Part shown: piece after piece, positions 1-64,000 of the stretch
Numbering within the stretch: position 1 is the first letter of the stretch
Layout of the letters: every line of letters begins with the position of its first letter
Source of the DNA: Breoghania sp. L-A4
GTDB taxonomy: Bacteria > Pseudomonadota > Alphaproteobacteria > Rhizobiales > Stappiaceae
Direction: 5' to 3'
DNA length: 64,000 bases
Assembly (NCBI RefSeq): GCF_003432385.1
Contig: NZ_CP031841.1
Coordinates: forward strand, 682,001-746,000
Position numbers and translations under genes: made by a program
Notes under the pieces: generated by a model
What the model was told of the DNA's origin: nothing
The model's database searches: none
What the model saw: the letters and a program-made list of their open reading frames with translations, nothing else

Positions 1-1
1 G

Positions 2-760
2 CTCGCCAAATACCTCATGTTTCACACTTCCTCCAACTGGGGCATTTACCGCCCGGAGGTCCACGTCCAGGAAATCCTCCGATTGCCAATGATCCTGCCC
101 GATGGCCATGAGGACCCGGTGGCTGCGCGCGCCATTGTGGAACAGGTTGTCAAGATTATCGACGACGCAATCGGCGTGGCCTCGATGAATTATCTTGTCC
201 GCAACAACGCCGTCGTCGACGCAACGCGGGCGATAGAGCCACTCGTCGATCAGTATTTTGGCGTGCAGCCTTCGGAGCGGCTGCTGATCGACGATGCCAT
301 AAACGTCATCATTCCCAGCGTGCAGCCGACCCGATCACGGGTCGGCGTCCCAACGATGACGCCGGCGACTGATGAAGTGCTGGCAGCGTATAATAAACGG
401 CTTTGCGCGACACTAGGTCAGTGGTCGCGCGCTGATGCGGTCATTGGGCGGGTCGTGCGCTCCCAGAAGCTCGGTCTCGCGATGACGGTTATCGAACGGA
501 CAGAAGCGCAGAGGCCGCCCGCGCCCGCCATCACGGTCGATGACATGGATGTCCTGACAACCATCGACAGGCTGCAAAAGGCTTTCCCCAGCACCAAGCG
601 GACTCTCGATTTTGTACGGGGGTTGATGGTTTTTGATGGTCTAAGCCTTTACATCGTCAAGCCGGACGCATGCCGATACTGGACGCAATCCTCGGCCCTG
701 AACGACGCTGATGAAATCGCGGGGACGCTGCTGACCTACCCGGGTCAAGCCCGTCCATGA
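2..760 (+). CDS. N6-adenine DNA methylase, C-terminal part (cut by window edge)
   Basis: The reading frame is open to the first bases of the window, so only the last 250 or so residues of a longer protein are present. The stretches FHTSSNWGIYR and SLYIVKPDACRYWT resemble the region after the catalytic core in class I SAM-dependent N6-adenine methylases of restriction-modification systems, which recognises DNA. The catalytic NPPY core lies outside the window, so activity cannot be judged. Its stop overlaps the ATG of the next gene (ATGA at 757-760), which implies coupled translation with the nuclease-like partner. The family call is moderately sure. Confidence 0.6.
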   Translation, partial: LAKYLMFHTSSNWGIYRPEVHVQEILRLPMILPDGHEDPVAARAIVEQVVKIIDDAIGVASMNYLVRNNAVVDATRAIEPLVDQYFGVQPSERLLIDDAINVIIPSVQPTRSRVGVPTMTPATDEVLAAYNKRLCATLGQWSRADAVIGRVVRSQKLGLAMTVIERTEAQRPPAPAITVDDMDVLTTIDRLQKAFPSTKRTLDFVRGLMVFDGLSLYIVKPDACRYWTQSSALNDADEIAGTLLTYPGQARP

Positions 761-1428
761 GCTTCGGAGGCAACCCGACGGCCTGGCTGGATTTAATCGA
801 CTCCCAGGTGCCCGACATTCTTCGCCTTATCCTCTCCACGTGGGACGAAATGCCGTCCCTTTCACCGGATGCGCTCGAAGATTCGACAACCGAAGCGCTT
901 TGCCGAGCTCTGCGTAAGAACCGAACCAGTGCCAGCTTGCCGTTTCGCATCGACATTCAAATCGTAGAGCTCGATCCAGCCGCAGGTCAGGATCAAGGTC
1001 GAATGGACATCACGTTTTCACCAATGATTCCGCACGAGGCCTTCTACTTCTGTTTGGAGTGTAAACGCCTCAACGTCACCAACCACGGCCGACGGCGTAC
1101 CTTAGGTACAGAATACGTTACCCAAGGCATGTTCCGCTTTGTGGCTCGACAATACGGCGATCAAGTCCGTCATGGCGGCATGCTGGGCTATGTTCTTGAC
1201 AGTCGCGTCGATCTCGCAATCACCGCAGTTCAGACCGCGATCCGAGCCCGCCGTGAAGATCTTAAGATTGCCGGAGAGGGCGATCTGCGCCAATCGAGCT
1301 TCCTTCCCGAGATGGAACACGTTTTCGAGACGGCGCATATCCGTGACGAGGCGACGTCGCAATTCCTGCTACAACATATCTTCGCACCGGCGAATTTACC
1401 TAAATGGCCCGTCAGAACAGTCCCATAG
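757..1428 (+). CDS. PD-(D/E)XK-type nuclease-like partner of the methylase
   Basis: A 223-residue protein with a plausible restriction-endonuclease core: Asp84 (RMDITF) on one strand and Glu101-x-Lys103 in FCLECKRLN on the next, the D...ExK arrangement of PD-(D/E)XK nucleases. Glu46 on the preceding helix could complete the site. There is no transmembrane or repeat region. It overlaps the methylase gene by four bases, the usual layout of a modification/restriction pair, so I infer cleavage of DNA lacking the partner's methyl mark. It is the last gene before the prophage integrase end. It could instead be a non-cutting specificity or accessory protein. Confidence 0.55.
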   Translation: MSFGGNPTAWLDLIDSQVPDILRLILSTWDEMPSLSPDALEDSTTEALCRALRKNRTSASLPFRIDIQIVELDPAAGQDQGRMDITFSPMIPHEAFYFCLECKRLNVTNHGRRRTLGTEYVTQGMFRFVARQYGDQVRHGGMLGYVLDSRVDLAITAVQTAIRARREDLKIAGEGDLRQSSFLPEMEHVFETAHIRDEATSQFLLQHIFAPANLPKWPVRTVP

Positions 1429-1655
1429 CTGGATTTAACAGACCAACCGACCTGCGTCTGAACGAGCGGCCGGTTTCGGGATCAGCAAACGGCAACGGGA
1501 ATGGCGAAAACGGGGGCGCAAAGCGGTCATTATGCGGAATGCTACCGACCTGCCGTTATGGTCCGAAAGTGTCGGCGCAGGCCCTCCGACCAGAAGGTTT
1601 CGAATGCGCCGGGAGCTGGCTTGTCGCAATGGTCGCTTGTGGAGTTTTCTGGGCT
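1429..1655. other. Left prophage boundary region (attachment site not pinned)
   Basis: This 227-base gap lies between the chromosomal nuclease gene and the 3' end of the convergent integrase gene, where an attachment site would normally be. I see no tRNA gene and no clear direct repeat shared with the gap at the other end (39908-40281). Parts of it look like degenerate intergenic sequence. Confidence 0.3.
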
Positions 1656-2687
1656 CTATTCTGCTTTATGTTCGCGCGCCAATTTAGCGCCAGCTTGCAT
1701 GGCCAACCTCTTGCGATCCGCGGCTCGTGTGTACAGTTCTGCCATCTTGGATGAACTCCATCCGAATACCGCCATAAGCTCCGACGTCGTTGCTCCTTGC
1801 TCGGCTGCGAGAGTAGCGGCTGCTTTACGCATCCCATGCGCCGAGCCCGTAACGCCTGCAGCCTCGCACTTTTTGCGGAACCAGTTGCCAAACCCTGCTG
1901 CCGAGAACGGCTTTCCGAACTCGGTTACAAGAAACACCGTATCACCAGTGCTGGTGGCCTCGATCGAGGCTTGTAGCGCTGGCAAAATCGGTAGCGTAAT
2001 AAGTTCACCGTTCTTTTGTGCCGTGATCTGAAGCGCACCATTCCTGACGTGCTGGCAGCCCAGGCGAACAATGTCTGATCGTCGCAGCCCGGTAAATGCG
2101 AGCAGATCAAGCGCTAGTCGTGCCTTGGTGCCGAGGGGCCAATGCGATTGATATTGCTCTATTTCGCTGGGCGTCCATGTGCGGAAGCCTGTTTTGCTCT
2201 CGGCCAACAACTTGATCGATCGGGTCGGGTCGGCGTCAACAAGCTCAGATTCAAACGCCCAGCCGAAAACTGCGCGCAGCGTCTTTAGGAAATTGTTCGC
2301 GGCACCAGGACGGTCAGCGCGGTCCTCGCGACCGCGGCGGATCACGGCGGGTGTGATGTCGACAATCAGGGCATTCGGGCCTGCGCGTTTGGAGATCCCG
2401 TCCATCAGATTGGCCCGTACGCGACGCGTAGATGGCGCCAGGGCGGCAAAAGCGGCGCTTGCCTTGTAGGACTGAAACAACCAAGCCAGCGTGCCGTGTT
2501 TCGCTCGCGGTTGCGCAGGAGCCTTGGCAGCTAAGCCGGCGAGCGCTGCGTTGTAGGCGACCGTGAATTCAGGGGATCCATGTTTTCCCGGCAGCCGCTG
2601 TCGAGCTCCTTTGCCGCGCCGAAAATACCAAGTCACGCGGCCGTGGCGGGAAGTCTCTCGTTGTACGTAGGGGAGGCGTCTGGTCAT
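1656..2687 (-). CDS. int: Tyrosine recombinase / phage integrase
   Basis: A 343-residue site-specific recombinase that would integrate and excise the prophage. The catalytic set is visible: Arg202 (FTGLRRSD), His284 and Arg287 (HGMRK), Trp310 (FGWSS) and the nucleophile Tyr319 (ELYTRA). The N-terminal half carries an Arg/Lys-rich arm-binding segment and a core-binding domain. I chose ATG at 2687 although the frame runs open to 2948: a small gene ends at 2696 just before it, and the protein before this Met is low-complexity. It is the last gene of a three-gene minus-strand operon and points out of the prophage toward the left boundary, as expected for an integrase next to its att site. Confidence 0.92.
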   Translation of the reverse strand: MTRRLPYVQRETSRHGRVTWYFRRGKGARQRLPGKHGSPEFTVAYNAALAGLAAKAPAQPRAKHGTLAWLFQSYKASAAFAALAPSTRRVRANLMDGISKRAGPNALIVDITPAVIRRGREDRADRPGAANNFLKTLRAVFGWAFESELVDADPTRSIKLLAESKTGFRTWTPSEIEQYQSHWPLGTKARLALDLLAFTGLRRSDIVRLGCQHVRNGALQITAQKNGELITLPILPALQASIEATSTGDTVFLVTEFGKPFSAAGFGNWFRKKCEAAGVTGSAHGMRKAAATLAAEQGATTSELMAVFGWSSSKMAELYTRAADRKRLAMQAGAKLAREHKAE

Positions 2688-2695
2688 GCCGCTCG

Positions 2696-2869
2696 TTACA
2701 GTCTGATGTCGTGTTGGGGTTCTGTCGGTTTTTCCGGTGTACCGAACAGGACGACAATCGTGCCGTCTTTGCGAATTTCGACACCGGACACGTCGAGTCC
2801 GCCATTGCGGGCACCTTTGACTGCGCGCGCGATGTCGGCTTGTTTGACTAAGGCAGGGCGTCCGGCCAT
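2696..2869 (-). CDS. Small phage protein between integrase and coiled-coil gene (57 aa)
   Basis: A 57-residue ORF beginning MAGRPALVKQADIARA and ending 8 bases before the integrase start. The N-terminal half (VKQADIARAVKGARNGG) looks like a short helix-turn-helix-like element and the second half like a small beta segment (VEIRKDGTIVVLF). Proteins of this type are common beside alphaproteobacterial phage integrases. An excisionase or directionality role is possible from position only. It begins two bases after the upstream stop, so it is probably translationally coupled. It lies inside the longer open integrase frame, in another frame. Confidence 0.65.
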   Translation of the reverse strand: MAGRPALVKQADIARAVKGARNGGLDVSGVEIRKDGTIVVLFGTPEKPTEPQHDIRL

Positions 2870-2871
2870 GG

Positions 2872-3036
2872 TTATTCTGAGGCCCCGTGCTGTGTGCCGT
2901 GGCGCCCAACCATCTTGGCGTCTTTTGTTTGGCAGGTGAGACGTTCAATCTCGATTTCGATGTGGGCCACAGCAGCTTCGGCGGCCGCAGCCTCCGCCTT
3001 TAGAACTTCGAGTAGGCGAATATTCGTGTCCGACAT
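2872..3036 (-). CDS. Small coiled-coil phage protein (54 aa)
   Basis: A 54-residue protein starting MSDTNIRLLEVLKAE, with an Ala/Glu-rich helix through about residue 33 that could form a coiled coil. A good ribosome-binding site (GGGAG, 7 bases before the ATG) fixes the start. It is the first gene of the integrase operon and lies directly downstream of an operator-like region (3061-3120). Function unknown. Confidence 0.6.
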   Translation of the reverse strand: MSDTNIRLLEVLKAEAAAAEAAVAHIEIEIERLTCQTKDAKMVGRHGTQHGASE

Positions 3037-3060
3037 ATCGGTCTCCCGTGATATCGGTGA

Positions 3061-3120
3061 TGTTGCTCTAATAGCAACAAATCAGTCAAGTTAGAAATTG
3101 CTAAAAACGCAACAAATTTC
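3061..3120 (-). promoter_or_regulatory. Operator/promoter region of the integrase operon
   Basis: The palindrome TGTTGCTctaatAGCAACA occupies 3061-3079. A second site at 3100-3120 matches 18 of 21 bases of the CI/Cro operator arm at 3647-3667 (shared core AACGCAACAAATT). The region precedes the integrase operon, so the same repressor probably controls integration and lysogeny. Confidence 0.5.
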
Positions 3121-3252
3121 GTGCGGATCTGATTCCGACGATATAGCCACAACCATGGCCAGCATCAGGGGTGCAATCGGCGCTGTAGAAACACGGTTCT
3201 TGTCGAACCTGGAGAGGTAAAGTTGACTTCACTTCGTCCCAAATGTGACGCG

Positions 3253-3609
3253 CTATTTTCCACCGTTTGCGGTTTTAGGGTCGTCACGTGGGAAGGCCGC
3301 TTTCAGGGTCTGGATGATCCGATCCAACTCGTCTTCGCTACGATCGCGGAGAAAGCGTGCAATCCAGTCGTCATCGGGATGGCGAAACAGGGCCGAAATG
3401 TCGTCTGTACCGAGCAGTTCGGATAGCCGCTCAAGGTGATCCTGCTTGGTGGGAACCGCGCCATCGAACCAGCGTTTAACCGTGCTTCGCTCGACCTCCA
3501 AGTCGCGCGCGATGTCCGACTGTCGCATGCCGCGCTTCTCCGCCCACTCTGCAATGTAGTGCACGCGGCGTGATGATTTGTTGGTGTGGATTCTCGGCGG
3601 TTGCGGCAT
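3253..3609 (-). CDS. Phage CI-like XRE repressor
   Basis: A helix-turn-helix repressor of about 118 residues. The DNA-binding unit is clear: RQSDIARDLEVERSTVKRW is the two-helix core, followed by LERLSELLG. The C-terminal part is short and acidic, so there is no LexA-type self-cleavage domain. It is transcribed divergently from the Cro-like gene at 3696, with a 13-bp perfect inverted repeat between them, the classic lysis/lysogeny switch. ATGs at 3633, 3627 and 3609 are possible. I give 3609, though a weak AGAAAG before 3633 could favour the longer form. Confidence 0.8.
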   Translation of the reverse strand: MPQPPRIHTNKSSRRVHYIAEWAEKRGMRQSDIARDLEVERSTVKRWFDGAVPTKQDHLERLSELLGTDDISALFRHPDDDWIARFLRDRSEDELDRIIQTLKAAFPRDDPKTANGGK

Positions 3610-3646
3610 GCACAACAGATACATCATCCACAACTTTCTGTCGGTA

Positions 3647-3691
3647 GCGATAAACGCAACAAATTCCTTGACAGGAAATTGCGTTTATCGC
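3647..3691. promoter_or_regulatory. CI/Cro operator: 13-bp perfect inverted repeat
   Basis: GCGATAAACGCAA at 3647-3659 and its exact reverse complement at 3679-3691 flank a 19-base spacer containing TTGACA. The pair lies between the divergent repressor and Cro-like genes. A related copy lies in front of the integrase operon (3100-3120). Confidence 0.65.
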
Positions 3692-3695
3692 AACG

Positions 3696-3995
3696 ATGCG
3701 CCCCATGACACAGCACCTGAATGCATTGAAGCAGTTCCGCTCGGCAAGGGGATGGAGCCTTAGCCAGATCGGTCATCCGCTCGGCGTCCATCGCTCCACA
3801 GTCAAACGCTGGGAAGATCACCGGGTTCCGGCTGAGCGCGTTCTCGAGATTGAGCGGCTCACGGGTATCGCTCGGCAGATGCTCCGACCCGATCTGTATC
3901 AGTCGGAATGCGAAGCGACGACAATGCAACTTTTGCAAATCGATCTTTCCAATGCACCCCGCAACCCAACCGCAAATGCGGAGGGTTCGGCATGA
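3696..3995 (+). CDS. Cro/YdaS-like helix-turn-helix regulator
   Basis: A 99-residue protein with a clear HTH: SLSQIGHPLGVHRSTVKRWEDHRVP, in the style of Cro/YdaS proteins that repress the lysogeny promoter. It starts within a few bases of the operator, so its mRNA must have a very short leader; ATG at 3705 is an alternative. It is the first gene of the rightward early operon, and its stop overlaps the next start (ATGA at 3992). The recognition helix resembles that of the CI-like protein (both carry STVKRW), consistent with the two sharing operator sites. Confidence 0.78.
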   Translation: MRPMTQHLNALKQFRSARGWSLSQIGHPLGVHRSTVKRWEDHRVPAERVLEIERLTGIARQMLRPDLYQSECEATTMQLLQIDLSNAPRNPTANAEGSA

Positions 3996-4504
3996 AGCTC
4001 GCGCGCGCTTCCACGGATCACCAACGCAATGCGCTCAAGCTTGCGATGAAGCGCCAGGTGAAGGCCTGCGCCGGGCAGGAATCGGCCGCATCGATCACCC
4101 GCGTCGGACCGCAGACGCTGTCCGACTATGCGAATACCGCCAACGATCGTTATCGCGACATCCAATGCCCGGTTGATGTCCTGCTCGACCTGACGCTCGA
4201 CGGCGGACCTGTGGCGCTTGTGGAGCTGTGCCGGCTTTCCGGCGGCGTCTATGTGCCGCTGCCTGCGGTGGGCGCTGGTTCCGATTGGGCGCGCGAGATT
4301 GGTGATGTGGCGCGTGAGGCCGGCCAGGCGGTGTCGCGGCTGTGTGAGGCCTTGTCAACAGGCGGCACGATCACCGCGGCGGAAGCCCGCGGAATGGAAT
4401 TGCGGCGCGAGGTCAAGGAAGCGATCGAGGCGCTGGCCGCCGTCGACATGCATCTTCAGCAGCTCGAAGAGACCGATGCCGAGCCGGCAAGGGCAGGCGC
4501 ATGA
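3992..4504 (+). CDS. Phage regulatory protein, possibly CII-like (170 aa)
   Basis: Starts MKLARASTDHQRNALKLAMKR, overlapping the Cro-like stop by ATGA. The N-terminal third (QESAASITRVGPQTLSDYAN) could be a helix-turn-helix, followed by a segment on fixed ligand-like residues (DIQCPVDVLLDLTLDGG) and a C-terminal helical, probably oligomerising part. The order after Cro and the overall architecture suggest a CII-type activator or early regulatory protein, but no diagnostic motif proves it. Translationally coupled to genes on both sides. Confidence 0.5.
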   Translation: MKLARASTDHQRNALKLAMKRQVKACAGQESAASITRVGPQTLSDYANTANDRYRDIQCPVDVLLDLTLDGGPVALVELCRLSGGVYVPLPAVGAGSDWAREIGDVAREAGQAVSRLCEALSTGGTITAAEARGMELRREVKEAIEALAAVDMHLQQLEETDAEPARAGA

Positions 4505-4689
4505 GTAGCTGCGCCCCGCATTTCTCTGAACACGACGCCGAGTGCGCCACGTCAACGGCGGCGACCGGCAGGAACCTGCAATGCGATGTCCGCGGCCTCT
4601 CGCGGCCGCGCCTTGCGCAGCGCCCCGGCGGGTTTTCCTCCCGCCCGACCGGGGCGCCTGACCTCTCCAGCCCGCGAGGCCTGTCATGA
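4501..4689 (+). CDS. Short coupled ORF of unknown function (62 aa)
   Basis: A 62-residue frame whose ATG overlaps the previous stop and whose stop overlaps the next ATG (ATGA at 4501 and 4686). The double coupling is the main support. It has two Cys and one His near the N-terminus (CAPHFSEHDAEC), which could hold a metal, and a Pro/Arg-rich rest. Its composition is poor for a protein, so it may only be a translated linker. Confidence 0.35.
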   Translation: MSSCAPHFSEHDAECATSTAATGRNLQCDVRGLSRPRLAQRPGGFSSRPTGAPDLSSPRGLS

Positions 4690-5234
4690 GCGCCGCACGC
4701 CAATTCGAACCGGTTCTGCAATTTGATCTCGATCTCGCGTTGCGACATGTCGATGAGTGGTTTGCCGCGACGATCGCCGATCTCTTTCAGTCGGCATTCG
4801 CGGAGGACCCTGAGCTTGTCCGCGAAGAGCGTGGACGTGCCGGCTGCGCGGCGTTGTTGGCACGGATGCGCCTGGTGCACGGAGCCGTGTCGTTTGGTGA
4901 CGTGAATACAATCTTGCGCGAACTCGGTGCGGTTTCGATTTGGGATCAAGTGCCGACCTTCGATACGAGCGAGCCTGAGGTCCTGGCGTTGATCGTTCGG
5001 ATGCAGATCCGATTTGGCGTCTCGATTATCGAGATTTTTGGCCGTGAAAAGCCTGGATCAACTGTGAAGGCTCGCGACGCGCTGTTTCACGACCTGCGCC
5101 ACGAGCTGCAGTGGTCGGTGGGTGAGATTGCTTGTTGGTACAGCGCGCACCGTGTCGGCCCCGCGGGGCAGACGGCGCGCGCGACTGTGCGGTCCGCGAT
5201 CGAGCGCCACGAAGATGAGCGGGTGTCCGAATGA
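4686..5234 (+). CDS. DnaA domain IV-like DNA-binding protein 1
   Basis: A 182-residue early phage protein. The last 85 residues (from RFGVSIIEIFG through GEIACWYSAHRVG and ATVRSAIERHE) follow the pattern of DnaA domain IV, the helix-turn-helix that reads DnaA boxes, though the usual DHTTV signature is replaced by QTARATV. The N-terminal half is unrecognised. No ATPase motif is present, so it is not a full initiator. Position ahead of primase and helicase genes suggests a role in marking the phage origin or in regulation. Coupled by ATGA on both sides. Confidence 0.6.
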   Translation: MSAARQFEPVLQFDLDLALRHVDEWFAATIADLFQSAFAEDPELVREERGRAGCAALLARMRLVHGAVSFGDVNTILRELGAVSIWDQVPTFDTSEPEVLALIVRMQIRFGVSIIEIFGREKPGSTVKARDALFHDLRHELQWSVGEIACWYSAHRVGPAGQTARATVRSAIERHEDERVSE

Positions 5235-5710
5235 GGCCCCGCATCCTCACCGATCAAAGGGCGCCGCGTCGCGCGCTCGAACGCAATGCGCACTCCGTCC
5301 TGGCGGGACTGGCCGATCTCTATGCGGTCCATCCGGGCGGCATCACGGCCGCCGTCTTGATTGCGGCGCACGGATTGCGAATGCGTGCCGCCGCCACCGT
5401 TCTGATCGAACTGGTCATCTCCAGACAGGTGGCGTTTCACGCGACGCCGCAAGGCTATGTCACGGCGGTTTGGCCGTTGGATGCATTGCCGCCGATGGGC
5501 GGCGATGAACGCGCGCTTTTGCGTCTGGTCGCAACTGAGGCGCAAGCGGGTCCGGTCTCCATTGATCGCCTGGCGACCGTGAGCGCGGTGTCCCGCTCGG
5601 TCACGGCGGTTCTGGCCAGCCGGCTCGCCGTCAAAGGCGTGCTGAGCCTTGTCGAAACCCGATCCGGGCGCACTGTCCAAATCACCGAACGGTATCGCGA
5701 TGCGCAGTGA
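5231..5710 (+). CDS. Winged-helix-like early phage protein (159 aa)
   Basis: A mostly helical protein with two possible winged-helix units, one near the N-terminus (GGITAAVLIAAHGLRMRAAATVLIELV) and one near residues 100-150 (VSIDRLATVSAVSRSVTAVLASRLAVKGVL). This looks like a small DNA-binding regulator, but I cannot name a family. Coupled to the preceding gene by ATGA and overlapping the next start at 5700. Confidence 0.5.
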   Translation: MRPRILTDQRAPRRALERNAHSVLAGLADLYAVHPGGITAAVLIAAHGLRMRAAATVLIELVISRQVAFHATPQGYVTAVWPLDALPPMGGDERALLRLVATEAQAGPVSIDRLATVSAVSRSVTAVLASRLAVKGVLSLVETRSGRTVQITERYRDAQ

Positions 5711-5918
5711 ACCCTTCATCGGCGCACATGCCGTCCGGCTGGAAACGGGCGCCGAATACGTGCGGCTCTGCCTGCCGCGCGACGGCACCGGGCCGCGGCT
5801 CGATCGCACTGAGATCGGCCGGCTGCGCGGTCTGCTGGCAATGGCCGAGGCCGAACTGGACAGTCTGCCGGACGATGGTCAGCGGCACGTGGTGCCGATC
5901 CTGGAGGAACTGTGGTGA
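5700..5918 (+). CDS. Hypothetical early phage protein (72 aa)
   Basis: Starts MRSEPFIGAHAVRLETG at 5700, overlapping the upstream stop by 11 bases. The frame is open further upstream, but the earlier Met would overlap the upstream gene much more. It has a short beta segment (AEYVRLCLPRDG) and one helix (TEIGRLRGLLAMAEAELDSL). No function recognised. Confidence 0.5.
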   Translation: MRSEPFIGAHAVRLETGAEYVRLCLPRDGTGPRLDRTEIGRLRGLLAMAEAELDSLPDDGQRHVVPILEELW

Positions 5919-6166
5919 GCAATCCGTCTTCAAATGGGCTTGGCCCGCGGTCGATCATGAAACTGTTCACAAGCGCGCGCCGGGCGCACCTGGGGCTCAG
6001 CACGGCAACGGCTGCAAAAGCCGCCGGTGTGACCAAGGTTGAGCTTGAGGCGTCTGAACGAGCCGCGCCCTTGAAGCGTGACGTGTTCACGCGCCTTGCC
6101 GAGTGGAACGGATTGCCGCCGCAGGCATTCGAAAACCGCGCCAGCCATTGGAGGCGCGGATCATGA
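5915..6166 (+). CDS. Small HTH protein (XRE-like)
   Basis: An 83-residue protein from tandem GTG codons (5912 and 5915); GGAGG about ten bases upstream supports this start. The core KLFTSARRAHLGLSTATAAKAAGVTKVELEA is an XRE-like helix-turn-helix, followed by FTRLAEWNGLPPQAF, the usual end of such a domain. A possible phage regulator in the early operon; target unknown. Overlaps its neighbours at both ends. Confidence 0.55.
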   Translation: MSNPSSNGLGPRSIMKLFTSARRAHLGLSTATAAKAAGVTKVELEASERAAPLKRDVFTRLAEWNGLPPQAFENRASHWRRGS

Positions 6167-6726
6167 GCGTGCATTCGATCCTTCATCGCATCGCCCTGGA
6201 ACGCGACATGGCGGCGCGAGACATTCCTGCGCAAGACGGCGCCAACCGTGGCGCGCGCGCGGTGGCGGCGCGGCATCACGCGGCCTTTGCGCTATTCACC
6301 GAGACAGACCTGCCACTTGCAACGATTGCCGCGGAACTTGGGCTTTCAGATCATGCGGCCGTCGCTCACGGGATCAAGGCGCATGCGGCGCGGGTTGGTG
6401 TTCACGTTGAGCGCGTTTCCGATTTACGTGCGCCGCGCCGTGAGCCGGTGATCGACCGCGCGGCCTTTGCCTATCGGCTTGCCGGTTGGATGAAGACACG
6501 CGGGTTGAGCCGCGCGGACGCCGCCAAAGCGTGCGGCGTATCGGTCTCCACGATCCGCAAGATCCTGACCGGACAGACGATCGATGATCAGAGCCTCGTG
6601 GCGGTCCTGTCGGTCACCGGCGTGCTGCTGGCGTCGATCCGCATGCCGAGCTTTCAGGAGCGCATGGATGTTTCACATGAACCCCATGTGAAACGCGGAG
6701 AGACCAGCGCCGAGGCCCGCCCATGA
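6163..6726 (+). CDS. DnaA domain IV-like plus XRE HTH protein
   Basis: A 187-residue protein with two DNA-binding units. The first (HHAAFALFTETDLPLATIAAELG followed by LSDHAAVAHGIKAHAARV) matches the DnaA domain IV pattern, with SDHAAVAHGI at the place of the DHTTV signature. The second (RAAFAYRLAGWMKTRGLSRADAAKACGVSVSTIRKILTG) is an XRE-type helix-turn-helix. It is the second DnaA-tail-like protein in this module after the one at 4686. I infer a role in origin recognition or copy control. Start chosen at the ATGA overlap; the frame runs further upstream. Confidence 0.6.
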   Translation: MSVHSILHRIALERDMAARDIPAQDGANRGARAVAARHHAAFALFTETDLPLATIAAELGLSDHAAVAHGIKAHAARVGVHVERVSDLRAPRREPVIDRAAFAYRLAGWMKTRGLSRADAAKACGVSVSTIRKILTGQTIDDQSLVAVLSVTGVLLASIRMPSFQERMDVSHEPHVKRGETSAEARP

Positions 6727-6878
6727 TCCGCTGGCTGCAATACGTCCTGCTGACGGACTTCGTTCACTTCCTGGCTGCGGGCTGGGTGGTCGCCGACGAT
6801 CTGCACGGCACGCACCACGGCGCCTGGTCGATCCTGATGGAATGGAAGGGGAGGGCGAGCCATGCTGACGAGTTTTGA
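6723..6878 (+). CDS. Very small hydrophobic phage protein (51 aa)
   Basis: A 51-residue ORF starting MIRWLQYVLLTDFVHFLAAG at the ATGA overlap with the previous gene. The first 25 residues are hydrophobic enough for one membrane segment; the rest is His-rich (DDLHGTHHGAW). It overlaps the next start by 17 bases. Supported only by coupling and composition. Confidence 0.45.
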   Translation: MIRWLQYVLLTDFVHFLAAGWVVADDLHGTHHGAWSILMEWKGRASHADEF

Positions 6879-7104
6879 GGAAGGCGCCCTCGCGATGGCG
6901 ATGGAGCGCGCGCGCCGACGGTGGGAGCGGACCGATGCGGAAGCCGACTACACCAATTTTTTGGAGGCGGAAAACCGCTGGATGAAGTGCCGGCTCGGTC
7001 GGCTTTGCGTGGCGGTCGCACAGCGCCAACGCGGTGAGGTCGCTCCCAGCGGGTCGAGGGAGAAAGCTCCGAGACAGGCGCGGATTGCGGGGAGGTGGCA
7101 ATGA
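6862..7104 (+). CDS. Small charged phage protein (80 aa)
   Basis: An 80-residue basic helical protein (MERARRRWERTDAEADYTNFLEAENRW) with a good ribosome site (GGGGAGGGCGAG) before its ATG. It overlaps the 51-residue ORF at its start and the primase gene (ATGA) at its end. Function unknown; possibly an accessory replication factor by position. Confidence 0.55.
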   Translation: MLTSFEEGALAMAMERARRRWERTDAEADYTNFLEAENRWMKCRLGRLCVAVAQRQRGEVAPSGSREKAPRQARIAGRWQ

Positions 7105-8342
7105 GCTTCTCGGCGTCAGAACTCGATCGCATCAAGGCGATCCCGATCTCGCAAACCGTCGGTCGCGATGTGAGTTGGGATGCATCCAAGTCCAACTTTT
7201 CCGCGGGCGATCATTGGGCGTGCTGCCCCTTCCATGCCGAGCGCACGGCAAGCTTCCATGTCGATGACCGGCGCGGCACCTACAAGTGCTTTGGCTGTGG
7301 TGCGGCCGGCGACGGCATCACGTACCTCATGGAACGGCACGGGCTGTCCTTTGTCGAAGCGGTTGAACTGCTCGGCGGGCGGGCGGATGCGCCGCCGCCG
7401 GACCCGGCAGACGAGGTGCGGCGGCAAGCGGAGCGCGCAGCACACCAAGCGGCAAGCGAGAAAGCCGAGAACGCCTTTCGCGAGGAAGAGCGGCGCAAGG
7501 CCTACCGGATCTGGAAAGCCGGGCGCGGCTTCGTCACCTCGCCGGGCAATCTTGTCTATTTCCACGGGCGGGGCCTCAGTGCGCCGGAAGACGCGCCGCT
7601 GCGCTATCTGCACGAGTGTCCTTATTGGCTGCCGCCATCAAGCAAGGGCGAGAGGCCTGTGTTGATCTATTCCGGCCCGGCGATGCTGGCCGCGATCACG
7701 GGCCCGGATGGCCGGTTCCTCGGCGTTCATATGACCTGGTTCGACAAGGACCGACCCGGCGAGAAGCTCAGCCTCGCGCATCCGGTCACCGGTGAAGATC
7801 TGCCGGCCAAGAAAATCCGCGGCTCGAAGAAGCGCGGCTGGATCCTGCTGCATGACCCGCGTCGCTATGGTCAGGCGTTTCAGCGGCTGGTGATCGGCGA
7901 GGGGATCGAGACGGTGCGCTCGGTGTGGCAGGCGGAGCTGCGCGTACGCGGGCAGGGGAGGCTTGCAACGACCGGCTACGCGGCCTCGGTCGACCTGCAG
8001 CACCTGGGCGGCAAGGCGGTGGCCACGGTGAAGCATCCAACCATGACCGTGACGACGAGCTCCGGCCAGGTACGTGCCTCGCGGGTGCCGGGTCCTGAGC
8101 CGCATCCAGATGATGAACGGGCGCTCATGCTTCCTGAGACGATCATCGAGGCCTTGATGCTGGGCGATGGCGACAGCGATCGTTTTACGGCCGAACAGGT
8201 CCACATGCGGGCGGCAAAGCGCTGGATGCAACCGGGCCGCACGATCCGCAGCGCCTGGGCGGATGACGATGAGGATTTTAATGATCCATTGCGCAGGCCG
8301 CGCAAGCGAGCGGACGCGGAAAGCGAATTGGTGGGGGCATGA
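7101..8342 (+). CDS. Phage DNA primase (CHC2 zinc ribbon and Toprim-like)
   Basis: A 413-residue DnaG-type primase that would lay RNA primers for phage replication. The zinc ribbon is explicit: Cys42-x2-His45 (CPFH) and Cys63-x2-Cys66 (CFGC), followed by GDGITYLMERHGLSFVEAV as in DnaG. After a helical linker, the segment LVIGEGIETVRSVW fits the Toprim acidic site. A C-terminal acidic/basic tail follows. Start at 7101 (ATGA overlap, GGGGAGG upstream). The next gene is a helicase, making a primase-helicase pair. Confidence 0.85.
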   Translation: MSFSASELDRIKAIPISQTVGRDVSWDASKSNFSAGDHWACCPFHAERTASFHVDDRRGTYKCFGCGAAGDGITYLMERHGLSFVEAVELLGGRADAPPPDPADEVRRQAERAAHQAASEKAENAFREEERRKAYRIWKAGRGFVTSPGNLVYFHGRGLSAPEDAPLRYLHECPYWLPPSSKGERPVLIYSGPAMLAAITGPDGRFLGVHMTWFDKDRPGEKLSLAHPVTGEDLPAKKIRGSKKRGWILLHDPRRYGQAFQRLVIGEGIETVRSVWQAELRVRGQGRLATTGYAASVDLQHLGGKAVATVKHPTMTVTTSSGQVRASRVPGPEPHPDDERALMLPETIIEALMLGDGDSDRFTAEQVHMRAAKRWMQPGRTIRSAWADDDEDFNDPLRRPRKRADAESELVGA

Positions 8343-9964
8343 GCGACATCCATGAAGCCTATGGCGCAATCGTCTCGCGCATCGACGCGGCCGAGGCCTA
8401 TGACTTTGGCCAGCCCGCGGGCTTTGCTGACAGACCGAGCGGCATCTCTGACGGTGACGCGGACGACCTTGGCGCTCCCGAGGACTCTGGCGCCGCCAAG
8501 CAGCCGCAGCACTGGGGATACTCGGTTGAGCGGTTGAATGAGGAATGGGCGCTGGCGCTTGTGGGCTCCAAAGCGGTGATGGTGCGCGACAAGCCCGATG
8601 CGCCGATCGAGGACCGGGTGCGGATTATCCAGATCGAGGCGTTCCGCGCGCTCTACGCCAACCGGTTCACGCAGATCCTGCACGATTCAAAGATCAAGAC
8701 GATCACCTGGTCGAAGCGCTGGGAGACGGACCGGGACCGGCGACAGTTCGATGGCATTGAGTTCTTTCCCAATCATGACGGCGCGGTCGGGACGCCAGGA
8801 TATCTCAACCTGTGGCGCGGCTTCGCCCTTGTGCCGGATGCGCAGGCCGGCAGCTATGCCATCTTTCGCGATCACGTGTTCACCAACATCTGCGGCGGCG
8901 ACGACCAGCTCTTCGCCTGGGTGTTTGGATGGTTCGCGCATCTGATCCAGCGGCCGCGGGAGCGCATTGGCACAGCCCTGGTGGTGCGCGGATTGATGGG
9001 CACCGGCAAGACGGTGCTCGGTGAGGTGATGGGCTCTCTGATCGAGCAGCACTACTTCATGGTCGATGACCCGCGCTACATCACCGGCCAGTTCAATGCC
9101 CATATGGCGGCGTGTCTGCTGCTGCAGGCGGAGGAAGCGGTCTGGGCCGGCGACAAGGCGGCGGAAGGCCGGCTCAAGGGGCTGGTGACATCCAAGACGC
9201 AGATGATCGAGAGCAAGGGCGTCGATCCCTTCCGCATCGACAATTACGTGCGGCTGATCATGACCTCGAATGAGGATTGGGTGGTGCCCGCGGGCAAGGA
9301 CGAGCGGCGCTTTTGCGTTCTCGACGTGGCGCCGACCGCCAAGGAAGACCACGGCTACTTCAAGGAGATGTTCGCGGAACTCAACAGCGGCGGGCGCGCG
9401 GCGCTCCTGGCCGATCTGCTCGCCTTCGATGTGGATGCGGTCAACCTGCGCAAAATCCCCAAAACGAACAGCCTGCTGGAGCAAAAAATCCGCTCGCTCG
9501 ATCATGTCGAGTCCTTCCTGTTTGAAAGGCTCTGGGAAGGCAATCTGGTGAAGGGCGCGAACGGTTGGCCGCCGGGCGGGCTGATCCGCAAGGAGAAGCT
9601 GTTCGATTACTACCTTGAGGTCTCCGACAAGGTGGGCGTGAAGCGCCGTTCGGAACAGACCGTGTTCGGCATGAAGCTGCAAAAGCTGCTGCCCGACGTG
9701 CGGGTGACCAAGCGAATGGACGACGACATCGGAGGCGGGCGTGCCTGGTGCTACGAGTTCCCGTCGCTCACCCAGTGCCGGGAGGCGTTCCAGGCGGCGC
9801 TTGGACAAAAGGTCGACTGGCCCAGTGACGAAGATGACGACGGCCACGATGACGGGATGGATCCACAGTTCAGCGACGCGGGGAGACAGGACATGTGGGG
9901 TACAGGGCCTGACCGGTCCAACCTTCCCAACCTCGCATTCCCAAGGTTGGACCCGAATACATAA
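8339..9964 (+). CDS. D5-like phage replicative helicase / P-loop ATPase
   Basis: A 541-residue superfamily-3-like ATPase of the DUF5906/D5 type found next to phage primases. Walker A is GLMGTGKT (residues 218-225). Walker B-like LLLQAEEAVW follows near 255, and later LIMTSNEDWVVPAGKDERRF contains the sensor Asn and arginine-finger region typical of D5 helicases. The C-terminus is acidic. Coupled to the primase by ATGA. Its last coding bases contain the first copies of the GGTTGG iteron array, so gene end and putative origin overlap. Confidence 0.82.
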   Translation: MSDIHEAYGAIVSRIDAAEAYDFGQPAGFADRPSGISDGDADDLGAPEDSGAAKQPQHWGYSVERLNEEWALALVGSKAVMVRDKPDAPIEDRVRIIQIEAFRALYANRFTQILHDSKIKTITWSKRWETDRDRRQFDGIEFFPNHDGAVGTPGYLNLWRGFALVPDAQAGSYAIFRDHVFTNICGGDDQLFAWVFGWFAHLIQRPRERIGTALVVRGLMGTGKTVLGEVMGSLIEQHYFMVDDPRYITGQFNAHMAACLLLQAEEAVWAGDKAAEGRLKGLVTSKTQMIESKGVDPFRIDNYVRLIMTSNEDWVVPAGKDERRFCVLDVAPTAKEDHGYFKEMFAELNSGGRAALLADLLAFDVDAVNLRKIPKTNSLLEQKIRSLDHVESFLFERLWEGNLVKGANGWPPGGLIRKEKLFDYYLEVSDKVGVKRRSEQTVFGMKLQKLLPDVRVTKRMDDDIGGGRAWCYEFPSLTQCREAFQAALGQKVDWPSDEDDDGHDDGMDPQFSDAGRQDMWGTGPDRSNLPNLAFPRLDPNT

Positions 9965-10184
9965 ATTGTATCAATGCGATGACCAACCTGCCCAACCTGT
10001 CCAACCTATTTTGACGCCCCGCGCACGCGTGCGCGCGAAAAGGCATTGCACCCCTTCCGCCCTGTTCTCCCCCGACGGTGAAATAGGTTGGACAGGTTGG
10101 ACTTGGATTGCAGGCCTTTGAGATTGCTAGCGAAAACGCGTCCAACCTTTGTTTTTTAAGGTTGGTCAAGGTTGGACAGGTTGG
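9915..10184. repeat. Iteron-like array of 12 GGTTGG/CCAACC boxes with nested inverted repeats
   Basis: Twelve copies of the hexamer in either orientation begin at 9918, 9927, 9945, 9983, 9992, 10001, 10086, 10095, 10142, 10160, 10170 and 10179, mostly 9 bases apart within clusters. They build an 11-bp inverted repeat (9915-9925 with 9943-9953), a perfect 20-bp inverted repeat (9992-10011 with 10081-10100), a 10-bp one (10140-10149 with 10168-10177) and a three-fold direct repeat (10158-10187). The centre of the big repeat holds a 16-bp palindrome (10020-10035). The 256 bases after the helicase stop contain no gene. Position after primase and helicase suggests a replication origin or copy-control locus. 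Confidence 0.75.
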
Positions 10185-10219
10185 ACCGGAGCTCGATTTT
10201 GCAAAGAGGCGACAAAACC

Positions 10220-10930
10220 ATGGAGCGGCATGCGATGAAATCAATCGACATTGAGGATCTGGTGCATTGGGCGTTGCGCGATCAGGCGGTAGGCCACGAT
10301 CTGTCGGAAGGCGCCTATGGGCCGGAGGGGCTGCGGTCGAGCTGGCACAGCGTTGAGACGATCCTGCAGCTGGGCACCATGGTCGACACGTTTGGACGCG
10401 CGAACGGGAAGGGCGCCATGCACCCGGACGCGGTGTTGGTCGGCGACGCCCTGCGCGGGATGGATGCGCACGAGCGTCGGCTGGTTCTGGGCTACGGCAT
10501 GGCGGGCACGCGGCCGGATTGGGATTATGAGCCGGAGTTGCGCCCCTTTATCGGGGCCAACGGCAAGCCGGAGGTGGTCAAGCTGGTTGAGCGCGGGCAA
10601 CGAGGTTTGCGGGACGTGCCGCATCGCTGCGATCTGGAACTGCGCCCATCGCTGGAAGTCGTGGCCCATGCCTGGGCGACCTATCGCGACTGGTGGTTCG
10701 CGCTGACGTTTCTTTCGGCTTTGCTGCGGCCGAAGTTGGCAAGCCACGCGGTGACAGGGCCGAAGGCACCGTTCTCGCCATGGCTGGGAATGGGGCTGGC
10801 GGGGCTGATCGAGGAGATGACCGGCGGGGAAGACGATGCGTCGAGGCAAAATGCTGACAGGGCAGGTGGGTCGACGGTGGCTCGCTCGCTTGACTTGGGA
10901 GTTGGACTTGACGCACAACCAACAGGCTAA
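10220..10930 (+). CDS. Hypothetical phage protein after the iteron array (236 aa)
   Basis: Starts MERHAMKSIDIEDLVHWAL at 10220 (ATG at 10235 is an alternative). A mixed helical protein without membrane segments: an acidic N-terminus, an Arg-rich middle (DAHERRLVLGYG) and a Trp-rich stretch (AWATYRDWWFALTF). I recognise no catalytic motif. It lies alone between the iteron array and a strong terminator, separated from both the replication operon and the head genes. A role as origin-binding or late regulatory protein is possible from position only. Confidence 0.55.
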   Translation: MERHAMKSIDIEDLVHWALRDQAVGHDLSEGAYGPEGLRSSWHSVETILQLGTMVDTFGRANGKGAMHPDAVLVGDALRGMDAHERRLVLGYGMAGTRPDWDYEPELRPFIGANGKPEVVKLVERGQRGLRDVPHRCDLELRPSLEVVAHAWATYRDWWFALTFLSALLRPKLASHAVTGPKAPFSPWLGMGLAGLIEEMTGGEDDASRQNADRAGGSTVARSLDLGVGLDAQPTG

Positions 10931-10953
10931 ATTAGGTTGTTGAGCGACTAAAG

Positions 10954-10988
10954 AGCCGGCGGGGCGAACAGCCCGCGCCGGCTTTTTT
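10954..10988 (+). terminator. Rho-independent terminator between early and late regions
   Basis: An 8-bp stem AGCCGGCG (10954-10961) pairs with CGCCGGCT (10976-10983) and is followed directly by T6. It closes the replication region before the head genes. Confidence 0.85.
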
Positions 10989-11002
10989 GTGGGGCGGATC
11001 CG

Positions 11003-11563
11003 ATGGCGGCTGTCACCTTCACATGGCAAGGCGACGGCATGGCTCGTCTCACGGCTGCCGCCAAGAACCTCGAGCCGGGCAAGGCGCGCCATGCCTTTCG
11101 CCGCGGCATCAACAAGGCCGGCGACAAGACCTATACCGCCACAAAGCGCACGGTCGCCAAGCAGGTCGGGCTGTCGCAGAAGCAGACCGAGGCCAAGGGC
11201 GGCTTGCGGCGCGTGCGGGCGAATTATTCCGCGCTGGAATATCTGATCATCTCGCGCGGCGGTCATATCAGCCTGAAAGAGTTCAAGGCGCGCCAGATCG
11301 CCAAAGGCGTCTCGGCGGCGCCCTGGGGCATCCGCCGTGTCTTCGCCAGCACCTTTGGGTTGAGCGCCGGTAAGCTCGGTGGCCACGTCTTCAAGCGCGC
11401 GGGTGCGGCGCGGTTTCCAATCGCAAAGCTGTTCGGCCCGGCGATCCCGCGCGAGATCGTCAAGGACGCGAGCCGTGCGGCTTTTGTCGAGACCGTGGCG
11501 CGCGAACTGCCGCCGAAGATCGAACATGAGATCCGCCGCTTGATGAAGGGCACGGCCAGCTGA
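11003..11563 (+). CDS. Minor tail protein Z-like protein
   Basis: A 186-residue basic protein resembling the minor tail Z family: HAFRRGINKAGDKTYTATKRTVAKQVGL is the typical start, and it ends with a helix (IEHEIRRLMKGTAS). In lambda, Z is needed for a complete tail end; in other phages homologues serve as tail completion proteins. Its place here, before the terminase genes rather than among tail genes, is unusual. The ATG is preceded only by a weak GGGGCGGA. The C-terminus may bind DNA or connect to the head. Confidence 0.65.
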   Translation: MAAVTFTWQGDGMARLTAAAKNLEPGKARHAFRRGINKAGDKTYTATKRTVAKQVGLSQKQTEAKGGLRRVRANYSALEYLIISRGGHISLKEFKARQIAKGVSAAPWGIRRVFASTFGLSAGKLGGHVFKRAGAARFPIAKLFGPAIPREIVKDASRAAFVETVARELPPKIEHEIRRLMKGTAS

Positions 11564-11726
11564 GGCCAGCGGCCGGCGGGCGAGGCCCGGGCCTCCCCCA
11601 GATTTAGGGACCGTTTCCGCCCGAGCCTCCTGCGGGGGCGCGGCCGCGCGGGATTGCGCCAGTCTGACACGAAACTCGAAGCCTAAAGAGCTAAACAGCC
11701 GGGCTAAACAACACGAGGTTTGGAAC
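11564..11726. other. Candidate packaging (cos) region upstream of terminase
   Basis: This gap lies directly before the small terminase gene, where lambda-type phages keep cos. It contains a 14-bp perfect palindrome, GAGGCCCGGGCCTC (11582-11595), and very GC-rich flanks. No gene is visible. The cos idea is positional inference only. Confidence 0.3.
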
Positions 11727-12380
11727 GTGAGCGAGCCCCTTGCCCAAGAGACCCTCGTCTCGAAAGGCGAGTTCGCCAAGCTGATCAACGTCACGCCTGG
11801 GCGGGTGTCGCAATACATCACCGAGGGCAAGCTGACGGCGGATGCCTTTGACGGCTCGGGGCGTAGCGCCAAGGTGCGGGTCGAGCAGGCCTGCCGTCAG
11901 CTGAAGCTCCGGCTCGATATCAGCCAGCGACTTGGCAATGGCATCACGACGCGGCTGGAGCCGCAGGTGCCGCTGATGGCGATGCCGGCCGCCCAGCCCG
12001 CCCGGGTGTTTGAGCCGCGCGAGCCTGAGGAAGACGTCTCGGTCGAGGCGCAGCTCAAGCGCGAGAAGCTTCGCGAGGCCCAGTATCGCAACCGCAAGGC
12101 GGCGGAAGAGGAAGAGGCGCGCAAGGGCCGGTTGACCGAGACCGTTGCCGCGCGCGCGCAAATGGCGTCGGTTGCCGCGGGCATGCTTCAGGTGTTTGAA
12201 GGGTCGCTTGCCGATATCGCATCGGCAGTGGCCGCAAAGTTCAGTGTCCCGCAGCGCGACGTGCTGCACCTGTTGCGCGCGGAGTTCCGCAACCTTCGTG
12301 ACAGGGCGAGCGAGCAGACACGACGTCGGCAGGAAGAAATGCCGGAAACACTATCGACCAGAATCGAGGCTGAGAGCTGA
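11727..12380 (+). CDS. Terminase small subunit (Nu1-like)
   Basis: A 217-residue DNA-packaging protein. The N-terminus carries a winged-helix DNA-binding unit like lambda Nu1 (LVSKGEFAKLINVTPGRVSQYITEGKL), which recognises the packaging site. A long charged helix follows (VEAQLKREKLREAQYRNRKAAEEEEARKG; about residues 108-137), probably for assembly, and the C-terminal part should contact the large subunit. The next gene, three bases after its stop, is the large subunit. Confidence 0.82.
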   Translation: MSEPLAQETLVSKGEFAKLINVTPGRVSQYITEGKLTADAFDGSGRSAKVRVEQACRQLKLRLDISQRLGNGITTRLEPQVPLMAMPAAQPARVFEPREPEEDVSVEAQLKREKLREAQYRNRKAAEEEEARKGRLTETVAARAQMASVAAGMLQVFEGSLADIASAVAAKFSVPQRDVLHLLRAEFRNLRDRASEQTRRRQEEMPETLSTRIEAES

Positions 12381-12383
12381 GCC

Positions 12384-14351
12384 ATGACATCCATGATCGT
12401 CGAGACCGCCAATGCTGAATGGTTGGCGGCCGATGTCATGGCTGAAATCCTCAATCCCCCGCCGCCGGTCGACTATCTCGCCTGGGCGGAAGCCAACATC
12501 GTCTTTTCCGAGCGTGAGAGCCCTTATCCGGGACCGTACAATCGGGCGCTGTTTCCGTACTTCGATGAGATTCTGCGGGCGATGTCACCGGACGATCCAT
12601 GCCGGGTGGTGACGGTGAAGAAGTCGGCGCAGCTTGGCGGCACGGTGCTGGCGAACATCTTTACCGGCGGGTCGATCGCCATGGACCCGGGTGATTTCCT
12701 CTATGTGCATCCGACCGACGGCAACGCGCAGCGCTGGTCGAAGATGAAACTCGTGCCGATGCTCAAGGGCACCACGGCGCTACGCAAGCTGTTTCCGATG
12801 CGCTCGCGCGATGGTCTGGACTCGGTTCTCTACAAGGAAAGGGTCGACGGGCGCGGCGCGATCCAGATCTCGGGCGCCAATTCGCCCGCTTCGCTCAGCC
12901 AGGTGACGATGAAACGGCAGGTCCAGGACGATCTGTCGAAATGGGAGATCAATTCCGCCGGCGATCCGGAGACGCAAGCCGACAGTCGTTCTCAGGCGCA
13001 TGAGTTCGCGAAGATCGCGAAAATCTCGACGCCGATGATCATGCCGGGGTGCCGCATCACCCGCAATTTTGAGGCCGGCAGCGAGGAGCACCCTTACGTG
13101 CCTTGTCCGCACTGCGGGCACATGCAGGTGCTGGTCTGGTCGAACATGCTGGAGAACCTCGATGAGGAAAAGCCGGAAGCGGCTTGCTTTGTCTGCGAGG
13201 GACCGGAGTGCGGCGGCGTCATCGAGGAGCATCACCGCGCGCAGATGCTGCGCGAGCTGGAATGGCGGGCGCACAATCCGCGCGCGCGGCGCGAGCATCG
13301 CTCGTTTTGGATCTGGTCGGCCTATTCGATCCTGCAAAGCTGGGAGCGCATCGCGCGCTCCTGGCTGAAGGCCAAGGGCGATCCGGCGAGCGAGCAGACG
13401 TTTCTGAATGATGTGGTCGGTGAGGCCTACCAGGCGCAAGGCGAGGCACCGCCCTGGGAGGAGTTGCGCGACCGCGCGGCCGAGGCGCATTACGACCGCG
13501 GGCGGATCCCGTCCGGCGCCCTGGTCATCACGCTCGGCATCGATTGCCAGACCGACCGCGTGGAGTGGCAGGTGGTTGGCTGGGGGCGGCACAAGAACCG
13601 TTTCGTCATCGACTATGGCGTCATTCCCGGTCACATCGCGGAAAGCCAGTGCCAGGCCAGTCTCGACGGCCTGGTCGCGCAGGCGTGGATGAACGAGGCC
13701 GGTCATCAGATCGTGGCCGACAAGGTCGCGATCGACGGCAACGCCTGGACGGAAGACGTCTGGGATTGGGTCAAACGGCACCCGGCGTCCCGTGTGATCA
13801 TGGTGCGCGGCAACAACCGCGACACGGCACCGCTGCTGGAGCGGGTAAAGAAAGAGCGCAACCGGCGCACGGGCAAGGTGCTGCGCTATTCCAAGCGGTT
13901 TTATTCGTTCAACGCGTCTGTCCTGAAGATGGCGTTTTATCGCAACGCCAAGAAGATCGATCCGCTGGAGACCGGCTATGTGGCCCTGCCGCGTGGGCTT
14001 GAGGATGAATATTTTCGCCAGCTGACGGCCGAGCGCCGGGTCGGCAAGCGAACGCGGGACGGGTTTGAGGAATTCCGCTGGGAGAAAGATCCAGCGCAGG
14101 CCAATGAGGCGCTCGACACGATGAACCAGGCAGAAGCCGCGGCGATGCGTTTTGGCATTCGCGGCATGCCGGACACTGTGTGGGACGCGCTGGAAGCCGC
14201 GCGCGAAACCCCGGCGCCAACTGGTGAACAGCTCGACATTGAAGACCTTATGGACCGGCCGGCCGCTGTCGTGCCGGACAAGGCCAGGACGGCGAACAAG
14301 TCTTCAGGCGAGATCAAGGCATCGCGCCGCAGCAAGTGGGCTCATCGATGA
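12384..14351 (+). CDS. Terminase large subunit (lambda GpA family)
   Basis: A 655-residue packaging motor and nuclease. The N-terminal ATPase has the GpA-type P-loop in KKSAQLGGT and a zinc-binding-like segment (CPHCGH and CFVCEGPECGG, about residues 234-273). The C-terminal nuclease region begins at LGIDCQTDRVEWQVVGWG, with Asp residues for metal binding. Length and order match lambda gpA (641 residues). It ends overlapping the portal start by ATGA. It would cut concatemers at cos and drive DNA into the prohead. Confidence 0.93.
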   Translation: MTSMIVETANAEWLAADVMAEILNPPPPVDYLAWAEANIVFSERESPYPGPYNRALFPYFDEILRAMSPDDPCRVVTVKKSAQLGGTVLANIFTGGSIAMDPGDFLYVHPTDGNAQRWSKMKLVPMLKGTTALRKLFPMRSRDGLDSVLYKERVDGRGAIQISGANSPASLSQVTMKRQVQDDLSKWEINSAGDPETQADSRSQAHEFAKIAKISTPMIMPGCRITRNFEAGSEEHPYVPCPHCGHMQVLVWSNMLENLDEEKPEAACFVCEGPECGGVIEEHHRAQMLRELEWRAHNPRARREHRSFWIWSAYSILQSWERIARSWLKAKGDPASEQTFLNDVVGEAYQAQGEAPPWEELRDRAAEAHYDRGRIPSGALVITLGIDCQTDRVEWQVVGWGRHKNRFVIDYGVIPGHIAESQCQASLDGLVAQAWMNEAGHQIVADKVAIDGNAWTEDVWDWVKRHPASRVIMVRGNNRDTAPLLERVKKERNRRTGKVLRYSKRFYSFNASVLKMAFYRNAKKIDPLETGYVALPRGLEDEYFRQLTAERRVGKRTRDGFEEFRWEKDPAQANEALDTMNQAEAAAMRFGIRGMPDTVWDALEAARETPAPTGEQLDIEDLMDRPAAVVPDKARTANKSSGEIKASRRSKWAHR

Positions 14352-15985
14352 GCATTTTTGGTGGCCTCTTCAACCGGCGCCCTGATCGGGCAGCTGGCGG
14401 ACAGCGCGCGGCTGCCCGGCCACAGGCGCGCTATTTGCGCGATACCACGTCGGGTGTCATCCAGGCGCGTCAGCCGGTACTGGCCGAGAGCCGCGACGAT
14501 ATCGGCCGGTCGTGGCGGCGCGCCGCGGCCCTGGCAAACGACTTGATCCAGAACTCCGGCCGGCTGAAGGGCGCCGTCGACCAGGTGTTGGCGGACACGG
14601 TCGGCATTGAGTTGACGCTCAATCCGCAACCGGACCTCACAGGCCTTGGATACGACGAGGCGGAGACGACCGCCTTCGTCCGGCTCATCAAGCAGCGCTG
14701 GAAGCGCTTTGCGTGGAACCCGGCCGAGTGCGACTTCCGCGGCAAGTTCACGCTGCCGCAGCTGGTCGACATCGGTCTGCGCTGGCACATCGCCTATGGC
14801 GAAGTGACCGGGGTGCTCGACTATATGCCGGCAGCCGAGCGGCGGCGGTACGGCATCACGACGGGCTCGAAACTCTGTCTGGTGCCGCCGCCTCGACTTG
14901 TGCAGGACACCAGTGAATTCGAGGGACTGCATCAGGGCGTCTATCACGACGAAAACGGGCGGGCGGTTGGATATCTGTTGCAGGATCGCGACCCGGGCAG
15001 CTTTCGCAAGCGGCGCTACCCGGCGCGCGATGCGGATGGCCGCGCGGCCTTCATGCACATCTTCGATCCGGTTGATGCGACGGACGTGCGCGGGATCTCG
15101 GTGCTGACGTCGGCGATCCGCAAGCACATCCAGCACGAAATGCTGGACGACGCGACGCTGCAAACCGCGATCCTGCAGACGATCTTCGCGGCTGTGCTCA
15201 CCAGCGAGCAGCCGTCGGCCGACGCGTTCGAGGCGCTGGAAGCGCTCAAGGATGCCGATGGCGGGTCCAAATATGTCGGCGAGTTCGTTGATTATCTCAG
15301 CGGCAGCTTGGAGCGCGCTGCCGACAGCCGGTTGACGGTCGGCAGCGATCCGCAAGTGTCGCATCTGGCGCCGGGCGAGACCTTCGACATCAAGACGGCG
15401 GGCACGCCGGGCAACCAGTATCTGCCGTTTTCCGCAGCACTTGGCCGAGACATGGCGCGGGCCATCGGCATCACCTACGGCGGGCTGACGATGGACCACA
15501 CGAGCGCGACCTATTCCTCGGTGCGCATGGAGAATTCCTCGATCTGGCCGGTGGTGATGCGTCGTCGCGAGCGGATCGCAGCACCCATCAACCAACAGGT
15601 CTATGAGAACTGGTTTGATGAGGAAATCGGCGAGGGTCGGATCCCCTTCAAGGGCGGCTATCGGGCGTTTGCCGCCAACCGTGAGCGGGTGACCTGGGCG
15701 CAGTGGCAGGGACCGGCCAAGCCTTCGGCCGATGACCTGAAGAGTGCCAAGGCGGCAAGCGAGCGGATTTCCAACGGCACCTCGGCCATTCAGATCGAGG
15801 CTGCGGATCTGGGCATCGATCCGGACGAGCTTTTTGAGATGCGGCGGCGCGAGCATCAGCGGTACGTCGACGCCGGCATGCGCAGCCCGTTCGACCGCAA
15901 CCATTCCGCCTCTGACCAGGCGGATGGTGGATCCGGCACCAGCTCCGGTTCCGGCACAGACGATCAGCCAGGGGCGGCCGCATGA
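14348..15985 (+). CDS. Portal protein (lambda GpB family)
   Basis: A 545-residue portal that forms the DNA entry ring at one head vertex. Recognisable features are YLRDTTSGVIQARQPVLAESRDDIGRSWRRAAAL near the N-terminus, the central RGISVLTSAIRKH and the C-terminal GLTMDHTSATYSSVRMENSSIWPVV typical of lambda-type portals. The tail is Ser/Gly-rich. Start chosen at 14348 because ATGA overlaps the terminase stop; the frame extends four codons further. Length is close to lambda gpB (533). Confidence 0.93.
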   Translation: MSIFGGLFNRRPDRAAGGQRAAARPQARYLRDTTSGVIQARQPVLAESRDDIGRSWRRAAALANDLIQNSGRLKGAVDQVLADTVGIELTLNPQPDLTGLGYDEAETTAFVRLIKQRWKRFAWNPAECDFRGKFTLPQLVDIGLRWHIAYGEVTGVLDYMPAAERRRYGITTGSKLCLVPPPRLVQDTSEFEGLHQGVYHDENGRAVGYLLQDRDPGSFRKRRYPARDADGRAAFMHIFDPVDATDVRGISVLTSAIRKHIQHEMLDDATLQTAILQTIFAAVLTSEQPSADAFEALEALKDADGGSKYVGEFVDYLSGSLERAADSRLTVGSDPQVSHLAPGETFDIKTAGTPGNQYLPFSAALGRDMARAIGITYGGLTMDHTSATYSSVRMENSSIWPVVMRRRERIAAPINQQVYENWFDEEIGEGRIPFKGGYRAFAANRERVTWAQWQGPAKPSADDLKSAKAASERISNGTSAIQIEAADLGIDPDELFEMRRREHQRYVDAGMRSPFDRNHSASDQADGGSGTSSGSGTDDQPGAAA

Positions 15986-16245
15986 CGGTGATCAAGATCC
16001 AGGACCGCACGCTCGACACAAGCGATCCGTGTGCCGTTGCCGAGACCTTGAGGGCGCTGCGGTTGCAGATCGCCGCGGGCGGCCAGGCTGAGACGGTTCG
16101 CTTCGGCGAGGAAGAGGTCCGCTATTCGGCTGCCAACCTGAAGCTGCTGGATCGCGAAATCGCGCGCTTTGAAGGCGCGTGCTCAGTGGCGACGACAGGT
16201 CGCCGCCCACGCCGACGCTATGCGCGCCGGATCCGTTGGGACTAG
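15982..16245 (+). CDS. Head-tail connector gpW-like protein
   Basis: An 87-residue basic protein like lambda gpW, which binds under the portal and completes the head. The pattern VRYSAANLKLLDREIARFEG followed by an Arg-rich end (RRPRRRYARRIRW) is typical of the family. In lambda, W lies before B; here it follows the portal. Overlaps the portal stop by ATGA. Confidence 0.75.
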   Translation: MTVIKIQDRTLDTSDPCAVAETLRALRLQIAAGGQAETVRFGEEEVRYSAANLKLLDREIARFEGACSVATTGRRPRRRYARRIRWD

Positions 16246-16255
16246 GAGAGTTCAC

Positions 16256-17323
16256 ATGCCAGTTTCCGTGTCGCCCGAGGGCGAGCTCGTTCTTTACGGG
16301 TTCGTCGGGGATAACCTGTGGGATGAGGGTTTTACGGCCCGCGAGGTCCTGGATGCGCTCGCGGAAGCGGGGCGCGGCACCGATATCGTGGTGCGGCTCA
16401 ATTCCGCCGGCGGCTATGTCGACGATGGGGTCGCCATCTACAACGCGCTTGTCGCGCACAAGGGCCACGTGACGGTGCAGGTCGACGCGATCGCGGCCTC
16501 GTCCGCCTCGATCATCGCCATGGCGGGCGACGATCGCGTGATGCTGTCGGGCGCGCTGATGATGATCCACGATCCGTCGCGCGCAACGATGGGCACGGCC
16601 GCCGATCATGAGAAATCAAAATCCATTCTCGACAAGCTCGCAGCCCTGATGGCCGGCATCTACGCCGACGTGACGGCTGAGGACGAGGAAGGCTTGCGCA
16701 TCGAGATGCGCGACGAGCTGTGGCTGACCGGCGAGGAGGCTGTCGCGCGCGGCTTCGCGACCTCGGCAGGGACCGCCAAGGCCAAGGCCTTCGCGGCCTT
16801 CGATTACCGCACCTATGCCCATGCACCGCAGCGCCTGGTCGCGCTGGCGAAGAAGAAACGCTGGTCCTTGGAAGAGGCCCGCACGGAGGCAGCGGCAGGC
16901 GCCGCCCATCCCCGCAAACAGGAGATCGAGATGACGGAGAAACCGAAGGCGGAGGATGACGCCGCTGTTGCAAAGATCAAGGCGGAGGCGAGCGCTTCCG
17001 CCCGGTCCGAGGCGCACGCCCGGATCAAGGCGATCACGGCCTGCGATGAGGCCAAGGGCCGCGCGGCGCTCGCCGAACATCTCGCCTTTGAGACGGAGAT
17101 GTCTGCGGACGACGCGGTGAAAATTCTCGCCGCCGCGTCGAAGGAAACCGCGGCCACTGAGAACGAAACCGACGTGACTGGCGGCACCGATGCGCAGGCC
17201 TATGAGCAGCGCCGCATGGCTGCCGCTGGCCAGGGCGTGCCCGGCCAGCGATCCGAAAAGCCCAAGGCGTTCAGCAGCGGCGAGATCTATGCGCTGCGTC
17301 GCCGTGCCCTGAAGGAGGCCTAG
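16256..17323 (+). CDS. Head maturation protease with C-terminal scaffold (lambda C-like)
   Basis: A 355-residue ClpP-type serine protease that would process the prohead. The ClpP signatures are clear: RLNSAGGYVDDGVAIYNAL, the nucleophile Ser within AIAASSASIIAMAG, and the His in LMMIHDPS. From about residue 226 on the protein changes to an Ala/Glu/Lys-rich scaffold-like helix (MTEKPKAEDDAAVAKIKAEA). I chose ATG at 16256, which has GGAG upstream; the longer frame from 16169 would overlap gpW. The scaffold part probably also has its own start at 16931. Confidence 0.88.
   Translation: MPVSVSPEGELVLYGFVGDNLWDEGFTAREVLDALAEAGRGTDIVVRLNSAGGYVDDGVAIYNALVAHKGHVTVQVDAIAASSASIIAMAGDDRVMLSGALMMIHDPSRATMGTAADHEKSKSILDKLAALMAGIYADVTAEDEEGLRIEMRDELWLTGEEAVARGFATSAGTAKAKAFAAFDYRTYAHAPQRLVALAKKKRWSLEEARTEAAAGAAHPRKQEIEMTEKPKAEDDAAVAKIKAEASASARSEAHARIKAITACDEAKGRAALAEHLAFETEMSADDAVKILAAASKETAATENETDVTGGTDAQAYEQRRMAAAGQGVPGQRSEKPKAFSSGEIYALRRRALKEA
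16931..17323 (+). CDS. Nested scaffold protein (Nu3-like internal start)
   Basis: An in-frame ATG at 16931 inside the protease gene is preceded by AGGAG at 16920-16924 with a 6-base spacer, an excellent ribosome-binding site. It would give a 130-residue product containing only the charged scaffold region. Lambda makes its scaffold Nu3 the same way, from an internal start in gene C. I infer the same here; the separate product has not been shown. Confidence 0.6.
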   Translation: MTEKPKAEDDAAVAKIKAEASASARSEAHARIKAITACDEAKGRAALAEHLAFETEMSADDAVKILAAASKETAATENETDVTGGTDAQAYEQRRMAAAGQGVPGQRSEKPKAFSSGEIYALRRRALKEA

Positions 17324-17326
17324 GCC

Positions 17327-17707
17327 ATGGACATTAAAACCGAGGGCGCCCGCGACCTGGGCTTTGTTCTCTCGCTGGCATCGGGCAAGCGCTCGCTCGA
17401 CACGATCACGATCGCCAGCGGCGCTGGCCGTCTCGAGTCTGGCACGGTGCTCGGCCGGATCACCGCGAGCGGCAAGTTCATCACCTCGCCCAATGCCGAG
17501 GTCGTGGACATCGAGGGGGCGGAGATCGCCACCGCGATCCTTGGCTATGGGGTCGACGCCACCGACAGCGATGTCGAGGCGGTGGTGGTCGACGGGGACG
17601 CCGAGGTCAAGGAACCGATGCTCGTCTTCGACGCCTCGGTCGATGACGCGACAAAAATCGCAATCAAGGTCGAGCAGCTGCGCGCTGTCGGCATCAAGGC
17701 TCGATAG
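17327..17707 (+). CDS. Head decoration protein (gpD-like)
   Basis: A 126-residue beta-rich protein in the place of lambda gpD, which trimerises on the capsid surface and stabilises the filled head. The segment GRLESGTVLGRITASGKF followed by ATAILGYGVDATDSDVEAVVV is typical of the family. It follows the protease by three bases and is followed by the major capsid gene. Confidence 0.85.
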   Translation: MDIKTEGARDLGFVLSLASGKRSLDTITIASGAGRLESGTVLGRITASGKFITSPNAEVVDIEGAEIATAILGYGVDATDSDVEAVVVDGDAEVKEPMLVFDASVDDATKIAIKVEQLRAVGIKAR

Positions 17708-17718
17708 GAGGGCGACAC

Positions 17719-18729
17719 ATGCCTGGAAACGATATTTGGGACGCGGACGGTTTCACGCTGGAATCGCTGACCGCCGCGGTCAACAAACAGCCCTACCGTC
17801 CGGGACAGGTCTCGGCGACCGGGATCTTTGACGAGGACGGCGTCACAACCACCGTGCTCTCGATCGAAGAACGCGAAGGCAGGCTGGCGCTCGTTGAGCC
17901 GAGTGTGCGCGGCGGCGCCGGCGAGACGACTGGTGACGAGAAGCGCAACCGCATTCCCTTCGAGGTCGACCACTACGAGCGCAACGATGCGGTGAAAGCC
18001 GATGAAGTCCAGAACGTGCGCGCCTTCGGCACCGAGGATCGCCTGGAAACTCTCATCGAACGGATTGAGCGCAAGGCGCAGCGCCATGCGGCCGATCTGA
18101 CCATGACGCTGGAGCATCAGCGTGTCGGTGCGATCAAGGGCATCGTCACGTCCAAGTCCGGCAAGGTCCTTCATGATCTCTATGCGCGGTTTGGTCTTGC
18201 TGTTCCCGCACCGATCTCGCTGGAGCTGGATGTCGAGGCGAGTGATGTCGGCGGTCTGTGGCAGGACGTCATCTATGCCATGGAAGACGAGCTGGACGAG
18301 CCCTATGACGGCATCCACGTCTTCACCGGCCGCGACTTCCACAAGGCCCTGTGGCGGCACAAGTCGGTGCGCGACACCTTCCTCTACAACACCGGCGCCG
18401 CGGTGCTGCGCCAGGACGTGCCGGACACGTTCGAGTATGGCGGAGCGACGTGGGAACGGTACCGCACCGGTGCGAAGGCGACCTCCGATCTTGGTGCGCC
18501 CTATATCGCCGCCAATGAGGCACGCGTGATCCCGAAGGGTGTCTCCGATCTCTTCATCACCCGCTTCGCGCCGGCCGACTACGAAGAGACGGTCAACACG
18601 CAAGGGCTGCCCTTCTATGCCAAGCAGTACGCCATGCGGAACGGCAAGGGGCGTGAGCTGGACGTGCAGATGAATGCGATCTCGCTCTGCACGCGCCCCG
18701 GCTCCCTGCGCAAGCTCACGCTGACCTGA
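17719..18729 (+). CDS. Major capsid protein (lambda gpE family)
   Basis: A 336-residue coat protein, close to the length of lambda gpE (341). The N-terminus has DIWDADGFTLESLTAAVNKQPYRPG, typical of the family, and the C-terminus contains NTQGLPFYAKQYAMRNGKGRELDVQMNAISLCTRPGSL, which matches the conserved end region. It directly follows protease and decoration genes, which is the lambda head order. A GGAGG ribosome site lies upstream. Confidence 0.92.
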   Translation: MPGNDIWDADGFTLESLTAAVNKQPYRPGQVSATGIFDEDGVTTTVLSIEEREGRLALVEPSVRGGAGETTGDEKRNRIPFEVDHYERNDAVKADEVQNVRAFGTEDRLETLIERIERKAQRHAADLTMTLEHQRVGAIKGIVTSKSGKVLHDLYARFGLAVPAPISLELDVEASDVGGLWQDVIYAMEDELDEPYDGIHVFTGRDFHKALWRHKSVRDTFLYNTGAAVLRQDVPDTFEYGGATWERYRTGAKATSDLGAPYIAANEARVIPKGVSDLFITRFAPADYEETVNTQGLPFYAKQYAMRNGKGRELDVQMNAISLCTRPGSLRKLTLT

Positions 18730-18739
18730 GGGTGATTCA

Positions 18740-19009
18740 ATGGCAGAGAAGAAAATCCGCATCTCGTCGCCGCGCGGCCTGATCATCCCGGGCGCGGTAT
18801 TGGGCAAATCAGCCGACGTCCGGGTTGGACCGCATGAACCGGTGTCTGTGCCGGTGGCCTATGGCCTCAGCCTGATCGGCGATCGTTTCGCCGAGCGGGC
18901 AGGGGCCAAACCGGCGGCCGTTGAAAAGCCCTTGGTCAATGAGCCAGACGATCCGCCTGAGACCTTGCCGCTGGCACCGGGGGGCATGCTGCCGACCGGG
19001 GCGGACTGA
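18740..19009 (+). CDS. Small head-region protein (89 aa)
   Basis: An 89-residue protein starting MAEKKIRISSPRGLIIPG, with a short beta-rich front and a Pro-rich end. It sits where lambda has FI, the head-assembly factor, but the sequence is not diagnostic. Ten bases after the capsid stop, so in the same operon. Confidence 0.55.
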   Translation: MAEKKIRISSPRGLIIPGAVLGKSADVRVGPHEPVSVPVAYGLSLIGDRFAERAGAKPAAVEKPLVNEPDDPPETLPLAPGGMLPTGAD

Positions 19010-19014
19010 CCAAG

Positions 19015-19413
19015 ATGGCCGGCCCATGGAAAACCCGCCTGGCGTTCGCGCGCCGGGCGATCGACGCTGAATTCGGCGAGACGTTTCGCGTCGAACCGAT
19101 GCGCAAGAGCCAGTATCAGGGCGCGGTTGCTGATCCGGACCGAGCGCCCTTCACGCTGGAGATCGCGCATCTGCGCAACCATGGCGGCGAGGACGATCTC
19201 GGCGGCGCCGGCTCGAAGTCGTGGTCGGTGCTGATCGCCGGCGGAGCGGCCGAGCTGCATGTCGATCCGGACAGCTATCCGCTGGCCCGGACCATCCTCA
19301 AGGGCGATCAGATCGTGGCGTTGGATCGCAACAGCGAGCCGCGTTTCGAAGTGGCGCGGCTGGACCGCGATCAGCGCAATCGGCTGGTCTTTCAATTGGC
19401 GTTCAAATCATGA
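19015..19413 (+). CDS. Head-tail joining protein (gpFII-like)
   Basis: A 132-residue small beta-rich protein. Position after capsid and the pattern around SQYQGAVADPDRAPFTLEIAHLRNHGG suggest the FII-type adaptor that joins the tail to the head, but the match is by order and size more than by sequence. Coupled to the next gene by ATGA at 19410. Confidence 0.5.
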   Translation: MAGPWKTRLAFARRAIDAEFGETFRVEPMRKSQYQGAVADPDRAPFTLEIAHLRNHGGEDDLGGAGSKSWSVLIAGGAAELHVDPDSYPLARTILKGDQIVALDRNSEPRFEVARLDRDQRNRLVFQLAFKS

Positions 19414-20195
19414 GCCTTGTTCGACTTCTGGTGCGGCTTGCCACCGTCAAGGCGCTCGGTGGCGCCACCTGGGCGGGTGCCGCCGTGCGCGACAGCGAGA
19501 TCGCGCCAATCGACGCGGCGGCCGAGAACGAACGCCAGCCGTTTATCTCGGTCTATGTCGATGAGACCAGGACCTCGCCTCAAGGCAAGGATCTGCTGGC
19601 CGGCAGCACCGACATGTCTTTGGTGCTCGAGATCGGCATCACGGCGCAAATGTGCGTGCGTGATGAGCATGGTCGGGAAGTGACAGAACAGGGTATGCCG
19701 GTGACCGACGCCGGTCTTGAGCTGACGCTCGATGTGATCCAGCGCCAGGCGCTCAGCGCCCTGATGGATCCGAACAATGACTGGGCAGATCTGTGGCGCG
19801 GAATGGTCACGAGCGTGCGCTCGATCGAGATGCAGCGCGGCGCGAAGGCCCAAGACGGGCCGCGGTTCGCCGGACGGCAGATCGTCTTGTCCTGCGCGAC
19901 CTTGCGCGACCCGGCCTTCGGCGTGGCCTTGAGCGGGATCTGGCCCACAGCCCTTGCCTTGATCGAGGCGGATCCTGAAGTCGCCTATCTGGCGCAGGTG
20001 ATCCGGACCGTGGTCGGGGAGGATGCGGGCATGTCCGCCTGGAAGACCGTGCAAGCGCAGCGCGGCCTGTCGCTTGGTGAAGCCCGCGGCCTTTCGATCA
20101 CGCCACCAGTGGGAGCCGAAGCGGCGGCCCCTGATTTTGCTGAGCCGACACTGGTCGAGCCGGCGCCCGTTGAACCTTCTCCAGGTGCGGCATGA
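19410..20195 (+). CDS. Hypothetical phage structural protein (261 aa)
   Basis: Starts MSLVRLLVRLATVKALGGATW at the ATGA overlap. The central part (PFISVYVDETRTSPQGKDLLAGSTDMSLVLEIGIT) looks like the minor tail or tail-terminator fold used by tail completion proteins, and a Pro/Glu-rich tail follows. It stands at the junction of the lambda-type head genes and the P2-type tail genes, so it may be part of the adaptor. No exact family recognised. Confidence 0.5.
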   Translation: MSLVRLLVRLATVKALGGATWAGAAVRDSEIAPIDAAAENERQPFISVYVDETRTSPQGKDLLAGSTDMSLVLEIGITAQMCVRDEHGREVTEQGMPVTDAGLELTLDVIQRQALSALMDPNNDWADLWRGMVTSVRSIEMQRGAKAQDGPRFAGRQIVLSCATLRDPAFGVALSGIWPTALALIEADPEVAYLAQVIRTVVGEDAGMSAWKTVQAQRGLSLGEARGLSITPPVGAEAAAPDFAEPTLVEPAPVEPSPGAA

Positions 20196-20740
20196 GCCTG
20201 CCGGATCAGATCGTGGATCTTTATCGACGCATTGCGGAACTGGAGCGACGCGGCCGTAACGCCAAGCGCACCGGCACGGTGAGCGAGGTCGATCATGCCA
20301 AGGGACTTGCGCGGGTGATGCTGTCGGAACCGGACGGCGTGCCCTTCGTCAGCCCTTGGATGCCTTGGAAGGAAGTCGCCGCCGGCGACATCAAGAGCCA
20401 CATTCCACCATCCGTCGGCCAGCAGGTGACGGTGTCATCCGAGAACGGCGATCTGACTGATGGCGAGATCGACATGTCGGTGCCATCGACCGCCAATCCG
20501 CGCCCGCACGACGGGCCGGAGGCCGTGATTACCAAGGGCAGCGTGCGGATCGAGATCGCCGACGCGCTGGTCAAAATCGACACACCGAAAGCGGTGATCA
20601 ATTCGGACGCCGTGCATTTGGGCGGCGAGGGCGGACCCAAGGTCGCCCGCCTGGGTGACAACGTTCTCGTCGGCGCCGGTTCTTCGGCCGGGATGTGGCC
20701 GATCGTGGAAGGCTCGTCGCGAGTGTTCGCGGCAGATTGA
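20192..20740 (+). CDS. Baseplate spike protein (P2 gpV-like)
   Basis: A 182-residue baseplate assembly/spike protein. The N-terminus has a short coiled stretch (DLYRRIAELERRGRN) then the OB-fold pattern GTVSEVDHAKGLARVML. The C-terminal half is beta-repeat-like (GSVRIEIADALVKIDTPKAVINSDAVHLGG), fitting a triple-helix needle that pierces the membrane. Followed by gpW and gpJ homologues in the P2 order. Overlaps the previous stop by ATGA. Confidence 0.85.
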   Translation: MSLPDQIVDLYRRIAELERRGRNAKRTGTVSEVDHAKGLARVMLSEPDGVPFVSPWMPWKEVAAGDIKSHIPPSVGQQVTVSSENGDLTDGEIDMSVPSTANPRPHDGPEAVITKGSVRIEIADALVKIDTPKAVINSDAVHLGGEGGPKVARLGDNVLVGAGSSAGMWPIVEGSSRVFAAD

Positions 20741-20752
20741 AGGGAATAAGAC

Positions 20753-20971
20753 ATGCACCGCAGATCCTATGACGTCGCTATCGCCGGCTTTTTCGCGGGC
20801 GCCTGGAAGGACGTCGGCGAGACGATCGCGCTGACGGATGCGCAGGCCAAATATCTCCTGATCGAGGGCAAGATCGCGCCGAAGACTGTTGCCTCCAAGC
20901 CGAGCGACGCCGTTGCCGGTACGCCGGCCAAGGCAAGCCGCAAGGCGGCCCCCGAGCCGGCCGAGGGCTAG
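20753..20971 (+). CDS. Small tail-region protein (72 aa)
   Basis: A 72-residue protein with the motif FAGAWKDVGETIALTDAQAKYLLIEGKI, then a Lys/Ala/Pro-rich tail. Similar small proteins lie near baseplate genes in many alphaproteobacterial phages. Function unknown. Confidence 0.55.
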   Translation: MHRRSYDVAIAGFFAGAWKDVGETIALTDAQAKYLLIEGKIAPKTVASKPSDAVAGTPAKASRKAAPEPAEG

Positions 20972-20974
20972 GCC

Positions 20975-21349
20975 TTGGCCGGCTCCACCGGCGTTGACGC
21001 CTCAGCGGGCGTAACGCTGTCTGGCTGGCCGCACGTCGCACAATCGATTGCGACAATCCTGACGACGCGCATCGGCGCAAGGGTGATGCGGCGTGACTTT
21101 GGTTCAGACCTGATGAGCCTGGTTGATGCGCCGATCAGTGACCGCGTGGTGTTGGCGATGTTTGTGGCCGCAGCGACAGCGCTCAATCGTTGGGAGCCGC
21201 GGTTTAGCCTTGACCGGGTGGCCATAGCGGCAGCCGGGGCTGAGGGCGGCATCTTGCTTGTGCTGAGCGGGACTTATTTTCCGCGCGGCCATCTCGGCGA
21301 TTTCAATGTGCAAGAGGATGCGCAGACGCGCGTGGTGGTGTCGCAATGA
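20975..21349 (+). CDS. Baseplate wedge protein (P2 gpW / T4 gp25-like)
   Basis: A 124-residue protein with the gp25/lysozyme-like wedge pattern: QSIATILTTRIGARVMRRDFGSDLMSLVDAPIS, which matches the core of the family, then PRFSLDRVAIAAAG. It starts with TTG, four bases after the previous stop, an uncommon start codon; no better start exists. The next gene overlaps by ATGA. It would form the inner wedge of the baseplate with gpJ. Confidence 0.85.
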   Translation: MAGSTGVDASAGVTLSGWPHVAQSIATILTTRIGARVMRRDFGSDLMSLVDAPISDRVVLAMFVAAATALNRWEPRFSLDRVAIAAAGAEGGILLVLSGTYFPRGHLGDFNVQEDAQTRVVVSQ

Positions 21350-22197
21350 GCCGTTTCACCGCTCCCGATCTGGCGACACTTGCAGCGCCCGATGTTATCG
21401 AGACGCTCGACTATGAGGCGATCATCGCCGCGCGGCTGGCCAAGCTCGTTGAGCTCTATCCCGCCTTCGACGTCGGCGCTCTGGAAACCGATCCTTTGCG
21501 CATCGCGCAGCAGGCGGAAGGCTATTTTGAGCTGCTGTTACGCGCCCGGGTGAACGACGCCGCCAAGACCGTTTTGATCACACATGCGACGGGCACGGAT
21601 CTTGACCACCTGGCGGCGTTGTTTGGAACCGCGCGGCAAACGAATGAGCCGGATACGGCGTTTCGTGCGCGGGTGCTTCTGGCGCTTGAGGCGTTCTCAA
21701 CCGCCGGGCCGGCGGGCGCTTATGAATACCATGCGCGCGCGGCGCATCCTTTGGTCAAGGGTGTCGGTCTTGGCGTGCCGCAGCCGGGTCACGTCGTGGT
21801 TGCGGTGCTGTCGAATACGGGGGACGGGACGGCGTCAAACGAGGTGGTCGGCGCGGTACGCGCGCGGCTGATGCAAGATGATATCCGTCCACTGACGGAT
21901 GCTGTGACGGTCAAGCCGGCAACCATCACGCCCTATGAAATCGCGGTCACACTCAGGGTGCCGTCCGGTCCCGATCCGGACGTGCTGCGCGCGGCCGCCA
22001 TGTCAGCACTTTCTGCCTTGGCGGCGGCGCGTCATGAGGTCGGCCAGGCGGTCAATGTCAGCGCGATCGTCGCCGCCGCGCATGTCGCCAACGTCCAGAG
22101 CGTGTCGGTCGCATCGCCGATCGCGGATCTGACTGCCGCCAGCGATGAAGCTTTTTGGTGTGCCGGCATCACGGTCACCGTCGAGGTTCTGCCGTGA
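21346..22197 (+). CDS. Baseplate assembly protein (P2 gpJ-like)
   Basis: A 283-residue baseplate wedge protein. The family's start is visible (PDVIETLDYEAIIAARLAKL) and so is the middle region ATGTDLDHLAALFGTARQ followed by GAYEYHARAAHPLVKGVGL. In P2, J and W form the wedge that opens on contact with the host. It overlaps gpW (ATGA) and the next gene (GTGA). Length is close to P2 gpJ (302). Confidence 0.88.
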   Translation: MSRFTAPDLATLAAPDVIETLDYEAIIAARLAKLVELYPAFDVGALETDPLRIAQQAEGYFELLLRARVNDAAKTVLITHATGTDLDHLAALFGTARQTNEPDTAFRARVLLALEAFSTAGPAGAYEYHARAAHPLVKGVGLGVPQPGHVVVAVLSNTGDGTASNEVVGAVRARLMQDDIRPLTDAVTVKPATITPYEIAVTLRVPSGPDPDVLRAAAMSALSALAAARHEVGQAVNVSAIVAAAHVANVQSVSVASPIADLTAASDEAFWCAGITVTVEVLP

Positions 22198-23408
22198 TTG
22201 CGGCACGCACGATCGTCCTGCCGTCAAACGCGACCCCGCTTGAGCGGGCGCTTGAACGCGTTGGCGCGCGCGTCCTCGATATTCCGGCACCGCTCAAGGA
22301 TTTGTGGAACCCGGACACCTGCCCGGTGGCCTTCCTGCCGCATCTCGCCGCCGCCTTCTCGGTCGATTTCTGGAATGGCGATTGGGACGAGGCGAAGAAG
22401 CGCTCGGTGATCCGCAACGCTGTGCGACACCACCGGCTGAAAGGAACGTTGGCCGGCATAGAGGCTTACGCGGCAATGGCGGGCGCAGAGATCCTGGGCT
22501 TACACCGGCCGCCGGAGAAATTCTTCGCCGGTGGATCGGACACGCTGGAGCAGCGCCGCGCCTGGCTGGACGCCTTGCCGGTGATCAAGGTCTATCGCTC
22601 GACGGCGCGCGCGTTGCGCAGTCGCGGGATCATCGCCGGTGGCGCGGTGCAGCCGTTCTTCTTGTCGCGCCGCTTCGCGCTCGCATCGGGTGCGACGGTG
22701 CGCAAGCGGCCGCGCGCGGTGTTCATTCGCGATGGTGTCGAGACCGAAGTTGGCATCGCGACCGATGTTGAGGGCGTGCGATGCGTGATCCTGCATCGTG
22801 CGCTCGGCGTGCGCGCCGCGGCCGGACGCGTGGTGGGACGGTTCGCGCTGGCCACATCGGCTGCGAAGACGGTGGCGAGGATCGCGGCCGATCCCGGCAT
22901 CGATGATTCGGCATTGGCAAACCCGCTGCGGCCCGCCGGCACGGGCAACGGCATCTTGCCGGCGATTGGCTCGGATCCGATGCCGATCGGGCGTGCATGG
23001 TTCTCCCATGCCAACGCCTGGCATCGCTTTGCCGGCGTGTCTTCGGCGCGCCAGCGGATTTTTGAGCGGATCCCGATCGCCGACGATCTGGCTCCCGCCG
23101 AACCGCGCAAGTCGACGGCGTTCGCCAGCCTCACCCGCTTGGCCATGCCGGCGCACACGGCCGAGCTGAAAACGTCGATGCCGGGCAAGGGGTTGCGCAA
23201 TGGCTGGTTCGCAGGCGCGCGGCCGGCGGGCGCATTCGCCGCTTCCGTCGACAAGACCCGCCTGGGCGAGGCCTTCGCTGCCATGCGCGCCGCGAAGCGC
23301 CTGTCTGACAAGATCCTGATCGACACGCGGACCTATCGGCCCTTTGAGGCCGGACAACCCCTGTTTGCCGGGCAAGACATCCTTGCCGGCCACATGACCC
23401 GAGCTTGA
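22194..23408 (+). CDS. Tail protein I-like, C-terminally extended
   Basis: A 404-residue protein from a GTG that overlaps the gpJ stop. Residues 1-150 match P2 gpI: LPSNATPLERALERVGARVLDI then LPHLAAAFSVDFWNGDW and HRLKGTLAGIEAY. P2 gpI is about 176 residues, so the last 230 residues are an addition, probably carrying a site for the long fibre genes that follow. Both fibre-like genes lie downstream. Confidence 0.82.
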   Translation: MIAARTIVLPSNATPLERALERVGARVLDIPAPLKDLWNPDTCPVAFLPHLAAAFSVDFWNGDWDEAKKRSVIRNAVRHHRLKGTLAGIEAYAAMAGAEILGLHRPPEKFFAGGSDTLEQRRAWLDALPVIKVYRSTARALRSRGIIAGGAVQPFFLSRRFALASGATVRKRPRAVFIRDGVETEVGIATDVEGVRCVILHRALGVRAAAGRVVGRFALATSAAKTVARIAADPGIDDSALANPLRPAGTGNGILPAIGSDPMPIGRAWFSHANAWHRFAGVSSARQRIFERIPIADDLAPAEPRKSTAFASLTRLAMPAHTAELKTSMPGKGLRNGWFAGARPAGAFAASVDKTRLGEAFAAMRAAKRLSDKILIDTRTYRPFEAGQPLFAGQDILAGHMTRA

Positions 23409-23418
23409 GGAGCACACC

Positions 23419-25650
23419 ATGGACCGTCAGGTCATCATCAACGATTTTCAGGAAGTCCCGGCGTCCGACTTCATGGACATTCAGGGCTTCATGCAGGCCG
23501 GCGTCGATGCGCTCGTCAAATACGCGATCCACGATGGTCAGGCCTATGCGGGCTTTGCTGTCGCCGCCTCGGGCACGTTTGATGTGACCATCCAGCCCGG
23601 CGTCTACTTCGCGGCCGGCAAGATGTACGCCGCACGCGCAATCCAGACCCGCGACCTGGTCGAATACCAGCCGGTCGCCAACAAGCGGATGGTGGCAATT
23701 GTCGCCTGGGGAACGACGATCGACCAGTCGCCTGCGTATCGCGACTATGTCGTCAATCTGGAGACGGAAGAGACCGAGGCGCGGCAGGTCAATATGGAGC
23801 GCGCGCGGATTGCCAATATCGGCACCATCGGCGGCGTGGAAAGCGGCGACCCGCAGGCACCGACCATCCCGCTCGATCGCATTGCCGTGGCCTATGTGAT
23901 CCTGTCGCCGACCGGCATCGAGGAGATCGTCTACAACACCGCGAACGACCTGTCGTCGGCGCGCCGCAACGACGAACGGCTCGACGACGTCGAAGGCTGG
24001 AAGGCGCTCGCCGAGCCGCGCATCTCGACGATTGCGACCGACGTCGCCAATCTGTCCAATGGACAGACGGGCCGGGTCGGCATGGAAGACCTGTTTGCCG
24101 TCGCCGCGGACGTAGCTAGGCTGAAGGAGTTGCAGGGACTTCCGGACGATTATTCCGACTATGGCGCCGACCGCTATCTCGACACGGATGAGAGCGATAC
24201 CGACGATCTTGAGTTTCTCGCCAAGGTCGAAGAGGGCGTGCGCTTCGCCCCGGCGAACAAGAACGTCTCCGAGCTGGCGCTGTTTTCCTCGATCAATGCA
24301 CAGGTGACCCTGACCAACGGATTGTTGCTGCCGAAATTCGCGTCCCAACTGCGGCTGTCGGTCACCGGCTATGTCGGTGAGCAATCGATCACGCAGTACA
24401 CGCAGACGTCCTACACGGTGGTTGAGAAGACCATGACCCGGCAGCGCGTCCGCTGGGGGCAGATTTATGAGTATTGCACCAACTCGGCCTGGTGGCGCTC
24501 GGGTCAATACGACCCTATCACCAAAATCTTCACGCGTGCGGGCGAGACCTTCGAAGTCATCTCCGGCAACGTCTATGCGCACGATTGGATCCGCCTCAAG
24601 CAGTATTGGGTCGACTCGGTCGAGGAACCCTACTGGACGGTTGTCGCCAACAATCACACGCTCAACGGTGCCCAGATCGCGCAGACGTTTTTGAACAGCC
24701 AGGCTGGCTGGCTGACGGGCGTGGATCTCTACTTCACGCGCCGGGGAACCAGCGGCAACGTGCATCTGACGATCTGCGAACTGACCCCCTCCGGCACGCC
24801 GGACCTGTCCGCCGCCGTTCAGCAGGTCACGGTCGATTTTCTCGACCTCAAGCAATACCCGAGCGCCACGACGGTCGCCTTCACGCCGACCTATCTCACC
24901 GCCGGCAAGCGCTACGCGGTCGTCCTCACCACACAGGGCAACCACTACATCGGCATGGCCGACGGCGGGGAATATCTCGCCGGCACGTTCTTCTATTCGA
25001 CCGATGGGGCTTATTTTGCGGGCGATATCAGCAAGGACATGATGTTCGGGCTGCGGTTTGCAAAATTCTCGGCGTCACGTGTCGCGGTCGACATGCAGCC
25101 GCTCAATCTTGATGGCGGCATCGCCGGCATCGATCTGCTCGCCGCGATGATAACGCCCGACGCCTGTGACCTGACGTTCCAGGTTCAGCTTGCCAGCGGA
25201 TGGGTGCCATTGGCGTCGATCACACCAAATGCGCTCGTCGGACTGCCGCCGCTGTTGCCGTTACAGGTCGTTTTCCAGGGGACGCCGGATCTTCATGCGG
25301 GTATCGCGCTGAGCGGATCGCAGGTCAGTGTCGAGCGGCCGCGCACGGCGTTCAAGCACATCTCAACGCCCCGCGTTCTCGCCTCCGCCTCCGACACGGT
25401 CCGGATCCAATGGGAGCTCGGCCACTGGAATGCCGACTACCACACGTTCACCGCGATCCTGAAAACGGACGGCGGTGACGAGATGCCCGATGTCGTCGCG
25501 GACGAAGCGCTTCCCGGCAATCGCCTGAAGCGCACGATGACGTTCAATCTCGACGCTCCCGTTGCCAGCTTCCAGATCGAGGCTTCCGGCACGACCACAA
25601 CCGCCCTCGACCTCTTCCACATCGAAGAACGCGTCGACGTGGAATTTTAA
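23419..25650 (+). CDS. Phage tail fibre / DUF4815-like protein
   Basis: A 743-residue structural protein. The N-terminal 200 residues (FQEVPASDFMDIQGFMQAGVDALVKYAI, then VTIQPGVYFAAGKMYAAR and QSPAYRDYVVNLETEETEAR) follow the DUF4815 pattern of baseplate-attached fibre proteins. The rest is long beta-rich sequence with Tyr/Trp-rich stretches (NSAWWRSGQYDP, ITYTQTSYTV type), fitting a distal receptor-binding shaft. A ribosome site (GAGGAG) precedes the ATG at 23419. Confidence 0.8.
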   Translation: MDRQVIINDFQEVPASDFMDIQGFMQAGVDALVKYAIHDGQAYAGFAVAASGTFDVTIQPGVYFAAGKMYAARAIQTRDLVEYQPVANKRMVAIVAWGTTIDQSPAYRDYVVNLETEETEARQVNMERARIANIGTIGGVESGDPQAPTIPLDRIAVAYVILSPTGIEEIVYNTANDLSSARRNDERLDDVEGWKALAEPRISTIATDVANLSNGQTGRVGMEDLFAVAADVARLKELQGLPDDYSDYGADRYLDTDESDTDDLEFLAKVEEGVRFAPANKNVSELALFSSINAQVTLTNGLLLPKFASQLRLSVTGYVGEQSITQYTQTSYTVVEKTMTRQRVRWGQIYEYCTNSAWWRSGQYDPITKIFTRAGETFEVISGNVYAHDWIRLKQYWVDSVEEPYWTVVANNHTLNGAQIAQTFLNSQAGWLTGVDLYFTRRGTSGNVHLTICELTPSGTPDLSAAVQQVTVDFLDLKQYPSATTVAFTPTYLTAGKRYAVVLTTQGNHYIGMADGGEYLAGTFFYSTDGAYFAGDISKDMMFGLRFAKFSASRVAVDMQPLNLDGGIAGIDLLAAMITPDACDLTFQVQLASGWVPLASITPNALVGLPPLLPLQVVFQGTPDLHAGIALSGSQVSVERPRTAFKHISTPRVLASASDTVRIQWELGHWNADYHTFTAILKTDGGDEMPDVVADEALPGNRLKRTMTFNLDAPVASFQIEASGTTTTALDLFHIEERVDVEF

Positions 25651-25661
25651 GGACACCCCAC

Positions 25662-25847
25662 ATGAGCCCGAAAAAGAGCACTGAACCGGCGCGGGTCTTT
25701 GAGGCAGCGACCGACTACGAGACCCGGGTCGCGCGCGTCGTGACCCACAAGAAAACCGTCCTGCGGCCGTCCGGAACATACGTGATCAAGGGTCGCGTCC
25801 TCACTGAGCTTCCCGCCGACGCGATCAAGTCCGCCACCCCGGTCTAG
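25662..25847 (+). CDS. Small fibre-region protein, stop codon rebuilt by IS insertion
   Basis: A 61-residue basic protein (MSPKKSTEPARVFEAATDYETRVARVVTHKK). Its present stop TAG uses the TA of the target site and the first G of the inserted element. Without the element the frame would read TAA at the same point, so the protein is unchanged. Function unknown; it may be a fibre-assembly helper. Confidence 0.6.
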   Translation: MSPKKSTEPARVFEAATDYETRVARVVTHKKTVLRPSGTYVIKGRVLTELPADAIKSATPV

Positions 25848-26625
25848 GTGACCGACTCATAAGTTCGCAACCATATGCGGATTGAAGCGAGTTGGACTGA
25901 CGCGAGAAAATTGTCGTCGCGCTTGTCGTATCGTGTGGCAATGGCCCTGAAGTGTTTGAGTTTGCTAAAGAAACGCTCGACGGCGTTGCGTTGTCGATAA
26001 ACCCAGGCGCTGAAGGGGAAGGTTTTGACGCGGTTCGGCATGGCGCGGATGTTGGCCCATGCGCCCCGCGCGGCCATTTCGGCGCGCAAGGCATCGCTGT
26101 CATAGGCGCGGTCGGCGAGCAGGATGTGACCGGCCTTGAGCGTTTCGAACATGTCGGTGGCCGAGCGTCCGTCGTGGGCCTGGCCTTCGGTCAGCTTGAG
26201 GCGGATCGGCCGGCCCTCGGCGTCGACGAGCGCATGGATCTTGGTGGTCAGGCCGCCGCGCGAGCGACCCATGCAACGGGATCGCTCCTCTTTTTTTGGC
26301 CGTTGGCGGCATGCTGGTGAACGCGGATCGATGACGAGTCGATCATCTGCACGTCACCGTCGTAAGCATCTGATACCGCTTCAAGAATGCGTGCCCAATG
26401 ACCGGCCTTGCGCCAGCGGTTGAAGCGGTTGACGCAGGTCGTGTACGGGCCATAGCGCGCCGGAATGTCGGCCCAAGGCGCTCCCGTGCGCAGCCGCCAG
26501 AAGATGCCGTTCAGCACCTTGCGGTCATCGGCGCGCGGGACCCCACGCACCTTTGTCGGCAGAAGCGGCTGTATCACAGACCACTCGAAATCCGTCAGAT
26601 CGAAGCGAGCCATCCTGACCTCCAT
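25844..26625 (-). CDS. IS5-family DDE transposase, expressed by -1 frameshift
   Basis: Two frames together make a full transposase: 26625-26248 carries the N-terminal domain (FDLTDFEWSVIQPLLP) and the first catalytic Asp (MIDSSSIRVH); 26272-25844 carries the second Asp (LADRAYDSDAL) and the Glu (AVERFFSKLKHFR). They join across a run of seven A on the coding strand (26291-26297) in GQKKRSD, a typical slippery site. The shift needed is -1. The stop codon TAG uses the TA target duplication plus one flanking base, so the gene ends outside the element. Confidence 0.85.
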
Positions 26626-26687
26626 TGATGGTGGTCAGTGAATCAGAACCCTCGCGCCAAGGGAATCCCGTTTATGAGTATGTGACC
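25847..26687 (-). mobile_element. IS5-family (IS427-group-like) insertion sequence, 841 bp
   Basis: Imperfect terminal inverted repeats GGTGACCGACTCATAA (from 25847) and, on the other strand, GGTCACATACTCATAA (ending at 26687) match at 13 of 16 bases. TA at 25845-25846 and 26688-26689 is the 2-bp target duplication. It encodes one DDE transposase in two frames. It lies exactly between the small gene at 25662 and the fibre gene at 26701; removing it leaves 10 bases between their stop and start codons. Confidence 0.88.
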
Positions 26688-26700
26688 TAAGGGACCTCCC

Positions 26701-28791
26701 ATGCCGTCACGCTTTGAAGACTACCGCGTCAAGCGCGGCGACAATCTCGGCGATCCGGCCTTCTGGAACCGCCGGTTCAAGGATCTCGACGCCCGGACAT
26801 CGGGCGTCGAGGATCAGAAATCGACGCTCGACGCCGTGATCGAGGAAGGCCGGACGGTCTTTCGCGACAAGGCGAATGAGGTCCTGCTGCCGCTGATCAA
26901 CGAGGTCTATGAGATCGCCGATGTCGGCGCGATGCTGCGTGCGACCAGCGCCACCGAACACGCTGTCTCAACCGGCGGCAAGACTTTTGTCATCGATGAA
27001 GGCCAGCGGCTGCGCTTCGCCGCACCCGCCTATGTCGCCATCTATCGGATGACCAGCCCGATCGCGGCGATGCTGGGCGAGGTCGTCTCCTACGACAGCG
27101 GCACGGGTGAGCTGACGGTCGACATCGATCGGATCTCCGGGACGGGCGAGCACGGCGCATGGACGGTCACGGCCGCATCCCCATCGGACACGGCCGAGGC
27201 CATCGCGACGGTTCTCGCGGCCGTCGACATCGTCAACGCCGACAAGGAAAGCGCGCTGGGCGCGGCGGGGCTCTCCGTTGAGAAAGCCGGGCTCACTGTC
27301 TTGAAGGCGGACGAGGTCGCCGCGTTCGCGGTTTCGGTCTCCGATGACGCCGACCGCTCGGAAACCGCGATCGGCACGCTTGAAGGGATTTTTGCCAGTC
27401 AGTCCCAAACCTATCTCGGCGCGTTCCCGTCCGATCCGGTGACAGACCTCAACGGCGATGCGCTTGTCGCCGGCGCGGAGTACTGGAACTCGATCGATGG
27501 CAACAAGAAAATCTATGACGGCTCGGGCTGGACGGTCGCCTATGTTCCGGTCGGCTCCGAGGTCACGACGATCTTCGGCCGCACGGGCAATATCACGGCG
27601 CAACTCGGCGACTATTCCGCCGACAAGATTACGAGCACGGCGATCACGGGGCTTGCCGGCGGCACCATCCAGGCGGTGCTTGGTTCTGTGAAGACCGCGC
27701 TGGACGCCAAGGCGTCCGCAGCCGACCTGACGACCGGGCTCGCGGGCAAGTCGGATACCGGCCACACGCACGCTTTTGGTGATCTGACGGGCAAGCCGAC
27801 GACGCTGTCAGGCTATGGAATCACGGATGGGCGCACGGCGGCGCAGATTGCGTCTGATATCGCGGCGGCGATTTCCGACCGCGCGGCGACGTCCTATGTC
27901 GATGCGCAGATCGCGGCACTTCTGGGCGGCGCGCCGGCGGCGGCCCTCGATACGATCGCGGAGCTGGCCGCCGCGCTCACCGACAACGACAGTGACATCG
28001 CCGCGATCATGGCGTCGCTGGCGACCAAGCTGCCGGCGGCGAGCTATACGGCGGCGGACGTGCTGGCCAAGCTGAAGACGGTCGACGGCGCCGGCAGCGG
28101 CATCGATGCGGCCACGGCCGCAACGCTTGCGACACCGCGCACGATCAGCCTTTCGGGCGATGCCACGGGCAGCATTGCCTTCGACGGTAGCGCGAATGTC
28201 ACCATCCCGATGACGGTCGGGGATAACAGCCACGCGCACACGATCGCCAACATCACCAGCCTGCAGGCCACGCTTGATGCAAAGGCCCTGGCCAGCCGGA
28301 CGATCTCGGCGGGCGCCGGCCTGACCGGCGGCGGTGACCTAGGCGCCAACCGGACGCTGTCGGTGGTTAAGGCGACCACGCCGCAGGCGCAGGCCGGTAC
28401 CGGTACCGGCATCATGGATGCGGCGCTGACCAAGGCCGCGATCGAGGCGCTGGCGCCTCGCGAACCGGACTATGAGAGCGCTGAACTGACGATAACGATG
28501 CTTTCCGTGGCCGTCGTTAGCCATGGCCTCGGAGTGAAGCCGAAGGAGGTGCACGTCTGGCTGATCTGCAAGATCGCACAGAACGGATATGCCGTTGGCG
28601 AAGAGGTGCCCATTGAGACCACGGGCGGCGTTGAGGTCACAAACAACGGCGTTTCATTCACCGTGAGCGCCACTTCGGTCGATATCATTACCGGTTCGAT
28701 TTTCTATGGGAAGAACAAGTCGTCACCCGTAAGCAACCCGGCATCGTTTGCCGCTGCAAATTGGAGATACATCGTGAGGGCATGGCTATGA
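26701..28791 (+). CDS. Tail fibre protein (696 aa)
   Basis: A long fibre with an N-terminal attachment region (PAFWNRRFKDLDARTSGVEDQKSTLDAVIEEG), Ala-rich helical stretches, the tail-fibre repeats SGYGITDGRTAAQI and GHTHAFGDLTGKPTTL typical of phage side fibres, then LSGDATGSIAFDGSANVTIPMTV and a His-rich turn (GDNSHAHTI), and a C-terminal beta domain. These parts probably trimerise and end in a receptor-binding tip. The IS element now separates it from the operon promoter, and the region before its ATG has only a weak ribosome site. Confidence 0.85.
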   Translation: MPSRFEDYRVKRGDNLGDPAFWNRRFKDLDARTSGVEDQKSTLDAVIEEGRTVFRDKANEVLLPLINEVYEIADVGAMLRATSATEHAVSTGGKTFVIDEGQRLRFAAPAYVAIYRMTSPIAAMLGEVVSYDSGTGELTVDIDRISGTGEHGAWTVTAASPSDTAEAIATVLAAVDIVNADKESALGAAGLSVEKAGLTVLKADEVAAFAVSVSDDADRSETAIGTLEGIFASQSQTYLGAFPSDPVTDLNGDALVAGAEYWNSIDGNKKIYDGSGWTVAYVPVGSEVTTIFGRTGNITAQLGDYSADKITSTAITGLAGGTIQAVLGSVKTALDAKASAADLTTGLAGKSDTGHTHAFGDLTGKPTTLSGYGITDGRTAAQIASDIAAAISDRAATSYVDAQIAALLGGAPAAALDTIAELAAALTDNDSDIAAIMASLATKLPAASYTAADVLAKLKTVDGAGSGIDAATAATLATPRTISLSGDATGSIAFDGSANVTIPMTVGDNSHAHTIANITSLQATLDAKALASRTISAGAGLTGGGDLGANRTLSVVKATTPQAQAGTGTGIMDAALTKAAIEALAPREPDYESAELTITMLSVAVVSHGLGVKPKEVHVWLICKIAQNGYAVGEEVPIETTGGVEVTNNGVSFTVSATSVDIITGSIFYGKNKSSPVSNPASFAAANWRYIVRAWL

Positions 28792-29285
28792 TCCAGACAG
28801 TCCGCTACGCGGCGCGCCCGGACGGCACTTTCGCCGGCACCTATGTCGATGCCCTGATGCCGGATGGCTGCACAGATACGGGTATCGCACCGGTGGACGG
28901 CCGTCAGATCTGGAACGGCTCGGCATGGGGCGACCCGGCGCCATTGGCCGAAGACCTCGAGGCGCATCTCGCGTCGATCCGTTATGACCGCGAGGTCGCG
29001 GGAGTCACGGTCGGCTCGATGGAAATCTCCACGGACCGCGACAGTCAGGCAAAAATTCTCGCCGCCCGCGTCGCGGCTATGACTGACCCGGGTTTTGCGA
29101 CGACCTGGAAGGCGGCAAACGGGTTCTTCCCGCTGGACGCCGCCGGTATCGTTGGCATGTCGGATGCGGCGCTTGCGCACGTCAACACCTGCTTTGCCGC
29201 CGAGGCGAGCGTATCCGCCTTGATCGACGAGGAAGGCGTCGTCGATCTTGCCGGCGTTGAGGCTGCGTTCATCGCGGCGCTGTAA
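28788..29285 (+). CDS. DUF4376-type tail fibre accessory protein
   Basis: Starts at the ATGA overlap with the fibre gene (28782 is an alternative). The last 100 residues (LEAHLASIRYDREVAGVTVGSMEISTDRDSQAKI then FPLDAAGIVGMSDAALAHVNTCF) match the DUF4376 pattern found after fibre genes, often in tail fibre assembly proteins. The first part (GTYVDALMPDGC, IWNGSAWGD) resembles the connector that joins it to a fibre tip. It probably helps fold the fibre or is part of it. Confidence 0.7.
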   Translation: MIQTVRYAARPDGTFAGTYVDALMPDGCTDTGIAPVDGRQIWNGSAWGDPAPLAEDLEAHLASIRYDREVAGVTVGSMEISTDRDSQAKILAARVAAMTDPGFATTWKAANGFFPLDAAGIVGMSDAALAHVNTCFAAEASVSALIDEEGVVDLAGVEAAFIAAL

Positions 29286-29332
29286 CGCGCGATCAATCCA
29301 AGCGTGATGCGGATCTGTTCCGCAATTTCCGA

Positions 29333-29354
29333 CCCGCCACACGGCGGGTTTTTT
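29333..29354 (+). terminator. Terminator after fibre genes
   Basis: CCCGCC (29333-29338), a 4-base loop and GGCGGG (29343-29348) are followed by T6. It separates the fibre genes from the sheath gene. Confidence 0.8.
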
Positions 29355-29374
29355 CATATCTCAAGGAGACAGCA

Positions 29375-30814
29375 ATGGCGGACATCGCCTTTCACCACGG
29401 CACGCGGATTTCGCAGTCCGCGGAAACGCCCGTCCTGATCCGCACCGCGCAGTCGGCCGTCGTCGGGATCATCGGCACAGCCGCTGATGCGGATGCCGAC
29501 GCGTTTCCGCTCAACACACCCGTTCTGCTCAAGGGACAGCAATTCGCGAAGGCCGCCAAACTCGGCGCGGCGGGCACGCTGAAGGACGCCGTCGACGCGG
29601 TCAACGCGCAGATCGGCACATACATGGTGATCGTTCGGGTCGAAGACGGTGAGGACACCGCGGACACCATGAGCAACCTGGTCGGCGATCCCGCGACCAT
29701 GACCGGCGTGCACGCCTTCCTCAAGGCCCGCTCGACGCTGTCGATCAAGCCGCGTCTGATTTGCGCGCCCGGCTACACCGGCGGTACGCCGGCTGACGGG
29801 ATCCAGGCCCTGCAGGTTACCGCCGGCGGCACAGGCTATTCGGACAACCCGACGGTGACCATCACGGATGCGGGAGCCGGCGCGGGTGCCGAGGCCAAGG
29901 CGATCGTCGCCGGTGGTATTCTCACCGGCCTTGTCGTCACGCGCCACGGCGCGGGCTATTCCGACGCCACAGTGACGATCACCGATGCGTCCGGAACGCT
30001 TGCCACCGCGACGGCCACCATTGGCGCTGTCGCCAACCCGGTGGTGGTCGAGCTCGCCGGCGTTCTGGACAAGCTCAAGGCCGTGGCCTGGGTCGACGGC
30101 CCGGACACGACGGATGAGGCCGCCACGATCTACCGCGGGCTTCTCAACTCCCGCCGCATCAAGGTGGTCGACCCGCGCGTGCTGGTCTGGGATAGCGTGT
30201 TTGATGCCTATGTGCCGATGCCGGCCGCACCCTATTTTGTCGGCGTGCAGGCGCGCATGGACCGCGAGCGCGGCTTCTGGTGGTCGGAATCGAACAAGCC
30301 GATCAACGGCATCGCCGGCATCAACCGGCCGGTCTCCTATGGCGACCAGACCGACTATCTCAACGAGAATGATGTCGCCACGATCGTCAACATCGACGGC
30401 ACGGGGTTCCGGACGTGGGGTAACCGCGGCTGCGGTTCGGAAAGCCTGTGGAAGTTCTTCTCCGTCGTGCGCACGGCCGACTTCATCAATGAGGCTCTTG
30501 AGGCGGCGTTCCTGGAGTTCGTCGACCGGCCGTTTTCCAAGGCCAATCTGAAACTGGCCATCGAGAGCGGTAACGCCTTCCTGCGCACGTTGCGGGCAGA
30601 AGGCGCGATCCTTGGCGGCAAGATGTGGATCGATCAGGATCTCAATGAGGCGAGTGAGCTGGCGCAAGGCCGGATCACTTTTTCGGTGGAATTTGAACCG
30701 CCGGCGCCGATGGAAGACATCCGCATCATCGCCTACCGCAACATCCTCTACTACGACCGGCTGATCGCCGATGTCGTTAGCGAGATCGAGGGCGGCGCTC
30801 TCACGGCTGCCTAA
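29375..30814 (+). CDS. Contractile tail sheath protein (P2 gpFI-like)
   Basis: A 479-residue sheath protein that would form the contractile outer tube. Family features: the N-terminus IAFHHGTRISQSAETPVLIRTAQSAVVGIIG, the middle APYFVGVQARMDRERGFWWSESNKPINGI, and NRGCGSESLWKFFSVVRTADF near the end. Residues about 143-220 look like an inserted beta domain with a two-fold repeat (GTGYSDNPTVTITD and GAGYSDATVTITD), which P2 FI lacks. AAGGAG lies before the ATG. Confidence 0.9.
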   Translation: MADIAFHHGTRISQSAETPVLIRTAQSAVVGIIGTAADADADAFPLNTPVLLKGQQFAKAAKLGAAGTLKDAVDAVNAQIGTYMVIVRVEDGEDTADTMSNLVGDPATMTGVHAFLKARSTLSIKPRLICAPGYTGGTPADGIQALQVTAGGTGYSDNPTVTITDAGAGAGAEAKAIVAGGILTGLVVTRHGAGYSDATVTITDASGTLATATATIGAVANPVVVELAGVLDKLKAVAWVDGPDTTDEAATIYRGLLNSRRIKVVDPRVLVWDSVFDAYVPMPAAPYFVGVQARMDRERGFWWSESNKPINGIAGINRPVSYGDQTDYLNENDVATIVNIDGTGFRTWGNRGCGSESLWKFFSVVRTADFINEALEAAFLEFVDRPFSKANLKLAIESGNAFLRTLRAEGAILGGKMWIDQDLNEASELAQGRITFSVEFEPPAPMEDIRIIAYRNILYYDRLIADVVSEIEGGALTAA

Positions 30815-30942
30815 AGCGCCGCGCGCGACGCGTCGCATCATCAACGCCGGGCTTATTGCCCAAAATTTCCATATCCGATCAGCCTATCCACGTTCAACCA
30901 TCATTGGTTGCGCGCGCGCTGATCCTGTGAGGATCACCCATC

Positions 30943-31452
30943 ATGTCGGAATTGCCGCGCTACATCCTGCGCGACTGCACGATCTTCGTCGACACGCATT
31001 CGAAGATTGGCCAGGCCTCGGAAATCACGCTTCCCGTGCCCACCGAGAAAGTCGAAGAGCTTCGCAACGCCGGCATGATCATGCCGATCGAGGTCAAGCT
31101 CGGTTTTGAGAAAATGGAAGCCGGCTTCAAGCTGACGGCTTTCGATCCGCAGGTGATCAAGCTGGTCGGCCTCAAGGCCGGCGTCGAGAAGGCCTTCATG
31201 GCCACCGGCGCTCTGGTCGACGAAGACGGCACCGTTCACCCGGCTGTCGCCTATATGCGCGGCTTTCTCAAGAGCCATGATCCCGGCTCCTGGAAGCCCG
31301 GTGAGGTCGGGGAGAGCGATCACCCGATTTCGCTGCGCTACTACAAGCTCGAGGTCGACGGCGAGGAACTGCTCGAGGTTGATCCCTTCGGCATCTCGGT
31401 CGGCGGCGTCTCCCAGACCGGCGACATTCGCGGCGCGCTGCTGTTGAGCTGA
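30943..31452 (+). CDS. Tail tube protein (P2 gpFII-like)
   Basis: A 169-residue protein matching the P2-type tube that lies inside the sheath: LPRYILRDCTIFVDTHSKIGQASEITLPVP at the start and VAYMRGFLKSHDPGSWKPGEVGESDHPISLRYYKLEVDG at the end are typical. The 128 bases before it hold no gene; GAGGAT provides a ribosome site. Length equals that of P2 FII (172) within a few residues. Confidence 0.9.
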   Translation: MSELPRYILRDCTIFVDTHSKIGQASEITLPVPTEKVEELRNAGMIMPIEVKLGFEKMEAGFKLTAFDPQVIKLVGLKAGVEKAFMATGALVDEDGTVHPAVAYMRGFLKSHDPGSWKPGEVGESDHPISLRYYKLEVDGEELLEVDPFGISVGGVSQTGDIRGALLLS

Positions 31453-31505
31453 GCCGACCGCGCGCTGCCCCTCCCACATTTCATTTCTGAGCACAGGTGC
31501 TGACC

Positions 31506-31769
31506 ATGACTGACGTATCCATCTCCCTTTCCAAACCCATTGAGCACGAAGGCAAGACGGTCACGAGCATGACCTTCCATGAGGCGTCGCTCGGCGATCT
31601 GGCGGTGACGGACGCCGCCGCCGGTGGCGTCGCCAAGACGATCCTGCTGCTGGCGGCGCTGTCCGGGCAGACCGAGGAACTCGTGCGCAAGATCAAGGCT
31701 GTCGATCTGGATGCGATCCTGGAGAAGGTGGAACCGCTCACGGGAAACTTCTTCAAGGCGAACGGGTAG
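31506..31769 (+). CDS. Tail assembly chaperone gpE-like
   Basis: An 87-residue protein (P2 gpE is 91) starting MTDVSISLSKPIEHEGKTV, with the helical core FHEASLGDLAVTDAA and the end VEPLTGNFFKANG. In P2 this is the short member of a chaperone pair that guides tube polymerisation on the tape measure. The long member is produced by frameshifting into E'. The ATG at 31506 is chosen over the upstream GTG at 31497. Confidence 0.82.
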   Translation: MTDVSISLSKPIEHEGKTVTSMTFHEASLGDLAVTDAAAGGVAKTILLLAALSGQTEELVRKIKAVDLDAILEKVEPLTGNFFKANG

Positions 31770-31939
31770 TTCGCCGCTTCGCTCATACGATCTCGCGCCG
31801 GCGTTGGCGCGAGATCGCGGCGCTGATCGCGCATGTGCTGCACACGCCCCTGCCGCAGGTCCTGGCGATGCCGCCTGATGAGGCGCTCGCCTGGCATGAG
31901 ATCGCCGCGCGGATGATCGGCGGAAACCCGGAAAGCTGA
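31506..31939 (+). CDS. Tail assembly chaperone E+E' (programmed -1 frameshift product)
   Basis: Slippage at GGGAAAC (31742-31748) moves translation into the frame that reads through RRRWREIAALIAHVLHTPLPQVL and EALAWHEIAARMI to TGA at 31937-31939. The fusion is 144 residues; P2 E+E' is of similar size. The E' part lacks any good start of its own. The tape measure gene starts two bases after the E' stop, as in P2. Confidence 0.8.
31742..31775 (+). other. Recoding signal: slippery heptamer and stem-loop
   Basis: G-GGA-AAC in the zero frame (31742-31748) allows re-pairing to GGG-AAA. Eight bases later, GGCGAAC (31757-31763) pairs with GTTCGCC (31769-31775) around the loop GGGTA, which includes the E stop codon. 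This is a textbook -1 frameshift layout. Confidence 0.85.
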
Positions 31940-31940
31940 C

Positions 31941-34268
31941 ATGGCCGTTCTCAATTCCACCTTGCGCGTTGGCCTCGACGACCGGCTCACCGGCAAGGGC
32001 CGGGGCCTGTTCGGCATGCTCAACCGGTTGTCCGGGCAGGGCGGCGGATGCAGTCTGGGCTCGTCGGCCAGCAGGCGACAGCCGGCGTCACTGCTATGAC
32101 GCGGCGGCTGGTGGCACTGAGCGGAGCCTATATCGGTTTCCGCAACACGCTGGGGGCGTCGTTCAACTTTGAGGACAAGTTCGCCGAGGTCCGCAAGGTG
32201 ATCGATACGACACCGGCGGCCTGGCCGCGTTGCGTGATCAGATCCTCAAAATGTCGACGAGCCTGTCTGGTATCTCCGCCGGCGGGCTTGCCGAGATCAT
32301 GGCGGAAGCCGGCCAGGCCGGCATCGCCATGGAGCGGCTTGGACGTTTCACCAACTACACGGCCAAGGCGTCGGTCGCCTTCGACATGGCGGCGGGAGAG
32401 ACCGGCAGCACATTCGCCAAGCTCGGCAACGTCTATCAGCTCAATCAGCAACGGCTGGAGCATCTCGCCGATGCGACGAACCTGCTGTCGAACAACATGG
32501 CGGCCAAGGCCAGTGAGATCCTGAATTTTACAAACCGCGCGGCCGGTGCGGCCGACGTGCTCAACCTGCTGCCGGAACAGATGGCGGCGGTGGGGGCTGC
32601 GATGACGGCCGCCGGGGTCGTGCCGGAAACTGCCGCGCGCGGTCTCAACGCGTTCTCCAACAAGATGGTGAAGGGCGGGCCGAAGATCGAACGGGCGTTC
32701 AAATCCATCGGCCTTTCGTTCAAGCAGTGGTCCAAGCTGAAGAAGGAGAACGGCCCTCAGGCGATGCGGCAGCTGTTTGAATCGCTGAACAAGGATTCCG
32801 ATGGCGCCCGGGCCATGCAGGATCTGTTCGGGCAGGATTTTTCCGACGATTTCGGCAAGCTGATGAAGAACCCGAAGCTGTTGGCCCAAGCCTTTCAGCT
32901 CGCAGGCGAAGAGGCGCGGATCGCCGGATCGGTGCAGGCGGAGTATTCCAATAAGGTTGCCACAGATATCGGCCGTATCCGCCGGCTGGGCAATCACCTC
33001 AAGGCGATCGGCATCCGGCTCGGCAACATGGCGGCCGGGCCGCTGGGCGCGGCGGCCGAGCGCATCAGCGGGATTTTCGACACGCTCGATCAACGCGTAA
33101 CGGTGTTTGACAAGATCAAGGCCGGATTGGATGGCCTGGCCGCGGGCCTGGGCTTCACCGACGCGGGTGGTGCGGCATCAAGCTTTGCGGATTGGCTGGA
33201 AACCAGCATCTTCGGCCAGCTGGAGAGTTTTGAGCAGGACACCGACCGGTTGGGGCGCATCTCCAATCGGTTCATGGAGATCGGCCGGAATTTCCGCTCG
33301 GCTTTTGATGCCTTCACTGGCGGGCAGGGCGCCGGCGTGGCGATGGCCTCCGCCGGCGCGGGCCTGTCCAAGCTCGGCGGAGCGATGACATTGGGCGGGG
33401 CCGTGGTGCTCGGCCTGACCGCGGCCAAGCTGCTGCGGTTTTCAGGAGCCTTGGCAGCCCTTGGTTTGGGAAGCCGCCTCGTGCGCTTTGGCGTCATTGC
33501 GGCGGGGCTGTCGCAACTGGCAAGCTCCGGTGGTGAAATGAGCGCTGTGGACTGGGCTGTCTCCGCAGCCGGCGTCGGCATGCTCGGCGCTGAGTTGTTC
33601 AAGCTGGGTCGCGGTGCGACGGCTGCCTATCGCGGATTGAAGACCGTTCTCACCGGCGCAAAGGCGCTCGGCGCCGGTGCCGCTACGGGCGCCGCAGCCA
33701 AAACCGGCCTGCTGTCGGGCCTGCTTGCCAATCCGCTCGGCGCAGGTGCGGCGGCACTCACGGGTGCCACGGCATTTGGGATGTGGGCGGCTGCGAAATC
33801 CGATCCCAACGCCAAAAACAAGGATCTGATCGCGGACGCGCAGCGCCGCAACCGGACAGGCTCCGGTGTGCCGGTCATTCCGCGTGGCGATTATACGCTT
33901 GGCGGATTCGGAGGGTTTCGCGGGCGGACAAAGGCGCGCAAACCGGTGACGGCTTCATCAACGCGCCGCTCGCCTTCCGCCGCAGCGAGGCCTATGTCGC
34001 CTCGCTGCCGTCATCGCGTGGTGGTGCGCTTTCTGGTGGGCGCCTGGGCCCGTCCGACGTCAAGCTGATGGGACAGCCGATCGAGGCCATCGTGCGGCCA
34101 CTGGGCACGCAGGACGTGCGGGTGACCAATCCGCCAACCTTGAGCGTGCCCGTCTCGGTGACGGTGCATGCAACATCTTCGGCCGACCCTCACGCGATCG
34201 GCAGCGAGGTCGGCCGGGCGACGGGGGCCGCGGTTGGTGACGCCCTTCGCGAAACCTATGCGGACTGA
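31941..34268 (+). CDS. Tail tape measure protein, frame broken at three points
   Basis: The gene is one protein read in four pieces: 31941 to about 32043 (MAVLNSTLRVGLDDRLTGK), about 32044 to 32210 (AGVTAMTRRLVALSGAYIGF, then FEDKFAEVRKVID), about 32214 to 33925 (the long TMP helical core with AAVGAAMTAAGVVPETAARGL and hydrophobic segments near residues 390-500), and about 33926 to 34268. Each join needs one extra base, always the same direction. The parts together give about 775 residues, matching a gpT-type ruler that sets tail length. I think the missing bases are sequencing deletions; real loss of function is the alternative. Confidence 0.82.
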
Positions 34269-34288
34269 TCAACAAGAGGCGAGGCCAC

Positions 34289-34722
34289 ATGTCGGGACCG
34301 ACGGGAATGGCGCTGGGGCGTTTGCCTTCCAAGCGCTGGGATTTTCTTACACTGATGTTGCGCGACGGCTGTCGACGCCCTGGGCCAAGGTTGCGGTGGC
34401 CCAACGTCTGGACGCGCAGCAATGGACGGGCCCGGGCGAGGATGAAGTCTCGATCAAGGGCGTGCTGTTTCCCGAAGAGTTCGGCGGTGGCGCCAGCCTC
34501 GATGGTTTGCGCGCCGCGGCGCTCGTCGGCGTGCCGTTGATGCTCGTGTCCCTGGGTGGCCGGGTCTTTGGCTACCACACGATCCAGGGGATCGATGAGG
34601 ATCGCGGGTTTCACGACGCCTTCGGGGCACCACGCCGCAACGCCTATGTGATCAAGCTGCTGCGCTACACGGGCTCGCCGTCGCCCTCAGCATTCAATTC
34701 GTTCGTGTCGCTCTTCGCCTGA
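34289..34722 (+). CDS. Tail protein U (P2 gpU-like), frame broken once
   Basis: Starts MSGPTGMALG at 34289 after GAGGCGAGG; then the frame must shift by one base at the run GGGG (34315-34318) to continue as AFAFQALGFSYTDVARRLSTPW and FGYHTIQGIDEDRGFHDAFGAPRRN. With that base restored it is about 145 residues, the length of P2 gpU, which completes the tail end. The break has the same sign as those in the tape measure gene. Confidence 0.75.
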
Positions 34723-34738
34723 ACTTCAAGGAATATCC

Positions 34739-34951
34739 ATGACCGAGATCCTGCGATCCACGACCGGCGACACGGTCGACCTGGTGGCGCTGCGCGCTTA
34801 CAGCCGCACCGATAGGGCGACCGAGGCCATGCTTGCCGCCAACCCCGGCCTTGCCGCGCTCGGCGTCGTACTGCCGCTTGGAACGGCGGTCACGGCTCCC
34901 GATCTCGATGTCGAGGCACCGGCCATTGATCTCGTAAAACTGTGGGACTAG
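34739..34951 (+). CDS. Tail protein X (gpX-like, LysM-type)
   Basis: A 70-residue protein with the gpX/LysM-like pattern GDTVDLVALRAYSRTD and AANPGLAALGVVLPLGTAV. P2 gpX is 67 residues and takes part in tail completion with gpU and gpD. It lies between them, as in P2. Confidence 0.85.
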   Translation: MTEILRSTTGDTVDLVALRAYSRTDRATEAMLAANPGLAALGVVLPLGTAVTAPDLDVEAPAIDLVKLWD

Positions 34952-34954
34952 CCG

Positions 34955-35950
34955 ATGCATCCCAAAGTCATTGTGACCGTCGACGGCAAGCCCGTCGCCG
35001 GCGCCTTCTACGAGCGGCTGGTCTCGCTGGTCATCACCGACCGCGACGGCAAGCGCTCGGACAGCGTCGCGATCGAGCTGGCGGATGGGCCGCCGGACTA
35101 TCTCGCATTGCCGCGTCGCGGCGCCGTGATCCGGGTGCAACTGGGCTATGTCGAGACCCGCGTGCGCGATATGGGGGCTTTTGTCGTCGATGAAGTGTCG
35201 GGCAACTGTCTGCCCTATGCGCTACGCATCACCGGCCGCGCGGCCGATCTGCGCGACGGCAAGCTGAAGGAGCGCAAGGAGCGGCATTGGGACCGAAAAT
35301 CGCTGAGCGATATCGTCAAGCAGCTCGCGGATGAAAATGGTCTGACGCCGGTGATCACCGGCTCCATCGGGAGCCATGTCTATGACTGGCTCGGCCAGCA
35401 GGACGAATCCGACATGCACTTCCTGGAGCGCCTGGCAGGCCGGCACAACGCGCTGTTCACCGTCAAGGACGGCCGTCTGGTGTTCTCCGCCAAGGGAACA
35501 GGCACGTCTGCGAGCGGCGCGGCGCTTGCCATCGTCACGATCGCGCCGCAGCGTATGATCACAGGCAGCTGCCGGTTTCAGTTTGCCGATCGGGGCAAGT
35601 TCAAAAAGGTCGTCGCCTACTACCAGGACCGCGACAAGGCCAAGCGGACCGAGGTCGGCGTCGATGCGGATCCGAAAGGGGAGGCGACGTTTAGGATCCC
35701 CGAACCCTTCGCAAGCATTGCGGAAGCCGATAAGGCGGCGGAGGCCAAGGCGCGCGAGCTGATGCGTGGCGGATTGTCTGCGTCGGTCACCGTGCCCGGC
35801 GACACGTCGATCCGCGCCGGCGCGCCTTTGGTGTTTGAAGGCGTCCGTCCGGGCCTCGATGGTGAGAAGCTGGTCATCGAGACCGCGACGCATCGGTTTT
35901 CCAAGCCGCAGGGCTATCTGACGGAGATCGCCGCCAAGTCGCGGAAATAG
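34955..35950 (+). CDS. Baseplate hub / late control protein D-like
   Basis: A 331-residue protein of the P2 gpD family. Family features: FYERLVSLVITDRDGKRSDSVAIELAD near the start, GQQDESDMHFLERLAGRHNALF in the middle and a C-terminal beta region (RAGAPLVFEGVRPGLDGEKLVIETATHRF). It forms the hub that holds the spike. Last gene of the tail operon; the next genes are on the other strand. Confidence 0.9.
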   Translation: MHPKVIVTVDGKPVAGAFYERLVSLVITDRDGKRSDSVAIELADGPPDYLALPRRGAVIRVQLGYVETRVRDMGAFVVDEVSGNCLPYALRITGRAADLRDGKLKERKERHWDRKSLSDIVKQLADENGLTPVITGSIGSHVYDWLGQQDESDMHFLERLAGRHNALFTVKDGRLVFSAKGTGTSASGAALAIVTIAPQRMITGSCRFQFADRGKFKKVVAYYQDRDKAKRTEVGVDADPKGEATFRIPEPFASIAEADKAAEAKARELMRGGLSASVTVPGDTSIRAGAPLVFEGVRPGLDGEKLVIETATHRFSKPQGYLTEIAAKSRK

Positions 35951-35958
35951 GCAGGCTG

Positions 35959-36330
35959 TCAGGCGATGTCGTCGAGGTCGGCGCGTAGCGCTGCGGCGAT
36001 CGCCTTCAGCGCGGCGACGCTCCCGTCCTTCTTGTTCGTCTCGATCTCGGAGACATAGGCAGCACTCAGGCCGGCGGCGGCAGCGAGGTCACGGGCAGTA
36101 AGCCCGCGATAATCGCGCCAGACGCGCACCTTGTTCTCGCCGTCGAGGATGCGGTTGACGAATTCGGCCGGGATAAGCTCCTCCTCGCCAGCGGCGAGCT
36201 TGTGCTCAAACGCGCGCACGGCCTCGATATCCGCGCGGTCGTCCAGCGCTTCGCGCATGGCGAGATATTCGTCCTCGGGCAGCACGACGAGGCGCTCGCC
36301 CGCGGGAGTGGTGATGATCTGTTCGGACAT
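35959..36330 (-). CDS. XRE-family antitoxin (HigA-like)
   Basis: A 123-residue protein. Residues 1-60 are an acidic region (EDEYLAMREALDDRADIEAVRAFEHKLAAGEEE) that should block the toxin, and the C-terminal half is an XRE helix-turn-helix (VWRDYRGLTARDLAAAAGLSAAYVSEIET). It follows the toxin by 11 bases, the toxin-first order of HigBA-type modules. It should repress the operon through the TAGCTAAT repeats. Confidence 0.8.
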   Translation of the reverse strand: MSEQIITTPAGERLVVLPEDEYLAMREALDDRADIEAVRAFEHKLAAGEEELIPAEFVNRILDGENKVRVWRDYRGLTARDLAAAAGLSAAYVSEIETNKKDGSVAALKAIAAALRADLDDIA

Positions 36331-36341
36331 AGCTCTCGCTC

Positions 36342-36596
36342 CTAGTTGTAGGCGCCGCCGCGCGGCGCGATCCTGATGATGGCGATGACGTCGCCGGCCT
36401 CTGAGAAGATCACCCGCCAGTCGCCGACGCGCAGGCGAAAGATGCCGTCCATGCCCTTGAGCGTCTTCACGTTGCCGGCAAGGCTTTCAGGAGTGCTCGC
36501 GTATTGCTCGATCTTGGAGCGGATATTGCGCGCGACGTTGGCCGGCATCCGGCTCAAGGTCCTGGTCGCGCCCTTGCTGTAGGCGATCTGTTTCAT
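36342..36596 (-). CDS. RelE/ParE-family toxin
   Basis: An 84-residue protein: RTLSRMPANVARNIRSKIEQYA is the typical first helix pair, and GIFRLRVGDWRVIF with the following VIAIIRIAPRGGAYN is the beta core of the RelE/ParE fold. RelE-type toxins cleave mRNA on the ribosome. It is first in the operon with the antitoxin. A promoter lies so close that the mRNA may begin at the ATG. Confidence 0.85.
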   Translation of the reverse strand: MKQIAYSKGATRTLSRMPANVARNIRSKIEQYASTPESLAGNVKTLKGMDGIFRLRVGDWRVIFSEAGDVIAIIRIAPRGGAYN

Positions 36597-36645
36597 GGAG
36601 GAATGATAGCATATAGCTAATTTCTGTAAATGGAAAATAGCTAAT
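36597..36645 (-). promoter_or_regulatory. Toxin-antitoxin promoter with TAGCTAAT repeats
   Basis: Reading leftward, TTTACA (36630-36625) and TATCAT (36608-36603) with a 16-base spacer form a fair promoter; start of transcription would fall at the toxin ATG. TAGCTAAT occurs at 36614-36621 and 36638-36645, a likely autoregulatory operator. Confidence 0.55.
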
Positions 36646-36703
36646 AGCGAATTTTAGTAAGCTCTCAAAACCCGCCCGCCTTCACCAACTCAAATTGACC
36701 CAC

Positions 36704-36727
36704 ACCGGCCCGCGCGCCGGTTTTTTT
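36704..36727 (+). terminator. Terminator before the lysis genes
   Basis: ACCGGC (36704-36709) pairs with GCCGGT (36716-36721), followed by T7. It ends rightward transcription after the tail genes and the antisense-oriented toxin-antitoxin pair. Confidence 0.75.
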
Positions 36728-36747
36728 GTGCGCAAAAGGAGAACTCA

Positions 36748-37530
36748 ATGCGTCCAGTTTCGGAAATCATCGTGCATTGCACGGCCACGCCGGAGGGCCG
36801 GCCGGTGAGCGTTGCGGACATCGACGCCTGGCACCGGGCGCGCGGTTGGTCGGGCATCGGCTATCATCGCGTCATCGGCATCAAGGGCGAGCGATGGCAG
36901 GGCCGCCCGCTGGAAAACATCGGCGCGCATGTCGCCAGCCACAACACGGGCACGATCGGAGTGACCTACGTTGGCGGCGTGGCGACTGACGGAAAAACCG
37001 CGAAGGACACGCGAACGCTGACCCAGAAGGCGGCGCTGCTGGCCGAGCTGGTCGATCTGCGCGATCGCTTCGGCATCACCAAGGTGAGCGGCCACAACGA
37101 CTACGCGGCCAAGGCCTGTCCGTCGTTTGATGCGCGTGCTGAGTACGGCCATCTGTTCGGCGCCGGCCGTGTGCCAAAGGCGCAGCCGTCCACCAGTGAC
37201 AACGGCGTGCTCGCGCGTGGTGACAGCGGTCCGGCCGTGCGCGCCTGGCGCGAGCGGCTCGCCTCGTACCGCCGGAAGATCGGCCACCGCTTCGGCGTGC
37301 CGCAGGGCGATACCTTCGATCACACGATCGAGCTGGTGACGATCGAATTCCAAAACGACCGCGGCATTGTCGTGGACGGCAAGGTCGGCGAGCAAACACG
37401 CATTGAAATGGATCGCGCCTTGTCGGATCTCCCGCCCTACCAGGCGATCCCCGCCCACAACCCGCCGCCCGATATCGAGACGGCCCTGCGGCACCTGCAG
37501 CAGGCCATAACCGCGCTTTCCGCGGCCTGA
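36748..37530 (+). CDS. Endolysin: N-acetylmuramoyl-L-alanine amidase with PG-binding domain
   Basis: A 260-residue cell-wall hydrolase. The amidase_2/PGRP domain (residues 1-140) shows zinc ligands His10 (IIVHCTATP), His116 (VSGHNDYAA) and Cys124 (KACPSFD), plus GIGYHRVI. A peptidoglycan-binding_1 domain follows at about 165-230 (GPAVRAWRERLASYRRK, then TIELVTIEFQNDRGIVVDGKVG). It would cut the bond between sugar and peptide at lysis. A good ribosome site (AAAGGAGA) precedes it. It has no signal peptide, so a holin is needed. Confidence 0.92.
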   Translation: MRPVSEIIVHCTATPEGRPVSVADIDAWHRARGWSGIGYHRVIGIKGERWQGRPLENIGAHVASHNTGTIGVTYVGGVATDGKTAKDTRTLTQKAALLAELVDLRDRFGITKVSGHNDYAAKACPSFDARAEYGHLFGAGRVPKAQPSTSDNGVLARGDSGPAVRAWRERLASYRRKIGHRFGVPQGDTFDHTIELVTIEFQNDRGIVVDGKVGEQTRIEMDRALSDLPPYQAIPAHNPPPDIETALRHLQQAITALSAA

Positions 37531-37573
37531 GCGGCCGCACACCTTCCTCAACCCTGAAAATCTGGAGACTGAC

Positions 37574-38056
37574 ATGATGATGCGCCTTTTTGGTGCGGCA
37601 GTGGCCGCGCTTTGCCTGATCGCCACTGTTCCCGCGTCCGCCGCGACTGACGGCTTGATTGATTTCTCGCCACTGATCGAGCCGGCGTTTGCCGTTCTCG
37701 GCAGCGCCCTGGTTGCCACCGGCGGCTATCTGGTCACGCGCATCGCCCGTGCGCTCAATCTCAACATCGATGCACAACAGCGCTCGGTCATCGACCAGGC
37801 GCTGTATCAGGCCGTCGGTTACGGCCAAAGCTGGGCACGCGATGCGCTCGCCGGCGGCGTCCGCATCAATGTGCAGTCGGCCATCATCGAGCACGCGGCC
37901 GAGTATGCCATCGTAGCCGTGCCGCAGGCGCTTGCGCATTTCGGGATCGACCGGGACCGGCTCATGGACATGCTGGAAGCCCGGCTGGGCTTTGATCTCA
38001 ATGGTGACGGCGCTGTTGGCGGGACGTTTGCTGCCGGCGCGAGCCCCACGCTGTGA
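37574..38056 (+). CDS. Exported/membrane lysis protein, LLH-holin-like
   Basis: A 160-residue protein with a hydrophobic start (MRLFGAAVAALCLIATVPASA) that may be a signal peptide or first membrane segment, then a second hydrophobic stretch (FAVLGSALVATGGYLVTRIARAL), and a soluble amphipathic part (QSVIDQAL-like helix) as in phage LLH-type holins. It lies between endolysin and spanin-like genes. It might act as holin or as a helper to the candidate at 38469. Confidence 0.55.
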   Translation: MMMRLFGAAVAALCLIATVPASAATDGLIDFSPLIEPAFAVLGSALVATGGYLVTRIARALNLNIDAQQRSVIDQALYQAVGYGQSWARDALAGGVRINVQSAIIEHAAEYAIVAVPQALAHFGIDRDRLMDMLEARLGFDLNGDGAVGGTFAAGASPTL

Positions 38057-38277
38057 TCTTCGCCAAATGGCTCGCGAGCCAGGCAGCCGGTTGGCTGCTT
38101 GGTCTCGCGCGCGACCTGGCGGCCGATTGGCGGCGCGATCGGGCGCTTACGGATCTCGGCCGTAAGGACGCCGAGATCCAGGCGAGACGCGAGCGGGAAA
38201 CTCTCAGAAAGGATGCGGAGAATGAGCGGATGCATCTTCGGGCTGATGATCCTGGGGACCTGTCTGGGGATCTCTGA
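38053..38277 (+). CDS. Spanin Rz-like protein (74 aa)
   Basis: A GTG-start ORF (GTGA overlap with the preceding gene) with an N-terminal hydrophobic stretch (FAKWLASQAAGWLLGLARDLA) and a charged helical rest (KDAEIQARRERETLRKDAENERMHL). The inner-membrane spanin has this shape. A second gene starts inside its 3' end in another frame, like the lambda Rz/Rz1 nest. Called by layout and shape only. Confidence 0.5.
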   Translation: MIFAKWLASQAAGWLLGLARDLAADWRRDRALTDLGRKDAEIQARRERETLRKDAENERMHLRADDPGDLSGDL

Positions 38278-38476
38278 TCCAGGCCAACCCTCAAACACAC
38301 TCGACGCGTCGTGCGATCTGCGCGTCACCCAGGCGCCGGCGGACTTGAAGCACCGGTGGCTCGATGAGCGTGGCCGGCCGCGCCGCGCACTGTCGCCGCA
38401 GGAGCGGCAATACGTGCTCGACCAGGCCGGCAACAACCGGATCCTGAAAAAGCGATGCGGGGGCAGCCATGATTGA
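38222..38476 (+). CDS. Spanin Rz1-like protein nested in another frame (84 aa)
   Basis: Starts at ATG 38222 inside the Rz-like gene, with GGAGA just upstream. The product begins MSGCIFGLMILGTCLG, a short hydrophobic leader ending in a Cys that could be a lipoprotein site, though the residue before Cys is Thr rather than the usual Gly/Ala/Ser. The mature part is Asp/Arg/Pro-containing (QAPADLKHRWLDERGRPRR). Its stop overlaps the next start. The outer-membrane spanin is the likely role. Confidence 0.5.
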   Translation: MSGCIFGLMILGTCLGISDPGQPSNTLDASCDLRVTQAPADLKHRWLDERGRPRRALSPQERQYVLDQAGNNRILKKRCGGSHD

Positions 38477-38795
38477 GAACCTGGACGGGATCGTCAAAGC
38501 CGTACCGATGAAATGGCTGGTCATCGCCGCCTTCGCGTTGACCGGCGCGTTGGCCCAGCGGGACATGGGCTGGCCGGGCCGCATCATGACCTTTGTCTGC
38601 GGCGTCCTGGCGGCGGCCGTGTTCTGCGAGCCGTTGCTCGACCTTCTGTCGCTGTCGGAGTCCTGGGGGCACGCGGTCGCCGGTGTTCTGGCCGTGACGG
38701 GGCGCAATTGGGTGGCCTTCGCCATCCGCGCGTCACGCGATCCGCTGGAGCTTGCGGACCGGGTCGCGGCGATCATTCGCGGGGTACGGAAATGA
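38469..38795 (+). CDS. Holin-like membrane protein (108 aa)
   Basis: A 108-residue protein with three hydrophobic segments: MKWLVIAAFALTGALA (about 14-29), IMTFVCGVLAAAVFCEPLL (about 39-57) and HAVAGVLAVTGRNWVAFAI (about 68-86), then a short basic end. Size, topology and position after endolysin and spanin-like genes fit a holin that times release of the endolysin. Confidence 0.65.
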   Translation: MIENLDGIVKAVPMKWLVIAAFALTGALAQRDMGWPGRIMTFVCGVLAAAVFCEPLLDLLSLSESWGHAVAGVLAVTGRNWVAFAIRASRDPLELADRVAAIIRGVRK

Positions 38796-39076
38796 TCTGG
38801 GGAAACTTGCTGGTGTCAGCCCCGTAGACCTCGCGAGTGGGCGCGCACAGCGAGCTGGCGCTGTGCGGCGACACCAAATCCCAGACAAGACCATCAAATG
38901 ATTCTCAGCCCGGTTCATGCCGGGCTGACGATCCCCGCCAGGAGCGGGGAGCCCGGAACATCTCGGTTCCGGACCACAGGGGTCAAAGTGCCAACCCGAA
39001 CCCTGCCCGACGCAACTAGCTTTCCGCCATCCCCGCCGCTGCTGCAGCGAGGGAATAGCAGGAGGCAACAGCCCCA
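38796..39076. other. Intergenic region with two hairpins
   Basis: This stretch has no convincing gene. Near 38905-38927 AGCCCGG/CCGGGCT form a strong stem, and just after it TCCCCGC/GCGGGGA form another. No T-run follows. The Dam-like gene's own ribosome site (AGGAGG) is at the end. Function unknown. Confidence 0.4.
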
Positions 39077-39907
39077 ATGTCAATCCTCACTGAAATGCGC
39101 GACGTGAATCCCGTCCCGCCGGCCGCCGGTTATATCGGCGGCAAATCAAAGCTCGCGGTCCGCCTGATTGATCTCATCTCCACCGTGCCGCATGAGCTCT
39201 ATGCCGAGCCCTTCGTCGGCATGGGCGGTGTGTTCCTGCGCCGGCCGAGCGCACCGAAGGCCGAAGTCATCAATGACCTCTCGGGCGATGTCTCGACGTT
39301 CTTCCGCATCCTGCAACGCCACTACGTGGCCTTTGTCGAAATGCTCCGCTTCCAGCTGACGACGCGGCGCGAGTTCGAGCGCCTGACCAATATTGACCCG
39401 TCGACCCTGACCGATCTCGAACGCGCGGCACGCTTCCTCTATCTCCAGCGCACCGCCTATGCCGGCAAGGTTTCGGGGCGCACGTTTGGGACGCGAGCGG
39501 GTGCGCCGGCGCTGTTCGACATCACGCGGATCGTGCCGCTGCTTGAATCCATCCACGAGCGGCTCGCTGGCGTCGTGATCGAGGCGCTGCCGTTCGATCG
39601 CTTCATCAAGACCTATGATCGCCCTCACACACTGTTCTTTATCGATCCGCCGTACTTTGGCTGTGAGACCGACTACGGCGCCGGCATGTTTACGAGGGAT
39701 GATTTCGCGCGTCTGGCCGCGCAGTTGGCAGAGATCAAGGGACACTTCATCCTGACGATCAACGATTGCCCGGAGATCCGTGAGATCTTCGCCGCGTTCG
39801 AGCTGACGGCGGTGGATGTCAGTTACTCGATCCAGCGCGAGGCGCCGAAGGAGTTCGGTGAATTGATCATTACCGGACCGCGGGCGCTGCCGCGGCTGTT
39901 GATTTGA
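39077..39907 (+). CDS. Dam-like N6-adenine DNA methyltransferase (D12 class)
   Basis: A 276-residue methylase that would methylate adenine, probably in GATC-like sites, to protect or regulate phage DNA. Motif I is FVGMGGVF (about 46-53), motif X is GYIGGKSKL (18-26) and the catalytic DPPY is at 190-193 (FFIDPPYFG). Length and motif order match the Dam/D12 class. AGGAGG precedes the ATG. It is the last phage-like gene before the right boundary. Confidence 0.9.
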   Translation: MSILTEMRDVNPVPPAAGYIGGKSKLAVRLIDLISTVPHELYAEPFVGMGGVFLRRPSAPKAEVINDLSGDVSTFFRILQRHYVAFVEMLRFQLTTRREFERLTNIDPSTLTDLERAARFLYLQRTAYAGKVSGRTFGTRAGAPALFDITRIVPLLESIHERLAGVVIEALPFDRFIKTYDRPHTLFFIDPPYFGCETDYGAGMFTRDDFARLAAQLAEIKGHFILTINDCPEIREIFAAFELTAVDVSYSIQREAPKEFGELIITGPRALPRLLI

Positions 39908-40281
39908 GGTTGGGCGGGTGGCGCCAAGGTCGCGCCTCTGAGGGCCCGCCGCTAGAGGTTTTTGGCTTCGGCGTGCCCGCACAAATAGTCGCAGTTATCC
40001 AGTTCGCTCTCATGACTGCTTTGGGGGCAGTTCCGGACATCGCTGGTTCGTGCCGGCACGGCAGAAAGGCACAAGAAGCCGTCGTTGGCCATGAGTCGAT
40101 TTCGGACCAATGCCGTCGTTAGTGCTCGGTGCAGCGAAGGACCGCTTCGAGCCCAAATTATCTATTGCTGCGTGGCGAATAAACGGTCGCGAACCGCTCA
40201 ATGCTGACTATACGAGTAGCAAGGACCAACCAAAGCGGACCCTCACAAAGCTCTTTAAAAATTGACTATAAAGGTAGATTC
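39908..40281. other. Right prophage boundary region
   Basis: A 374-base gap between the methylase and the convergent helicase gene. It contains degenerate intergenic sequence and an AT-rich end (40200-40281). I see no tRNA and no clear direct repeat with 1429-1655; only a 10-base match (TGGTCCGAAA) exists, and that is inverted, so I do not call it an att site. Confidence 0.35.
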
Positions 40282-43200
40282 CTAAGCGATGTCGCTCAAC
40301 TCCATGTACCTCACCCAACCATCAATGAGCGCATCTGGCGTGTCTTCCTTTAAATACGGGAAAATCTCATTCATTAGTGCCCTAGCTGCGAGAACCTTAC
40401 CAGAAGACGCCGCTCGAACGGCCTCAATCGCTCCAGCGGGGTCAACGAAAAGGTTCCGCGTTAAAAAGCCAAGCAATACTCCATAAGAGGCAGGCGAGAT
40501 CCTAAGATTTTGCTGCGCGACCGCATTGTTCGCACCAACCAACCAAGGAAAATCAACAATCACCTGAACACCAGCGACCTCCGGAATTTCATCGGACGGA
40601 TCGCCGAAAAATGCCACCAACGAGGTCAAACAAGTCCTCTCGCGCGGTTCCTGATCTGTCTCACGGTCTCCCGCCGCGAATACGTCGACTCTCAGGGCGC
40701 CCATTGTCGACGTTAGTCCTATCCCCACTCCAGCCTCATCCGGCTCATCGAAATCCGGGTCTTTCAGAAGGGTTGCGACGGCCCCATGTTCCCAAACCGC
40801 GCCCGCATCATGATGTTCACCACCGACTGTAAGCGCCGCGATCTTCGCTACCGCGAATTCCCAATACTTCTTGGAAACTGCCTCAGCAGCACTTGCACCA
40901 AGACCGGAGGAAAAAGTGAAAGCCAATTCCGATATCTGGTAGTTCACGAACTCGCGAACTCGATCTCGGACTGCAACCTGACGATCTAACGGAAACATTG
41001 TTCCAAACTCGGCCGTTCCCAGAGCTACGTCCGAACTTCGCACTCCTTTGTCGAAAATTCGGCGCGCTTCTTGTCTAGATAGCAAAAACTCCTGATCCTG
41101 CTTTTTAAACAGCATCGGAATCGAGTCCTCGACGCATCCTAGTCTAACACGATGTGAAAGCCGAGCGGCGTCAAAGCGCTGAACTGGACCTGAGTAATCA
41201 GACTTCATTGAATTCAACAATTCTGAAGCAAAAAGAATTTTCCAAGTCAGTCCATCCGCGAAGCTCATAATGTCTAAAGAAATTTTGGAAGATTTGATCG
41301 CCTGAGCGTCATAAATCTGTTGCATTACGATTAAAGCGTTTGAGGCTGGCGCGCCACTAATCCAATGCAATAATCCTAGGAATATTCGCATACAAGCGTC
41401 ATGGATACCTTCCGGATACCTGGCCTGAAGGTGATTCAGAGGTTGATTCTTTACACTCCAATTGCGAAACTCCTTGAGAACTGTTTCAAAAGACTTCTGT
41501 GAGTCTTCTTCCCCTGGTACTTCGCTACAAAGCATTATCGCAATTCGCTCTGACAAATCACGCAAGTTTCTGTCGGCGTTCCAGTCTCCGACAAATCCCA
41601 CTTCAGGACAGTTTTCTATTACTCTTCGATGAGTTTCCTCCTGCACAATAATCGGCAACAACGCCAGTATGAAGGGCATTGGCCTTTCGGATGCATCCTT
41701 CCAGGACTTAAACATGGCTCTCATAGATCGCCGCAACGGCAGGACGGTTTCGATCTCAGTTCCAGTATCTATTACTGAAGCCCCCAACTTGGTGAGGCGA
41801 GGTCGCCCAAGGTATGGTTCGATTAGCATGAGATCATCAGATTGACATCCTAAAATTGTGAATCCCGTGGCCGCAGTGGCAAGATCCAATAATTTTGAAT
41901 TATCAGCTTTCTGCTGCCAAAATAGCGTCCGTTTTAGGTATTTGTTGACCAATTCTGTTTCTGTGGCTCCCGCTCGTTTTTGAACTCCATTTCGACCTGG
42001 CGTACCTCCTAAGAAGCGCATGCCGTCCAAAACTGATCGAACAAAAGGATATGTAATAATTTCGGGAGCCGCGTGCTTAGGTTCTTCGCCAGCTTGAATC
42101 GATCGAGTTGCGTTCACGTCTTTTCCGTCAAATAGTCTACTGGTAACCTCAGGCACGCCTCCGAAGTATTCATTAATAATGCGTGCGCAAGAGTCGCCAC
42201 GCGATTTCGAGACGAATATTACTACATTCGCTCTAGAAGAGGATTGGTTTAATCTTCCAGCTCTCCCAGCCATGTTGAAAAATGCATTCGTTGATAGTCT
42301 CTTATCTCCTCGCCCATCCGAAGGTCGTCGTTCACTCGATGGGAAGACAAGTGATCCAAAGAATACGTCGTCGACCTGAAGGTTGACACCGTAGCTCAGT
42401 GTTTCTGTTGCAATTATGATTTCCGATCTGACATCAGCGTCAATAGGCTTAGAAATATAATCCTCGATTGCATGACGAAGTCTGGGAGCTATCGAGGCGT
42501 TGTGCAAAAGTACACCGCTTGTGATTGCCAATTTTAATTCATCGCCGCTGATTGACATTTCTTGCTTGTCGACCGTTGCAGCCAGCTCCGTCAGTTCACT
42601 CAGAGATGGGTCCCATCCTGCCAGAGTATGCGAACGTTTAATACCTCCACGAACATACCTTGAGATTTCAAGCCCGATGTCTTTGGTATGGGAAAAGATA
42701 AGGAGCCTGTGCCCAGATGGATTTGAATACATCCAATCAACCACAAATTCCCGCACCACTTTGAGATACTCATCCTTCTTGCCTTCGGATTTGTTCTCAA
42801 TGCCTGCCATCGGTATTAGCGCCTCAAGTTGCGATAACCGGCTGGCGTTAGCCTTCATTTCTGCAGGTTCCAAATACGTCAACTCGTCACGCGCAAAACT
42901 TTTGAACGGAATTATTGTATATGTGCGTGTGTCGTTCGACCCAAGAAGCAAAAAGTTGAAGTCTACTGACTTTGGCCGAACATTTGATCGAGAGATTATA
43001 GGTGGATATTCACCCAGGGAATGGCTGTCAAAGTGTGTGAACATCGTTTTAAGGGCTGTCTCACTCACATTGTCTGTAGTCACGCCAATGATACGCAGTG
43101 GATTGTTCGCATCCAGGGACGTCGAGCGGCGCTCTTTCTCATATTTTATTTTCGCTAACAACGATTCAAGCACACATCCGCGATGCAGGTTTTCGATCAT

Positions 43201-44862
43201 GTGCAGCTCATCGATTATTACAAGATTGATTTTTCTTAGATAATCGGGAGACATTGACAAAAGCACGTTGGCCTTTTCGTAAACAAGGCATGCAACAAAG
43301 AAATCGCCCCGCGAAAGCGCGCCATCATCAGTGTGGTCCTCACCAGTAGAGAGGATCACACTCTTGGCTCTTAGTGCGTTTCTAGAAATATTTTTGTACA
43401 GAGGTTTCCAGACTCTGTATCTCTCTTGTGCAAGAGCTCTCGTTGGTGCAACATAAATAATCCGCGCTGTTTCTATACCGTACGGTTTTGCCAGCCCAAA
43501 CGCCGCCTCCGCAAGGGTCGTTTTACCCGACGATGTTCCTCCGGCCAAGATTATATCTTGGAATGGAGATTGAATTTTTGGAATTTCTTCCAAGAACTTG
43601 TTTTGTAGGTCAGTTAGCGTCCAGTCATCACGCGATTTTATCTCCCCCATGTTTCGTAACATTTTTAGGGCCACGAGATTTTCAGAATAGCATGAGTCTA
43701 AAAGCTGGTGGAACTTTGGACCGACAACAGGCTCTTCGATTTCACCCGCGCTCTTCGGAGATGCAGGGTCAACTTCTGAGTTCACATTCGCCTTATTTAT
43801 ACCGAGAGCTTTATCGAGTTGGTCGAAACTAGAGAGCGTTGTTTTGGTTTTCTCGATTGATACATTTCCTGATATATTAAATGTATACCAATCTGGGCGC
43901 TTTCTATCCTTTGCATCAGGATCAAACCATTGTGGTGCATCCACCCAATTATCACGCCACTCTTTCGCCTGGAGTGAAACCGACAAACGCTCCGGATCCA
44001 CCTCCCCAAACAGGACGCCATTTGCGTAGTGTTCGTCATCGTGTGCTTGGAATGCTGCCCCACTTTGAATGTGTAAGGCATTGCTACCATGATGTGTCGT
44101 TTGGCTCACAGTACTCTTGTGCCTGTGTCCGTGAAGATAGAGAACACCGTGCTCTGAAAGGATCTTAGATATTTTACCTTGCTCAGCATCTTCCAAATGG
44201 CTGATTGGATGGTGTCCTAAGACCAACTTAATTGAATCTCGCCGAGCCCGCCCGAGAGCATGTTCTAAAATGTCTTTGCCTACGAACAGTTTACCAAAAT
44301 CTGCTTCTCCCTGATCTGCACTGCCCTGGCACAACCACGATGTATTTAGTGCCACAATGCTGTATTTTTGCTTTTCGAAATCAATTTCGTCCAGGTGATA
44401 TGCACTATCAGAATTTAACCAGTCATTTCCTTGCACGTCCGGCCTTCGAACGAAATCCGAATAGAACGCAAATCTTTTCAAGCAGTCCCTTCGGTTGCCG
44501 CTAGAAATTTTCGATGGCCTGAGGTCCTGCGTCGGATCAAGTATCTGTGATCTAGTGTACCTGTCTGCATCGCGATCAACATCGTGATTCCCTGGAATAT
44601 AGAATATCTTGTTTAACCACCCACGTTGCTTTTGATCGGCCATTAGAGAAACAAGGGGCTCGTGAAATTCTAGACGATATCTTTCAAATTGCTCTTTCTT
44701 GCCACTTTGGCTGATGTCACCAGTGACAAAAAATACATTTGGAATCCAACCTTGCTTAAGTTGATTTTTGACCAACGCTAGGCATCGTTCAAAGGCTATG
44801 GACTCGACGAATGCATCGCAATGCTTTCCAGTGTGGAAATCCGAAAAATGTACCCAACGCAT
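40282..44862 (-). CDS. Mre11-like metallophosphoesterase fused to Ski2-like SF2 helicase (1526 aa)
   Basis: A very large two-enzyme protein. Residues 1-290 form a calcineurin-like phosphoesterase with all metal-site motifs: SDFH (Asp8, His10), GD (Asp49), GNHD (91-94), GHHP (216-219) and HGHRH (244-248), as in SbcD/Mre11. Residues about 435-875 form a Ski2/Hel308-type helicase: Walker A GTSSGKTT (442-449), APTRALAQ (472-479), DELH (551-554), LIFSHT (721-726), ATETLSYGVNL (818-828) and NMAGRAGRL (863-871). The last 650 residues are largely helical and unassigned. The gene is visibly more AT-rich than its neighbours, which suggests recent transfer. AAGGG lies 7 bases before the ATG. Probably nucleic-acid processing in defence; not proven. 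Confidence 0.85.
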   Translation of the reverse strand: MRWVHFSDFHTGKHCDAFVESIAFERCLALVKNQLKQGWIPNVFFVTGDISQSGKKEQFERYRLEFHEPLVSLMADQKQRGWLNKIFYIPGNHDVDRDADRYTRSQILDPTQDLRPSKISSGNRRDCLKRFAFYSDFVRRPDVQGNDWLNSDSAYHLDEIDFEKQKYSIVALNTSWLCQGSADQGEADFGKLFVGKDILEHALGRARRDSIKLVLGHHPISHLEDAEQGKISKILSEHGVLYLHGHRHKSTVSQTTHHGSNALHIQSGAAFQAHDDEHYANGVLFGEVDPERLSVSLQAKEWRDNWVDAPQWFDPDAKDRKRPDWYTFNISGNVSIEKTKTTLSSFDQLDKALGINKANVNSEVDPASPKSAGEIEEPVVGPKFHQLLDSCYSENLVALKMLRNMGEIKSRDDWTLTDLQNKFLEEIPKIQSPFQDIILAGGTSSGKTTLAEAAFGLAKPYGIETARIIYVAPTRALAQERYRVWKPLYKNISRNALRAKSVILSTGEDHTDDGALSRGDFFVACLVYEKANVLLSMSPDYLRKINLVIIDELHMIENLHRGCVLESLLAKIKYEKERRSTSLDANNPLRIIGVTTDNVSETALKTMFTHFDSHSLGEYPPIISRSNVRPKSVDFNFLLLGSNDTRTYTIIPFKSFARDELTYLEPAEMKANASRLSQLEALIPMAGIENKSEGKKDEYLKVVREFVVDWMYSNPSGHRLLIFSHTKDIGLEISRYVRGGIKRSHTLAGWDPSLSELTELAATVDKQEMSISGDELKLAITSGVLLHNASIAPRLRHAIEDYISKPIDADVRSEIIIATETLSYGVNLQVDDVFFGSLVFPSSERRPSDGRGDKRLSTNAFFNMAGRAGRLNQSSSRANVVIFVSKSRGDSCARIINEYFGGVPEVTSRLFDGKDVNATRSIQAGEEPKHAAPEIITYPFVRSVLDGMRFLGGTPGRNGVQKRAGATETELVNKYLKRTLFWQQKADNSKLLDLATAATGFTILGCQSDDLMLIEPYLGRPRLTKLGASVIDTGTEIETVLPLRRSMRAMFKSWKDASERPMPFILALLPIIVQEETHRRVIENCPEVGFVGDWNADRNLRDLSERIAIMLCSEVPGEEDSQKSFETVLKEFRNWSVKNQPLNHLQARYPEGIHDACMRIFLGLLHWISGAPASNALIVMQQIYDAQAIKSSKISLDIMSFADGLTWKILFASELLNSMKSDYSGPVQRFDAARLSHRVRLGCVEDSIPMLFKKQDQEFLLSRQEARRIFDKGVRSSDVALGTAEFGTMFPLDRQVAVRDRVREFVNYQISELAFTFSSGLGASAAEAVSKKYWEFAVAKIAALTVGGEHHDAGAVWEHGAVATLLKDPDFDEPDEAGVGIGLTSTMGALRVDVFAAGDRETDQEPRERTCLTSLVAFFGDPSDEIPEVAGVQVIVDFPWLVGANNAVAQQNLRISPASYGVLLGFLTRNLFVDPAGAIEAVRAASSGKVLAARALMNEIFPYLKEDTPDALIDGWVRYMELSDIA

Positions 44863-44928
44863 CCTTTGGCCCTTTCGGTAAAAACAATTTCTTGTTTAGA
44901 GTGCACAATGCGCCGCCAATTATCAACT

Positions 44929-45021
44929 TCATTGATGCCAAAGCGCCATGGCCTTCCCGGCAAGGTCACCAGCCGCGTTCTCGCCCTTTGCGATCGCGGG
45001 CATGACGGCCGGATGCGTCAT
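44929..45021 (-). CDS. 30-residue ORF coupled to the Trypco1-like gene (possible gene remnant)
   Basis: An ATG at 45021 overlaps the stop of the preceding gene (ATGA) and gives MTHPAVMPAIAKGENAAGDLAGKAMALWHQ in part, 30 residues, ending at 44929 just where the AT-rich helicase region begins. The coupling suggests a true second gene, now cut short. It may be the front of a lost effector gene, or a short natural partner. Very small, so uncertain. Confidence 0.35.
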   Translation of the reverse strand: MTHPAVMPAIAKGENAAGDLAGKAMALWHQ

Positions 45022-45377
45022 GTTGTGGTTGCCGCCTTCGGCTTTGGTTTCCAGACCAGCTTGACTTTCATCTGCGCCTCGGCGCTTGCCGACGCGAAGA
45101 CCACGCCTGCGCCGCCTACGAACTTCAACGTCAGTTCCAGTTCGGCTGTCTCCGGTGTGAGCTCGATGCCGGCGATGGTTTCCGACAGTGCATTGCCGGC
45201 AGCTTTGACCCGTGTGATGGCGGCCTCGAACGAGCCCTCGTCGAGGGCGGCTTTGGCCGCCGCAGCCCCTCCGGCGGGAACGAACCCCTTCGTCCGTGTT
45301 GATGACGCTTGAGCGTCTTCGTCCGGAACCTCGATAAGGATCTCTCCGTCAGGTGTATCGTATTTTAGGATTGCCAT
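45018..45377 (-). CDS. Trypco1-like (CU044_2847-family) protein
   Basis: A 119-residue protein from ATG 45377, fixed by GGAGGCGGGG upstream. The start KYDTPDGEILIEVPDED and the end AELELTLKFVGGAGVVFASASAEAQMKVKLVWKP follow the pattern of the small trypsin-co-occurring domain 1 family, which occurs next to caspase, trypsin or STAND-type conflict genes. It is divergent from the caspase-like gene with 80 bases between them. The family is thought to be an adaptor or protease-linked module; the mechanism is not established. Confidence 0.65.
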   Translation of the reverse strand: MAILKYDTPDGEILIEVPDEDAQASSTRTKGFVPAGGAAAAKAALDEGSFEAAITRVKAAGNALSETIAGIELTPETAELELTLKFVGGAGVVFASASAEAQMKVKLVWKPKPKAATTT

Positions 45378-45457
45378 CCCCGCCTCCAGTAATGTCTGAT
45401 GTCCAGTATTGGCTGCGGGTCGTAATTTGTTCAAGAAATAGCTTTGAGGCGTGACGC

Positions 45458-47614
45458 GTGGGCGAGAAGCATGCCCTTCTCATCGGAATGGATTTCTTTC
45501 AGGACGAGCGCTTGTCGCGGTTGCTCGCGCCGAAGGACGACGTCTATGCGCTGCGCGAGACGTTGTTGGCTTCAAAGATAGGTGCGTTCTCGTCCGCCGA
45601 GGTGCTGTTCAACAGCGAGCTCGTCGCGGTGCAGAGGGCTTTGCATCAGCTGTTCGATGAACGTGCCCCGGATGACCTGCTGTTTCTCTACTACACCGGC
45701 CACGGCCTGATCGACACGGACGGCGCTCTTCACCTGAGCTTACACAATTCCGACGCACGCACGCCCAGCATCGGTTCTCTTGAGGCTGAATTTGTTCGCA
45801 AGCGCATGCGGGCATCGCATGCCGAAGCGCAGATCGTTGTCCTCGATTGCTGCCACAGCGGCGCTTTCATGGGCGGCGCCAAACGCGGCGCGAATGAACC
45901 CGCGGTAACGGCACAGACGTTCGATACCGAAGGCAGGGGCCACTATATCTTGTCCGCCTGCACGGCGACGGAATTCGCTTTTGAAGCTGGCCAGTTGCGC
46001 GAGGGCGACCCGGACGCCCGGCCGCGCTCGATCTTTACCGAATGCTTCGTGCAAGGCCTGAAAACCGGGGACGCCGCGCCGCAGAGCGACACGATCACCA
46101 TCGACGCGCTCTACCACTACACCCGGGCCCGGGTGCTCGAGCGCAACATGCCGATGGACCCGCAGCGCTGGATCTCCGGCGGCAGCGGCGAGCTGGTCGT
46201 CGCGCGGAACCCGGAGGTGCGGGTGCCGGTGCCGGACGAATTGCGCAAGGAACTGCTTGAAGGCAGCAAGTTCGGACGGTTGGGGGCGGTGGCCGAACTT
46301 CGGAAGATGCTGGACGCTGGCGAGGCGTCCTATACGGCGCGGCAGGCGCGGGAGATTCTGGAAGAAGGCCTGCGGGATCCGGAATGGGTCGAGGTGGAGA
46401 GGGCCATTCAGGCAGCCCTATGCGGGCACAATTCCACGCCATCGGTTAAGCTTGGGCCCGTTGAGCACGAAAAATCTCGGTCTCTCAATGCGTTACTGTG
46501 GGCTTCCGGTGGAGGTGCCGCGTGTCTTCTGCTGTTCGCCACTGCCGCGTTGATCTCATGGACGGATCTCCAGCGTCAGTTTTGGTCGGTAGTAGGAGCG
46601 AGCGCCGACGTTCGACGTACGGAATTGGACGCTAATGCTCCGCGCGAAGCTATTCGGATGCGGGCAGAGGAACTCCCACTCACAGTCGCTATACCAACTT
46701 CGGAACTTGCGAAAGTGCCAACGGTAACATTGTACCAAAGCTCTCAAGTGGGGCCCGACGGCAATACGCGCATTATCGCTTGGTCCGATCCGGCCACGCT
46801 TCCTGATCTGGCCGTTCTTCGAGAGCAGCTTCCGGACGGAACATATGCTCCGGAAATGATCGTGGTCCCAGTTGGCAACTTCATGATGGGATCGCCTCAG
46901 TCGGAGGATCAGCGCAGCGATGACGAAGACGACACGCCCGGTCCCGGGGGCTCACAGGTCAAGGTGACGTTTACTCAACGTTTCGCGATCGGTAAGACGG
47001 AGGTGACCTTCGCGCAATGGGACGCTTGCGTTGCCGATGGTGGCTGCAATATGGATGCGGCAGACGACGTGTGGGGTCGGGGCGATCAACCGGTGATCAA
47101 GGTTTCCTGGGAAGACGCACAATCCTATGTGGCATGGCTGAACAAGAAACTGGTTGGGGACGAGAACGGCCCCTACGGACTGCCATCGGAAGCACAGTGG
47201 GAATATGCGGCACGGGCCCGGACGACGACACCGTTCTGGATCGGGAAAACGATTTCGACGGAGCAGGCGAACTACAATGGAGACGATGTTTATGGCGATG
47301 GTGCCAAAGGCGAATACCGGAAAAAGACAATCCCGGTCGGCAGCCTGAATGCGCCCAATCCTTGGGGATTGCACGACGTTCACGGCAACGTCTGGGAATG
47401 GGTGCAGGACGTTTACATCGACAGTTACGCCGGACTACCAACGGATGGCACGCCGCGCCTTCTCTCATCGAAAGACGCGGCTTCGGCCGATCGGGTTCTC
47501 CGCGGCGGTTCCTCGAATTTCGATCCGGGGGGCCTTCGCTCCGCGAATCGCCTCTGGCTCCAGCCGGTCATCCGGAGCGAAAACCTCGGCTTCCGCCTCT
47601 CCAGGACGATTTAA
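45458..47614 (+). CDS. Caspase-like protease with HEAT-like, membrane and formylglycine-enzyme-fold domains (718 aa)
   Basis: Residues 1-255 are a caspase (peptidase C14) domain with catalytic His82 (YYTGHG) and Cys132 (VLDCCHSG). Residues about 264-321 are helical, HEAT-like (GRLGAVAELRKMLDAGEASYTARQAREIL). A membrane segment follows (ALLWASGGGAACLLLFATAA, about 346-365), then a linker and a formylglycine-generating-enzyme/C-type-lectin-like fold (467-716: VPVGNFMMGSP, DVHGNVWEWVQD, RVLRGGSSNFDPGGLRSANR, NLGFRLSRTI). The FGE active-site Cys pair is not evident, so binding is more likely than catalysis. It starts with GTG after GAGG. I infer a membrane-anchored sensor-protease that triggers a suicide or signalling response. 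Confidence 0.82.
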   Translation: MGEKHALLIGMDFFQDERLSRLLAPKDDVYALRETLLASKIGAFSSAEVLFNSELVAVQRALHQLFDERAPDDLLFLYYTGHGLIDTDGALHLSLHNSDARTPSIGSLEAEFVRKRMRASHAEAQIVVLDCCHSGAFMGGAKRGANEPAVTAQTFDTEGRGHYILSACTATEFAFEAGQLREGDPDARPRSIFTECFVQGLKTGDAAPQSDTITIDALYHYTRARVLERNMPMDPQRWISGGSGELVVARNPEVRVPVPDELRKELLEGSKFGRLGAVAELRKMLDAGEASYTARQAREILEEGLRDPEWVEVERAIQAALCGHNSTPSVKLGPVEHEKSRSLNALLWASGGGAACLLLFATAALISWTDLQRQFWSVVGASADVRRTELDANAPREAIRMRAEELPLTVAIPTSELAKVPTVTLYQSSQVGPDGNTRIIAWSDPATLPDLAVLREQLPDGTYAPEMIVVPVGNFMMGSPQSEDQRSDDEDDTPGPGGSQVKVTFTQRFAIGKTEVTFAQWDACVADGGCNMDAADDVWGRGDQPVIKVSWEDAQSYVAWLNKKLVGDENGPYGLPSEAQWEYAARARTTTPFWIGKTISTEQANYNGDDVYGDGAKGEYRKKTIPVGSLNAPNPWGLHDVHGNVWEWVQDVYIDSYAGLPTDGTPRLLSSKDAASADRVLRGGSSNFDPGGLRSANRLWLQPVIRSENLGFRLSRTI

Positions 47615-48556
47615 TCTTGTTTCTTTACATCGTCTCTTCGGGGGTCCGGGGGCGGAGCCCCAGCGGGTCGTCGCTCTCTCAGCATTGTTGAAAACCGTCC
47701 ATTTCTAGGCGTCGCCTTCCGGTAAGGTGAAAGCGGGAAGGGAGCGCTTTCTTGGTGGGCTCAACGTAATCAAGGATCTTCCTCCGCTTACACACGCCAG
47801 TGTCGCGCACTTGTATTTCGAAAGCATCCTTCCTTCTAAGATCCGAAAAGGGGAGCGCCGATACACGCGCTACCAACTGAACCTGGCCGGAGAAACAGAA
47901 GGATGGAATCCGCCAACGACCCGGTTAAACAGCGGATCGCGGCGGCACTGGAAGGGGCGGGGTTCACGCCGAATAGCTCAACGCCTTCAATATTGCATAA
48001 GGCGCCACTGGGGGCGGGTGCGGGGCGCTAATGCATTGATATTTTTAAATTGATTTGTCCCTCCCCGGTGCACCATTATCTCAATTAAATCATTGGATTG
48101 ATTGCCTTTCAGGCAAGGGCGCGGGGCGCTTTTGGCACTGCTGCGGGCAAACGGCTTGCTGTGGTTCGTGTTGTTTGCCGCGCTGGTCTGAATTTTTCAC
48201 GGCACATTTACAAGCGCGCAAAGGGCGCGATACGCAATCTCACGGCCGGCCTTGCCCGGCTCCAGGAGCACGCGCGTCAAGTGCGTGGCGGCCGGAGCCG
48301 TGTTGACACCATTGATTTCCCCGACCCTTCCGGCCGGCAACGTGGCGACTCCACCAAACGGGCGGGCGCGGCGACTTTCGGCGAAGGCCGCCGAGAACCA
48401 TGCGCGCCACCGCCCTGTGTGTCTCGACCCGGCCCGGCCGCTCTGTTCAAATACGCTCCAACTTCCTGCAATCACAAGCAAAGTCGGCCGATGCCGGCGG
48501 GATCACGTGCGCGTTGCGCGCGGCGGGTCTCCGCGCGGCTTTTCATGAGTGCGAGC
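47615..48556. other. Gene-poor kilobase with a GC hairpin
   Basis: No convincing long gene lies here. A compact GGGGC-GGA-GCCCC hairpin occurs within the first 60 bases after the caspase-like stop. The remaining sequence looks like decayed coding or insertion-type DNA, and a possible 42-residue ORF lies at 47903-48031. I find no reverse transcriptase or template-repeat gene in this stretch. Confidence 0.5.
47903..48031 (+). CDS. Possible 42-residue ORF
   Basis: ATG at 47903 is preceded directly by AGAAGG. The product has a sensible helical start (ESANDPVKQRIAAALEGAG) and a Gly/Ala end. It may be the front part of a broken gene. Nothing else supports it. Confidence 0.25.
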   Translation: MESANDPVKQRIAAALEGAGFTPNSSTPSILHKAPLGAGAGR

Positions 48557-48607
48557 CGAATTATTTGACATTACAAAAATCCAGTTCATATTGACAAAAA
48601 TAATTCG
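48557..48607 (+). promoter_or_regulatory. Promoter with flanking 9-bp inverted repeat
   Basis: TTGACA (48565-48570) and TATTGA (48589-48594), 18 bases apart, precede the catabolic operon. CGAATTATT (48557-48565) and its reverse complement AATAATTCG (48599-48607) bracket them, a plausible operator, for example for the IclR protein encoded in the same operon. The GTG start at 48634 has GGGAGG upstream. Confidence 0.45.
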
Positions 48608-48633
48608 ACCCTGCGGTTGGGAGGCATGCAGAC

Positions 48634-50403
48634 GTGCACGGAGCAGACGATCAGGCACCGGCCACGCCGGGAACGGGCACGGCAGCCCCGGCGGAAACGC
48701 CCGGTGTGGATGCCTATGACCTGATCGTCGTCGGCAGCGGCGCAGGCGGCCTGACCGCGGCGCTCACGGCATCGCTTCTGGGGCTGCGCGCTCTCGTGCT
48801 CGAGCATGCGCCCGTCATCGGCGGCACCAGCGCGCGGTCTTCCGGCACGGTCTGGGTGCCTGACAATCATCACATGCGCGACGCTGGCATCCATGACGAT
48901 GCGGCCGAATCCGAACGCTACCTTTCAGCGCTTGTCGGAAACCGGGGCGATACCCGGCTCTGGCGCGCCTTCATCGAAACCGCGCCCGCCATGCTGCGTG
49001 ATCTGGAGGTTCGCGGAGGCTTGCGCTTCAAGCCCTTCATGAGCGCGCCGGACTACCGGCAGGATGTTTCCGGTGCGGCGCGCGGCGGCCGCCCGCTGGA
49101 GCCACAAGCCTTCGACGGGCGCCTGCTGGGAGATGATTTTTCCCGTCTCGCCAGCCCGTTGCCGGAACTGATGCTGTTCGGTGGCATGATGGTCACCCGA
49201 GGCGAGGGCGCGGCGTTGTTGCGCGCGGATCGCTCCCCGCGCTCCGCGTGGCTGGGCCTGCGGCTGGTTGCGCGCTACCTGGTCGATCGCCTGAAACACC
49301 GCCGCGGGACCCGATTGGTTCTTGGAAACGCGTTGGTTGCCCGCCTCATGATGGCGCTCAAGGATCGCGGCGTGAGCATCTGGACCGATGTCCGGCCCCG
49401 ACGCCTTGTCGAGGAAGGCGGACGCATCGTCGCCATCGATGTGGAACGGGGTGGCCACGCGGTTCGGCTGAATACCCGGCGCGGCGTTGTGCTGGCGGGC
49501 GGCGGCTTTCCGGCAAGCCCGGTCATGCGGGCGCAGCACCTGCCCAAGCCGACGCCGGAGCACACGCCCGCGGCCCCGGGGTGTGACGGCAGCTCGATCG
49601 CGCTCGGCATGGCTGCGGGAGGCGCGCTGGGCCCGGACGGGCTGGACAACGCGCAGTGGTTCCCCAGTTCCCTTTATCGGCGCAAGGACGGCAGCACGGC
49701 GGTTTACCCGCACATCGTGCTCGATCGCGCCAAGCCCGGGCTGATCGCGGTGGACAGCGCCGGCAGGCGCTTCGTCAACGAGGCCGTCTCCTATCACGAG
49801 TTCTGCCGCGGCATGTATGGCGCCCATGGCGAGACCCCGTGCATTCCCGCGTGGCTGGTGTGCGACCGCGGCTTCATCCGCCGCTACGGCCTGGGCGTCA
49901 TCCGCCCCCGCACGCCGTCGCTGCGCCGCTATGTGGCCGAAGGCTACCTGCTTGAAGGGGCGTCGCTCTCCGCGCTGGCGCAAAAGATCGGCGTTCCCGC
50001 CGATACGCTGGGCGCGACCGTGGAACGCTTCAACGGCTTCGCGAGAACCGGCGTGGACGCGGATTTTCGTCGGGGCGAGACGATCTACGAGCGCGGCAAC
50101 GGCGATCCGGCGCACGGACCGAACCCCTGCCTGGGACCGATCGCCAAGCCGCCGTTCTATGCGGTCGCCGTCTATCCCACGCCGCTGGGCACCAGCCGAG
50201 GACTGATGGCCGACCCGAAGGCGCGGGTGCTGCGGGCCTCGGGCGACGTGATCCCCGGGCTCTATGTGTGCGGCAACGACATGCAGTCGGCTTTCGGCGG
50301 CGAATACCCCGGCGCGGGCGGACAACTGGGGCAGGCCATGACTTTCGGCTGGATCGCGGCGCAGCACACAACCGAAACCACACGGGACCGGGCATCCGCC
50401 TGA
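48634..50403 (+). CDS. FAD-dependent dehydrogenase (3-ketosteroid dehydrogenase / fumarate reductase type)
   Basis: A 589-residue flavoprotein. The dinucleotide-binding motif DLIVVGSGAGGLTAALTAS is at about residues 29-47, followed by EHAPVIGGTSARSSGTVWVP, where the flavin is held. The C-terminal LYVCGNDMQSAFGGEYPGAGGQLGQAMTFGWIAA is typical of the fumarate-reductase/ketosteroid dehydrogenase family. It starts with GTG, with GGGAGG nine bases upstream. First gene of an operon with a TPP enzyme, a cupin and an IclR regulator; substrate unknown. Confidence 0.85.
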   Translation: MHGADDQAPATPGTGTAAPAETPGVDAYDLIVVGSGAGGLTAALTASLLGLRALVLEHAPVIGGTSARSSGTVWVPDNHHMRDAGIHDDAAESERYLSALVGNRGDTRLWRAFIETAPAMLRDLEVRGGLRFKPFMSAPDYRQDVSGAARGGRPLEPQAFDGRLLGDDFSRLASPLPELMLFGGMMVTRGEGAALLRADRSPRSAWLGLRLVARYLVDRLKHRRGTRLVLGNALVARLMMALKDRGVSIWTDVRPRRLVEEGGRIVAIDVERGGHAVRLNTRRGVVLAGGGFPASPVMRAQHLPKPTPEHTPAAPGCDGSSIALGMAAGGALGPDGLDNAQWFPSSLYRRKDGSTAVYPHIVLDRAKPGLIAVDSAGRRFVNEAVSYHEFCRGMYGAHGETPCIPAWLVCDRGFIRRYGLGVIRPRTPSLRRYVAEGYLLEGASLSALAQKIGVPADTLGATVERFNGFARTGVDADFRRGETIYERGNGDPAHGPNPCLGPIAKPPFYAVAVYPTPLGTSRGLMADPKARVLRASGDVIPGLYVCGNDMQSAFGGEYPGAGGQLGQAMTFGWIAAQHTTETTRDRASA

Positions 50404-50464
50404 CTGCGGCGCATTCACTTTGAAATCGGGCCCGACCAGAGGCCCCAACGGGACAAGAGACACG

Positions 50465-52242
50465 ATGGTTCAGAAAAAAGGCGGCGATCTCATCGCGGAA
50501 TTCCTGGTCAAGGAAGAGATCCCCTATGTGTTCGGCATCTGCGGCCACGGCAACGTCGGGTTGCTGGATTCGCTCTATGACGTGAAGGACGAGGTCAAGC
50601 TGGTCTCCCCGCGCCATGAGCAGACGGCGGCGCATATGGCGGACGGCTTCTTCCGCGTCAGCCACAAGCCAGCGGCGACCCTGACGTCGACCGGCCCGGG
50701 TTCGGCCAACCTGATCATGGGGCTGGCGGTCGCCCAGACGGATTCCTCCGCCATCTTCTCGATCACCGCCAACGTGCCGACCTCGCAGTTCAACCGTGGT
50801 CCGTTCCAGGAGCTCAACCAGCACCACCAGGCGGATTTCAACAACGTCATCAAGCCGGTGGTCAAGCGCAGCTTCCAGCCCACCCGGGTCGAGATGCTGC
50901 CGCTCGCCATGCGTCAGGCCGCGCAGACCATGACCAGCGGCCGTCCGGGCCCGGTCAATCTCGACGTGCCCTACAATCTGTTCATGGAAAGCGCCGACGT
51001 GACCGAGGAACCGGTGTGGAACGGCTTTTTGAGCCGCCGCTCCGGCGCCAGCCAGGACGATGTCCGCAAGACGGTCGACTGGCTGCTTGCGGCGGAGCGT
51101 CCGGTGATCTTCATCGGTCATGGCGTGACGCTCTCGGAAGCCTCGGAGGAACTGGTCGCGCTGGCCCGGCGCCTGTCGATCCCGGTGATCAGCTCGCCCA
51201 ACGGCATGGGCTGCATCGACATGAGCGACCCGCTGTCGCTCGGCTTCATCGGCCGTAACGGCGCTTATCAGTCCAACCAGGCCGGCCGTCACACCGATCT
51301 GGTGCTGGCCATCGGCGCGCGTTTCGATGATCGCTCGGCCTCGTCGTGGAAACCGGGCTACTCGTGGAATTTCCCCTCGACCAAGCTCATCCATGTGGAC
51401 GTGGATCACGCGGAAATAGGCCGCAACTACTGCCCCGATCTCGGCATTCTCGCCGATGCGAAGGCGTTTTTGCGGCAGATCATGTCCGAGCTTGATGCGC
51501 GCAACATTGATGGCGCGCCGCGGCTCGCGAGCTGGCATGCGGACATCAAGGGCTGGAAGGCGGAGTGGGACGCCTTCGTCAAGCCGGGCTTCGAGACCCA
51601 TTCCTCGCCGATCCGTCCCGAGAGGATTGTTGCCGATTGCCGCAAGGTGCTGCCCGACGACGCGATCATCTCGCTGGACTCCGGCATTCACCACAACTGG
51701 TTCATGCAGTTCTGGGAGGCGCGTCAGCCGCGCACCATGCTCAACACCTGGGGCTATTCGGGCATGGGGTTCGGGCCCAGCTCGATCCTCGGCGCCAAGC
51801 TCGCCGCCCCGACAAGGTCTGTGTCTCCATCTGCGGCGACGGTGGCTTCACCATGGTGCCGCACGTGCTGTGCACGGCGGTGGAATACAACATCCCGGTC
51901 GTGTGGGTGGTGTGGAACAATTTCGCCTGGGGCGCGATCCGCGACCTGCAGTACGCCTATTTCGACGGCCGCGAATACGGCACCGCCTTCTACCAGGGCG
52001 ACAACCAGAAGCCCTACAACCCGGATTTCGCCGCCTGGGCCAAGGCGGCGGGCGTCGACGGCTACACCGTCACCCGCTCGCAGGATTTCGCCGGTGTTCT
52101 GCAGCAGGCCGTCGCCTCGAACCGTCCCGCGCTGATCGACGTGCATGTGGATGCCGACATCCGCCCGCCGGCAACCGGCGCCTGGGAACTGCCGCCGATC
52201 CCGCCGAAGGAACCGGCGTTCGGCGGCCCGTGGCGGCCCTGA
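50465..52242 (+). CDS. Thiamine-pyrophosphate enzyme, acetolactate-synthase-like, frame broken once
   Basis: The first part (from MVQKKGGDLIAEFLVKEEIP) carries the TPP-activating Glu in SPRHEQTAAHMADG and the GPGSANLIMGLAVAQTDS region; the last part carries the TPP/metal-binding ICGDGGFTM (GDG) and VVWVVWNNFAWG. Together they make about 593 residues, the length of the acetolactate synthase family. They join only if one C is added at the CCCC run 51807-51810. The presence of Glu argues against glyoxylate carboligase. The break is probably a sequencing deletion. Product class is sure, substrate is not. Confidence 0.82.
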
Positions 52243-52310
52243 GCGGTCCGCGCCAAGATCCCTGATACCAACAACGCAGTCGCGTGATGAACACGCATTC
52301 GGAGAAAACC

Positions 52311-52679
52311 ATGAGCGACGACTACAAGGCTTCGATCCGCAACATCGCCGAAGAGCCCTGGCAGCAGTTCCCGGGTCACTTCGGCGGCGCCCTGTCGAAG
52401 GCGCTGGTGCACCCGGAAACCACCGGGTCGCGCCAGCTCGACTACCGGATTTCCACATATCAGCCGATGGCTTATGTCGAGAACCATGTGCACAAGGTGC
52501 AAGAGCAGGTCTATCATGTGCTCGATGGAGAGGGCTTGATGGATATCGACGGAGTGAGCCGCGTGGTGCGCAAGCACGACGTGATCTTCCTGCCGCCCGG
52601 CATCTGGCACTCGATACAGAACACCGGGCTGGGCGATCTCACGTTCATCGTGGTCACCACGCCGATCAAGGACGAATAG
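52311..52679 (+). CDS. Cupin-domain protein (122 aa)
   Basis: A small single-cupin protein. The metal-binding motif is visible in ENHVHKVQEQVYHVLDGEG (His/His/Gln-type) with IFLPPGIWHSIQNTG as the second motif. Such cupins act as isomerases, dioxygenases or binding proteins in catabolic operons. The start at 52311 is supported by GGAGAAAAC; 52284 is possible. Between the TPP enzyme and the IclR regulator. Confidence 0.8.
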   Translation: MSDDYKASIRNIAEEPWQQFPGHFGGALSKALVHPETTGSRQLDYRISTYQPMAYVENHVHKVQEQVYHVLDGEGLMDIDGVSRVVRKHDVIFLPPGIWHSIQNTGLGDLTFIVVTTPIKDE

Positions 52680-52700
52680 GAGCGCTCCGGCGCGCGGGCC

Positions 52701-53548
52701 ATGGCACTTGAACAGGCTGACAAGCCGAAAGCGGCGAGGAAGGTGGGGCGGCCGAAATCAGCCGCTCCGGCGGGGATGCACCGGTAAGCGGCGGCGGCAT
52801 CCAGTCCCTGGAGCGCGCCGCCGCGATTCTCGATGCGGTCGCCGAACATCCCAAGGGCATCACGCTCGCGGAGTTGAGCGTGCGGCTCGGCCTGCACACA
52901 TCCACAGCCTTTCATCTGATCCGCACGCTGGTCAATCTCGGTTTTCTGAGCCAGTCGGCCGAGACCAAGAAGTACAGCATCGGCGCGCATCTGTTCGCGC
53001 TGGCGGCCGGGGCGCTTGACGAAAGCGCGCTGCTGGCTCTGGCGACGCCGGTGCTGGAGATGCTGAGCGAGGAAACCGGCGAAGCGTCGCATCTGGCGGT
53101 TCGCGCGCATCACGAAATCACCGTTGTGGCCCGCACCGAGGCGACCGGGATGCTGCAGCTGTCCGGCCGCGCCGGCGCCACGCGCCCCGCGCACGCCACC
53201 GCAATCGGCAAGCTGCTGTTCGCCTTCATGCAGCCCGAGGAGCGCGAACGCGCGCTCGCATCCCTGAACCTGCGCGCCTTCACGCCGCATACGATCACCG
53301 ATCTGGATGCCTTGCGGCGCGAACTCGACGAGATTGCCCGGACCGGGCTCGCCCATGACAGGCGTGAATTCGACGCGGACGTTCGCTGCATCGCCGTGCC
53401 TGTGCGCGACTTCACCGGCCGCTGCGCCGGTGCGATCGGCATTTCAGGACCGGTCTGGCGTCTGTCGGATACGGTAATCGAAGCGCATGCATCCGTGCTG
53501 CGCAGGTGCGCGGAAACGCTGTCCGTGCAGTTGGGATTTCGCGGTTGA
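52701..53548 (+). CDS. IclR-family regulator, frame broken once
   Basis: The ATG at 52701 begins MALEQADKPKAARKVGRPKSAAPAG, a basic leader; after one added G at the GGGG run 52772-52775 the frame runs on as SLERAAAILDAVAEHPKGITLAELSVRLGLHTSTAFHLIRTL (winged helix) into the effector-binding domain (GEASHLAVRAHHEITVVARTEATG, then RCIAVPVRDFTGRCAGAIGISGP). That gives about 282 residues, the usual length. It probably controls the preceding operon. Confidence 0.82.
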
Positions 53549-53743
53549 GGCGCGGTTTATGGAAAAGGGGCGCCCCGGCAGACTAGGGAGTTGAAAAGGT
53601 CTTGGTGATGAAAAAGGGTGCCGGGGACGCCTGAGACATACTTTAGTACGCAACGTTGCGGATGGATGTGACAATAATCACAATTTGGCGCTCTGTTACC
53701 AAGGTTGAAATGTACATACGACTTTCCGGCTGCGTGCCACGAG

Positions 53744-54667
53744 TCATTTTGGGTCGGCTTCGTTGTTCCCTCGGTCCTCTGTCTCCTCGGCGGTCCGCGG
53801 ATTCGCATCCACGATGACCGGGCTGGTTTCCCACGTGTTGACGAAGGACACGCAATCGAAATCACCGCTGCCGCGCAGGTCGGCGAAGGCATCCGAATTG
53901 CGGCTGTAGCCGGCTTGCCAGGGTGTCGCGAGCCGGCGCTGCAAATCGCCGGCATGGAGGATCGATACCGGTGCCTCCTCCGGCCCCTCGAAGCCGACAA
54001 GGCCGGATACGGGATGCACGAAGGTTCGGGACGTCTGTGTGAGCACGGCCCATTGAAAGGCGTTTCCGCGTCGCTCCACCCGGTCGGACATGAACGCCCC
54101 GCCGGTATAGGCATTGAGCGCGGCGGTGACCGCCGCCTGCCCGCGTGGCTGCAGCAGATCCTCGTGCATCAGCAGAATCCGGGTCGGCAGGCCGGATTGC
54201 ATGCTGCGGATGGCGTCGGCCGCTTCCTCCGCGATGTTGCGGTCGGCACCCGTCCAGCTGTGGAAGCGGAAGTCATGGTCGGTTTCCGCCACCGTCAGGG
54301 CGCACAGAACAATGGCTTCTCCAGCGATATCGGCCTGCGTCAACCCGCCGGGGCCGCAGCGCTCATCGTTCGGGCTCTCCGGGTCCGGCGGCGATCTCTC
54401 CATCGGGTTTCGCGGTTCGAGGGCGCGCAGATAAGGCAGATCCGGGCGGCCGCCCAGGCGCCGGGCGGTCGTGTCGTGAAACTCGAACACCAGGCCGGGG
54501 AAGAAATGATCGTCGAGAACGCGCTCGTCGAACAATTGCCCGGCAACCTGTCCGCTCACCGGGCCCGCCGCGCAGGAATGCGGCAGGCTGCTCGGTGGGT
54601 TTCCCGAGATGGAAAGCTCCGCATGCATCGGCGATGGCTGATCGGGATACCGCGGGTTACGCGTCAT
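53744..54667 (-). CDS. Partner gene of the LodA-like protein, function unknown (307 aa)
   Basis: Begins MTRNPRYPDQPSPMHAELSI, overlapping the upstream gene by 11 bases (ATGACGCGTAA). The sequence is Cys/His/Trp-containing and soluble, with no recognisable motif; stretches such as FDERVLDDHFFPGLVFEFHD and DFRFHSWTGADRNIAEEA could be part of an oxidoreductase. The tight coupling says it works with the LodA-like protein, for example as its maturation factor or as the other part of a split enzyme. The true role is open. Confidence 0.6.
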   Translation of the reverse strand: MTRNPRYPDQPSPMHAELSISGNPPSSLPHSCAAGPVSGQVAGQLFDERVLDDHFFPGLVFEFHDTTARRLGGRPDLPYLRALEPRNPMERSPPDPESPNDERCGPGGLTQADIAGEAIVLCALTVAETDHDFRFHSWTGADRNIAEEAADAIRSMQSGLPTRILLMHEDLLQPRGQAAVTAALNAYTGGAFMSDRVERRGNAFQWAVLTQTSRTFVHPVSGLVGFEGPEEAPVSILHAGDLQRRLATPWQAGYSRNSDAFADLRGSGDFDCVSFVNTWETSPVIVDANPRTAEETEDRGNNEADPK

Positions 54668-56087
54668 GCCGCGTCTCTCCCATCGCGCGGGCGGATGCCA
54701 GGGAGGCACTCTCCAGCCGCTTGATCCAGAGTTCCAGCAGGTCGTATTGCCATCGGGTGAGATGCATCGGCGTTGTGTTTGATCCCGGCAAGGTCACCGG
54801 AATCTTGTTGAAGCTGTTGCCATACGCCGGCTGGCCGGTCACCTCGTTTGGCGGCGCATTGACCAGGCTCTTGAAGTCGCGGGGCGCCATGTCCTGCCCG
54901 GCTCGCGCGTCATGCATGAAGAAGCCTTCGAACAGGGCCTGAATTTCCTCGGTGATGGCCGCCGTCAGGGCCGTGCCCGGTTCGCCGTCGGCGCCATGGC
55001 AGCGGCGCAGCAAGGTCCGGTCGGCCTGATACGCCCTGTCGCGCAGCAGATCGGCAAGCGACAAGGCCGGGCGTTGATCCGGGCAAAAATCGGGAGGACC
55101 AACCAGAACACGGGCGCAGACGCGATGCGCCTTGCCGCCGTAGTCGAAGGAGCATCCGATGACCCCGTCGGACATGTCGTCCAGCAATCCCAGCCTGCGC
55201 GCGTGGAGATGGCCCGTGGGCGCATCGGCATCCACCAGGCCGCCGACCAATGATCCGGCGCCGGATCGCGCCGCATCGTCTTCGGGCATCTCAAGCCGCC
55301 CTCCGCACCAGTGGGATTGCGGGTTGAGGATCAGGAAACGCTCGCGCATGCCCTCCCTCAGAATGGCCAGATGGCGCCATGCGGGCGCCGGATGAAGGCC
55401 CGTCTTGTCGCTTTCATGCCTTTCCAGCCGGCTGGCGAGATCGCTCGGCCCGTACGTGTGACCCGGCGGCGGAGAAAACCGCGCGCGAAACCCGAATTCG
55501 GAATGTGGCCGCGCGGCGCGCAGCGATCCAAGCAGGATCGGCTTGTCCGCGCTCACCAGCGGCGGCTCGGCGTTGGTGCCATCCTGCGACCAGCCTGGCA
55601 CGGAATGCGGCCGGGTGTTGTTCGGTTCGATGGCAATCCGCCCGGATCGTACGATGTCGCCCCGGCTTCGCGTCACCGCCCAGGCGCGGCGGTTGCCAAG
55701 CTCGATATCCCATCCCACGCCGCCGTGGCCGGACGGAAAGTCTCCGGGACGCACAGGCCGCCGCCGCCGCGTGCCGTCGGAGTCCACCTCCTCGCACCAT
55801 AATTCGAACCAGGGGCAGACGGGCCGGAAGGCGAGTTTTCCGTCCTTGTTCAGCGCCTTGAACCGCACGGCCCGCGGCATGTAGCTGAACAGCGTACCGT
55901 CTTCGTCCATATCCAGCGTCAGCGCCGGTTTGATCTCGGTGCTGCCGGGAGCCACGGCATGCCGATGCCCCACTCCCTGTGTGTTGCGATGAAGGGAGAA
56001 ATTGTCCAGCGGCGTGCGTCCACTGCCAACCCGCGCAACGGCAAGCGGCGGGCCGATGAAAAAGCACGCGATTGTGCTCCGTGTCAT
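54657..56087 (-). CDS. LodA/GoxA-like quinoprotein oxidase candidate
   Basis: A 476-residue protein from ATG 56087 (AAGGA upstream). Features that recall the LodA/GoxA family of cysteine-tryptophylquinone oxidases: IGPPLAVARVGSG near the N-terminus and MHLTRWQYDLLELWIKRL at the C-terminus, whose Trp could be the cofactor residue, with a Cys (LLRRCHGADGEPG) 84 residues before it. These enzymes oxidise amino acids. LodA itself is longer; the coupled next gene may supply the rest. Family call is tentative; no LodB flavoprotein is adjacent. Confidence 0.45.
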   Translation of the reverse strand: MTRSTIACFFIGPPLAVARVGSGRTPLDNFSLHRNTQGVGHRHAVAPGSTEIKPALTLDMDEDGTLFSYMPRAVRFKALNKDGKLAFRPVCPWFELWCEEVDSDGTRRRRPVRPGDFPSGHGGVGWDIELGNRRAWAVTRSRGDIVRSGRIAIEPNNTRPHSVPGWSQDGTNAEPPLVSADKPILLGSLRAARPHSEFGFRARFSPPPGHTYGPSDLASRLERHESDKTGLHPAPAWRHLAILREGMRERFLILNPQSHWCGGRLEMPEDDAARSGAGSLVGGLVDADAPTGHLHARRLGLLDDMSDGVIGCSFDYGGKAHRVCARVLVGPPDFCPDQRPALSLADLLRDRAYQADRTLLRRCHGADGEPGTALTAAITEEIQALFEGFFMHDARAGQDMAPRDFKSLVNAPPNEVTGQPAYGNSFNKIPVTLPGSNTTPMHLTRWQYDLLELWIKRLESASLASARAMGETRHDA

Positions 56088-56558
56088 ACCATTCCTTCGG
56101 ATCCGGTCAGGTGCTCCAGGTCTCTTGGTGCAAGCATCAGGCTCCTTCGAACAGCCGGGTCCCGCCGGAGGAAAACATCCGCTCAGCCGATTCGCCGCAA
56201 TCGGTCCGTCCAGCCGCCTCGCAATCCTGAATGCGGCCGTGCTGCACCTGAAATCCGCAGCCTCGCGCCAACTATCGGACCCGCGCCGGAACGCGTATGT
56301 GGTAAATCTCACAATTCTCCGGTGATGGCGTGCGGTCATACGGCGGGCGGCGAAGGGAGCCGTCCGGTGCAATCCTTTGCATCGTCATGGCGGCAGAGCG
56401 CATGCTTTTGGTGGCCGTTTCGCGCACCGGGTGCTATGCGCCGTTACCACCCGTGAACGCGGGCGGGGCAAGCGCTGCTTGCGACGCGTGATCTGCAGTT
56501 CCTGCGGGAAACCGGCCGCCTGGATGCCATCCGCAGCGGTGTGTCATGGAGAACGACA
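56088..56558. other. Intergenic region between divergent genes
   Basis: It separates the leftward LodA-like gene from the rightward flavoprotein gene, so it must hold two promoters. I see no clear gene and no clear promoter pair; some in-frame stretches on the left side are the non-coding upstream part of the LodA frame. Confidence 0.4.
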
Positions 56559-57781
56559 ATGGGCCATTTCGACGCCATCGTGCTGGGCGCGGGCGCAGCC
56601 GGGCTGATGTGCGCGATCAAGGCGGGCAAGCGGGGGCGGTCCGTTCTGGTGCTGGATCACGCAAAAAAGCCGGCGGAAAAGATTCGTATTTCCGGTGGAG
56701 GGCGCTGCAACTTCACCAACGTCAACACCCGGCGCGAGGCGTTCTTGTCCGCCAATCCGCGTTTCTGTGTGTCCGCGCTGAAGGGCTACACGCAGCATGA
56801 TTTCATCGCGCTGGTGAACCGCTATTCCATCGCGTTTCATGAAAAGGCGCTGGGGCAGCTTTTTTGCGACGGCTCCGCGCTCCAGGTCATCGCCATGCTG
56901 CTCGACGAATGCAACGCCGCCGGGGTCCGCATCCAGCTGTCGACGACAATAGGCGCGGTCGAGAAGAGCGATGGCGGCTTTCGGATCGCGACCGACAAGG
57001 GGGCGCTGACCTGCGCGAATCTCGTCGTGGCGACGGGCGGCAAGTCGATCCCGAAAATGGGGCGACAGGATTTGCCTATGATCTGGCGCGGCAGTTCGGT
57101 CTGAACGTGCTGCCGACCCGGGCGGGCCTCGTGCCGCTGATGTTCCAGGGCGGCCTGTTGGAGATGACCAGCGACCTCTCCGGCGTCTCGGTCGATGCGC
57201 GCGTCGCCATCGGCAAGACAGGATTTGACGAGGCGCTTCTGTTCACCCACCGCGGCTTGTCAGGACCGTCGATCCTGCAGATCTCGTCCTATTGGCGCGA
57301 GGGGCAGGAGGTGCGGATCGATCTCGCGCCGCGCAGGGACGTCTTTGACGAGCTGAAAGCGGCGCGCGGCGCCAATGGCCGGCAGGAGCTTCACACGGTC
57401 CTGAGCGCCGTGCTGCCGCGCCGGCTGGCGGAACGGGTGGCGCTCGACAGCGGCTTGGGCAGGCCCGCGGAGGCCGGCGCTCCCGGTGCGGCGAAAAGCG
57501 TGCCCATTCGCATGGCGGATCTCTCGGACAAGAAGCTGAAAGCCGTCGCGGATGCGGTCAACGCCTGGCGCGTGCTGCCCAGCGGCACGGAAGGTTACCG
57601 CACGGCGGAGGTGACGCTTGGTGGGGTCGACACCGCCGGCCTGTCCTCGAAGACCATGCAGGCGAAGGATGTGCCGGGGCTGTATTTCATCGGCGAATGC
57701 GTCGACGTGACCGGCCATCTTGGAGGCTACAATTTCCAGTGGGCCTGGTCGTCGGGCGCGGCCGCCGGGCGGAGTCTTTGA
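56559..57781 (+). CDS. BaiN/HI0933-type NAD(P)/FAD-dependent oxidoreductase, frame broken once
   Basis: Begins MGHFDAIVLGAGAAGLMCAI with the GxGxxG flavin motif; KIRISGGGRCNFTN is the signature of the HI0933/BaiN family. After one added G at the GGGG run 57059-57062 it continues as GATGFAYDLARQFGLNVLPTRAGLVPL and ends GECVDVTGHLGGYNFQWAWSSG, another family signature. Restored length is about 408 residues. GGAGA lies upstream. Role in the cell is not well defined for most members. Confidence 0.85.
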
Positions 57782-57802
57782 AGCCGGCGTTCCGGCAACG
57801 GG

Positions 57803-58252
57803 TTATCCCCGTTTGGCCGCCTGCACCATGTTTTCCAGCGCGCTGAGGAAGCGCGAGCGGTCCTGACGGGTGAAGCCGCGGTTGCCGCCCATCATCTCGC
57901 CGCTGTCGCGCAACTGCTGGTGCAACTCGCGCATGGCCAGCGCCATGCCGATGCTGTCCTCGGTGAAGGGCTTGCCGGTGGGGCCGAGAACCCGCGCGGC
58001 CTTTTCCATGCATCGGGCGGCCAGCGGAATGTCGGTGGTGATGGCGACGTCGGCGCCGGCAATGTGTTCGACGATCCAGTCGTCGGCCATGTCGGGGCCG
58101 TCGGGCACGATGACGCGTTTCACCAGGGGGCTGTCGTCGAGCCGCATCCACTGGTTGGAGACGAAATGCATCACCAGCCCGTGCCGTTCGCCGACGCGCA
58201 CGACTTCATCCTTGACCGGGCAGGCGTCCGCATCGACGAAGATCTCGGTCAT
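57803..58252 (-). CDS. YaiI/YqxD-family protein (DUF188)
   Basis: A 149-residue protein. The family start EIFVDADACPVKDEV and the motifs VSNQWMRL, VPDGPDMADDWIVEHI and GNRGFTRQDRSRF are all present. It is related to the PIN-like nuclease fold with conserved acidic residues, but the activity is not established. I chose ATG 58252; the frame runs further upstream without a sensible start. Seventeen bases after the ABC-F gene, so same operon. Confidence 0.88.
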   Translation of the reverse strand: MTEIFVDADACPVKDEVVRVGERHGLVMHFVSNQWMRLDDSPLVKRVIVPDGPDMADDWIVEHIAGADVAITTDIPLAARCMEKAARVLGPTGKPFTEDSIGMALAMRELHQQLRDSGEMMGGNRGFTRQDRSRFLSALENMVQAAKRG

Positions 58253-58268
58253 GGGCGGCGCAGCGAGA

Positions 58269-60086
58269 TCACGCTGATCCCTCCAGTTCCTCGCGCAGCA
58301 TTTCCAGCTCCAGCCAGCGTTCCTCGGTCGCCGCGAGCTCGGCCGCGCGCGCTTCCAGATCGCTGGAAAGCTTGGCAAATCTTTCCGGATCGCGCGCGTA
58401 GAAACCCGGGTCGGCCAGCGTCTTCTGGTGCCGGGCAATCTCGGTGGAGAGCTCTTCCATGCGCTTGGGCAGGGTCTTCAGCGCATGGCTGTCCTTGAAG
58501 GACAGCTTTTGCTTGTCCGGCTTGGGGGGCGCCTTGTCGTTGCCCTGCTTCTTCGCGGGCTTTCCCGCGGGCTCGCCAGCGTCGCGCGCGGTGACGCCGG
58601 AGCCGCGCTGGGCGACCATGTCGGAGTATCCGCCGGCGTATTCGATCCAGCGCCCGTCGCCGTCGCCGGCCAGCACGGAGGTCGCGGTGCGGTCGAGGAA
58701 ATCGCGGTCATGGCTGACCAGAATGACCGTGCCGGGATAATTGGCGATGGTCTCCTGCAGCAGATCCAGCGTCTCGAGATCAAGATCGTTGGTCGGCTCG
58801 TCGAGCACCAGCAGGTTTGAAGGCTGCGCCAGCGCCCGCGCCAGCATCAGCCGTCCGCGTTCCCCGCCCGACAGCGCGCTGATCGGCGTGCGGGCCTGTT
58901 CGGGCGCGAACAGGAAATCCTTCATGTAGGCGATGACGTGCTTCTGCTGGCCGGCGACCTCCACCATGTCGCCGCGTCCGTCGGTCAGCGCCTCGCTGAG
59001 CGTCCACTGGGGATCGAGGCTGGCGCGGCGCTGGTCGAGCGACACCATCGCGAGATTGGTACCGAGCTTGACGGTTCCCGCGTCTGGCTCGAGATCGCCC
59101 GTCAGCAGGCGCAGCAGTGTCGTCTTGCCGGCGCCGTTGGGTCCGACGATGCCAAGCCGGTCGCCGCGCTGGATGATCATCGACAGGTCCTCGACGATCG
59201 GCCGACCGTCATAGGCCTTCGACACGGCCTTGGTCTTGGCCACGAGCCGTCCCGAGGTTGCGCCTTCCGAGACCGTCATCTTGACGCTGCCGGTCACCTT
59301 GCGCTGGTCGCGGCGCTCGTTGCGCAGGTCCTGCAGGGCGCGCATGCGGCCCTGGTTGCGCTTGCGCCGCGCGGTGACGCCGTAGCGCACCCAGTGCTCC
59401 TCGGCGACGATCTTGCGGTCGAGCTTGTGACGGTCGAGCTCTTCCTGCTCCAGCACCTCGTCGCGCCAGGCTTCGAAGTGCGCGAAACTCTTGTCCATGC
59501 GCCTTGTGACGCCGCGCTCCAGCCAGACGGTTGTCTTGGAGAGGGTTTCCAGGAAACGCCGATCATGGCTGATCAGCACCAGCGCGCTGCGCATGCCGCG
59601 CAACTCGTTTTCCAGCCATTCGATGGCGGGAAGGTCCAGGTGGTTGGTCGGCTCGTCCAGCAGCAGGATGTCCGGATCCGGCGCCATGGCGCGCGCCAGC
59701 GCCGCGCGCCGCGCCTCGCCGCCCGACAGGGTCGCGGGATCCTCGGTTCCCGACAGGCCGAGCTCTCCGAGCAGATAGGCCGCGCGGTAGTGGTCGTCGC
59801 CCGGCATCATGCCGTCTTCCACATAGGACAGCACCGTGTCGAAGCCCTCGAGATCGGGTTCCTGCGGCAGGTAGCGGATGGTCGTACCGGGTTGAACGAA
59901 GCGTTTTCCGCGGTCCGGCTCGACGAGGCCGGCGGCGATTTTCAGGAATGTCGATTTTCCCGAGCCGTTGCGCCCGACGAGGCAAAGCCGTTCGTTGGCC
60001 GACACGGACAATTCGGCGCTCTCCAGCAGCGCGGTGCCGCCGAATGTCAGGCCGATGGTCTGCAGGGTGAGAAGGGGTGGCGCCAT
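58269..60086 (-). CDS. ABC-F ATPase (Uup-like)
   Basis: A 605-residue protein with two ABC ATPase cassettes and no membrane part. Cassette 1: Walker A GRNGSGKST, signature LSGGEARRAALARAM, DEPTNHLDLP. Cassette 2: Walker A GPNGAGKTT, signature LSGGERGRLMLARAL, DEPTNDLDLET. A basic linker lies between (LDRKIVAEEHWVRYGVTARRKRN), and a C-terminal coiled coil follows (MEELSTEIARHQKT, about 515-600) as in Uup. ABC-F proteins act at the ribosome E site or on DNA branch structures. Start chosen at 60086 just before the first cassette. Confidence 0.92.
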   Translation of the reverse strand: MAPPLLTLQTIGLTFGGTALLESAELSVSANERLCLVGRNGSGKSTFLKIAAGLVEPDRGKRFVQPGTTIRYLPQEPDLEGFDTVLSYVEDGMMPGDDHYRAAYLLGELGLSGTEDPATLSGGEARRAALARAMAPDPDILLLDEPTNHLDLPAIEWLENELRGMRSALVLISHDRRFLETLSKTTVWLERGVTRRMDKSFAHFEAWRDEVLEQEELDRHKLDRKIVAEEHWVRYGVTARRKRNQGRMRALQDLRNERRDQRKVTGSVKMTVSEGATSGRLVAKTKAVSKAYDGRPIVEDLSMIIQRGDRLGIVGPNGAGKTTLLRLLTGDLEPDAGTVKLGTNLAMVSLDQRRASLDPQWTLSEALTDGRGDMVEVAGQQKHVIAYMKDFLFAPEQARTPISALSGGERGRLMLARALAQPSNLLVLDEPTNDLDLETLDLLQETIANYPGTVILVSHDRDFLDRTATSVLAGDGDGRWIEYAGGYSDMVAQRGSGVTARDAGEPAGKPAKKQGNDKAPPKPDKQKLSFKDSHALKTLPKRMEELSTEIARHQKTLADPGFYARDPERFAKLSSDLEARAAELAATEERWLELEMLREELEGSA

Positions 60087-60660
60087 GGCATCGGGATGTA
60101 GCCGCAGCGCTGCCGGATCGCAAGGCCGCTGCGGCGCCGGCGGCCAGATTCTTTTCCTCAAGGGGCGGGCCGCGGCGGGGCGATACCGCGAGCCGTTTGG
60201 CCCTCGCATCCCGGTACACGGCCATCGTGTCGGCCGGGGTGGAGACGGGTGGTTGAGAGTGCCGGAAGAGCGCTCAGCAGGTTACGGCGGCCATGCAACG
60301 GGAGGTGGGCGGTATCGGGATGCACAGTTGCATTGTGGACACAGGGATGCACTCACAGTCGCGTGCGTTAAAGGTAGGTTTGTTACCTTGTATCAAATGT
60401 CGATAAAACCGTTCATAGTTTCGCAGGCGCTTCCGTGTGTAATGGACTTCTGACGGACCGTGTATCAGTGGTTTTGCGAGACGTTATGGGTCAATACCGG
60501 GTCGAATTTGCGTTGGTAACCGTGTCAAGTAACCCGATATGGGGGTGCCGTGGACGCCGCATGGGCGGACACCTTGGCCTCGCGCTGGTCGCATGTCGCG
60601 ATGCGCACGAGGTTTCCAGAGACAAACAGCGGCTCAATCGTTTTGAAGATGTGAACATTT
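60087..60660. other. Intergenic region before the GntR regulator
   Basis: A 574-base region between divergent genes. No convincing gene. Two similar stretches, GTTACCTTGTATC (near 60379) and GGTAACCGTGTCAAG (near 60516), may be part of a regulator site. The GntR gene starts directly after an AT-rich stretch without a clear ribosome site. Confidence 0.35.
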
Positions 60661-61389
60661 ATGCAGGGTAAGGACCCGAAATATCGCTTCGTCGCCGACA
60701 CGATAGCCCGCCATGTTCATGACGGCTCCTATCCAGTCGGCACCCTATTGCCGACCGAAACAGAACTGGCCGCGCGTTTCGGGATGAGCCGTCATACGAT
60801 ACGGCACGCGCTGCGCGAGTTACGCGCGCGCCGTTTGATTGTTTCACGGCAGGGACGCGGCAGTGAGGTAACGGCCACCGTTCCAGTGGACGCCGACGGC
60901 GAAACGCTGCATCGCCTCAGCGCGTTTCTGGCATCGCCATGCAACTGGAACTTGCATGTGAAAACCACACGGCCGATTGCCGCCAGCGACCAGCTTGCGC
61001 AGTGGCTGGAGTGCGACCCGGGAACCCGTCTGATCGAGGTGCACGGGCACTTCGCCTGTCCCGACGAGGAGGCGCGTCAGGACCTGGCGCCCGCCACGCT
61101 CTATGCCGGTGTGGCCCATACAGGTTTCTTTTCGGGACTTGCGCGTGCGATTCATTCCGTCCCGCTGACACTTGCCGAGGCATACGGCATGCAGAACGGC
61201 AATGCGGCGCAGGAAATCACCATGGATGCGCACAAGGACGCCAACGGCGCGAACGGGTCCCTCGCCGGGACGGTGATCATCCGCCGGCGATGCTACACGT
61301 CCGATGGCAAGCTGTTCCTGTACATCCGCACCAGTTGCCCTCCGGGCGCCTTTTCCATCCTTTCGCACAGAAACGGGAACGGGCGGTGA
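60661..61389 (+). CDS. GntR-family (HutC/UTRA) transcription regulator
   Basis: A 242-residue regulator. The winged helix is clear: YRFVADTIARHVHDGSYPVGTLLPTETELAARFGMSRHTIRHALRELRARRLI, followed by RQGRGSEV. The C-terminal part (LIEVHGHFACPDEEAR, ATLYAGVAHTGFFSGLARAI) fits the UTRA ligand domain. It lies directly before the dehydrogenase, isomerase and thiolase genes, so it probably senses their substrate. A hairpin (61388-61419) follows its stop but has no T-run. Confidence 0.88.
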   Translation: MQGKDPKYRFVADTIARHVHDGSYPVGTLLPTETELAARFGMSRHTIRHALRELRARRLIVSRQGRGSEVTATVPVDADGETLHRLSAFLASPCNWNLHVKTTRPIAASDQLAQWLECDPGTRLIEVHGHFACPDEEARQDLAPATLYAGVAHTGFFSGLARAIHSVPLTLAEAYGMQNGNAAQEITMDAHKDANGANGSLAGTVIIRRRCYTSDGKLFLYIRTSCPPGAFSILSHRNGNGR

Positions 61390-61496
61390 AGGCGCGCCGC
61401 ATTCGCGCGGCGCCTTCCCGACCGTTTCGTGCCGCGCCGGGGCTTGTGCCGGGGTGACGAGCTGTGGTTCGTATCCTTCTGTGATGGGGAGATCGG

Positions 61497-62513
61497 ATGC
61501 GCAAACTTGTCCTGGAAAACACATTTGGTTTTGATGGCCTGTCGCTTGTCGCGTGCGACGAGCCGGCGCCCGGACACGGTCAGGTCTGCGTGCGCGTCGG
61601 CGCCGTATCGCTGAACTATCGTGATCTCCTGTTCGTCGAGGGAAGCTACAATCCAAGGGCGAGGCTGCCGGCGGTGCCGGTCTCCGATTGCGCGGGCGTG
61701 GTGACGTCCGTCGGCCCCGGCGTTGTGGACCTCAAGCCCGGAGACCGGGTCGTCAATCTCTTCATGGAGAACTGGGCGGGCGGGACCGCGGCGCCGGGCT
61801 TGCTCAGCGGCAGCCGTGGCGGAGGCGACAAGGAGGGCGTGGCGGCCGAATTCGTATGCTTTGACGAATCGGCACTGTTGCCGGTGCCGGATCACCTGAG
61901 TCTGGCCGAAGCCGCGTGTCTGCCCTGCGCGGCGATCACCGCCTGGAGCGCGGTTGCGGACGCGGAGACCGTCAAACCGGGCGCGGCGGTGCTGGTGCAG
62001 GGGTCCGGCGGGGTGGCGCTCTTCGCGCTGCAGTTCGCCAGGATCATGGGCGCCCGTACGGTTCTGGTGTCTTCATCGAACGAGAAGCTGGAGAGCGTTG
62101 CGCATCTGCAGCCCGACCACGTGATCAACTACCAGGAGACTCCGGCCTGGGCGAAGCCGGCGCGCGCGGCGCTGGCGCCCGACGGGTTCGATCTGGTGGT
62201 CGAAATCGGCGGCGCCGCCACGCTGGAGCAATCGTTGCGCGCCGTGCGCGTCGGCGGCACGGTTGCGATGATCGGGGTCGTTTCGGGCGCCACGGCACCC
62301 TTGAACCTGCCGTTGGCGGTGATGCGCCAGGTGCGGCTGCAAGGCGTGACGGTCGGATCGCGCGCCGCGATGGCCGACATGCTGCGCGCCATCGAGGTCC
62401 ATGGTCTGCGCCCGCATATCCATGCGATCGTGCCTCTTGAGGACCATCGCCAGGCCTTCGCGTTGATGAAAGCGGGCGGCCATACGGGCAAGATCGTCAT
62501 GTCGTTGGAATAA
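61497..62513 (+). CDS. MDR-family NAD(P)-dependent oxidoreductase (quinone oxidoreductase-like)
   Basis: A 338-residue medium-chain dehydrogenase/reductase. The N-terminal catalytic part has VGAVSLNYRDLLFVEG, VPVSDCAGVVTSVGPGV and DRVVNLFMENW; the Rossmann part has AVLVQGSGGVALFALQFARIMGA and VGGTVAMIGVVSG. The cysteine/histidine zinc ligands of alcohol dehydrogenases are not evident, so a zinc-free reductase acting on quinones or enals is more likely. GGGGAGA precedes the ATG. Confidence 0.85.
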   Translation: MRKLVLENTFGFDGLSLVACDEPAPGHGQVCVRVGAVSLNYRDLLFVEGSYNPRARLPAVPVSDCAGVVTSVGPGVVDLKPGDRVVNLFMENWAGGTAAPGLLSGSRGGGDKEGVAAEFVCFDESALLPVPDHLSLAEAACLPCAAITAWSAVADAETVKPGAAVLVQGSGGVALFALQFARIMGARTVLVSSSNEKLESVAHLQPDHVINYQETPAWAKPARAALAPDGFDLVVEIGGAATLEQSLRAVRVGGTVAMIGVVSGATAPLNLPLAVMRQVRLQGVTVGSRAAMADMLRAIEVHGLRPHIHAIVPLEDHRQAFALMKAGGHTGKIVMSLE

Positions 62514-62629
62514 GCGGCCAGGACGGCGCGCGGGAAACAGTTGTCTGCGCTGAGGAATGCTGGTTGGCTTGAACCTCCACGCGCGATTCCTAGGTGTCGC
62601 CAGTCGCGTCCGTCTTGTCCGGAGCCTTC

Positions 62630-63421
62630 ATGCTTGTCGCCAATATTGCGTTTCTGTTCACCGAGGTGCCGTTTCTCGAGCGCTTTGATGCGGCGCGCCG
62701 GGCCGGCTTCGACGCGGTCGAGTGTCACTGGCCCTACGAGCACACGCATGCGGACCTGCGCGCGGCCATTGCCGACAGCGGGTTGCCATTGCGCGGACTG
62801 AACACCTGGCCCGGCAGCAGCGCGGCCGGGGAATTCGGCCTTGCCGCTGTCGAGGGTCGCGGGGCGGATTTTACCCAGACCCTGGAGCAGGCGCTGGACT
62901 ATGCCGGAGCGCTTAACATTCCGATGGTGCACGTGATGGCGGGCGTGCCGCAAGACCCCGCCCGCGCCGAGCCGCTGTTCATCGACAATCTACGGATTGC
63001 GGCGCGCCGCGCGGCTGCGCTCAAGGTCACGCTGCTGATCGAACCGATCAATGGGCGCGACGTGCCTGGCTACGCGCTCACCCACACCGATCAGGCGGCG
63101 CGGATCATCAATGCCGTGGGCGCGGAGAACGTGATGATGATGTTCGACGCCTATCATGTGCAGATCACCGAGGGCGATGTGACCCGGCGGTTCGCGAAAC
63201 ACCAGCCCCTCATCGGCCATGTGCAGATCGCCGCCGTTCCAGATCGCGGCGAACCCGATGACGGCGAGCTTTGCTATCCCTATCTGTTTCGGGAACTGGA
63301 TCGGCTGGGCTATGCTGGCGCCATCGCCGCCGAGTACCGCCCGCGCGGCCGCACCGAGGACGGCTTGGCATGGATGGCCGGTCTTCGTGCCGAAAGAGAA
63401 TTGATGGGAGAACGTGCATGA
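62630..63421 (+). CDS. Hydroxypyruvate isomerase-like TIM-barrel protein
   Basis: A 263-residue xylose-isomerase-like TIM barrel. Signatures of the hydroxypyruvate isomerase family: ANIAFLFTEVPFLERFDAARRAGFDAVECHWPYEH at the start, VTLLIEPINGRDVPGY with the metal-binding Glu, and NVMMMFDAYHVQITEGD with the Asp/His pair; then IGHVQIAAVPDRGEPDDGE. It would interconvert hydroxypyruvate and tartronate semialdehyde or a related sugar acid. Start 62630 with GGAG upstream; GTG at 62594 is less likely. Coupled to the thiolase by ATGA. Confidence 0.88.
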   Translation: MLVANIAFLFTEVPFLERFDAARRAGFDAVECHWPYEHTHADLRAAIADSGLPLRGLNTWPGSSAAGEFGLAAVEGRGADFTQTLEQALDYAGALNIPMVHVMAGVPQDPARAEPLFIDNLRIAARRAAALKVTLLIEPINGRDVPGYALTHTDQAARIINAVGAENVMMMFDAYHVQITEGDVTRRFAKHQPLIGHVQIAAVPDRGEPDDGELCYPYLFRELDRLGYAGAIAAEYRPRGRTEDGLAWMAGLRAERELMGERA

Positions 63422-64000
63422 GTGCTGCAATCGTCGGCTGGTCGCATCTGCCTTTCGGCAGGCACGCGGAGGAAACGGTCGAGAGCCTGATCGTCAAGGC
63501 GGCGAGCGCCGCCATCGCCGACGCAGGCATCGCGCCGGGCGATGTCGACGAGATCGTGCTGGGGCATTTCAACGCCGGGTTCTCGGCGCAGGATTTCACC
63601 GCCGCTTTGGTGCTGCAGGCGGACGATGCGCTGCGTTTCAAGCCGGCGACACGGGTCGAGAATGCCTGCGCCACCGGCTCCGCCGCCGTCCATCAGGGGG
63701 TGAAATCGATTGCGGCCAAGACCGCGCGCGTCGTCCTTGTCGTCGGCGTCGAGCAGATGACCACGACGCCGGGTCCGGAAATTGGAAAGAACCTGCTGAA
63801 GGCCTCCTATCTGCCGGAAGATGGGGAAATTCCCGCCGGTTTCGCCGGCGTCTTCGGCAAGATCGCCCAGAGCTATTTCCAGAAATACGGCGATCAGTCT
63901 GATGCGCTGGCCGCGATCGCCGCGAAGAACCACGCCAACGGCGTCAAGAACCCTTTCGCGCAGATGCGCAAGGACCTGGGCTACGATTTCTGCCGCATGG
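63418..64000 (+). CDS. Thiolase-family acetyl-CoA acetyltransferase (SCP-2 type), cut by window edge
   Basis: The first 194 residues of a thiolase: AAIVGWSHLPFGRHAEETVESLIVKAASAAI, with DEIVLGHFNAGFSAQDFTAALVL and the nucleophile Cys in RVENACATGSAAVHQG, then VVLVVGVEQMT. The C-terminal half with the second catalytic residues lies outside the window. ATGA overlap with the isomerase gene suggests co-translation. Placement with GntR, oxidoreductase and isomerase suggests a catabolic operon ending in CoA-linked cleavage, though it could also be a condensing enzyme. Confidence 0.85.
   Translation, partial: MSAAIVGWSHLPFGRHAEETVESLIVKAASAAIADAGIAPGDVDEIVLGHFNAGFSAQDFTAALVLQADDALRFKPATRVENACATGSAAVHQGVKSIAAKTARVVLVVGVEQMTTTPGPEIGKNLLKASYLPEDGEIPAGFAGVFGKIAQSYFQKYGDQSDALAAIAAKNHANGVKNPFAQMRKDLGYDFCRM

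What the first reader, a model, noticed from the sequence alone, without database searches (positions are those of the whole stretch)
40282..44862. Giant Mre11-like phosphoesterase/Ski2-like helicase fusion: candidate new defence protein
The sequence shows all five metal-site motifs of an SbcD/Mre11-type phosphoesterase and all main SF2 Ski2-type helicase motifs in one 1526-residue chain, plus about 650 unassigned C-terminal residues. Sbc/Mre11 enzymes normally pair with an SMC-type ATPase, not a Ski2 helicase. The gene is AT-richer than everything around it, sits at a prophage edge and is next to caspase/Trypco1 genes. Inference: a single-gene nucleic-acid sensing and cutting system against phage or plasmids. 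I know of no named system with exactly this fusion, but cannot search.
Basis: partly seen in the sequence, partly recalled or inferred. Interest (0 to 1): 0.78.

Follow-up and report, generated by a model that had tools for sequence, protein, structure and literature searches.

The report
Helicase protein with exchangeable N-terminal enzymes
A bacterial gene beside a prophage encodes a very large protein that joins a phosphoesterase to a helicase, and its two closest relatives found here carry the same helicase joined to quite different enzymes, which suggests one-piece immune sensors with interchangeable weapons, not yet tested in the laboratory.

Summary
In detail: window 40282-44862 (minus strand) encodes one intact 1526-residue chain with the five metal-site motifs of a metallophosphoesterase (MPE, residues 1-307), a Ski2-like SF2 helicase (408-916) and a 610-residue tail. 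"Mre11-like" is not the best label: the nearest curated family of the MPE is the validated anti-phage protein DS-8.

The main result came from relatives. Two other proteins share helicase and tail but have unrelated N-termini: a conflict-type GT4 glycosyltransferase in Pelagimonas and a TCAD9/APH-kinase-like domain in a Magnetococcales assembly. The three helicases form one clade (100/100) among 15 rows; six caspase-Ski2 helicase fusions from plasmids group with them less firmly (85/91). Conversely, of nine MPE relatives scanned (of 16 found), eight carry a STAND-type NTPase and/or an FGE-sulfatase domain and none a helicase.

Best reading: a single-chain sensor-effector immune receptor in which the helicase takes the place that STAND ATPases hold in bacterial NLR-like proteins. 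This is inference: there is no phage assay, the helicase/tail model failed, and only three members are known. I rate it a new variant of a known kind.

The parts
40282..44862 (-). MPE-helicase gene, 1526 aa single chain
43942..44862 (-). residues 1-307: metallophosphoesterase, DS-8 type, predicted effector; metal motifs at D8/H10, D49, N92/H93, H217, H246/H248
43642..43941 (-). residues 308-407: linker, no domain found
   Evidence: pLDDT under 50 for most of it
42115..43641 (-). residues 408-916: Ski2/Hel308-like SF2 helicase core, predicted nucleic-acid sensor and motor
41044..42114 (-). residues 917-1273: tail part 1, conserved in all three members (IDTGTEI 1031, WISG 1167, RVRLGC 1238); residues 1012-1279 weakly match the C-terminal region of caspase-helicases
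   Evidence: identification weak (hhalign probability 24%)
40285..41043 (-). residues 1274-1526: tail part 2, conserved with Pelagimonas, not detected by BLAST against the third member, unassigned
45018..45377 (-). Trypco1 gene, 155 bases upstream, same strand; participation unproven
45458..47614 (+). caspase + FGE-sulfatase gene, divergent; participation unproven
39077..39907 (+). phage-type DNA methyltransferase, the last prophage-like gene identified before the MPE-helicase
1656..2948 (-). integrase at the left end of the prophage

Best explanation
It is a single-chain sensor-effector immune receptor against phages or other mobile DNA. Shown by sequence: an N-terminal DS-8-type phosphoesterase with an intact metal site, an intact Ski2-like helicase core, and a long conserved tail; relatives keep helicase and tail but exchange the N-terminal enzyme. 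Inferred: helicase and tail recognise an invader's nucleic-acid structure (replication intermediate, damaged or unusual DNA or RNA); ATP turnover changes conformation or oligomeric state and releases or assembles the N-terminal phosphoesterase, which then hydrolyses a nucleotide or nucleic acid and halts the infected cell. The helicase thus plays the part that STAND/NACHT ATPases play in bacterial NLR-like proteins, and that HamB plays for its separate nuclease in Hachiman.
For: Effector exchange: P0001 (window), P0004 (Pelagimonas, GT4-conflict 4.9e-38) and P0003 (Magnetococcales assembly, TCAD9 1.7e-8, APH 4.6e-7) show no N-terminal similarity at E<=10 in 3 of 3 pairs, while helicases match at 7e-110, 6e-49, 2e-45 and tails at 4e-96, 1e-5, 1e-5 (100 shuffles of the P0003 tail: best 26.2 bits against 50.8 observed). 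The three helicases form a 100/100 clade among 15 rows and group with six caspase-Ski2 fusions at 85/91; Pfam finds the caspase in 6 of 8 plasmid helicases scanned. Recalled catalytic motifs are present in the MPE, GT4 (EX7E), kinase-like (HGDxxxxN) and six caspase domains. The reverse exchange: of 9 MPE relatives scanned (of 16 found), 6 carry a STAND-type NTPase, 6 an FGE-sulfatase domain, 8 at least one of these, 0 a helicase. In DS-8, mutating the MPE or the NACHT ablates defence (PMC13092281, passages). HamB as sensor helicase for an effector nuclease is published (PMC12278908, passages). The gene is sporadic and AT-rich beside prophage and caspase/Trypco1 genes; the Pelagimonas one also lies near phage tail genes and a CHAT protease gene.
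Against: No experiment. Only three members found. The helicase/tail model is unusable (mean pLDDT 36), so sensing is unproven. TCAD9 is below its curated cut-off (34.5 against 40 bits), though APH is above its own (30.3 against 23.2). BLAST similarity of the P0003 tail ends near residue 1273. The link to the caspase-helicases is below the program's mark of 95 and uses a midpoint root. PADLOC labels the best MPE match 'Endonuclease', which suits the rival. In the third locus the three flanking ORFs scanned were a NUBPL-type ATPase and two transposases, no defence gene. Many Ski2-like proteins do housekeeping work.
Confidence: 0.6

Rival explanations
1. A direct nucleolytic machine: the helicase unwinds or translocates on invading nucleic acid and feeds it to the phosphoesterase, which cuts it, like a one-chain restriction enzyme.
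For: PADLOC's best match to residues 2-307 is a model described as 'Endonuclease' (100.5 bits); the fold is shared with Mre11/SbcD (Z up to 19.6); helicase-nuclease pairing is common in defence, e.g. HKD-DNase fused to an SF2 helicase in PbeA (PMC10853773, passages) and HamAB.
Against: The same helicase and tail are joined to GT4 and kinase-like domains, and the nearest other helicases in the tree to caspases, which have no use for a DNA feed. The MPE is closer to DS-8 and Rv0805 than to Mre11.
Confidence: 0.22
2. Not autonomous: it works with the neighbouring Trypco1 and caspase-FGE genes as one multi-gene conflict system.
For: Trypco1 lies 155 bases upstream on the same strand and the caspase gene beyond it; the Pelagimonas relative has a CHAT protease gene about 1.6 kb away.
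Against: GC of the two neighbours is 60.6 and 60.7% against 47.0% for this gene, so they probably arrived separately; the three flanking ORFs scanned in the third locus include neither.
Confidence: 0.1
3. A housekeeping or prophage-specific enzyme of DNA repair or RNA processing with no immune role.
For: Ski2-like cores resemble Brr2, Hel308 and Mtr4; the gene lies beside prophage genes; PHROGs matches the core to a family called Holliday junction branch migration helicase (99 bits).
Against: Not found in 2 of 3 genomes of its genus and in nearly all other genomes searched; conflict-type N-terminal domains in both relatives; no match in the phage records or in three scans of viral contigs.
Confidence: 0.08

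Closest known systems
DS-8 (NCBIfam NF053861, DefensePredictor, PMC13092281)
   Same: N-terminal metallophosphoesterase of the same type in a one-gene protein with an NTPase behind it; best NCBIfam match of residues 5-305 (124.6 bits)
   Different: DS-8 has a NACHT ATPase; here a Ski2-like helicase and a long tail, and the full-length DS-8 cut-off (790 bits) is not reached
Hachiman HamAB and AbpAB
   Same: Ski2-like helicase controlling an effector (PMC12278908, passages); PADLOC HamB models match the helicase core (up to 72.4 bits)
   Different: There the effector nuclease is a separate protein; here effector and helicase are one chain, and HamA was not found in the genome (whose control did not ring)
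Caspase-Ski2 helicase fusions on plasmids (L050, L051, L053, L054, L055, L058; I found no name for them)
   Same: Nearest other helicases in the 15-row tree; N-terminal effector and Ski2-like helicase in one chain
   Different: About 1000-1040 aa, caspase effector; the tail profile does not match them, a profile comparison does only weakly
GT4-conflict (PF20706) and TCAD9 (PF19974) domains; bacterial conflict systems of PMC8195603 and PMC7159879
   Same: GT4, calcineurin-type phosphoesterase and APH-like kinase are described there as exchangeable effectors
   Different: In the passages read these sit with STAND, MoxR-vWA or GTPase cores; the SF2 helicases mentioned (SWI2/SNF2 and type-I-restriction types) are partners of restriction nucleases in effector modules, not Ski2-like cores
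YydB (PDB model 9a6c, complex with YydD)
   Same: Best structural match of the MPE (Z 27.1, rmsd 3.1, 287 aligned)
   Different: An integrative, partly predicted model; its partner YydD was not examined here
SbcD/Mre11
   Same: Metallophosphoesterase fold and five metal motifs
   Different: Not the nearest family; no SMC-type ATPase among the adjacent genes identified

Membership tests
DS-8 | DS-8-type N-terminal metallophosphoesterase | tested here: met
   124.6 bits, E 3e-36, residues 5-305
DS-8 | NACHT ATPase behind it and full-length match | tested here: not met
   No NACHT listed at E<=1; 124.6 bits against a cut-off of 790
Hachiman (HamAB) | HamB-type helicase over its full length | tested here: not met
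   Best HamB model 72.4 bits, best stretch 270-423 of 1104 positions; outside the group that holds L056, which matches PDC-M23B over its length and HamB at 264.5 bits
Hachiman (HamAB) | HamA (PF08878) partner | tested here: inconclusive
   0 of 1 genomes, but the control rang in 0 of 14
SbcD/Mre11 | Five metallophosphoesterase motifs | tested here: met
   invariant in a 13-row alignment that includes the window protein
SbcD/Mre11 | SbcD/Mre11 as nearest curated family | tested here: not met
   Best phosphoesterase models are DS8_antiphage and DS9_1_antiphage; no SbcD/Mre11 model listed at E<=1; Rv0805/Icc first in the PDB profile search
SbcD/Mre11 | Adjacent SMC-type ATPase (SbcC/Rad50) | tested here: not met
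   Adjacent genes are a DNA methyltransferase, Trypco1 and caspase-FGE
Ski2-like SF2 helicases | SF2 motifs of Ski2 type and Ski2-like proteins as nearest solved sequences | tested here: met
Hel308 | Hel308 equivalog score | tested here: not met
   85.5 bits against 1200
VMAP/iSTAND ternary conflict systems | MoxR ATPase and vWA protein genes in the locus | not tested
   Not searched by profile; only Trypco1 and caspase-FGE were identified beside the gene

The most novel reading that the evidence does not exclude
A new family of single-chain bacterial nucleic-acid receptors built like RIG-I or NLRs: a constant Ski2-like helicase plus a 600-residue tail of its own, on which unrelated effectors (phosphoesterase, glycosyltransferase, kinase-like domain, and caspase in a neighbouring clade) are exchanged, so that a helicase rather than a STAND ATPase is the universal switch.
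Probability: 0.5. Interest if true: 0.78.

Novelty: new variant of a known kind. Interest (0 to 1): 0.62.

Why it matters
Bacterial immune receptors with exchangeable effectors are known mainly on STAND ATPases and GTPases. A Ski2-like helicase used the same way would be another universal sensor, close in logic to the animal RIG-I-like receptors, and would explain how a helicase can control enzymes that do not touch nucleic acid. It also offers a simple test: the N-terminal domains should be interchangeable on one helicase.

Tried and rejected
Mre11/SbcD as the identity of the phosphoesterase: weighed and set aside. The structural gap is modest (Z 21.7 against 19.6), purple acid phosphatases score as high as Rv0805 and GpdQ (Z 21.3), and the MPE model has mean pLDDT 66, with residues 332-403 under 50.

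Structure of helicase and tail: AlphaFold with a three-row alignment gave mean pLDDT 36 and was not used. Tail in Pfam: 0 families over 3 members at E<=1; in PDB sequences nothing better than E 0.49. Tail against the tails of six caspase-helicases: hhalign probability only 24%, E 8e-4, collinear over residues 1012-1279; reported as weak.

More members: phage records none; viral contigs none in three scans; plasmids 29 and 11 records with one-domain matches, none covering 80%. The first genome-contig scan gave none; the second gave the Pelagimonas gene, a contig that I take to be the Magnetococcales one again, and one archaeal helicase matching 138 residues. Genome searches: 2 of 299 of the phylum had helicase and tail (25 of 299 had any match, the other 23 to one domain), 1 of 3, 1 of 385, 1 of 48, 1 of 394, 2 of 398, 2 of 397 (where G1460 is only a partial helicase match of 62.9 bits and not a member). 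These sets overlap, and in most of the large searches only two first-look candidates per genome were scored, so the counts are lower bounds.

Tree: 16 helicases gathered, L008 dropped because its matched stretch was under 300 residues; rows were chosen by similarity. MPE relatives: 16 found, 9 scanned in Pfam, 5 of them also in NCBIfam, 12 aligned with the window protein.

Prophage boundary: no exact direct repeat over 14 bases. A same-family genome matches the window from 48725 rightwards, and blastn found nothing more in 40 kb of it, so the insertion site was not resolved. DNA of the Trypco1-caspase stretch matched 3 of 21 relatives, own included, the others over short pieces only. The organism and the phage type were not identified.

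Literature: ten searches of one library of open papers; in the listings and passages seen I found no MPE-Ski2, GT4-Ski2 or caspase-Ski2 fusion. Papers were read as passages only (PMC12278908, PMC13092281, PMC7159879, PMC12839542, PMC12799240, PMC10853773, PMC12458937), and PMC8195603 as passages plus its section on GT4 domains. Supplements, where such fusions may be listed, were not open.

Full report
WHAT IS THERE. The ORF at 40282-44862 lies on the minus strand and encodes 1526 residues without interruption. Pfam gives a calcineurin-like phosphoesterase at 1-249 and a DEAD helicase at 427-579, both above the curated cut-offs, and nothing else above one. The five metal-site motifs and the main SF2 motifs are present; the metal motifs are invariant in an alignment of the window protein with 12 relatives. 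The gene has 47.0% GC against 63.8% for the rest of the window, with GC3 45% where six other genes of the window range from 67.5% to 82.7%; this fits recent horizontal gain.

SURROUNDINGS. A prophage lies to the left: integrase 1656-2948 and terminase 12384-14351, then tail sheath, tape measure, tail protein, amidase and a DNA methyltransferase ending at 39907. On the right are Trypco1, 155 bases upstream of the start and on the same strand, and a divergent caspase plus FGE-sulfatase gene. The prophage end could not be placed. The Pelagimonas relative also lies near phage tail genes (including the same family, phrog_52) and a CHAT protease gene. This parallel holds for 2 of 3 loci and may be chance.

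THE PHOSPHOESTERASE. Its best NCBIfam match is DS8_antiphage (E 3e-36, residues 5-305); DS9_1_antiphage follows far behind. In PADLOC the best match is a model labelled 'Effector, Endonuclease' (100.5 bits), then the candidate PDC-S60 (89 bits). The 13-row profile finds Rv0805 first in the PDB and SbcD/Mre11 later. A model of fair quality aligns best to an integrative model of YydB (Z 27.1, rmsd 3.1, 287 aligned), then Rv0805 (21.7; 3.3; 236), GpdQ (21.3; 2.9; 233), SMPDL3B (20.8; 3.8; 287) and Mre11 (19.6; 6.4; 255). So 'Mre11-like' is true of the fold and not of the nearest family. Of 16 proteins found with this domain, nine were scanned with Pfam: 6 carry a STAND-type NTPase, 6 an FGE-sulfatase domain, 8 at least one of the two, 0 a helicase. 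DS-8 itself is MPE plus NACHT, and mutation of either ablates defence (PMC13092281, passages). The domain therefore behaves as a travelling effector.

THE HELICASE AND TAIL. By sequence the helicase resembles Brr2, ASCC3/Slh1, Hel308 and other Ski2-like proteins, and among defence models PDC-M23B (81.3 bits) and HamB (72.4 bits). A genome search gave one relative of helicase plus tail in an assembly that I take to be the Magnetococcales one, and a profile-guided scan a second in Pelagimonas phthalicica. Compared by region, the three N-termini have no similarity (no hit at E<=10 in 3 of 3 pairs), while helicases (39, 30, 28% identity) and tails (32, 22, 25%) are related. The Pelagimonas N-terminus is a GT4-conflict glycosyltransferase (E 4.9e-38) with an EX7E motif; the Magnetococcales one is TCAD9/APH-like (TCAD9 34.5 bits, below its cut-off of 40; APH 30.3 bits, above its cut-off of 23.2) with HGDLHAGN and LIDF motifs. 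A profile of the three tails found only its own three among 13 Ski2-like proteins examined.

CASPASE-HELICASES NEARBY IN THE TREE. From 40 listed plasmid rows (29, 11, some records in both) I fetched ten helicase regions; eight helicases were scanned with Pfam and 6 carry an N-terminal caspase domain, all six with the His and Cys motifs searched for. In a tree of 15 helicase cores the three long-tail proteins form a 100/100 clade and the six caspase-helicases a 99/97 clade; the two group at 85/91, below the program's mark of 95, with a midpoint root. Rows were chosen by similarity, so nearness holds only within this sample.

MECHANISM. Shown: motifs of active sites and exchange of N-terminal enzymes. 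Inferred: the helicase is the sensor and switch, because the enzymes joined to it have no common need for unwound DNA. The nearest tested parallels are HamB, the sensor helicase that controls HamA (PMC12278908, passages), and DS-8. The substrate of the phosphoesterase is unknown here, as it is for DS-8. A direct nuclease-helicase machine remains the chief rival, and PADLOC's 'Endonuclease' label speaks for it.

RARITY. The family is sporadic: 1 of 385 genomes of the class, 1 of 48 of the class of G053, 1 of 394 in the Pelagimonas family, which is Pelagimonas itself, 2 of 398 of the phylum, and in the order 2 of 397, one of them only a partial helicase match. The sets overlap and the counts are lower bounds.

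VERDICT. What is new is the evidence for a constant Ski2-like helicase with exchangeable N-terminal enzymes. I found no description of it in what the ten literature searches showed me. I score it as a new variant of a known kind (sensor-effector conflict proteins), interest 0.62.

Noticed in passing
L050:564-8190 (Rhodopseudomonas sp. BAL398 plasmid): A dense defence island: phosphoesterase gene, caspase gene, two TIR genes, a PDC-S54-like gene and a caspase-Ski2 helicase fusion close together.
   Followed up: partly
L051, L053, L054, L055, L058 (plasmid helicases): Caspase-Ski2 helicase fusions of about 1000-1040 aa in Agrobacterium, Bradyrhizobium, Bosea, Hymenobacter and Rhizobium plasmids, with the caspase motifs searched for; no name found in the searches made.
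   Followed up: partly
L023, L025, L031, L032 and L033 (genomes of the class of G053): Phosphoesterase-NACHT proteins, four of five also with FGE-sulfatase; L023 has an extra N-terminal KGGVGR-type ATPase and L033 about 500 residues before the phosphoesterase.
   Followed up: no
window 45018-47614: Trypco1 sits beside a caspase-FGE gene here, whereas it was described as co-occurring with trypsin-like peptidases (PMC7159879, passages).
   Followed up: no
window 2-1428: Two co-directional ORFs of unknown function (252 aa, running off the window's edge, and 223 aa) outside the integrase end of the prophage, in a stretch with GC below the window average.
   Followed up: no
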